A stretch of DNA of 32,922 nt from Rhodospirillaceae bacterium (GTDB lineage Bacteria; Pseudomonadota; Alphaproteobacteria; Thalassobaculales; Thalassobaculaceae). The translations under genes were made by a program, and so were the position numbers. The DNA lies in the NCBI GenBank assembly GCA_002709155.1, contig PAQA01000039.1:1-32922 (forward strand), read 5' to 3'. Under the pieces are notes generated by a model. That model did no database searches and had not been told where the DNA came from. It saw only the letters and a list, made by a program, of their open reading frames with translations. Of this stretch, positions 1-32,922 are shown one piece after another (positions within the stretch are counted from its first letter, which is position 1; the number at the start of each line of letters is the position of its first letter).

Positions 1-572
<572 letters not shown>

Positions 573-619
573 TTAAACTTTTGGATGGGTTTACTATAGT
601 TTACCTTCCTCGACCCACG

Positions 620-651
620 ATATATAGGAACCGTAGTCGGACGCTTCAACC
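620..651 (-). promoter_or_regulatory. Predicted sigma-32 (RpoH) promoter of dnaK
   Basis: On the minus strand the element reads GGTTGAAG, a 15-nt spacer, then CCTATATAT. The TTGAAG core is at 644-649 and CCTATAT at 622-628. This fits the alphaproteobacterial RpoH pattern (CTTG-like element, then CYTAT about 17-18 nt after the TTG). It lies about 90 nt upstream of the dnaK ATG. No CIRCE repeat is visible here, so control by RpoH rather than HrcA is the simpler reading. This is a prediction from pattern only. Confidence 0.5.
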
Positions 652-697
652 GTCATTATCAAAGTTTATTTTTATCATATTGTAATTTTACAGGAAA

Positions 698-711
698 CGA
701 GGGTCACCTCG
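698..711 (-). repeat. Short hairpin after grpE (CGAGG-N4-CCTCG), possible weak terminator
   Basis: Perfect 5-bp stem with a 4-nt loop, followed on the minus strand by TTT, in the grpE-dnaK gap. It is G+C-rich compared with its surroundings and could attenuate read-through from grpE into dnaK. The stem and U tract are short, so terminator function is doubtful. Confidence 0.25.
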
Positions 712-736
712 CAGTTACACCTTCATTTTGCAATGC

Positions 737-1333
737 TTAAACCTTCTCATCAACCCCTTCTGGTTGATCCGGTGTACTCGACTTGGACACACCTACCATC
801 GCTGCCCGCAGCACTCGATCCTCTATGGCATAACCCGGCTGCAAAACTTGCATCACCACACCAGGTTCTTCTTTATCTGTTTCGACCTCGAACATAGCTT
901 GGTGGAAATTATAGTCAAATTTTTCTCCGGTTGGATCAATCTTCCGAACTCCATTTTTCTCAAAAGCATTTAAAAGCTCTTTCTCCGTCATCTCGACACC
1001 GACAATAAGATTTTTTACACTTTCGTCCGCCCCGTCTAGATCTGAAGGCCCAGACTCGACAGCCCTACGGAGATTATCCGCAGCGCTCAGAAGATCTTTG
1101 GCAAAGTTGGCTATTCCGAATTTCCTTAATTGCTCTTTCTCTCTCTCGGCCCTTTTACGATAATTATCAAGTTCGGCAACCGAGCGAAGAAGTTGATCCT
1201 TAAGTTCGCTAACTTGTTCCTCTAAAGCCTCTAACGGTTCTTTTGTGGTGTCTTCCGGCCCAGAATCAATCTCCGCTTCGGCTAGATCATCTGGATCAAT
1301 CTCTTCGCTTTTTGATTGCTCTACATCTGTCAT
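737..1333 (-). CDS. grpE: Nucleotide exchange factor GrpE
   Basis: GrpE releases ADP from DnaK and resets the Hsp70 cycle. The 198-residue product has the family layout. An acidic N-terminal tail rich in Glu and Asp comes first, then a long helical coiled-coil stretch (LKDQLLRSVAELDNYRKRA, roughly residues 45-65) containing the typical ENYRKR-like segment. The C-terminal beta domain follows, with NFHQAMFEVET and GYAIEDRVLRAAMVGVSK. The length is normal. It starts at an ATG, 77 bp after hrcA on the same strand and upstream of dnaK, the usual hrcA-grpE-(dnaK) order. No frameshift or missing segment was seen. Confidence 0.97.
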   Translation of the reverse strand: MTDVEQSKSEEIDPDDLAEAEIDSGPEDTTKEPLEALEEQVSELKDQLLRSVAELDNYRKRAEREKEQLRKFGIANFAKDLLSAADNLRRAVESGPSDLDGADESVKNLIVGVEMTEKELLNAFEKNGVRKIDPTGEKFDYNFHQAMFEVETDKEEPGVVMQVLQPGYAIEDRVLRAAMVGVSKSSTPDQPEGVDEKV

Positions 1334-1410
1334 TTCTTATGTTCACCCGACATCGTTTATTCCCGAAACCTCATTTAAGCAATTTATATACATTTACAAC
1401 CGCTCGAGAC

Positions 1411-2460
1411 TTAATCTAGTAATTTTCCTACTAGTTTTGATGTATAATCAACAACTGGGATAATCCTTGCGTAATTCATTCGAAGTGGCCCAATCACCCC
1501 CAACGCTCCGACAACACGCTTTTTCTTATCATGATAGGGGGCGATTATCATTGAGCAGCCAGCATTTTTAAACAAATAGTTTTCCGCACCGATAAATATT
1601 TGCACTCCTTCAGCTTCACCCGTCGCATCTAAAAGGTTTAAAATACTCTCTCTTTTCTCCAAAGCCTCAAAAAGGGTTCTTATTCTCTCCAAATCCTCCA
1701 TAGCATTAACGTCATGAAGCAATTTTGATTGCCCGCGCAAAATTAAAGAGCCGCCTTTTATTCCCCCTGCCCACAATGCAACTCCATCTGCTACAACTTT
1801 GTTCGTTAGCGTGTCCAACTCAGTTTTGTGGAATTTAATTTCATTTAATATTTGTGCTTGTGCCTGCTCCATTGATAGGTTTGCTAAACGAGCATTAATA
1901 TAATTGGATGCTTGTATAAGCGCGGACGCTGGCAAACCATTAGGAATTTCAATAACCCTATTTTCGACTATTCCCGAATTTGTTACCATTACCACCAATG
2001 CTCTTCCATCCGTTAATGGAACAAACTCTATTTGACGCAGAGGAGCGTCAAATTTTGGTGAAATTACTAATCCAGCACATTCACTGAGACCCGAAAGTGC
2101 GGTGCTCGCGTCCTCTAGTACTTCAGAAAAATTTCGCCCCGCTGAACAACATTGGCCTTCGAGACTCGCTCTTTCGTCTGATCCTATGTCTCCCCCCAGC
2201 TCCAAAAGGCCGTCAACAAATATTCTAAGTCCAAAATCTGTTGGTAATCGACCTGCGGATGTATGCGGAGAAAACAAAAGGCCCTCTTCCTCCAGATCCG
2301 CCATTACACCTCTTATCGTCGCAGCCGATAGCGTCGAATTCATGACACGAGAGAGGGTTTTGGATCCTACTGGTTCTCCCGAGGCTAAATAAGAGTCTAC
2401 AATGTGCTGAAAAACTATTTTTGATCGTTCGCTTAGCTTTGAAATTCCATGGTTTGACAT
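1411..2460 (-). CDS. hrcA: Heat-inducible transcription repressor HrcA
   Basis: HrcA is a dimeric repressor that binds CIRCE inverted repeats in front of chaperone genes and is kept active by GroEL. The 349-residue protein opens with a winged-helix region (LSERSKIVFQHIVDSYLASG, then GSKTLSR and ATIRGVMADLEEEG) followed by the family signature HTSAGRLPTD near residue 62. A GAF-like domain follows, with LVVMVTNSGIVENRVI, and the C-terminus reads GVIGPLRMNYARIIPVVDYTSK. Length and motifs are normal. It is first in the hrcA-grpE-dnaK cluster and divergent from rph. I could not find a CIRCE element in its upstream region (2461-2605), so its target is probably elsewhere, for example a groESL promoter outside the window. 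Confidence 0.96.
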   Translation of the reverse strand: MSNHGISKLSERSKIVFQHIVDSYLASGEPVGSKTLSRVMNSTLSAATIRGVMADLEEEGLLFSPHTSAGRLPTDFGLRIFVDGLLELGGDIGSDERASLEGQCCSAGRNFSEVLEDASTALSGLSECAGLVISPKFDAPLRQIEFVPLTDGRALVVMVTNSGIVENRVIEIPNGLPASALIQASNYINARLANLSMEQAQAQILNEIKFHKTELDTLTNKVVADGVALWAGGIKGGSLILRGQSKLLHDVNAMEDLERIRTLFEALEKRESILNLLDATGEAEGVQIFIGAENYLFKNAGCSMIIAPYHDKKKRVVGALGVIGPLRMNYARIIPVVDYTSKLVGKLLD

Positions 2461-2605
2461 GCTGACAACGTATGGCTCTAATCGAAAAAGGTCAACGTTA
2501 CAATAATCTGATTTTTACTACAGGATCATCAATTATTGACTAACCAAACTAGATCTTTTTTTCAGAAAAGGGTAGGTTGCGGGCTCTAACTACTGGAAAA
2601 CGAAA

Positions 2606-3340
2606 ATGAATGCACTTAAGAAAAGGCCTTCTGGTCGGAGCTTTAACCAACTGCGATCTGTAACATTTGAGCTCAACGCAACAAAACATGCTGAGGGCTC
2701 TTGTCTAGTGAAGTTTGGAGACACCCATGTTCTCTGCACAGCAAGTGTTGATGAACGCGTCCCATCATTTCTGAGAAATAGTGGTAGGGGTTGGGTGACA
2801 GCGGAATATGGAATGTTACCAAGATCCACCAACACGAGAATGGATAGAGAGGCCTCTCGCGGAAAACAGAGTGGGCGAACTTTGGAAATTCAGAGATTGA
2901 TCGGGCGTTCCTTGCGGGCTGTAATCGATATGGAGGCACTTGGAGAGCGCCAAATTCGAATAGATTGTGATGTGTTACAAGCCGATGGGGGCACCCGAAC
3001 CGCATCTATTACCGGGGGCTTCCTTGCGCTATATTTGGCTTTAAACAATCTTCAAAGTAATGGTTTAATAACAACACTTCCTATACTAGACCATGTGGCC
3101 GCTGTTTCATGCGGCATTTATAACGGACAAGCATTGTTAGATCTTGACTATAGTGAAGATTCCGACGCGGGTGTGGACGCAAACTTTGTTTTGACTGGAG
3201 CCAATAAAATCATTGAGGTGCAAGCCACCGCAGAAGACAAAGCGTTCGACAAGAGTGAATTCAATGAACTTCTACAATTAGCAGAGGTTGGCATAAGTCA
3301 GTTGGTTAGACTTCAAAAACATGCACTCGGAATCAAATAA
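2606..3340 (+). CDS. rph: Ribonuclease PH
   Basis: RNase PH is a phosphate-dependent 3'-5' exoribonuclease that trims tRNA 3' ends. The 244-residue product has normal length. The N-terminal part includes [13 protein letters not shown] and [19 protein letters not shown], and later segments include [30 protein letters not shown] and [18 protein letters not shown], the conserved phosphate and active-site regions of the family. The C-terminal part carries [18 protein letters not shown] and [11 protein letters not shown]. The ATG start has a GGA about 10 nt upstream. It is divergent from hrcA and directly abuts rdgB (the next codon after the stop is the rdgB start), forming an rph-rdgB-hemW operon. 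Confidence 0.98.
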
Positions 3341-3979
3341 TTGTTTTTAGAAAAAATTGGACCCTCAAACAAACTAATAATAGCAAGCCACAATCAAGGA
3401 AAAGTAACCGAGATTCGTGACTTGCTTGAGCCATTCGGTTTGGAACTGATTTCCGCTGCGAGTTTAAATTTACCTGAACCCGAGGAAACTGCCAATACGT
3501 TTTCGGGAAATGCCAGACTTAAGGCTGAAGCCGCAGCCCTTGCAACCGGTTTTCCCGCTTTCGCCGATGACTCTGGATTAAATGTAGACGCTCTAGACGG
3601 AGAGCCTGGCATTTATTCGGCTCGCTGGGCTGGTGAGGACAAAGATTTCTCTATGGCAATGGCAAAAGTTAATGCTGCATTGTGTGAGATTGACGTAAAA
3701 CTCGAGATAAAAGCGTCAAGATCTGCTAATTTCTTTTGTGCCTTGGCGCTTTCCTGGCCAGACAATAAGACAGAGATTTTTGAAGGCTCAATTAACGGCA
3801 CCCTCTGCTGGCCACCAAGGGGGGGGAACGGTTTTGGCTATGACCCAATGTTCATACCCACCGGTTATGATGAAACATTTGGTGAGTTTGATCAAAAACT
3901 AAAGCACTCTATTAGCCATCGCGCTAAAGCATTCGCAAAATTCCTATCATACGTTCAGAATGAAAACAATGGGCACTGA
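3341..3979 (+). CDS. rdgB: dITP/XTP pyrophosphatase (RdgB/HAM1 family)
   Basis: RdgB hydrolyses non-canonical purine nucleoside triphosphates (dITP, XTP, ITP) to monophosphates and so keeps them out of DNA and RNA. The 212-residue sequence shows SHNQGK (16-21) for phosphate binding, ADDSGL (75-80), [18 protein letters not shown] (164-169) and SHRAKA (192-197), all family signatures. The start is a TTG immediately after the rph stop codon, with CGGA upstream; there is no ATG before the first conserved motif, so TTG is the best choice. The 3' end overlaps hemW by 20 nt, implying translational coupling. Confidence 0.96.
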
Positions 3980-5156
3980 GGAAGTTAGTTCCAATATTGG
4001 GCTATATATACACTGGCCATTTTGTCTTTCAAAATGTCCCTATTGTGACTTTAATAGCCATGTTGTTGAGAGCGTAGATCACAGTCGTTGGGAAAAAGCA
4101 CTGGTTAAAGAATTAACTTTTTTATCCAAAAATCAAAATCAAAAAAAACTCAAGAGTATCTTTTTTGGAGGAGGAACGCCTTCTTTGATGGAACCAGAAA
4201 CTGTTTTTAAAGCTATTCAAACAGCAAAAAAAATATGGGACGTAAAAGAACCAATAGAAATAACTTTAGAGGCAAACCCCTCATCTATTGAGTGCCAAAC
4301 TTTTAATTCTTTTAAACAAGCTGGTATTAATAGAGTGTCTTTGGGCATTCAGGCTTTTGACGATAACGCTTTGTCATTCCTAGGGAGAAGTCATAATCAG
4401 CTGGATGCCATAAATGCACTTGAAGCTGCTCACAAATCATTCGATAGAGTCTCTTTCGACCTCATATACGCGAGACCACAACAAACCATTGACAGCTGGC
4501 TTCTAGAATTGGGTCAGGCTCTAGATCTTGCTGGCGAGCATATGTCAGTATATCAGCTTACCATCGAAAAAGGCACGGCGTTTTATTCTCAGTATAAAAG
4601 GGGAGGTTTTGAAATGCCAAGCCCCGAAACAGCAGGCGATTTCTACGAAGTCACCAACGAGAAATTGAGTTCCGCCGGATTACAAAATTATGAGATCTCA
4701 AACTATGCCCATTTGGGGTCAGAATGTCAGCACAATATGATATATTGGCGATCTGAGGATTATCTAGGCGTTGGCCCAGGAGCCCATAGTAGGCTGACAG
4801 ACATAAGAGGAAAACGCAGAGCCACACGTTCACTTACAGCACCTTTTTCTTGGTTAAAAGAGGTTGAAGCTAAAGGCAATGCGTTAGTAGAACAGAATAT
4901 TCTTAGCACATCTGAACAGCTCACAGAGACAATCATGATGGGCCTCCGGTTAAAGGAGGGGATTTCTTTGAAAAAACTATATCAACTCACTGGGAAACCT
5001 CTCGTTCAACTGTTTGATGAAGAGGCACTTTATTTATTAAAAAACGAAGGTTACCTCGGGGTAGATGACCTCTATTTGAGGGCAACAGACGCGGGACGGC
5101 AAAGGCTAGATGGTGTAGTTCGTTGTCTACTAGAGTCTGCTAATATTCCTAATTAG
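3960..5156 (+). CDS. hemW: Radical SAM protein HemW (heme chaperone, HemN-like)
   Basis: HemW is a radical-SAM protein related to coproporphyrinogen III dehydrogenase HemN but regarded as a heme-trafficking chaperone. The cluster motif CxxxCxxC is at C22, C26 and C29 within [13 protein letters not shown]. HemN has CX3CX2CXC; here the position of the fourth Cys is Phe, as in HemW. The GGGTPS SAM-binding motif is at 70-75, LEANPSSIE lies near 104, and [10 protein letters not shown] follows. The C-terminal HemN-type domain ends with LRLKEGIS and [12 protein letters not shown]. Two in-frame ATGs (3960 and 3969) are both possible starts. It is the last gene of the rph-rdgB-hemW operon, and its end overlaps the convergent lipoprotein gene by 8 nt. 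Confidence 0.95.
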
Positions 5157-6642
5157 ATTTAAAAAACAATTTTGGGGCTTTATCGATAACTTTCACCCCA
5201 TCTGGTCCGACTTCCAGGATTGCCAATCCTCGTTCATTTGTGCCATTTTTCAAAAACCTCACTATTCCATCAACACCGAGAAACCCTTTGGGATCCGTTA
5301 TCAGTGTGGAGCTATTATTCACCCCTAATTTTCCAGATGTCAGCTTCACAGCGAGAAGCATGGCATCATATGCCAAGCTAGAGAGGCGTGGCGGCGAATA
5401 ACCAAATACTCTTTCAAATTTGACTTCATAGGGTTTTCGAAGCTCAGGCGAAGGCGCCGCGTACCATCCTCCTATCAGCGCAGGTTCTAAATTCAAGTTT
5501 TTATCATTATCCCACAGAGTACTTCCTAAAAGTCGAATGCGGGATGGATCTACATCAAAAAAGGCAAGTAACGGTGCTATAATACGCAGCTCAGCGCCCC
5601 CAGATGGTAGCAGAACGGCGTCAAAGGATGGGTCTCCCAATGTGTCCAATCCAGAGAGTCGGTTTAATGCGGTGTTTGCTATCTCATCGGATTGGCGCTT
5701 TAATTGCTTTTTCTGTAATTTTAGCTTTTGATTTCGGCTATCGTATTCCGCGAATTCTCTGACCGCGTTACTAAAATCAGAACTGTTTGGATTGAAGAAT
5801 AGCTCCGAAACTAGTTGGACATCCATTCTATCTGATACGTTGTGCGCAACCGACAATGACAGCCGTCCAAAATCATTGGCAGGCACAAGTATTCCAATCC
5901 TCCTATATCCTCTAGTTAAGCTGTACTCCAGAATTCGGGTGATTTGTTGTCCTGGCAAAAAACCGAAAACGTAAACGCCATCCCCCGCCACTTTTGTGTT
6001 ATTAGAAAAACTTATTACAGGTATTTTAGCGGCTTTAGTCAAAGGGGCTATAGCCTCGGTAGACCCACTAAAAAATGGACCTAAAATCAACTTTACCTCC
6101 TCTTTAATCAAAGTACCAGCGGCCTGAACCGCGCTCTCAGGGTCACCCTTTGTGTCGATTATGATTAACTCTATATCGTCATTAGCGGCCTCGAAAAGTG
6201 CCAATTGGATTGCATCAAGGAATGCCGCGCCTTTGCCCGTCGAATTTTGAGATAATGGCAATAAAACTCCGATTTTCTTAGTTATATTTTCATTATGTCG
6301 GCTTTCTTTATGAACACTATTGGGATTTTTTATTCCTTGTGAGGCCGGCGCTTTTAATTGATCGTTTGCAATTGTGTCCAACTTGTATTTGTGGAGATTA
6401 TTTTTTTCTTTCTTGTAATGAGCCCCAACAGCGACATTCAAATGGCTTTTTTTCTTAGGTGCATTCTTAACTATCGCATGAGAGTTAGTAGATAATCTAA
6501 TTTGATTAGACTCTCGTAACGATTTTTGATGTTCTGATTGGCAGCCCGGTAGAAAAACAAACGCCAGCAACAAAAAACTCGATGATCGGCTCCTATTTGT
6601 TGCAAATAATCTTATAACAGGCTCTATTAAAATAAATACCAC
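5149..6642 (-). CDS. LpoA-type penicillin-binding protein activator, outer-membrane lipoprotein
   Basis: The 497-residue product is a lipoprotein with a periplasmic-binding-protein-like (Peripla_BP_6/LpoA C-terminal) fold, seen in KKIGVLLPLSQNSTGKGAAFLDAIQLAL, a DTKGD segment, LILGPFFSGSTEAIAPL, PVISFSNN and RRIGILVPANDFGR. The signal region ends in LPGC with the lipidated Cys at residue 34, after an unusually long basic n-region. The start is GTG, well supported by an AGGAGG Shine-Dalgarno 6 nt upstream. In alphaproteobacteria this family sits divergently from rsmI, as here, and is annotated as a PBP activator by homology with gammaproteobacterial LpoA, which stimulates PBP1a. Whether it activates a PBP in this organism is inference. 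Residues about 40-120 look low-complexity and linker-like. Confidence 0.85.
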   Translation of the reverse strand: MVFILIEPVIRLFATNRSRSSSFLLLAFVFLPGCQSEHQKSLRESNQIRLSTNSHAIVKNAPKKKSHLNVAVGAHYKKEKNNLHKYKLDTIANDQLKAPASQGIKNPNSVHKESRHNENITKKIGVLLPLSQNSTGKGAAFLDAIQLALFEAANDDIELIIIDTKGDPESAVQAAGTLIKEEVKLILGPFFSGSTEAIAPLTKAAKIPVISFSNNTKVAGDGVYVFGFLPGQQITRILEYSLTRGYRRIGILVPANDFGRLSLSVAHNVSDRMDVQLVSELFFNPNSSDFSNAVREFAEYDSRNQKLKLQKKQLKRQSDEIANTALNRLSGLDTLGDPSFDAVLLPSGGAELRIIAPLLAFFDVDPSRIRLLGSTLWDNDKNLNLEPALIGGWYAAPSPELRKPYEVKFERVFGYSPPRLSSLAYDAMLLAVKLTSGKLGVNNSSTLITDPKGFLGVDGIVRFLKNGTNERGLAILEVGPDGVKVIDKAPKLFFKSN

Positions 6643-6668
6643 AGAGTGCCTCCTAAGACGGCTCTTTA

Positions 6669-7574
6669 ATGGATGACAATACTTTAAATAAAGGAGACAG
6701 TAAACTTGGGTCTAATGGCAAAATTATGACAACCAGGAATTCAATACCCAATCTTATTCTCGTTTCGACCCCTATTGGTAACTTGGGTGACATTTCTCTA
6801 CGTGCCATCGAGGCTTGTCGTGATGCCGATAAGATCCTATGCGAAGACACCCGTGTTTCAAGGAAACTCTTAAAGAAATATAATATTGAAACAAAACTCT
6901 CTAGTTATCATGAACACAATGCCCAGAAAATTAGGCCAAAAATTATACGTGATTTAGAGACTGGGGCACAAATTGTTCTAATAAGTGATGCTGGAACACC
7001 ATTAATTTCGGATCCGGGTTATCAACTTGTCCGGGATTGTATTGATAATAAAATACAGGTTTCTTCGGTTCCTGGGCCAACAGCTCTAATTACCGCTTTA
7101 GCAGTTTCTGGCCTGCCGCCAGACACATTCTATTTTGGTGGATTCTTGCCTAGCAAAAGCGCGGCCCGGCAGAAAGCTTTTTTAGAGAAAGTAGAGCTGA
7201 AGACAACCCTAATATTTTATGAATCCCCAAACCGTTTAACTGACTGCTTAGAAGACGCAATCTTTTGTTTAGGAAATAGGGACGCAGCAGTGGCCCGGGA
7301 ATTAACAAAATTACATGAAGATATTCAAAGGGGAACTCTAACAGACCTTTTAGATTTTTATAAAAAATCCGGCCCCCCCAAGGGAGAACTAGTGCTTATG
7401 ATTGGGCCGCCGTCCAGAAAAGTTAATACAGATATGGAGGCCCTAGAGACATTGTTGCGCAAACTTCTAAAAAATAATAGCTTGCGCGATACTGTAAAAA
7501 TCGCGAGCAATACACTAGGTATACCCCGATCAATCGTGTATGAACGCGCCTTAATAGTTAGAGATGCAACCTAG
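6669..7574 (+). CDS. rsmI: 16S rRNA (cytidine1402-2'-O)-methyltransferase RsmI
   Basis: RsmI 2'-O-methylates C1402 of 16S rRNA in the decoding centre, using SAM. The 301-residue reading shows STPIGNLGDISLRAIE (33-48), CEDTRVSRKLL, SYHEHNA, LISDAGTPLISDPG and PGPTALITALAVSGLP, all signatures of the tetrapyrrole-methylase fold in this family. The C-terminal helical region is present. The start is uncertain: ATG 6669 adds about 20 poorly conserved residues, while ATG 6726 (MTTRNSIPNLIL) is closer to usual family starts. Neither has a strong Shine-Dalgarno. It is divergent from the LpoA-type gene by 26 bp. The YraN gene that commonly follows rsmI is absent, and the next gene starts 23 bp later. 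Confidence 0.95.
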   Translation: MDDNTLNKGDSKLGSNGKIMTTRNSIPNLILVSTPIGNLGDISLRAIEACRDADKILCEDTRVSRKLLKKYNIETKLSSYHEHNAQKIRPKIIRDLETGAQIVLISDAGTPLISDPGYQLVRDCIDNKIQVSSVPGPTALITALAVSGLPPDTFYFGGFLPSKSAARQKAFLEKVELKTTLIFYESPNRLTDCLEDAIFCLGNRDAAVARELTKLHEDIQRGTLTDLLDFYKKSGPPKGELVLMIGPPSRKVNTDMEALETLLRKLLKNNSLRDTVKIASNTLGIPRSIVYERALIVRDAT

Positions 7575-7597
7575 AAAGTAGATGATGGGAACTGAAT

Positions 7598-8209
7598 ATG
7601 TCACTGAATTCTCTTTATAAAAAAGGAGAGCTATTGTTCTCCTGTTTAACAATAATAACAGTGTCTATCTTACTATCATCCTGCTCTCCTGTAGGATTAG
7701 TTGTGGGAGCTGGGGCATCTCTAATGACAGCAAGCCAAACGGAAAAAGGATTAAAGGTTTCGGCGAAGGATCTTCAAATAAAAGCAGAAATAAACCATAA
7801 TCTTTTTCAAAAAGATCATGAGCTTTTTGGCGCTGTAAAAGTCTCGGTCGATAATGGGAAAGTTCTCATCACTGGCTCGGTTCCAAATCCCCAAGACCGA
7901 ATCGAAATTTCTAGGCTCTCCTGGAAAGTGGGCGGCGTTAGAGAAGTCATCAACGAAGTTCAAGTAACAAATAAAGCTTCCTTTACCAACAGAGCTAAAG
8001 ATCTATTAATTAATAAATCTTTACAAACACAGCTGCTCTTGGATCAGTCAATTAATTTCATAAATTTCAGTGTCGATACGGTAAATGGGGTTGTTTATAT
8101 TTTTGGAATTGCTCGAGACCAAGAGGAAATCAATAGAGTAATTAAACATGCCAGAAATATAAACTACGTGGAAAATATTATAAATTATATGTCTTTAGGC
8201 AACCAATAG
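7598..8209 (+). CDS. BON-domain lipoprotein (DolP/YraP-like)
   Basis: The 203-residue protein has an N-terminal hydrophobic segment ending in LLSSC with Cys29, a good lipobox, followed by a Gly/Ala-rich stretch (VGLVVGAGASLMTASQ). Two BON domains follow, about residues 55-125 (IKAEINHNLF, then VSVDNGKVLITGSV) and 127-200 (KSLQTQLLLD, then FSVDTVNGVVYIFGIA). BON domains bind membranes or lipid. The homologous E. coli DolP (YraP) is an outer-membrane lipoprotein that supports envelope integrity and the BAM complex. A similar role here is inference from family and architecture. It lies between rsmI and gshB on the same strand, a conserved alphaproteobacterial position. No strong reason to doubt the ATG start. 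Confidence 0.88.
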   Translation: MSLNSLYKKGELLFSCLTIITVSILLSSCSPVGLVVGAGASLMTASQTEKGLKVSAKDLQIKAEINHNLFQKDHELFGAVKVSVDNGKVLITGSVPNPQDRIEISRLSWKVGGVREVINEVQVTNKASFTNRAKDLLINKSLQTQLLLDQSINFINFSVDTVNGVVYIFGIARDQEEINRVIKHARNINYVENIINYMSLGNQ

Positions 8210-8327
8210 TCGAAAGTAAAAACTCATAAGAGTTGGAGGTAAAGTATATTTCCAGCTGTTTTAAGTGGCCCAGATGCACTAATAAGCATCAATTAAATAA
8301 CTGTTTACGAAATAGGGGTGGCGTCAT

Positions 8328-9269
8328 ATGAGCCTTATTGTAGCTTTGCAAATGGATCCCATTGATTCAATTGATATTAATGGCGATAGCAGTTTCTCGC
8401 TTGCTTTAGAGGCGCAAGACAGGGGCCATAAATTGTTCCACTATCTACCAACGAGCCTGACTTATAAAGATCGAGACATTAGCGCTCGGGCCCAAGAGTT
8501 ATCTGTTAGGCCAATTCACGGCAATCACTTCACTTTGGGAGGGTTTGAAAAAATAAATCTCAAAGATGATTTAGATGTTATTTTAATGCGACAGGACCCC
8601 CCCTTTGACATGTCCTATATAACTGCAACCCATATATTAGAACACGTCCACCCAGTAACATTAGTAGTGAATGATCCGGTAAATGTCCGGAATGCGCCCG
8701 AAAAGTTATTCATCACTCACTTTAGGGACGTGATGCCGCCGACTTTAATTACAAACGATAAAAATGAAGTTGAGGTTTTTCGGAAAGAATACAAAGATAT
8801 AATCGTTAAACCACTTTATGGGAATGGGGGCGCGGGAGTTTTTCACATCAAACCAAATGACGAAAATCTTAGTTCGCTTCTAGAGTTATATGAAGGGTTT
8901 TATAAGGAACCCCTTATTGTTCAACAATATCTGCCAAAAGTACGAGAGGGCGACAAAAGAGTCATACTAGTGGATGGCAAAGCCATAGGAGCCATAAACA
9001 GAGTTCCTGCGGCTGGCGAAGCTCGCTCAAATATGCATGTTGGGGGCACCCCAGAAAAATGTGAGCTTACGAAAAGAGATCAAGAGATATGTGAAATTAT
9101 CGGCCCAGCGCTAAAAAAACAGGGTTTACTTTTTGTCGGAATCGATGTGATAGGGAATCACTTGACCGAGATCAATGTTACATCCCCCACAGGAATTCAG
9201 GAACTTAGTCGGTTTAGCGGCATTAATGTTGCGAAAATTATTTGGGAGGCCATAGAATCAAAGCTATAA
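8328..9269 (+). CDS. gshB: Glutathione synthetase
   Basis: GshB joins gamma-glutamylcysteine and glycine with ATP to make glutathione in the cytoplasm. The 313-residue protein begins [21 protein letters not shown], the typical prokaryotic GshB N-terminus. It has MRQDPPFD (87-94), VRNAPEKLF, the ATP-grasp glycine loop [12 protein letters not shown] (161-172), [11 protein letters not shown] and [19 protein letters not shown] near the C-terminus. The length is normal. The start ATG is preceded by GGGGTGG about 8 nt upstream. A 118-bp gap separates it from the BON-domain gene, so it may have its own promoter. It converges with the HIT gene with only 8 bp between stops. Confidence 0.97.
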
Positions 9270-9277
9270 ATGCGACT

Positions 9278-9643
9278 TCATAAAACATTTATCATTCTTC
9301 CTAAAGGTTGACCACCTAGTAAATGGAGGTGATAATGAGGAACTTCCTGTAGCCCATTAATTCCTGTATTTGCTATCGCGCGAAAACCCATTTTTTCAAG
9401 CTCTAATATTTTTACAATATCTCCAATAGATCTAGAAAAAGCGATCTGTTCTTCCTCTGACGCTCTTTTTGAGAAATCCCCCATATCTGTGTATGGCCCT
9501 CTTGGTATCACTAGAATATGAACTGGCGCCTGAGGATTAATATCTTCAAAAGCTAAAACATGTTCGTTTTCGTAAACAGTTTTATTTGGAATTTCCCCTC
9601 TGAGAATTTTTGCGAAGATATTGTCCGGATCATAATCTGCCAT
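9278..9643 (-). CDS. Histidine triad (HIT) nucleotide hydrolase, HinT-like
   Basis: A 121-residue HIT protein of the HinT/PKCI branch. These enzymes hydrolyse AMP-linked phosphoramidates such as lysyl- or aminoacyl-AMP. The triad HYHLHLL is at 103-109 with catalytic histidines at 103, 105 and 107. Upstream lie the typical NIFAKILRGEIP, FEDINPQAPVHILVIP and NTGINGLQEVPH segments. It is the last gene of the histidine operon, 15 bp after hisE, a place where HIT genes are often found in alphaproteobacteria. No role in histidine synthesis is established; co-location is probably ancestral. Confidence 0.94.
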   Translation of the reverse strand: MADYDPDNIFAKILRGEIPNKTVYENEHVLAFEDINPQAPVHILVIPRGPYTDMGDFSKRASEEEQIAFSRSIGDIVKILELEKMGFRAIANTGINGLQEVPHYHLHLLGGQPLGRMINVL

Positions 9644-9658
9644 CTTTACTCTCTTTTA

Positions 9659-9979
9659 TCATGTTTTAACTCTCTTGGCTTTTTCTTCTAGGCCCGACTC
9701 AATTGACCTTCTCGCCATCTCGTCCCAAATGTCCTCCAATTTAACATTAGAATCCGCCCATAAGACCATTAAATGGTATAAAAGATCGACACTTTCATAT
9801 ATTAAACCATTTTTTCTTTTGCCAATTGCCTCAATAATGGTTTCAACGGCTTCCTCACCAACCTTTTTCGCTATAGCGTCGGTCCCACGGTCAAATAACT
9901 GAGCTGTGTAAGAATCGTTAGGGTCAGCCTTTTTTCTTTCACATATCGTATGATAGAGATCGTCCATTTTATTTATCAT
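9659..9979 (-). CDS. hisE: Phosphoribosyl-ATP pyrophosphatase
   Basis: HisE hydrolyses PR-ATP to PR-AMP in the second step of histidine synthesis. The protein is about 106 residues, an all-alpha MazG-type fold with GTDAIAKKVGEEAVETIIEA, which holds the metal-binding Glu residues, and ESVDLLYHLMVLW. An upstream TTG at 9991 is in frame and touches the hisF stop codon. However, GGAG of that stretch sits 6 nt before the ATG at 9979, which is therefore the more likely start. HisE stands alone rather than fused to HisI. It is translationally close to hisF (12-nt gap) and followed by the HIT gene. Confidence 0.95.
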   Translation of the reverse strand: MINKMDDLYHTICERKKADPNDSYTAQLFDRGTDAIAKKVGEEAVETIIEAIGKRKNGLIYESVDLLYHLMVLWADSNVKLEDIWDEMARRSIESGLEEKAKRVKT

Positions 9980-9991
9980 TTTCAACTCCAA

Positions 9992-10750
9992 TTATAACCG
10001 AACAGGCAGCCCTAATCCCGACATATTAGCTTTGACGTCTGATATTCTAACTTGGCCGAAATGAAACACTGAAGCCGCTAGAACTGCAGAGGCACCCCCT
10101 TCAATAACCCCTTCTGCGAAATGGTCAATGGAGCCAACACCCCCAGAAGCAACAAGTGGAACAGAGATTGATGATGTGATTAGTTTCGTCAGTGGGATGT
10201 CAAAACCTTTTTTCGTGCCATCCCTGTCCATTGAAGTCAAAAGAATTTCTCCTGCTCCATAATTAACCATTTGCTTCGCCCACTCTACCGCATTAATACC
10301 TGTTGCTATACGGCCTCCATGCGTAAACACTTGGAAATCCCCATTGTCAACGCGTTTCGCATCTATTGCAACAACGATACACTGAGAACCAAATTTGTTT
10401 GCGGCCTCTTGGACAAATAATGGCCTTTGAACTGCCGCGGTGTTTATAGAAACTTTATCTGCTCCTGCCAAGAGAAGCCTCCGTATATCTTTTTCAGATC
10501 TAACGCCCCCTCCAACGGTCAATGGCATAAAGCACTGCTCCGCAGTTCTAGAAACAACATCTAATATTGTATCTCTATTTTCACTGCTAGCCGTAATATC
10601 TAAGAAGGTTAGCTCATCGGCTCCCTCTTTATCATAAATCTTTGCTTGTTCTACCGGGTCACCCGCATCAATTAAGTCCAGGAAATTCACCCCTTTAACA
10701 ACCCTGCCATCCTTTACATCTAGACACGGAATAATTCTGACTGTCAGCAT
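9992..10750 (-). CDS. hisF: Imidazole glycerol phosphate synthase, cyclase subunit HisF
   Basis: HisF takes ammonia made by HisH and converts PRFAR to imidazole glycerol phosphate and AICAR. It is a half-barrel-duplicated TIM barrel of 252 residues from the ATG at 10750. With this start the two catalytic aspartates fall at the canonical positions, D11 (in [16 protein letters not shown]) and D130 (in [10 protein letters not shown]), and a GGA lies about 9 nt upstream. A TTG start at 10765 would add five residues and is less likely. The phosphate loops TVGGGV and ASGGVG are present. It lies 19 bp after hisA and directly before hisE. Confidence 0.98.
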
Positions 10751-10769
10751 AATATTTTTCCACAATAAC

Positions 10770-11495
10770 TTAGGAGCTTAAAGTTTTTAATGCTTCTTTC
10801 AAGTCAATTGCTCCGTTATACAATGCGCGCCCACATATTACGCCCTCTATATTCTCAGATGCTCGCGCCTTCAACGATTGTAAATCCTTAATTGAGGAAA
10901 CGCCACCTGATGCTATAACAGGAATGGAGATGGCCGATGAAAGCTCTAATGTCGCGTCTATATTTACCCCCTGCATTGCCCCATCTCGATCAATGTCCGT
11001 GAAAATTATCGAGGACACACCATTATCTTCGAACCTTTTGGCTAATTCTAAGCTTGTTATCTTAGTATTTTCTGACCATCCATTCACTGCAACATGACCT
11101 TTTAGAGCATCTATACCTACTACTATTTTACCCGGGAAAGCTGCACAGCTTTGTTTAACAAACTCAGGATTCATTAGTGCCGCTGTTCCTAATATAATTC
11201 GCGAGACGCCTTGATCTATCCAAAATTCAACCTGTTTAATATCACGTATGCCGCCACCAAGCTGAATGGGAACTTTAACAGCCTCCAATATTGAATTAAC
11301 AGCTTCTAGGTTGACAGAATGCCCCGCAAAAGCCCCGTCCAGATCGACAACATGCAACCACTTACAGCCAGAGCTTTCGAATTTTTTTGCTTGGTCGCCC
11401 GGCGACGAATTAAAAACTGTCGCCGCATCCATATCTCCTCTTAATAGTCTAACACATGACCCTTTTTTAAGGTCAATCGCAGGAAATAACTTCAT
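10770..11495 (-). CDS. hisA: ProFAR isomerase HisA
   Basis: HisA opens the ribose ring of ProFAR by an Amadori rearrangement in the fourth step of histidine synthesis. It is a 241-residue TIM barrel with the catalytic aspartates D8 (PAIDLKKG) and D129 ([16 protein letters not shown]), plus [14 protein letters not shown], and phosphate-binding QLGGGIR and IASGGVSS motifs. The ATG has a GAGG Shine-Dalgarno about 8 nt upstream. It is followed by hisF as usual, but preceded by a GNAT gene instead of hisH directly. Length and motifs are normal. Confidence 0.98.
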
Positions 11496-11523
11496 CTAGT
11501 TTCCCTCGTTTTGGAAAAAATAT

Positions 11524-12069
11524 CTACGACAATCTTTTATAGTAAAAGCAACCTTTGACGTAATTACCTCCAACACTTGCATAAAATGGATGCTCCCCAA
11601 ATTTACTATAGCCAAGGCTTTCAAAGAGCCGAATAGCAGCCAACTGAGTTTCACGCACATCAAGGTTCAATAGATCGAACCCAGATTCTTTAACCTGGAC
11701 TTCCGCGGCCTTTATAAGCTTGGCAGATAATCCATGGCCTCGCGCCCATGGGGCAACGAAATTAGTAGTTAAGTTACAAGAAAAGCTCTGAGCTTCATTG
11801 TTTCTAGCTGGTCTAAGGACCTGGCAAGAGCCCGCTATAACTCCATCTAATCTCCCAACCAGAAGGTCTCGCTCAGGGATAAGCAACACCCCGTTCCAGT
11901 ATGATTCTAAGACGTCGCGAGGTGGAGGGGCCAGCCAGCCAAATCCTCCCCCATCAATGATCGCTGCTTCCGCCGCATCACAGAGGTCGTTAAGATCGGC
12001 TGAGTTTAGATTATGTATTAATTCAACCATTATGTTGGTTGAGTGTTCCAATTTATCATTTCCATTCAT
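11524..12069 (-). CDS. GNAT-family N-acetyltransferase inside the histidine operon
   Basis: The 181-residue protein has the GNAT fold. A beta-strand reads LLVGRLDGVIAGSCQVL, the acetyl-CoA pyrophosphate loop is VAPWARGHGLSAKLI (the Q/RxxGxG/A equivalent RGHGLS), and the C-terminal LNLDVRETQLAAIRLFESLGY is the usual motif B region. The substrate is unknown. A GGGFGWLAPPP motif in the N-terminal part is distinctive. The start is ATG 12069 (GGA about 9 nt upstream), but an ATG at 12030 would skip 13 less typical residues. It is 12 bp after hisH and 28 bp before hisA on the same strand, so it is almost certainly cotranscribed. A link to histidine metabolism is only inferred from context. Confidence 0.85.
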   Translation of the reverse strand: MNGNDKLEHSTNIMVELIHNLNSADLNDLCDAAEAAIIDGGGFGWLAPPPRDVLESYWNGVLLIPERDLLVGRLDGVIAGSCQVLRPARNNEAQSFSCNLTTNFVAPWARGHGLSAKLIKAAEVQVKESGFDLLNLDVRETQLAAIRLFESLGYSKFGEHPFYASVGGNYVKGCFYYKRLS

Positions 12070-12081
12070 AGAGAAATTCCA

Positions 12082-12738
12082 TCACGGGCACCAGTTCAGA
12101 AAGTTTTGTATCAGTTTCAATCCCATCCCTTGGCTTTTTTCAGGGTGAAATTGAGTGCCTATCATATTATCTCGTCCAACGACAGCAGTGATCATAACAC
12201 CATAATCAGCAATCGCTACCAGATGATTTTTCTTCTTCACTTTTAATTGAAAACTATGGACAAAATAGAAGTACGACCCATTATCGATATTATTTAAAAC
12301 AGGATGACCCAAGTCATATATGGTTACCGCATTCCAACCCATGTGAGGTACTTTGAATGGTTTGTCTTCGTTTTTCAGATATTTATTAGGATCTATTTTG
12401 GATACCTCGCCGGGCAGCCACCCAAGGCCATCTGTCGGCATGTACTCATGACCGACATCTGCCATTAACTGCATACCAACGCAAATTCCTAAAAATGGTT
12501 TTCCACGATCAACTACTTGTTCTTTCAGAGATTCTCGCAAGCCGGATATAGAGTCTAAACCTCTCTTTACATTGGGAAATGCCCCTTGGCCTGGCAGCAC
12601 GATGAATTTGGCTTTAGCCACTACATCTGGACACTTTGTAACATTCACAGGTCCCGTTGTCTTGGTTGCCATTTTTTCAAAAGCCTTAGCTGCGGATCTC
12701 AAATTTCCCGAACCACAGTCTATAATAGCCACGCTCAT
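12082..12738 (-). CDS. hisH: Imidazole glycerol phosphate synthase, glutaminase subunit HisH
   Basis: HisH hydrolyses glutamine and channels ammonia to HisF. The 218-residue class I amidotransferase has the triad: the nucleophile Cys86 in PFLGICVGMQLM, then His198 and Glu200 in GTQFHPEKSQ. The oxyanion-loop region VLPGQGAFPN is at 48-56, and the N-terminus VAIIDCGSGNLRSAAKAF is typical. It starts 6 bp after hisB. It is separated from hisA by the GNAT gene, so the hisH/hisF partners are in the same operon but not adjacent. Confidence 0.98.
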   Translation of the reverse strand: MSVAIIDCGSGNLRSAAKAFEKMATKTTGPVNVTKCPDVVAKAKFIVLPGQGAFPNVKRGLDSISGLRESLKEQVVDRGKPFLGICVGMQLMADVGHEYMPTDGLGWLPGEVSKIDPNKYLKNEDKPFKVPHMGWNAVTIYDLGHPVLNNIDNGSYFYFVHSFQLKVKKKNHLVAIADYGVMITAVVGRDNMIGTQFHPEKSQGMGLKLIQNFLNWCP

Positions 12739-12744
12739 ATTTAA

Positions 12745-13362
12745 TCAATCCTCCACAACATCACCGCCAATACTACCTTTGGTTGACGGGATTATATCTT
12801 TTGCGCGCGCATCAATGCTCATTGCTCCTCGCAGCGCTCTTGCCAAGGCTTTATAACAAGACTCAACTATATGATGCGTATTCTCACCATAAAGATTTAT
12901 CACATGTATTGTTATGCCTGATGACTGCGCAAAGGCTCTGAACCATTCTTTAAATAATTCCGTATCCATGTCTCCAACTTTTGAATTAGGAAAAGTTACA
13001 TGCCACGAAAGATATGGTCTTCCGGATATATCTAATGATACTTCGGTCAACGTTTCGTCCATAGGAACCTTTGCATTGCCATACCTTACAATTCCAACAC
13101 GAGCACCTAACGCTGTTTGTATCGCATCCCCTATCGCATACCCAGAGTCCTCTGTTGTATGGTGATAGTCAATGTGAATATCTCCTTTTGCATTAACATC
13201 TAAATCCATAAGTGAATGTTTAGATAGTTGCTCAATCATGTGATCAAGAAATCCAATGCCCGTCGAAACATTATACACACCGGTACCATCTATATTGACA
13301 GCTACCTCTATTTGAGTTTCTTTAGTCGAACGCTTGGTTTTACAGACGCGTGCTTTAGTCAT
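12745..13362 (-). CDS. hisB: Imidazoleglycerol-phosphate dehydratase
   Basis: HisB (IGPD) dehydrates imidazole glycerol phosphate to imidazole acetol phosphate, using manganese. The 205-residue protein is the monofunctional form with no phosphatase domain fused. The metal-binding histidine motifs are duplicated as in the family: GFLDHM (37-42) with HHTTED (67-72), and in the second half HVTFPN-type residues and [20 protein letters not shown]. The ATG start is preceded by AGGAG about 9 nt upstream. It is the first gene of hisB-hisH-GNAT-hisA-hisF-hisE-HIT, and divergent from hslVU across a 147-bp region. Confidence 0.97.
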
Positions 13363-13393
13363 CCAATGTCTCCTAATTTAAGGAATGCCGTTT

Positions 13394-13417
13394 ATTATCA
13401 GGATCTAAGGCTCCTGA
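13394..13417 (-). promoter_or_regulatory. Possible his operon promoter -10 with overlapping inverted repeat
   Basis: Upstream of hisB, on the minus strand, TCAGGA-N8-TCCTGA forms a perfect 6-bp inverted repeat at 13398-13417. Its downstream arm overlaps GATAAT (13394-13399), a good -10 hexamer about 32 nt before the ATG. No convincing -35 is seen at 17 nt. An operator over the -10 would be a plausible control site, but a 6-bp repeat can arise by chance. Confidence 0.3.
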
Positions 13418-13455
13418 CCAGTCCGCCAGCTAAATTGGTTTCGATCCAGTTCTAA

Positions 13456-13482
13456 CTTGACCTAGCTTACGACTACCATTAT
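13456..13482 (+). promoter_or_regulatory. Predicted heat-shock (sigma-32-like) promoter of hslVU
   Basis: CTTGACC (13456-13462), a 13-nt spacer, and CCATTAT (13476-13482) lie 28 nt before the hslV ATG. The pattern resembles the RpoH consensus (CTTGAA, N13-17, CCCCATNT) and suits a gene pair that is heat-inducible in other proteobacteria. The TTGACC could also serve as a sigma-70 -35. Confidence 0.42.
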
Positions 13483-13509
13483 CCAAACTTAAAAAGGGGG
13501 TCGTTGATT

Positions 13510-14055
13510 ATGTCACATTCCGAAGATAACTGGTATGGAACAACTATTTTATCCGTTAGATCAGGGGGCCAGGTCGTTATCGCTGGCGATGGGCAAGTAA
13601 CGCTTGGAAGCACCGTAATAAAAAGTCAGGCCCGTAAAGTGAGACGTTTATCAGACGGTAAAGTTATCGCTGGATTTGCAGGGGCTACAGCCGATGCTTT
13701 TACCTTATTCGAACGACTAGAGGCAAAACTTGAACAGCATCCTTTACAATTAACCAGAGCCTGCGTTGAACTTGCAAAAGATTGGCGGACCGATCGCTAC
13801 CTACGAAGGCTAGAAGCAATGATGGCAGTTGCCGATATGGAAACGTCGCTAATTCTCTCTGGCAATGGTGATGTACTAGAGCCCGAAGATGGGCTTATCG
13901 GAATTGGGTCCGGAGGCGCTTACGCTCTTTCTGCTGCGCGGGCATTAAGTAAGCAGCCGAATATGACAGCAGAGAGTATAGCGCGGCAATCAATGGAAGT
14001 TGCGGCGGGAATTTGTATCTACACTAACAATAACTTGACCATTGAAGTTATCTAG
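13510..14055 (+). CDS. hslV: ATP-dependent protease subunit HslV (ClpQ)
   Basis: HslV is the threonine peptidase of the HslUV proteasome-like complex. From the ATG at 13510 the protein is 181 residues. [11 protein letters not shown] near the start places the nucleophile Thr11 right after Gly10, implying removal of a 10-residue propeptide as in other alphaproteobacteria. [33 protein letters not shown] and [15 protein letters not shown] are family signatures. A TTG at 13504 is in frame, but GGGGGT at 13496-13501 is better spaced for the ATG at 13510. It precedes hslU by 23 bp. Confidence 0.98.
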
Positions 14056-14078
14056 CAAATTAGAATTAGGGTTTCACT

Positions 14079-15386
14079 ATGACAACTTTTAGTCCACGAG
14101 AAATAGTTTCAGAGCTTGACCGATTTATTATTGGTCAGGAAACAGCGAAGAGGGCAGTCGCAATAGCCTTAAGAAACCGATGGAGAAGACAGCAACTTGA
14201 TGATTCTATTCGAGATGAAGTTCAGCCTAAAAATATTTTAATGATTGGGCCTACAGGAGTTGGAAAAACAGAGATTGCACGCCGATTAGCCAAGCTAGCT
14301 GATGCCCCCTTTATTAAGGTGGAGGCAACTAAATTCACAGAAGTTGGCTATGTAGGCCGTGATGTAGAACAAATAATTCGAGATCTGGTTGAAAGCGCGA
14401 TAACTAATGTAAAGGAAAAAATGCGTTTGGAGGTACGGGCGTCAGCTGAATTAGCTGCCGAAAATCGAGTTATTTCGGCATTAGCGGGCGACGAGGCCAG
14501 AGAGGAAACGCGGCAAAAATTCAGAAAGATGCTTAGGGAAGGTCAGCTTGATGACAAAGAAATTGAGGTAGAGGTTAATGATAGTGGCTCAGGACTTCCC
14601 ACAATTGACATTCCTGGAATGCCCGGATCGCAGATGGGGATGATAAACCTGAATGATATGCTGGGAAAGGCAATGGGAGGAAGAACTAAGAAACGGCGCA
14701 TGTCTGTTGGACAGTCCTATCTAGTTCTAATCGACGAGGAAGCAGATAAATTATTAGATGAGGATAGAATTATTCGCCAAGCAATCGAGGCCGTCGAACA
14801 AAACGGCATTGTCTTCTTAGATGAAGTCGACAAAATCTGTGTTCGCTCAGACCGTTCTGGGGGCGATGTATCTCGCGAAGGAGTACAACGCGATCTTTTG
14901 CCGTTGATTGAGGGCACTACCGTGGCTACCAAGCATGGGGCTGTTAAGACAGATTTTATTTTGTTTATAGCATCTGGCGCTTTCCACTTGAGCAAGCCAT
15001 CTGATCTATTACCGGAATTACAAGGAAGGCTACCAAACCGTGTTGAACTGAGTGCATTAACTAGAGACGATTTTAAAAGAATTCTAACAGAACCAGAACA
15101 CAGTTTAATTAAACAATATACAGCATTATTAGCAACAGAGGGGGTGACCCTTAAGTTCGATCGAGAGGCAATCGACAACCTAGCAGACTTAACAGTGAAT
15201 GTTAACACAACGGTTGAGAACATCGGAGCTAGGCGGCTACATACAATAATGGAAAAACTTCTGGACGACATCAGTTTTACCGCTTCAGATAGCGACGGCC
15301 AAGAACTAATCATAAGTAAAGAATATGTAGAAGAACATGTTGGCGAACTGGCAAAAGACTCGGACCTTTCAAAATTCATTCTTTAA
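14079..15386 (+). CDS. hslU: ATP-dependent protease ATPase subunit HslU (ClpY)
   Basis: HslU is the AAA+ unfoldase ring that feeds substrates to HslV. The 435-residue protein has Walker [10 protein letters not shown] (57-65), the pore-loop region [10 protein letters not shown], a variable I-domain (about 110-225, rich in charged residues and containing [20 protein letters not shown]), and Walker B VFLDEVDK (245-252). It also carries [14 protein letters not shown], the sensor/arginine-finger stretch [11 protein letters not shown], and the C-terminal DLSKFIL tail that docks into HslV. Length is normal. It forms an operon with hslV and converges with the Smr-domain gene, 20 bp apart, with no terminator hairpin visible. 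Confidence 0.98.
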
Positions 15387-15406
15387 AATCTTGATTGGAC
15401 CACTTT

Positions 15407-16021
15407 CTACTCCCTATTGCGATCATCAATCTTTCTTCGCAAAAGAACATAAAGCGCGCCTGTGCCGCCATGAATTTCTTGAGCGGGTGAGAACGCTAAA
15501 ATGAGATTTGACAGCGGTGCCTCTTTCAGCCACCTGGGAACGGCTCGACGCAAAACTCCTCTTGCCTCCTTATCATTTAAGCCATTGCTTTTTGATTGGC
15601 GAAGGCCCTTTCCAGTAATGACCAATATTAACCTTAGTCTAGTTTTCCATGCCCTGAATATGGTATCCTCAAGTGCTTGCTTAGCCTCACTTTGTGTTAA
15701 ACCGTGCAGATCTAACTTATAATCAATCTCCACTTTTCCTCTTTTTAATTTTAGCGATGTTTTCCGATCAATTCCCGGGGCCCTTCCTGGAGAGTGATCA
15801 CCTATCACAATCGGACCTTTAGAAATACTTGTCAGTTGTTTTATAGGCTTGATCTCACGGGAGATGATGTTTGTTTTCTCTAACTTATCCATTGTGTTAA
15901 TGCTGTTTATTTTATTAATAACGGACTTATCGGAAAAATTTAGGGGTTTCACGTCAGCAAAAACTCTATTGAATATCTCAAGATCAGCTTCACTTAGTTT
16001 GGGGCGAGACCTTTTGTTCAT
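15407..16021 (-). CDS. Smr/MutS-family domain protein
   Basis: The 204-residue protein has a lysine-rich, probably disordered N-terminal half and a C-terminal Smr domain: KLDLHGLTQSEA (LDxHG at 103-107), VITGKGL (135-140), and HGGTGALYVLLRR (184-196). Smr domains are nucleases or nucleic-acid-binding modules; in some bacteria Smr proteins cleave mRNA at stalled or collided ribosomes. The N-terminal part has no recognised domain, as in proteobacterial SmrA/SmrB-like proteins. It sits downstream of mltA on the same strand, a conserved alphaproteobacterial neighbourhood. Biochemical function here is unproven. Confidence 0.9.
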   Translation of the reverse strand: MNKRSRPKLSEADLEIFNRVFADVKPLNFSDKSVINKINSINTMDKLEKTNIISREIKPIKQLTSISKGPIVIGDHSPGRAPGIDRKTSLKLKRGKVEIDYKLDLHGLTQSEAKQALEDTIFRAWKTRLRLILVITGKGLRQSKSNGLNDKEARGVLRRAVPRWLKEAPLSNLILAFSPAQEIHGGTGALYVLLRRKIDDRNRE

Positions 16022-16053
16022 TTGTCATTTTTCCACGGTCTTGATCATAGTTT

Positions 16054-17238
16054 TTAATCTGAAGATATTGAAACCGTTTTTGGGATCAAAATAAATAGAT
16101 TACCTTTCGCCTTCATCGGCCCAGCTAATTCCAAAGCCCTCTCCCCAGAACCCCAAAATACATCGCCTCGTATTGCCCCTTTAATTGCACCGCCGGTATC
16201 TTGCGCAACCATTAGACGTTGTAATCGCATTCCCTCTTCGTCCGCATAATCAGCATCCAACCATATTAACATACCCAAGGGGAAGAATTTGCGGTCTACT
16301 GCTAGGGAGCGGCCTGGGGTTAATGCCAAGCCTTGGGCCCCAATAGGGCCTTCATTAGCGATCCGCCGGAAAAATATGTATGAAGGGTTCAGGTCCATCA
16401 CTTTGTTTTTCTGCTTAGGGTTTCCGATTAACCAAGACTTTATCTTTTGCAAGGACATATTCTCGCTACGTATAGCTCCTATCTTCTTAAGGTGTCGGCC
16501 TATTGGGAAGTAATTGTGTCCATTATGACCAGCGTAACCTACTCTTACCTGCGAGCCATCAGGTAATTCAATCTTCCCAGAACCTTGTATATGTAAAAAA
16601 AATGCATCTATATCACTGCTCAACCATATGATTGGCTTAGTAGTGCTTACTAACGCTCCCTCTCTTATCTCTTTTCTGGTGAAATATGGCTTTAGACGCG
16701 GGCCAACAAGTTTTCCAGCTATTCTCTTTCCTTTCAACGATCCGCGCCAATCGCCAAGGCTCACCAGAACCAGATCGAGCGGCCGCGGATAGATAGGGAT
16801 GGAGAACTTTCGACTTTTTGTCAGAGATCCTTTCAAAATTGGTTCAAAATATCCTGTAAATAATCCTTGGGGGTTGCCAAGATCATCAATCTTATATGCT
16901 CTGAAATTCTGAATGAGGTATTGACGATACCTCATATTATTAGACCCCAGAGCCGGCAAACCGGCGCATATGTTTACCCAATCCTTCACTAATCCAGTGT
17001 ATAGCTGCCCACCAAATTGGGTGTCCGAGTTTTTTCTATCTATTTTTGTACAAGATTTCCTGAAGGCAAATAGAGCTTCTTCCACTTTATCGGTCCCAAA
17101 ACCTGGCAAGGATTCAACAGGAATTTTGGTCAGTTCGAGATTGCCTGTACTCACCGTTTGGTCGGGGATCTTAGCACAACCCAAACAATATAATACACTT
17201 ATGAGCAGTGTTGTTTTGAACCAAAAATAGACTGACAT
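16054..17238 (-). CDS. mltA: Membrane-bound lytic murein transglycosylase A
   Basis: MltA cleaves the MurNAc-GlcNAc bond of peptidoglycan to leave a 1,6-anhydro end. The 394-residue protein has an N-terminal hydrophobic signal ending in CLGC (Cys21), a probable though non-ideal lipobox. The MltA domain follows, with FTGYFEPILKGS, PIIWLSSDIDAFFLHIQGSG and VGYAGHNGHNY. The 3D domain comes last, with DTGGAIKGAIRGDVFWGSG carrying the catalytic Asp pattern. Length is normal. It lies between the Tim44-like gene (18 bp upstream) and the Smr gene on the minus strand, in what looks like one operon. Confidence 0.95.
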   Translation of the reverse strand: MSVYFWFKTTLLISVLYCLGCAKIPDQTVSTGNLELTKIPVESLPGFGTDKVEEALFAFRKSCTKIDRKNSDTQFGGQLYTGLVKDWVNICAGLPALGSNNMRYRQYLIQNFRAYKIDDLGNPQGLFTGYFEPILKGSLTKSRKFSIPIYPRPLDLVLVSLGDWRGSLKGKRIAGKLVGPRLKPYFTRKEIREGALVSTTKPIIWLSSDIDAFFLHIQGSGKIELPDGSQVRVGYAGHNGHNYFPIGRHLKKIGAIRSENMSLQKIKSWLIGNPKQKNKVMDLNPSYIFFRRIANEGPIGAQGLALTPGRSLAVDRKFFPLGMLIWLDADYADEEGMRLQRLMVAQDTGGAIKGAIRGDVFWGSGERALELAGPMKAKGNLFILIPKTVSISSD

Positions 17239-17256
17239 TTATTGGGCTTTACCCGC

Positions 17257-17913
17257 CTAATTTTCCGTAGGTGTCTCTGTTCTTGTTAATATCCAGTTTG
17301 GATTTGGAGAGGTGACGTCCCTACTAAAGGTCCATAAGTCCGTCAGGCTTTCTATGGTGTCAGGATCGCCGTCAATCATATTCTGTTCAGAGTCACGCAC
17401 AACCTTTATTTGATCACTAACAAACTCTACCGTAACCGTCGCTGTATTGCCTTCCACCGAGACCTCATCAATTTGGGCCGATTTTATCGACACAATATTT
17501 GTCTCTAATTTCTCGCCAGCAGCAACTCGCTCTTGTATGGCCTGCTCAAAATTTTTGAATAGTTTCGGTCCCAACAACGGCTCTAGTTTCGTAGAATCAC
17601 CAGCGGCAAATGCAGAAACAATCCAAGAAAAAGCTGACCTTGAACCAGATATAAACTCCTTTTCATTAAAGTTAGTGTCTAGTTGACGGAGTCTAGTAAT
17701 CCCGCTCTCAGAAACTGCTTGTTCTTGGTTTCTGTCATGAAGGGGGATAATATTTTCGTGCTGCGTTGATGGCTCTTTTTCCTCACTAAATTCATTTGCT
17801 GGAGGCTTTTCCATTCCTGTTTTTCGACCCAAAACTCTCCGCAACTGAAATACGAGATAGACTGCAAGCATAGCAAAAATTATTATGTCAAAAAATGCGA
17901 ACCCGTCATTCAT
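17257..17913 (-). CDS. Tim44/TimA-family inner-membrane adaptor protein
   Basis: A 218-residue protein with one N-terminal transmembrane helix (about residues 7-25, FDIIIFAMLAVYLVFQLRRVL), a charged linker, and a C-terminal Tim44-like domain (about 85-215). That domain contains SAFSWIVSAFAAGDSTKLEPLL, FENFEQAI-like sequence, and LTDLWTFSRDVTSPNPNWILTRTE. Alphaproteobacterial Tim44-like proteins are related to the mitochondrial import motor subunit and are thought to be membrane-anchored adaptors, but no bacterial function is firmly settled. It is divergent from fxsA, with secB close by, and cotranscribed with mltA. Confidence 0.9.
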   Translation of the reverse strand: MNDGFAFFDIIIFAMLAVYLVFQLRRVLGRKTGMEKPPANEFSEEKEPSTQHENIIPLHDRNQEQAVSESGITRLRQLDTNFNEKEFISGSRSAFSWIVSAFAAGDSTKLEPLLGPKLFKNFEQAIQERVAAGEKLETNIVSIKSAQIDEVSVEGNTATVTVEFVSDQIKVVRDSEQNMIDGDPDTIESLTDLWTFSRDVTSPNPNWILTRTETPTEN

Positions 17914-18094
17914 GATTTTAAATTAGCTCCAAATTCACCACACCTGTGTGAGTGGCTTCGACCCGATTCAGGTTATTACCATATACCAATTTCAACTTTA
18001 TGGGTAGACTACAACCTTTGGTCATGTTGATATAGTCAAAACATTTGCCGCACATCATGTCTATATATAGAAACTGAATACACTTAGAGCAACT

Positions 18095-18577
18095 ATGCGA
18101 CCTTTCTTTTTTTTTACGTTACTGACTGGCGTTGCCTTTATTGAGATTTTTCTATTTATTCAGGTGAGTTCATATATCAATGTCCTTATAATACTTGCGT
18201 TAACAGTCTGTACTGCGCTAATCGGTTTATCATTAGCAAAAAAACAAATTATTTCAGCGCTTTCCGATCTTAAACATACCGGCAATACTAAGGAGGCTTT
18301 TTTAAACCATATAGTTGATGGTGTTGGCGCTCTAGGTGCTGGTTTCCTTCTTTTGTTACCTGGGTTTTGCACAGATTTAATTGGGGTGCTGCTACTGATG
18401 CCAGCGCTGCGCAGGATTCTACTGTTGTTTGGCTTTCAATATCTTTTAGAACGAGTCCACACCCATTATTCGCAGAAGCATCAGAAATTCGATGGCCCTA
18501 ACGATACAATAATTGAAGGGGAATTTAAATCTCGACCCGACGCAAAGGACGTAGATAACACAAAACCTTTGACTTAA
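18095..18577 (+). CDS. fxsA: FxsA-family inner-membrane protein
   Basis: The 160-residue protein has two N-terminal hydrophobic segments (about 4-24 and 27-47), then a third hydrophobic region (about 76-96) with the family signature VDGVGALGAGFLLLLPGFCTDLIGVLLLMPALR. The C-terminal tail is hydrophilic and cytoplasmic. FxsA overproduction in E. coli suppresses F-plasmid exclusion of phage T7; its normal role is unknown. It is followed by secB on the same strand after 123 bp and divergent from the Tim44-like gene, the usual alphaproteobacterial arrangement. Confidence 0.92.
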   Translation: MRPFFFFTLLTGVAFIEIFLFIQVSSYINVLIILALTVCTALIGLSLAKKQIISALSDLKHTGNTKEAFLNHIVDGVGALGAGFLLLLPGFCTDLIGVLLLMPALRRILLLFGFQYLLERVHTHYSQKHQKFDGPNDTIIEGEFKSRPDAKDVDNTKPLT

Positions 18578-18700
18578 ATTCCAAATTTATCGTCAGCTAA
18601 AATTTTGTTGCTGGTTATCTGTGTTGTAATGAAAAGTTGTTAGTCATAGTTGGCTGTGATAACCCTAGCTGGATGATCTTCTAATCCTTTCGGGGGCAAA

Positions 18701-19162
18701 ATGGCTAAAGACACCGATGCCGACCACTCAACAAATGGTTCGGATGAACCAACGACTATGCAAATTAGTGCCCAATACATCAAAGATTTCTCTTTTGAGA
18801 ACCCCAATTCTCCGGGTAGCTTACAACCTAAAACTGAGCCGAGCGTTGAAGTCAATGTTGATGTACAAGCTACATCTTTATCCGACCACGTTTACGAGGT
18901 TTCATTAACAACATCTATTACTGGTCGAGATGAAACACAAGTTTTGTTCATCATTGAACTCGTCTACGCAGGCATCTTTACTTTTCAAGGGGAAAACCAA
19001 GACAACATACAGCCCGCTTTATTAATAGATTGCCCCCAATTGCTCTTCCCTTTTGCTAGATCAATAATTTCAAGTGTAACGCAAAATGGTGGATTCCCAC
19101 CTCTTTTGCTACAACCGGTCAATTTTGCTCAACTTTATACTGACTCAAAAAAAGACCTATAA
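18701..19162 (+). CDS. secB: Protein-export chaperone SecB
   Basis: SecB is a tetrameric cytoplasmic chaperone that keeps precursor proteins unfolded and hands them to SecA. The 153-residue sequence contains QYIKDFSFENPNSP near residue 26, VNVDVQATSLSDHVYEVSLT, FIIELVYAGIFTFQ, and LLIDCPQLLFPFARSIISSVTQNGGFPPLLLQPV, all canonical for the family. The N-terminal 20 residues are acidic and variable. The start ATG has GGGGGC about 6 nt upstream. It converges with dnaQ across 29 bp lacking a terminator hairpin. Confidence 0.97.
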   Translation: MAKDTDADHSTNGSDEPTTMQISAQYIKDFSFENPNSPGSLQPKTEPSVEVNVDVQATSLSDHVYEVSLTTSITGRDETQVLFIIELVYAGIFTFQGENQDNIQPALLIDCPQLLFPFARSIISSVTQNGGFPPLLLQPVNFAQLYTDSKKDL

Positions 19163-19191
19163 CCCGATGCTCTAATATATCTCGTCGTAGC

Positions 19192-19866
19192 TTAGTCAGT
19201 TTTCCAGATAGGGTCAGTTAGAGAGTCTAACAATTTTGAATGGGCCTCTAATTCTGTTGCGTTAACCGCAAACACTCGCTTCACCCGGGCTTTCTGAATA
19301 AACGGCTCTGTTATACTTTGCTTTTTTTGTTGGTTGGCCAATCCCAAACCCGGTTGTTTCCCACCTATTAATTCAAGATACACACTAGCTAGTAGATCAG
19401 CATCTACCAGGGCCCCATGTAAATCCCTATGATTATTATCAATGTTATATTTTCTACAAAGGGCATTAAGATTAACCTGCGCTCCTGGAAACTTCTGTCT
19501 CGCCATGGGGAGAGTATCAATGATTCTATTTTTATCGATCGTTTTGCGACCGATCGCCTGTAATTCAGAGTTTAAAAACCCTATGTCAAACGGAGCATTA
19601 TGAATAATTAGGGGATCGTCTTTGATAAAAGTATCAAACTCATCGACCACTTTTTCAAAAACTCCAAATTGTGATAGAAATTGTGTTGAGAGACCATGAA
19701 CCTCGAACGCTCCATGATCAACCTCTCGCTCCGGATTAATATAACAATGAAAGATGTTCTCAGTTGGAATATGATTAATAAGTTCTATGGCGCCTATCTC
19801 GACAATTCGATGCCCTTTTCCATGATCTAACCCAGTGGTCTCTGTGTCCAAAACAATCTCACGCAT
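19192..19866 (-). CDS. dnaQ: DNA polymerase III epsilon subunit (proofreading exonuclease)
   Basis: DnaQ supplies 3'-5' proofreading within the polymerase III core. The 224-residue protein has all five catalytic residues of a DEDDh exonuclease: D7 and E9 (LDTETTGLD), D94 (HNAPFDIGFL), H150 and D155 (HGALVDADLLA). Residues after about 175 form the flexible tail that binds the alpha subunit. The ATG start is 12 bp after coaE on the same strand, so coaE-dnaQ is an operon. With holA also in the window, two replisome subunits lie near the presumed origin. Confidence 0.96.
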   Translation of the reverse strand: MREIVLDTETTGLDHGKGHRIVEIGAIELINHIPTENIFHCYINPEREVDHGAFEVHGLSTQFLSQFGVFEKVVDEFDTFIKDDPLIIHNAPFDIGFLNSELQAIGRKTIDKNRIIDTLPMARQKFPGAQVNLNALCRKYNIDNNHRDLHGALVDADLLASVYLELIGGKQPGLGLANQQKKQSITEPFIQKARVKRVFAVNATELEAHSKLLDSLTDPIWKTD

Positions 19867-19878
19867 AGGTAAATTCTT

Positions 19879-20499
19879 TCATATCGAGTTATGTATCCGA
19901 CGCTGTCGCATATATCTCAAAACTTTCCCTAAGATTCGATTGGTATGTGCTTTCCCCAAACCAGTCGAAACAACAAAGTCTGATCTTTTTCTTTTTTCGT
20001 GATCTGGCATCTGGCGCAATAAAATTGCTTTTAGTTTCTGCGGCGTCATACCAGGCCGATCCAACGCCCTCTGTCTTTGTAAAAAAGTAGGCGCTGATAC
20101 CACGCAGACGAAATCTCTACTGTACCGTTTTTTTGTTTCATAAAATAGAGGAATATCTAAGACCACCATTTTTGTTTTACCTCTACGGTGATTTTGTAAA
20201 AACTTATTTCTCTCCATATCGACCAATGGGTGGATTATCGACTCCAGGATAGACAAGCGATGTGGATCATCGAAGACAATTCGGCCCAGTGCTGCGCGGT
20301 TGACGCCGTCATCTGTCACTGCTGATGGAAAGTGTTTCTCAACCAAACCTACTGCTGCTCCACCCTTAGCAAAAAGATTGTGAACCACCTTGTCCGCATC
20401 AAACACCGGGATTTTTCTGTGGTTAAACATGCTTGCTGTGGTGGATTTACCCATAGCAATTGACCCTGTTAACACGACAACAATCACATTATCGGCCAA
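19879..20499 (-). CDS. coaE: Dephospho-CoA kinase
   Basis: CoaE phosphorylates dephospho-CoA at the 3'-OH of ribose, the last step of coenzyme A synthesis. The 206-residue protein has the P-loop GSIAMGKST (12-20), the DADKVVHNLF substrate region, HPLVDMERNKFL, VVLDIPLFYE and a lid region RQRALDRPGMT. The start is a TTG at 20499 without a clear Shine-Dalgarno; in-frame GTG codons at residues 5 and 9 are alternatives. The aroE, maf and ppsR-type genes that often sit on its other side in alphaproteobacteria are missing, so the gene borders the presumed origin directly. Confidence 0.94.
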   Translation of the reverse strand: MADNVIVVVLTGSIAMGKSTTASMFNHRKIPVFDADKVVHNLFAKGGAAVGLVEKHFPSAVTDDGVNRAALGRIVFDDPHRLSILESIIHPLVDMERNKFLQNHRRGKTKMVVLDIPLFYETKKRYSRDFVCVVSAPTFLQRQRALDRPGMTPQKLKAILLRQMPDHEKRKRSDFVVSTGLGKAHTNRILGKVLRYMRQRRIHNSI

Positions 20500-20673
20500 G
20501 ATGGTTTGTTTTGAATTATTCGTTGGTCAGTTAACACGTCGTACACACCAGTATTCTCCGTTACTTCACAGAACTAATTTTAAACTATAGCCCGATCGAA
20601 TCAAGTTTTGTAGCGGGTGCATGACATTTGGTTAGTTGATATTGATCGATGCGCAGCTATATCCCGCATATGA

Positions 20674-20709
20674 AGTGAACATAAAGTTATACACTGTGCT
20701 ATGTTCACT
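20674..20709. repeat. Perfect 10-bp inverted repeat with 16-nt spacer around a DnaA-like box
   Basis: The left arm AGTGAACATA (20674-20683) and right arm TATGTTCACT (20700-20709) are exact reverse complements. The spacer 20684-20699 contains TTATACACT (20687-20695), whose centre coincides with the dyad axis to within half a base. The chance of a perfect 10-bp repeat with a spacer up to 20 nt in a region this size is about 1 in 100. It may be an initiator or regulator binding site, or an extruding cruciform at the origin. Confidence 0.75.
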
Positions 20710-20793
20710 ACCTTGGGACAACTTGCTTGCAAAATTCCGTTTAATGAAGAATGGTCAGACTGTTACGGGTTTCCTCAAGATATCTACAGAAAT

Positions 20794-20816
20794 TTAACAT
20801 CGGTATATGATGTTAA
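20794..20816. repeat. Perfect 8-bp inverted repeat TTAACATC-N7-GATGTTAA in the presumed origin
   Basis: Arms 20794-20801 and 20809-20816 are exact reverse complements around GGTATAT. The repeat is followed at once by an A7 tract, the palindrome GAAATTTC (20831-20838) and a T7 tract. It looks like a dimeric protein site rather than a terminator, since no gene ends nearby. An 8-bp repeat with a short spacer is expected by chance about once in six such regions, so it is only suggestive. Confidence 0.6.
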
Positions 20817-21051
20817 CAAAAAAAGATAACGAAATTTCCTGAAAGTTTTTTTCTCTTATAGTGTGGATGTATCTTTTTAAAGTCGTTATCGTCATTGGTT
20901 TAGGTTAAAGCCTACTCTGGGGGGGTACCGGCAAGAATTGTTTCGATGATTGTTAATAACCATGTATAGTTTTTAATTCACTGAATTCACCTGTATCCAC
21001 TACAACAACAATTCTTTTTAATTATTTATTATTTTATAGGATGTTTTTAAC

Positions 21052-22086
21052 ATGAGGGAAAAAGCTCTTATCGATTCTCTTAACGGGAAGACCTCGAAAC
21101 GTCCTCCTTTCTGGTTTATGAGACAAGCTGGAAGATACTTATCAGAATATAGGGAGCTAAGGTCAAGAACGGGGGGATTTATCGACTTGTGTTTAAACAG
21201 GGCGGCTTCTACAGAGGTAACTCTTCAACCAATTAGACGATTTGATCCTGATGCAGCTATATTGTTCTCTGATATTTTAATAGTCCCATACGGTTTAGGT
21301 ATGGATGTGAGATTTGAAGAAGGTAAAGGACCGATTCTCGACGCCGTACGCGATGCAAAAGGTCTCGATAAGCTTTCAATCAATAAAAATTGGGCGAGGA
21401 TAGAGTCAACATATGAGACCGTTGATGCTGTGAGGTCTCAACTTGGATCCGACAAAACACTGATAGGGTTTAGTGGATCACCATGGACTGTCGCGACATA
21501 TATGGTTGAAGGGAAAAGCAGCAAAGACTATGCGATCGTTAAAGGGTGGGCTTACAGAGAAACAGAGGTATTCGAGAGGTTAATTAACTTGTTAGTAGCA
21601 GCAACCATAAAACATCTGTCTTTACAGATAGATTCGGGGGCTGACGTCATAAAGATCTTTGATACTTGGGCTGGGGTTTTGTCACCAGCAGAGTATCAAA
21701 AGTGGGTAATAAAACCCAGTGCTGAAATTTGTAGTGAGTTAAAGCGCCGATATCCAGACGTTAAAATCATTGGTTTTCCAAAGGGTGTTGGGGTTGGGTA
21801 TATTGATTTTGTTAGTAAAGTAGATGTTGACGGGGTGGCTGTTGACACAAGCGTGCCTCCAAAATGGGCAGCTGAGTTCTTACAAAATAAAGTGACTGTG
21901 CAAGGGAATCTAGACCCCATAGTTCTGACCGAAGGCGGCGACAAGATGATAGATCAAGCCCGAAATATAAGAGAGAGTCTACAAAATGGACCATTTATAT
22001 TCAATTTAGGGCACGGGGTGTTACCAAACACACCAGTAGAAAACTTAATTGAACTGGCGGAGTTTCTGAAGACACCACTCGAATAA
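21052..22086 (+). CDS. hemE: Uroporphyrinogen decarboxylase
   Basis: HemE removes four carboxyl groups from uroporphyrinogen III to give coproporphyrinogen III in heme synthesis. The 344-residue protein has the N-terminal signature WFMRQAGRYL (21-30), a second signature near GFSGSPWTVATYMVEG, and DPDAAILFSDILIVPYGLG, IKIFDTWAGVLSP and FNLGHGVLPNTP, all typical. The ATG is preceded by AGGA about 10 nt upstream. It is the first gene right of the presumed origin, as in Caulobacter and Rickettsia, and is followed 17 bp later by hemJ, which acts two steps later in the pathway. A possible -10 (TATAGT, 20965-20970) has no good -35. Confidence 0.98.
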   Translation: MREKALIDSLNGKTSKRPPFWFMRQAGRYLSEYRELRSRTGGFIDLCLNRAASTEVTLQPIRRFDPDAAILFSDILIVPYGLGMDVRFEEGKGPILDAVRDAKGLDKLSINKNWARIESTYETVDAVRSQLGSDKTLIGFSGSPWTVATYMVEGKSSKDYAIVKGWAYRETEVFERLINLLVAATIKHLSLQIDSGADVIKIFDTWAGVLSPAEYQKWVIKPSAEICSELKRRYPDVKIIGFPKGVGVGYIDFVSKVDVDGVAVDTSVPPKWAAEFLQNKVTVQGNLDPIVLTEGGDKMIDQARNIRESLQNGPFIFNLGHGVLPNTPVENLIELAEFLKTPLE

Positions 22087-22103
22087 ACAGAGAAAAACTG
22101 AAC

Positions 22104-22532
22104 ATGGAAATATATCTTTGGATAAAAGCGTTACATATCGTCGCAGTGATTGCGTGGATGGCAGGCATTCTATATTTGCCTCGGCTGTTTGTATATCATG
22201 CAATGCAAATCCCAGGTTCAGAAGTTTCAGAAACGTTCAAAATTATGGAAAGGCGATTACTAAGATTTATAATGAACCCGGCAATGATAATATCATTTGC
22301 ATTGGGCGGCTGGTTGATATTGATCAATCCCGGATTGCTGGAACAACCGTGGATGCAATACAAGGTGATAGCTCTAGTCATTATGACGGGTTTCCACGCA
22401 TCACTTTCAAGGTGGAGAAGATTTTTCGCCATTGATCAAAACACATTCTCACCGAGGTTTTTTAGAGTAATAAACGAAGTACCGACTGTTTTAATGATTA
22501 TAATTGTCTTGCTTGCTGTCCTAAAGCCATGA
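22104..22532 (+). CDS. hemJ: Protoporphyrinogen oxidase HemJ
   Basis: HemJ is a membrane protein that oxidises protoporphyrinogen IX to protoporphyrin IX in many alphaproteobacteria and cyanobacteria. The 142-residue protein has about four transmembrane helices. The N-terminal KALHIVAVIAWMAGILYLPRLFVYH carries the conserved His11, and WMQYKVIALVIMTGFHASLSRW is also typical. The C-terminus is short and hydrophobic (EVPTVLMIIIVLLAVLKP). It is in an operon with hemE, so two heme steps are coupled, and the organism likely uses HemJ rather than HemG or HemY. HemW is also in the window. Confidence 0.95.
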   Translation: MEIYLWIKALHIVAVIAWMAGILYLPRLFVYHAMQIPGSEVSETFKIMERRLLRFIMNPAMIISFALGGWLILINPGLLEQPWMQYKVIALVIMTGFHASLSRWRRFFAIDQNTFSPRFFRVINEVPTVLMIIIVLLAVLKP

Positions 22533-22551
22533 AACATAATAGAATATGTTT
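22532..22551. repeat. 7-bp AT-rich inverted repeat after hemJ
   Basis: AAACATA-N6-TATGTTT is perfect and begins at the last base of the hemJ stop codon. Its all-but-one A/T stem and the lack of a long T run make it a weak terminator candidate. The region also contains the likely rho promoter just downstream. Confidence 0.35.
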
Positions 22552-22553
22552 AT

Positions 22554-22582
22554 TTGACATATCTTTCGTTATTGGGTAAATG
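22554..22582 (+). promoter_or_regulatory. Possible sigma-70 promoter of rho with long leader
   Basis: A perfect TTGACA (22554-22559) is followed 17 nt later by TAAATG (22577-22582), a weak -10. If used, the rho mRNA would have a leader of roughly 105-110 nt. That would fit with the long rho leaders used for autoregulation in other bacteria. The -10 matches consensus at only three of six positions. Confidence 0.4.
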
Positions 22583-22697
22583 ATTTCTAGGGTATTCGCA
22601 TCCCTAATGTAAAAAATCCATCCCCTCGATAAATAATATACTTTTGCGAAAACATTTCATACAAGCCAATCTTTAATCGTGAAGAAAGTTACAACTC

Positions 22698-23957
22698 ATG
22701 CATCTACAAGAGTTGAAAAAGAAGAGCCCATCAGAGCTTCTCGAGTTTGCCGAAGAGTTAGAAGTTGAAAACGCAAGTGTCCTAAGAAAACAGGATATGA
22801 TGTTTGCAATTTTAAAACAATTAGCAGAGAACGAAGTAGCTATATTTGGGATGGGTGTTTTAGAAACATTATCCGATGGATTTGGTTTTCTACGTTCACC
22901 TGAATCAAACTATCTACCCGGGCCCGACGACATTTATGTTTCTCCAAGTCAGGTGCGAAAGTTTGGTCTCAGAAATGGAGATACTATTGAAGGGCAGATT
23001 CGTTCTCCAAAGGATGGAGAAAGATACTTCGCACTACTACAAATAAATCAAATAAACTTTGAAGAGCCGGAGGCAGTCAGACACCGCATTAATTTTGATA
23101 ATCTAACACCCCTTTATCCAGATCAACGCCTGGTTCTTGAAATTGAAAGTGACGAGAAAGAAAAAGATCCGACTGCCCGGGTGATAGATCTCATATCACC
23201 GATAGGGAAAGGTCAGCGAGCGTTAGTTGTGGCACCCCCACGAACGGGAAAAACAGTCATGTTGCAAAACATAGCTAAATCTATCGCGGCCAACCATCCA
23301 GAGGTTTATTTGATTGTTCTTTTGATAGATGAAAGGCCGGAAGAAGTTACCGATATGGACCGAACCGTGAACGGGGAGGTGATCAGCTCGACTTTTGATG
23401 AACCCGCTGGTCGGCATGTTCAGGTTGCAGAAATGGTCATAGAAAAAGCTAAGCGCTTAGTCGAGCATCGGCGAGACGTGGTCATTTTGCTAGATTCAAT
23501 TACACGTTTGGCCAGAGCTTATAACACTGTCGTCCCGTCATCCGGTAAAGTTTTAACTGGAGGTGTGGATGCTAACGCACTTCAGCGACCAAAACGATTT
23601 TTTGGTGCAGCGCGAAACATAGAACAGGGAGGGTCCTTATCAATTATAGCTACAGCCCTAATTGATACCGGGTCAAGGATGGACGAAGTTATATTTGAAG
23701 AGTTCAAGGGGACCGGTAACTCAGAGTTGATTCTGGATAGAAAATTATCAGACAAGCGAACCTTTCCAACAATCGATATAACAAAATCTGGAACACGAAA
23801 AGAAGAGCTGCTTGTGAACAAAGCAACGTTATCTAAAATGTGGGTCCTCCGTCGAATTTTATCCCAAATGGGTACAGTAGATGCGATGGAGTTCCTGTTA
23901 GACAAGTTGAAAGTCTCAAAAAACAACGAAGACTTCTTTGATGCCATGAACTCTTAA
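22698..23957 (+). CDS. rho: Transcription termination factor Rho
   Basis: Rho is a hexameric RNA helicase that ends transcription at unstructured C-rich sites. The 419-residue protein has the N-terminal helical domain ([21 protein letters not shown]), the RNA-binding cold-shock-like domain with [32 protein letters not shown] (61-92, split by conserved loops), Walker A APPRTGKT (179-186), [13 protein letters not shown] (Walker B region) and the Q/R-loop segments near [12 protein letters not shown]. No inserted domain is seen. It follows hemE-hemJ after 165 bp with its own likely promoter. Its heavy use may explain why intrinsic terminators are rare here. Confidence 0.98.
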
Positions 23958-24004
23958 GTTTTCCGCTGCCGAACGAGATAATATAAACAGCTCAACACTT
24001 AAAA

Positions 24005-24979
24005 CTAAGGAATAAGGATAGTTGAAGCGGTCGTCCTCCTAGCCTCTAAGGCTTCGTGAGCGGCGCGAGCCTCCGAGAGAGCAAATCTCTGGTCTATCTG
24101 AACGTTGACGTCTCCAGAGGCAACCACTCGGAACAAATCATCGGACATAGCCCTCAGGTTACCAGCCGTATCTGCATAATTGAAAAGAGTTGGTCTTGTA
24201 AAAAACAATGAACCTTTTTGGGCAAAAATACCAAGATCAATAGGTGGTATTGGCCCCGAGGCTTGGCCAAAGCTCACCATTGTCCCAAGGGGGTGCAGGC
24301 AGTCTAGGGATTTTTCAAAAGTGTCTTTCCCAATAGAGTCGAACACAACAGGTAGTTTCGCGCCATTAGTTATTTCGAGAACACGCTCTGAAAAGTCCTC
24401 TTTGGTGTACAAAATAGTATGATCACAGCCATTCGCCCCAGCTAAAACGGCCTTTTCCTCAGTGCTCACGGTACCGATCACGGTGGCACCGAGCGCCTTG
24501 GCCCACTGACAAACAATTAGACCCACACCACCGGCGGCTGCATGTATTAGTATAGTATCGCCAGACGAGACTTTATATATCTGCCTGATGAGATATTGTG
24601 CGGTTAGGCCCTTTAGCATCATAGCTGCTGCCGTGTCGTCAGTGACTCCAGGGGGGATTACTACCACTTTATCCGAATCTATTAATCGCTCTTCACAATA
24701 CGAGCCTGGCGGCGGACACGCATAGGCGATGCGATCACCAGATTTGATGTCGTTTACGTCCGGACCTGTCGCAAGAACAATTCCAGCCGCTTCCATGCCT
24801 ATCATAGAAGGGAGTGGTAGAGGGTAAAGACCGCTTCTGTGGTAAGTGTCGATGTAATTTAAACCGATGGCGGTATGACGAACTAAAAGTTGTTTGTCTT
24901 TAGGAGCCCCTACATCTACATCATCTAATTTAAGGACCTCAGGCCCCCCGGTTTGATGAAAACGAATTGCTTTTGTCAT
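24005..24979 (-). CDS. Quinone oxidoreductase-like protein, medium-chain dehydrogenase family
   Basis: The 324-residue protein resembles NADPH:quinone reductase (QorA type). It has a GroES-like N-terminal half with GPEVLKLDDVDVG, NYIDTYHRSGLYPLPLPSMIGMEAAGIV and DRIAYACPPPGSYCEER. A Rossmann domain follows, with ILIHAAAGGVGLIVCQWAKALG and VFDSIGKDTFEKSLDCL. The zinc ligands of alcohol dehydrogenases are not evident, consistent with zinc-independent QOR. The ATG at 24979 is preferred (GGAA 6 nt upstream); a TTG at 24991 is also in frame. It stands alone on the minus strand between rho and mnmE, which are usually closer neighbours. The true substrate is unknown. Confidence 0.88.
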   Translation of the reverse strand: MTKAIRFHQTGGPEVLKLDDVDVGAPKDKQLLVRHTAIGLNYIDTYHRSGLYPLPLPSMIGMEAAGIVLATGPDVNDIKSGDRIAYACPPPGSYCEERLIDSDKVVVIPPGVTDDTAAAMMLKGLTAQYLIRQIYKVSSGDTILIHAAAGGVGLIVCQWAKALGATVIGTVSTEEKAVLAGANGCDHTILYTKEDFSERVLEITNGAKLPVVFDSIGKDTFEKSLDCLHPLGTMVSFGQASGPIPPIDLGIFAQKGSLFFTRPTLFNYADTAGNLRAMSDDLFRVVASGDVNVQIDQRFALSEARAAHEALEARRTTASTILIP

Positions 24980-25132
24980 GTTTGGTTCCAATCAGGCGGT
25001 AGAGACGGTATAATCAAAATACAGAAGCAAACGTTATAAAACTAGAGAAAAAACCGCATATAAGAATAGTTTTTAACGTGTTCGTCCTCTGAACACATAC
25101 GCCTTTTAAACCTGAAGAGAAGCTAATTTCCT

Positions 25133-26470
25133 ATGGTCAACAGCTATGACGACACAATTTTCTCACTGGCAACTGCAGTAGGGCGCTCCGCTACCGCGAC
25201 GATTCGAATTTCGGGTCCACGTGCGGCCGATATACCCAAATTACTTGGGTTTGCGCGATCAGAACCAAAAATTGCTAGTTTAAGGATTCTAAAATACCAA
25301 AAGAAGAAATTAGATCAATCTATCGTTTTGTTTTTTAAGGGCCCAGAGAGCTACACGGGTGAGGATGTTATGGAGTTGCATCTTCACGGTGGCCAAGCAG
25401 TGATCGAGGGTGTGTGTAGTGCGTTAAGCGCGCAAGAGGGGTTTCGTTTTGCTGAAAATGGGGAGTTTAGCAAGCGGGCCGTGATTAATGGTCGAATTGA
25501 TTTGACAGAGGCAGAGGGGATTAACGACCTAATCAATGCAGAAACAGAGGCTCAACGGGACCAAGGATTAAATCAACTAGGGGGCGCTTTGAGGTGTCAG
25601 TTAGAGAAATGGTCGAATGACTTGAAGGGGTTTGGTGCGCACATAGAGGCTTATATAGATTTTCCTGACGAACAGATTCCCGAAAGCGTCTTGAATGACT
25701 TGCTTCAGCGAGTGGAGGAGACAAACAGGGAACTAATAGACTTTACAGATGATGACAGGAAGGGAGAGATACTCCGTAGTGGGCTGAAAGTCGCTATTAT
25801 TGGCCCCCCTAATGTTGGAAAATCAAGCTTTGTGAACTGGCTAACAAAACGAGATATAGCCATTACCTCTGATAAGGCGGGCACCACACGGGATATCGTG
25901 GAGGCCCATCTAGATTTGGGGGGGTTCCCTGTGACAGTAGCAGACACTGCCGGAATTAGAGTATCTGAAGACACCATAGAACGAGAAGGCATAAGGCGGG
26001 CACGCATTTGGGCGGAATCTGCTGATTTGCGCGTCTTAATTTTGGATCCAGAAACAATCGACGACGCCAACGCATTCAGCGACCTCTTGAAAAGTGGAGA
26101 CATTGTTTTGGTGAACAAGGTTGATCGGGCCATCATAGACAAAAAGACAATGGACACAGTCTATTCTTTGGTTTCGGTTAAAACAGGATACGGCCTGGAA
26201 AGCATATTGAGCGAATTAACCACCATAGCGAAAAAGAGAATGGGAACACAGGGGCTGACAACGATAACGCAAGCACGACATCGGGCGCGTTTAAATGATT
26301 GCCTCGCAGCTTTAAAAAAGGCACATTTTGGGCTTAAAAATAACGCAGACCTAGAATTGATAGCGGAAGACTTTCGATCTGCCATCTATTGTATAGGACG
26401 CATAACGGGGCATATCGATATAGAAGACTTGCTTGATGTGGTTTTCAACGAGTTCTGTATCGGAAAGTAA
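25133..26470 (+). CDS. mnmE: tRNA modification GTPase MnmE (TrmE)
   Basis: MnmE works with MnmG to add the carboxymethylaminomethyl group to the wobble uridine (U34) of certain tRNAs. The 445-residue protein has the N-terminal folate-binding domain (TIFSLATAVGRSATATIRISG), then the helical domain, with an embedded G domain: GPPNVGKSS (224-232, G1), GTTRD (250-254), DTAGIR (271-276, G3) and NKVD (G4). It ends in FCIGK (441-445) with the conserved cysteine. Length is normal. A parS site lies 1 bp after the stop codon, before mnmG, its functional partner. Confidence 0.98.
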   Translation: MVNSYDDTIFSLATAVGRSATATIRISGPRAADIPKLLGFARSEPKIASLRILKYQKKKLDQSIVLFFKGPESYTGEDVMELHLHGGQAVIEGVCSALSAQEGFRFAENGEFSKRAVINGRIDLTEAEGINDLINAETEAQRDQGLNQLGGALRCQLEKWSNDLKGFGAHIEAYIDFPDEQIPESVLNDLLQRVEETNRELIDFTDDDRKGEILRSGLKVAIIGPPNVGKSSFVNWLTKRDIAITSDKAGTTRDIVEAHLDLGGFPVTVADTAGIRVSEDTIEREGIRRARIWAESADLRVLILDPETIDDANAFSDLLKSGDIVLVNKVDRAIIDKKTMDTVYSLVSVKTGYGLESILSELTTIAKKRMGTQGLTTITQARHRARLNDCLAALKKAHFGLKNNADLELIAEDFRSAIYCIGRITGHIDIEDLLDVVFNEFCIGK

Positions 26471-26486
26471 TGTTTCACGTGAAACA
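26471..26486. promoter_or_regulatory. parS centromere-like site 1 (perfect palindrome)
   Basis: TGTTTCACGTGAAACA is an exact match to the universal chromosomal parS consensus bound by ParB. It sits directly after the mnmE stop codon, in the 90-bp gap before mnmG, about 5.6 kb from the presumed origin and 3.4 kb upstream of parB. ParB should load here, slide as a CTP-bound clamp, and be moved by ParA. Confidence 0.95.
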
Positions 26487-26560
26487 TTTTTGAAGCAAAC
26501 CCTTTATTAAGAGACCAAGAAGTATTAAAACGCCAGTGCAACATTTTATTAGGAGCCCTA

Positions 26561-28444
26561 ATGCTTAGGTCTTACGATGTGATAGTGATAGGTGGAGGCC
26601 ACGCTGGTTGCGAGGCGGCTGCGGCTAGTGCCCGGTGTGGCGCACAAACACTTTTGATAACGCATAAGAAAATTACGATCGGGGAAATGTCATGTAATCC
26701 TGCAATAGGGGGCCTAGGAAAAGGCCACCTTGTTCGGGAGATAGACGCCCTTGACGGCCTGATGGCCATGGCTGCAGACGCCTCGGGAATACAGTTTAGA
26801 GTCTTAAATCGTAGCAAGGGCCCGGCCGTTCGGGGCCCGAGAGCTCAGGCGGACAGAGTGTTATATAGAGAAGCCATCCAAGAGATGATTTTTAGTCAAG
26901 AAAATCTATCTGTTCTAGAGGCGGGGGTTGAAGACATCAAAACGTGTGTGCTCAATAAGGTGTCGGCGGTTGAGACATCTTGTGGTTTGGACATTAAGTG
27001 CAAGAGTGTTGTGCTAACCACAGGTACCTTTCTTCGTGGGATGATTCATTGTGGGAGCAGCACGACACCGGCAGGAAGAATAGGCGACGCACCCGCGGTT
27101 GGCTTAGCAAAAACGTTAGAAAGAATGGGTTTTAAGCTGGGAAGGTTGAAGACAGGAACGCCGCCGAGGCTTGATGGGAAAACAATTAACTGGAAACTGC
27201 TGGAGCCACAACCTGGCGACACCCCCCCAGAGCCGATGTCATACTTAACCTCACAAATAGCGTGCGACCAACGCCCCTGCCACATAACTTATACAAATCC
27301 TGAGGTACATAAAATTATTCGAGGAAACATTCATTTATCAGCAATTTATGCCGGAAAGATAGAGGGAGTGGGGCCTAGGTATTGCCCATCAATAGAAGAC
27401 AAGGTCGTAAGGTTTGCCGATAGAAGCGCGCACCAAATTTTTTTGGAGCCAGAGGGGCTAGAAACCGACCTGGTTTACCCAAATGGCATCTCAACTTCCC
27501 TGCCAGAAGGCATACAAAATCAAGTTGTGAATGGAATTCTTGGCCTGGAGAATGCAAAAATCGTAAGACCCGGTTACGCCATAGAATACGACCACGTCGA
27601 TGCGCGAGAGCTTCTCCATACAATGGAAGCCAAGCGGGTGCCCGGCCTCTTTCTGGCAGGGCAAATCAATGGCACCACCGGATATGAAGAGGCTGCCGGA
27701 CAGGGGCTTCTGGCCGGCATCAACGCGGCCCAAAAGGCGATCTGCAGAGGTAGGGAGTTTATTATTGATAGGGCGTCTGGCTATCTAGGCGTAATGGCGG
27801 ATGACCTGGTGACGCGACATATTACTGAGCCGTACAGGATGTTTACCTCGAGAGCTGAATATCGACTTAGATTAAGATCCGATAACGCAGACGGTCGTTT
27901 AACGCCGTTAGGTATTGAGCTGGGTTGTGTGGGAAGGCGGAGGGCTACACTTTTTGAGGCAAAGAACCAAAAGTTAATTGAAACAGAGGCAAAATTTAAG
28001 GAATTGAGAGCCTCTCCAAGCTACCTTAACAAGTTTGGTATATCTGTTAACCAGGACGGTACAACAAGGTCTCTCTATAACCTACTTGGAAGACGTGAGA
28101 TGAGCCACTCCGAGCTTGGCAAAATCTGGCCAGAAATAAAAGATGTGCCAACAGACATCATTGAACATATAAAAACAAATTCGCTTTATGAAAGCTACAT
28201 AGAGAGACAGGATGCCGACATTAATTCTTATCGAAAGGACGAGAAATTAGAGCTTCCAAAGGACCTGAACTTTGAGCATATTGGTGGGCTTTCAACAGAA
28301 GCCAAACAAGCCCTCGTGAAGACTAGTCCCCGTACGCTGGGACACGCCTCCAGGGTTCCTGGCGTCACGCCGGCGGCCATAGTAATCTTGATGCGGCATG
28401 TAAAGACTAGCAGATCAAAGGCCAAGGCGAATGCACAGCAATGA
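26561..28444 (+). CDS. mnmG: tRNA U34 modification enzyme MnmG (GidA)
   Basis: MnmG is the FAD- and NADH-dependent partner of MnmE for wobble-uridine modification. The 627-residue protein has the FAD-binding motif [10 protein letters not shown] (11-20), then [25 protein letters not shown] (split by conserved glycines), [53 protein letters not shown] and the C-terminal [14 protein letters not shown]. The ATG has AGGAG 6 nt upstream. The stop codon overlaps the rsmG start (ATGA), so translation is coupled. Gene order mnmE-mnmG-rsmG-parAB is conserved near alphaproteobacterial origins. Confidence 0.98.
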
Positions 28445-29070
28445 TGAAAATGGACGAACCCACCGAGGAGATCTTCACATCTCAACTAAATGTTTCACGT
28501 GAAACACTCGATATTTTTTCGGCTTACGGAGAGACGCTTGCTAAATGGCAATCCAAAATAAATCTAATATCAGCAAAAACTATAGATAATGTTTGGAGGC
28601 GTCACTTTCTAGATAGCGCGCAGCTTCATAACCTTTTACCAAGCGGAACAAAAAGCATATTGGATATTGGATCAGGAGCCGGTTTTCCTGGGCTGGTGTT
28701 AGCTATTATGGGCGCCAAAAACGTTACTCTAGTTGAGTCCGATTCAAAGAAATGTCTGTTTCTAAGCGAAGTTGTGCGCCGAACAGGGGGGCAGGCTAAT
28801 ATTGTCAATTGCCGGATAGAGGAATTTGATGGCGGATATTTCGATGTTATAACGGCAAGGGCGTTGGCACCAATGGATAAGTTGTTGTCTTACATAAATC
28901 CGCACTTCGGACCAGGGACAAAAGGAATTTTTCTTAAGGGCGAACAGGTGGATCGCGAATTGACTAAGGCAAAGAAACAATGGAAACTCAAGTATAAGAC
29001 TATTCCCAGCATAACTAGTGACGGGGGGTCGATAATTATAGTGGAGAAAATTTCAGGTGGTTCTGAGTAA
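28441..29070 (+). CDS. rsmG: 16S rRNA (guanine527-N7)-methyltransferase RsmG (GidB)
   Basis: RsmG methylates N7 of G527 in 16S rRNA. The 209-residue protein has the SAM-binding motif [17 protein letters not shown] (73-89), the N-terminal [11 protein letters not shown] region, [11 protein letters not shown] and [13 protein letters not shown]. The start is one of two adjacent ATGs overlapping the mnmG stop. Codons 17-22 (NVSRET) are spelled by a perfect parS palindrome. Its 3' end overlaps the likely GTG start of parA by 14 nt. All core motifs are intact. Confidence 0.97.
28491..28506. promoter_or_regulatory. parS centromere-like site 2, embedded in the rsmG reading frame
   Basis: TGTTTCACGTGAAACA matches the parS consensus exactly and lies inside rsmG codons for Asn17 (last base) through Thr22, giving N-VSRET. 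It is 2.0 kb right of site 1, and 1.4 kb before parB. The coding frame has kept the palindrome perfect at synonymous positions. Confidence 0.95.
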
Positions 29071-29872
29071 TACTAAAAAACAGACAGCTCGTGTCATGGT
29101 GGTTGCTAATCAGAAGGGAGGCGTGGGCAAAACCACTACCGCGGTCAACTTGGCAACAGCAATGGCAGCGTGCGAATTGCGGGTATTGCTGATAGATCTT
29201 GACCCTCAAGGAAACGCAAGTACGGGGCTGGGTATCCCAAGGGACGAGAGAGAATTCGATACTTATGCTGTTTTAAGTGGGGAAGTAAGTCTGGCTGCGG
29301 CTATAGCGCCATCTTCGGTTCCTGGGTTGTATGTTGTTCCAAGCTCCGAAAATCTTTCTGGTGCAGAAGTTGAATTGGTTACGGTAGATAAAAGGGAATA
29401 CAGGCTTAGAGAAGCTATGGTTCGACATTTAGAGGCAGAACAAGAACAATTCGACTTTATTATCATTGACTGCCCACCCTCACTGGGCCTTTTGACATTG
29501 AATGCATTTGTTGCTGCTGAAGCGGTTCTTGTTCCATTGCAGTGTGAGTTCTATGCCTTAGAGGGTTTGAGTATGCTACTTAAAACAATAGAGAGAGTAA
29601 AAAGAGCATTTAATCCATCACTAGAAATACAAGGGGTCGTGCTAACGATGGCAGATAAAAGAAATAATCTGTCTGAACAGGTCGCTGAAGATGTTCGCGA
29701 GCATTTGGGTTCAAAGGTTTATAACACTGTAATTCCCAGAAATGTAAGGGTCTCGGAGGCTCCATCGCATGGGCTTCCGGCACTAGTCTATGATCTGCAT
29801 TGTGCAGGCTCACAGGCATATATCCATCTAGCTAGCGAAGTTATAAAACGAGAGCGGGGTTACAATTTATGA
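29057..29872 (+). CDS. parA: Chromosome-partitioning ATPase ParA (Soj)
   Basis: ParA binds DNA nonspecifically as an ATP dimer and drags ParB-parS complexes poleward. The 271-residue protein has the deviant Walker A KGGVGKTT (20-27) with the signature lysine, LLIDLDPQGNAS, DYIIIDCPPSLG-type Walker B (FIIIDCPPSLGLLTLNA), and the C-terminal AGSQAYIHLASEVIKRE. The GTG at 29057 is taken as start because it gives the normal short leader before the Walker A, though ATG 29096 is possible (six residues before the motif). It overlaps rsmG by 14 nt and parB by 4 nt (ATGA), so both partition genes are translationally coupled. Confidence 0.97.
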   Translation: MVLSNTKKQTARVMVVANQKGGVGKTTTAVNLATAMAACELRVLLIDLDPQGNASTGLGIPRDEREFDTYAVLSGEVSLAAAIAPSSVPGLYVVPSSENLSGAEVELVTVDKREYRLREAMVRHLEAEQEQFDFIIIDCPPSLGLLTLNAFVAAEAVLVPLQCEFYALEGLSMLLKTIERVKRAFNPSLEIQGVVLTMADKRNNLSEQVAEDVREHLGSKVYNTVIPRNVRVSEAPSHGLPALVYDLHCAGSQAYIHLASEVIKRERGYNL

Positions 29873-30762
29873 GTGGCGGGGCTAAACGCAAACAACTAGG
29901 GCGTGGGCTATCATCCCTTTTAGGCAAGGACACGCTCGTTGAAGAGATCAAATCCGCAAACATACACCAAGTCATCTCAATTTCTAATATCCAACCGGGA
30001 GGGGGTCAGCCACGGCGAGTCTTTGACTATGGGGAACTTAGTGCCCTCGCAAAAAGTATTGAAGAGCGAGGCGTGCTTCAACCTCTTTTGCTAAGAAGGC
30101 TGCCAGCGGATAAAGAAAAATATGAGATTATAGCAGGCGAGCGTCGATGGAGGGCAGCGCAAATGGCTCAACTTCATGAGGTTCCCGCAGTAATCAAAGC
30201 GTTTAGTGATAAAGAGGCGCTTGAGATTGGACTCATAGAAAATATACAGCGTAGCGACTTGCAACCGCTAGAAGAAGCAGATGCATTTCAGCGACTCATT
30301 GACGAATATGGACATACACAGGAACTAGTAGCTAAAGCAGTTGGAAAAAGTAGAAGCTATGTCGCTAACTCGCTCCGATTACTTGCACTGCCAGTTAAAG
30401 CTCGGGATTATCTAGAGGCGGGCAGAATAACAGCTGGTCACGCCCGCGCCCTTTTGGTCTCCCCCGAGGCAGAGAAGCTGGCAGATTATGTTGTTTCAGG
30501 GGGGCTATCTGTTCGAGCCACTGAAAAATTAGTACAGGACAGACTGAATGACAAAAAGTCTACGGGGCTAAAAGCTGCGCGTAGAAAAAAATTAGATCTC
30601 CATAGTTTAAACCCGGATATTCTGGCTCTGGAACAAAGTATTTCTGAAAAAACTGGTTTAAAAGTGGAGGTTAAATCCAAAGAGGTCCACAGTGGCTCGG
30701 TTACAGTTCATTACCAAACTTTAGATCAATTCGATCACGTTGTTAAAAAGTTAACTTCCTAA
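29869..30762 (+). CDS. parB: Chromosome-partitioning protein ParB (Spo0J), CTPase clamp
   Basis: ParB binds parS, loads as a CTP-dependent sliding clamp, and builds the segregation complex. The 297-residue protein starts GRGLSSLLGKD, has GERRWRA (90-96) and ENIQRSD (124-130), the CTP-binding motifs, and a helix-turn-helix region (TQELVAKAVGKSRSYVANSLRLL) that reads parS. The C-terminal dimerisation domain follows. The early loop reads IQPGGGQPRR instead of the more common PNPxQPR form. Its stop codon interlocks with that of holA on the other strand (CTAA). Confidence 0.97.
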   Translation: MSGGAKRKQLGRGLSSLLGKDTLVEEIKSANIHQVISISNIQPGGGQPRRVFDYGELSALAKSIEERGVLQPLLLRRLPADKEKYEIIAGERRWRAAQMAQLHEVPAVIKAFSDKEALEIGLIENIQRSDLQPLEEADAFQRLIDEYGHTQELVAKAVGKSRSYVANSLRLLALPVKARDYLEAGRITAGHARALLVSPEAEKLADYVVSGGLSVRATEKLVQDRLNDKKSTGLKAARRKKLDLHSLNPDILALEQSISEKTGLKVEVKSKEVHSGSVTVHYQTLDQFDHVVKKLTS

Positions 30763-31793
30763 TTTTGTTTCCTTTTATAGGGCCTCATCAGGCAAACACC
30801 TATAAGCACCTGGCAGCAAAGAGGCATTTGTGGAATGCCGGTTGTTTTGCATTGATGTTCTCCTATGAAAAACCGCTCTAAAGCTAGCTCCAGTTTGCTT
30901 GTTGTCCAGGCGCGAGCCTGTATTTCAAATTCCTGTTTTCGACTCCAAAATACAGGCGGCCGAAGATTTTTGATAGTGGTTTCCAGTGGGACTCCTTCTT
31001 CTGATTTTGTTGCTATGCTGTGTAGTCTTTGGAAATGATTAATCACTGTCCTCAAAATAGTAACAGGGCTTTGGCCGCTGTCTTCGGCTCTTTGAAGAGA
31101 TAAACAAAGTGTCTCAAGGTTGCCAGAACCGGTGAAATATGCAATGTCCTCTAAAGCTAACAGTCCCGCATCACCAATAGAATCAATTGTCTCCTCAAGC
31201 GAAAGTTGGCCTCCAGGACCGACCATTAGAACCAGTTTATTTAGTTCGTTGACAGTGTGTTGACGATCGTTACCTAAGTGGGATAGAAGATAATCCAGTA
31301 CGTTTTCTCCTGCATCTATGTTATTTTCTTTAAATATTTCATTTATAAGATTTTTTAAAGAAGACCCTTGATCTCCATAGCACGCGAAGGAGCCTAACTT
31401 GTCGTTTCTCTCAAATAAAGCTCTTAATTTTGATCGTGTATCGAGATTGCCGGCGTCCAATATAATGTTGGCCTCTATCTTTTCAAATTGAAGAATTGTT
31501 TCAATTGTTGGCACCATGATGTCAGTAGCGTTTCGTATACGGATTAATTTCCGTTCGCCACTCATTGAAAAAGCTAGAGCGGAGTCGGTCACAAAAGTAG
31601 AATCCTGTTTGATGGTTTGGGCATCCACTTCGGTAATAGAAAAGGGGTCTTTAGGGTCCGTCACAGCGCCGCCAACAAGTTTTTTTATGGTTTCGCTCAC
31701 GTGACCGGCGTCTGGGCCGTACACTAAAATAGCAAAAATACCTTCAGGGAATTTTTTTGCTAGAGTCGGTAGTGCTTTATGCTGATATTTCAT
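30759..31793 (-). CDS. holA: DNA polymerase III delta subunit
   Basis: HolA is the wrench subunit of the clamp loader that opens the beta clamp. The 344-residue protein has the family N-terminal layout (FAILVYGPDAGHVSETIKKL and DPFSITEVDAQTI), then LTDSALAFSMSGERKLIRIRNAT-type sequence. The rest has LLSHLGNDRQHTVNELNKLVL and the C-terminal VITILRTVINHFQRL-like helix bundle (PVTILRTVINHFQRLHSI). No catalytic residues are expected. It is the middle of leuS-lptE-holA on the minus strand, overlapping lptE by 4 nt. It converges with parB, with overlapping stop codons. Confidence 0.93.
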   Translation of the reverse strand: MKYQHKALPTLAKKFPEGIFAILVYGPDAGHVSETIKKLVGGAVTDPKDPFSITEVDAQTIKQDSTFVTDSALAFSMSGERKLIRIRNATDIMVPTIETILQFEKIEANIILDAGNLDTRSKLRALFERNDKLGSFACYGDQGSSLKNLINEIFKENNIDAGENVLDYLLSHLGNDRQHTVNELNKLVLMVGPGGQLSLEETIDSIGDAGLLALEDIAYFTGSGNLETLCLSLQRAEDSGQSPVTILRTVINHFQRLHSIATKSEEGVPLETTIKNLRPPVFWSRKQEFEIQARAWTTSKLELALERFFIGEHQCKTTGIPQMPLCCQVLIGVCLMRPYKRKQN

Positions 31794-32317
31794 TTTTGTC
31801 TGGTTCTAAGGCGTTGTTTTTTGAAAAAAAAGGCCAATTGTCGCGTTATATCGTAGCTAATTTCCCTCGACGCGCGCGACGCGGCCTGCGCTTCTGCACG
31901 GATGTTTGCATATTCAGATTGGCTTATAGTAAACCCAGTTTTTGCTGTTACACTCCCTGACGTTAGAGCCGCCCCGGTGTTAAAATTTCTCAAGTTGTAT
32001 GAGGCATGTAAACTTATTTTGGCAAATGTTGACGTAGCGTCTTGCAATAGAACTAGATCACGACGAGTTTTATTTATTTCTACAATGAGTTCATAGGATG
32101 GATTAGAAGGTTTGCCCCGTGGCGTGATATCATCCTGCAAAAAGTTCCGAAGTTGTTGCCCAATTCTGTCTTCGATCGGAGCAATCCGTATGAGAGATAA
32201 TTCTTTTAATATGTTGTGTGAAGTTGTGTCACGTTTATAAAGAGGTTGAAAGCCACAGCTACCGATAAATAAACTCAATGTCATAAGGCTTATTGCTATA
32301 GCTTTAAATAACCACAT
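31790..32317 (-). CDS. lptE: LPS-assembly lipoprotein LptE
   Basis: LptE plugs the LptD barrel in the outer membrane and helps place LPS in the outer leaflet. The 175-residue product (from ATG 32317; a TTG at 32323 is also in frame) has a signal peptide ending in IGSC with Cys near residue 21, immediately followed by GFQPLY, the LptE family signature. YNLRNFNTGAALTSGSV and YANIRAEAQAASRASREISYDIT further support it. It overlaps leuS by 14 nt upstream and holA by 4 nt downstream. This operon order (leuS-lptE-holA) is standard in proteobacteria. Confidence 0.94.
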   Translation of the reverse strand: MWLFKAIAISLMTLSLFIGSCGFQPLYKRDTTSHNILKELSLIRIAPIEDRIGQQLRNFLQDDITPRGKPSNPSYELIVEINKTRRDLVLLQDATSTFAKISLHASYNLRNFNTGAALTSGSVTAKTGFTISQSEYANIRAEAQAASRASREISYDITRQLAFFFKKQRLRTRQK

Positions 32318-32922
32318 TAACAATCCGACTCGGCACTACTATGATACGACGAATTTCCCTTCCGCCTATTTGCTTTTTTACATTATCGAGGTCTAGGGCA
32401 AGTGTTTTTATCGCTTCTTCCGAGCTTTCTCGGGGAACGTTGATTTCCCCCCGCAATTTACCATTTACTTGAACGGCAATTTTAATCTCGTCGTCCAAAA
32501 CTAGCGCTTCGTCAAACGTTGGCCAAGGCTGATCACAAAGAAAGCTTGTATTTCCGAGCCGTGCCCACAATTCTTCTGCTATATGTGGTGTCATTGGCTC
32601 AATGAGACGTAAAAGTATGTTATAGCTATTCAATGTAATAGATGCCTCTCCTGCTGTCGCATTTTTGAAATCAGAAATTGCATTACTAAGCTCCCTAATT
32701 TGTGCAACGGCGCTGTTAAATCTCCATGTCTCTATACTATTTGTAACCGCTTTAATGGTTCGGTGAGTTAACTTTTCAAGCTTAGTGGCCTCCTTGGAGT
32801 GTTGTCCTAACTGAGTAGTGGAAGCATCATCAGCGACAGCGTTTTTGATATCAAGGCCCATTCTCCAAAGCCTATTGAGATATCGCCAAGCGCCTTCGAC
32901 ACCTGATTCAGTCCATTCAAGA
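32304..32922 (-). CDS. leuS: Leucyl-tRNA synthetase, C-terminal part, cut by window edge
   Basis: LeuRS charges tRNA-Leu. The minus-strand frame is open to the right edge, giving about 205 residues that begin LEWTESGVEGAWRYLNRLWR, a typical entry to the anticodon-binding helical domain. It continues with ETWRFNSAVAQIRELSNAI, EPMTPHIAEELWARLG and PWPTFDEALV. The small C-terminal domain reads IKIAVQVNGKLRGEINVP and ends in IIVVPSRIVNVVI. An internal ATG at 32861 is not the real start. The catalytic domain with HIGH and KMSKS lies outside the window. Confidence 0.97.
   Translation of the reverse strand, partial: LEWTESGVEGAWRYLNRLWRMGLDIKNAVADDASTTQLGQHSKEATKLEKLTHRTIKAVTNSIETWRFNSAVAQIRELSNAISDFKNATAGEASITLNSYNILLRLIEPMTPHIAEELWARLGNTSFLCDQPWPTFDEALVLDDEIKIAVQVNGKLRGEINVPRESSEEAIKTLALDLDNVKKQIGGREIRRIIVVPSRIVNVVI

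Follow-up and report, generated by a model that had tools for sequence, protein, structure and literature searches.

The coaE-hemE intergenic region of a marine alphaproteobacterium is very probably its chromosomal replication origin

We found that positions 20500-21051 of the 32,922-nt stretch of DNA analyzed here (the window) very probably constitute a chromosomal replication origin, in view of a GC-skew switch, a conserved core, an ordered layout of DnaA boxes, trinucleotide run and AT-rich stretch, an unstable element, and the presence of parS sites and parAB. It is almost certainly an origin of an established type at an established location; its initiator sites are weak, and one neighboring gene block is gone. 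Contig C38 of a genome with 64 contigs (1.86 Mb, 71% complete) makes up the window, and the locus is organized as follows:

20500-21051, no strand: oriC (very probable), the entire coaE-hemE intergenic region, the sole gap above 181 bp, with the window's skew minimum (20593) and a skew switch at the matching site in the relative G016
19879-20499, minus strand: coaE, left boundary (PF01121, E=1e-36)
21052-22086, plus strand: hemE, right boundary (PF01208, E=1.6e-108)

An earlier note, made from the sequence alone, had placed an oriC between coaE and hemE, in what it described as the only gene-free stretch above 300 bp; the domain matches confirm both borders, and the gap measures 552 bp, versus 181 bp for the runner-up among all gaps in the window, while skew in G016 and conservation in relatives agree with the placement. 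Its length thus exceeds the 300 bp expected of a gap adjoining hemE at an alphaproteobacterial hemE-linked origin. However, the other boundary is coaE instead of COG1806 or COG1253, one of which is common, yet not universal, at such origins. PF03618 (COG1806) was not found in any of the five genus genomes searched, most of them incomplete, and it adjoins hemE in the family members G009, G010 and G018. In the complete, 1.5-Mb G024, with genes named by eye from the sequence, hemE and the origin are followed by a COG1806-like gene, a maf-like gene, coaE, dnaQ and secB. The order in the window is hemE, origin, coaE, dnaQ and secB. The simplest account, given that most genus genomes are incomplete, would be that COG1806 was deleted in the ancestor of the genus, and that coaE abuts the origin because of this loss. 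The maf-like gene beside COG1806 in G024 is also absent at the window's origin (19879-20499 in the window; 314-1769 in L049).

Since a whole-chromosome skew curve is not drawable for the window's own fragmented genome, we sampled complete relatives instead. Within the window, the cumulative GC skew reaches its minimum at 20593, inside the gap, a division into two parts fits best at 20.5 kb (permutation p=0.003), and the genes are 16 minus and 10 plus to the left and 8 plus and 4 minus to the right. In G016, a complete family member of 4.75 Mb with hemE at 2.3725 Mb, twenty 20-kb stretches were sampled; the skew was negative in all of them from 0.24 to 2.36 Mb, positive in all from 2.38 to 4.50 Mb, and about zero in the stretch containing hemE, where it goes positive over the final 5 kb. 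As the first stretch, at the start of the record, is slightly positive, the opposite switch (terminus) lies between 0.02 and 0.24 Mb. GC skew, which the earlier note had named as a check, thus supports the assignment, as the sign switch expected of a bacterial oriC occurs at hemE in this complete relative and is matched by the local minimum in the window. In G024, the record ends join at the gap, with a skew of -0.10 on the left and +0.10 on the right, and the skew is mixed along the rest of its length. Long contigs of the same-genus genomes G033 and G032 agree close to the gap and are noisy farther out.

The genus alignment comprises four genomes, namely, the window, L003 (SAR116 cluster bacterium AG-447-C21), and the metagenome assemblies L002 and L009. 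Invariant columns make up 59% of 20945-21012 versus 24% of 20500-20944, and the strongest 68-column cluster, at 20949, was unmatched in 10,000 permutations (p<1e-4). The elements within and around this core are listed below:

20687-20695, plus strand: weak DnaA box TTATACACT; the homologous site is TTATACACA in L002 and L003
20780-20788, plus strand: weak DnaA-box-like ATATCTACA, two mismatches, same sequence in the window, L002 and L003
20945-21012, plus strand: conserved origin core, 68 bp
20951-20959, minus strand: core box A TTATTAACA, two mismatches; TTATTCACA in L002 and L003, TGTGGAT-type in many family members
20974-20982, plus strand: core box B TAATTCACT; family form TAATCCACA or TGATCCCCA, the former carried by L002
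20983-20991, plus strand: core box C GAATTCACC; TTATCCACA in several class members
20993-21019, plus strand: putative DnaA-trio element, box-like GTATCCACT followed by the run ACAACAACA-ATTCTTTTT, from the rule for the basal unwinding system (BUS) and a survey upstream of hemE
21010-21050, no strand: putative DNA unwinding element, AT-rich; only one other 40-mer site in the window is less stable

In an alignment of 29 family members, window included, most carry upstream of hemE a reverse DnaA box (GTGGAT), then a TAATCCAC or TGATCCCC box, followed by a TTCAC box, a CAACTACAAC-like run and an AT-rich stretch. Close variants of this layout, such as ATCCCCGTTATCCACAGGCATCCAC in L103, occur in much of the class sample, and the core adjoins hemE also in genomes that retain COG1806. 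Aligning relatives, as the earlier note had suggested, therefore revealed a conserved region in which box positions are kept.

The DnaA boxes are weak, as had been claimed: none in the window's gap lies within one mismatch of TTATCCACA, whereas at least one such box occurs in 46 of the 56 surveyed gaps, and nine gaps besides that of the window have none. The previously reported one-mismatch box, TTATACACT at 20687, holds against TTATNCACA but has two mismatches to TTATCCACA, and the two additional degenerate boxes are present; TTATTAACA (minus strand, 20951), ATATCTACA at 20780 and the box-like GTATCCACT at 20993 each have two mismatches. Boxes with at most two mismatches number six, versus 2.5 in shuffles (p=0.046), which is barely above chance, and among 552-bp stretches of the window the one starting at 20651 is the richest in such boxes. 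The exact pattern TTWTNCACA has no match in the gap; counting exact boxes was uninformative, as the pattern occurs 154 times genome-wide versus 155 for the reversed control. Because L002 and L003 have TTATACACA and TTATTCACA at homologous positions, the boxes appear to be weakened forms of ordinary sites and not a new motif set. Low-affinity boxes function in Caulobacter (PMC4468827).

We found no dnaA in the window's assembly, which is consistent with its completeness of 71%; dnaA is present in 4/4 genus relatives. The DnaA of G033, of the same genus, has the usual box-reading helix GRDHTTVLHA, which, given what is generally known about DnaA domain IV, suggests ordinary box recognition. We also considered whether the genus origin might be linked to dnaA and set this aside, as no box within one mismatch occurs in the 625 bp preceding dnaA in G033. 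Accordingly, the earlier proposal of a divergent low-GC origin type is borne out only as to the weakened boxes, since the core is an ordinary alphaproteobacterial hemE-side core, the DnaA helix is the usual one, and absence of CtrA sites is common.

The perfect inverted repeats described earlier do exist, including a 10-bp pair at 20674-20683/20700-20709 around the 20687 box (p=0.02 versus shuffles), but this pair is not intact in L002 or L003, and we dropped it as a functional element for this lack of conservation. Another inverted repeat, TTAACATC-N7-GATGTTAA at 20794-20816, is near-exact in L003 and partial in L002, and is a possible protein-binding site.

Throughout the family, and in much of the class sample, trinucleotide runs of the CACTAC/CAACAAC type precede hemE. 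Of 56 genomes surveyed, 47 have ACTAC or ACAAC within the 200 nt preceding hemE, versus 14% of control blocks. In the BUS, DnaA first binds the boxes and from there spreads over a single strand of the trios, and the search rule calls for a DnaA box with at most two mismatches, a spacer of 0-16 bp and at least three 3'-NAN-5' trios (PMC8287927). The window satisfies this rule with GTATCCACT, the 9-bp spacer ACAACAACA and ATT-CTT-TTT, although it is a permissive one where the DNA is AT-rich. As in the BUS (PMC8287927), box(es), a short spacer, a trinucleotide run and an AT-rich stretch follow one another in matching order; however, the window's boxes are two to four mismatches from the consensus, and its run is mostly CAA, not CTA. 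CAA-CAA-CAA lacks the conserved middle base of the classic 3'-GAT-5' trios, which only CTA and the subsequent ATT-CTT-TTT have, so the CAA triplets may be either trios or spacer. Our literature search combining alphaproteobacteria and DnaA-trio found only epsilonproteobacterial work. The AT-rich end noted earlier provides the easily melted element expected of a bacterial oriC; an equally unstable AT-rich site, 31317-31360, lies within the coding sequence 30759-31793. In the complete 1.5-Mb L030 and L031 (joined across record ends), TAGTAGTA-type triplets occur beyond the AT-rich stretch, and would be opposite-strand trios.

The presence of parS and parAB nearby was also corroborated, with two perfect parS sites, parA and parB at 5-10 kb from the gap:

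26471-26486, no strand: parS, perfect 16-bp palindrome TGTTTCACGTGAAACA, by sequence match, directly after the mnmE stop codon
28491-28506, no strand: parS, perfect 16-bp palindrome TGTTTCACGTGAAACA, by sequence match, within the rsmG coding sequence
29057-29872, plus strand: parA (PF13614/PF01656)
29869-30762, plus strand: parB (PF02195, PF17762, PF23552)

Taken together, opening of the origin probably proceeds by a DnaA/BUS-type trio mechanism from the core into 21010-21050. DnaA would nucleate on several weak boxes in 20687-20991, and its oligomer would run rightwards along the core, through boxes A, B and C, and continue on a single strand of the CACTACAACAACAA run. The AT-rich 21010-21050 would then melt just before hemE, where the helicase would presumably load, and ParB bound to the two parS sites, at a distance of 5-8 kb, would carry out segregation of the newly copied origins. 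A broader proposal, which we advance only tentatively and regard as rather doubtful, is that the hemE-side core, with its constant order of elements (reverse box, TAATCC-type box, TTCAC-type box, CAACTACAAC run and AT-rich stretch), is the common unwinding module of alphaproteobacterial origins, which in this genus would operate independently of CtrA, using CAA-type trios and no boxes other than low-affinity ones.

The region resembles known hemE-linked origins to varying extents. Caulobacter crescentus Cori, a hemE-COG1806 origin, is the experimental precedent for an origin adjoining hemE (PMC1914354), and shares with the window the position beside hemE, weak DnaA boxes and an AT-rich element; moreover, the family form of box B, TAATCCACA/TGATCCCCA, is similar to the Caulobacter G-box TGATCCACA and W-box TCCCCA (PMC4285127). 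The window differs from Cori in having coaE in place of COG1806 and no exact CtrA or IHF match: a scan of the gap found no exact IHF consensus and, as the earlier note had stated, no exact TTAA-N7-TTAA site, with a single one-mismatch CtrA site in the AT-rich stretch, so that the hallmark of a Caulobacter-type CtrA-controlled origin is missing. CtrA sites are absent from most other alphaproteobacterial origins (PMC4468827). The predicted hemE-linked origins of Rickettsia and Wolbachia likewise have a hemE boundary, a gap of about 400-600 bp, an AT content above that of the genome, few boxes, and variable or absent CtrA sites, but their other boundary is COG1806 or COG1253 (PMC1914354). A literature search found no paper on a SAR116 origin.

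We considered whether the core might instead be the hemE promoter with its 5' untranslated region, or a divergent coaE/hemE regulatory region. The core does lie 40-110 bp upstream of hemE, a few sigma-70-like matches are present, and transcription within the hemE-adjoining origin is known in Caulobacter. However, promoter-like matches are not in excess (4 versus 2.5 +/- 1.4 in shuffles), Rfam returned no family matches, and neither the box-like and AT-rich elements of the core nor the skew switch at hemE in G016 favors such a region, making it highly improbable.

Slightly less probable still is a relic of an ancestral origin, in a lineage with eroded DnaA boxes that initiates elsewhere or independently of DnaA. 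The lack of any one-mismatch box, which most surveyed genomes have, and of dnaA in the window's assembly would both fit a relic; yet nine further genomes share the former, and incompleteness accommodates the latter, while the core is still constrained, the local skew minimum falls in the gap, and same-genus relatives have a dnaA with a canonical DNA-binding helix. A further alternative, that losing COG1806 and maf left behind a neutral AT-rich spacer that is origin-like by chance, would agree with the absence of COG1806 throughout the genus sample and with the marginal box count, but it is already contradicted by the conservation of the core relative to the remaining gap (p<1e-4), and an equivalent core adjoins hemE in genomes with COG1806; we regard its probability as negligible. 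An active origin thus remains by far the preferred reading.

This result pins down where the origin lies in an uncultured genus of marine alphaproteobacteria, and, once its genome is closed, metagenome read depth could give growth-rate estimates. Otherwise the finding confirms expectation, and provides a compact core that is alignable across the class and amenable to in vitro work.
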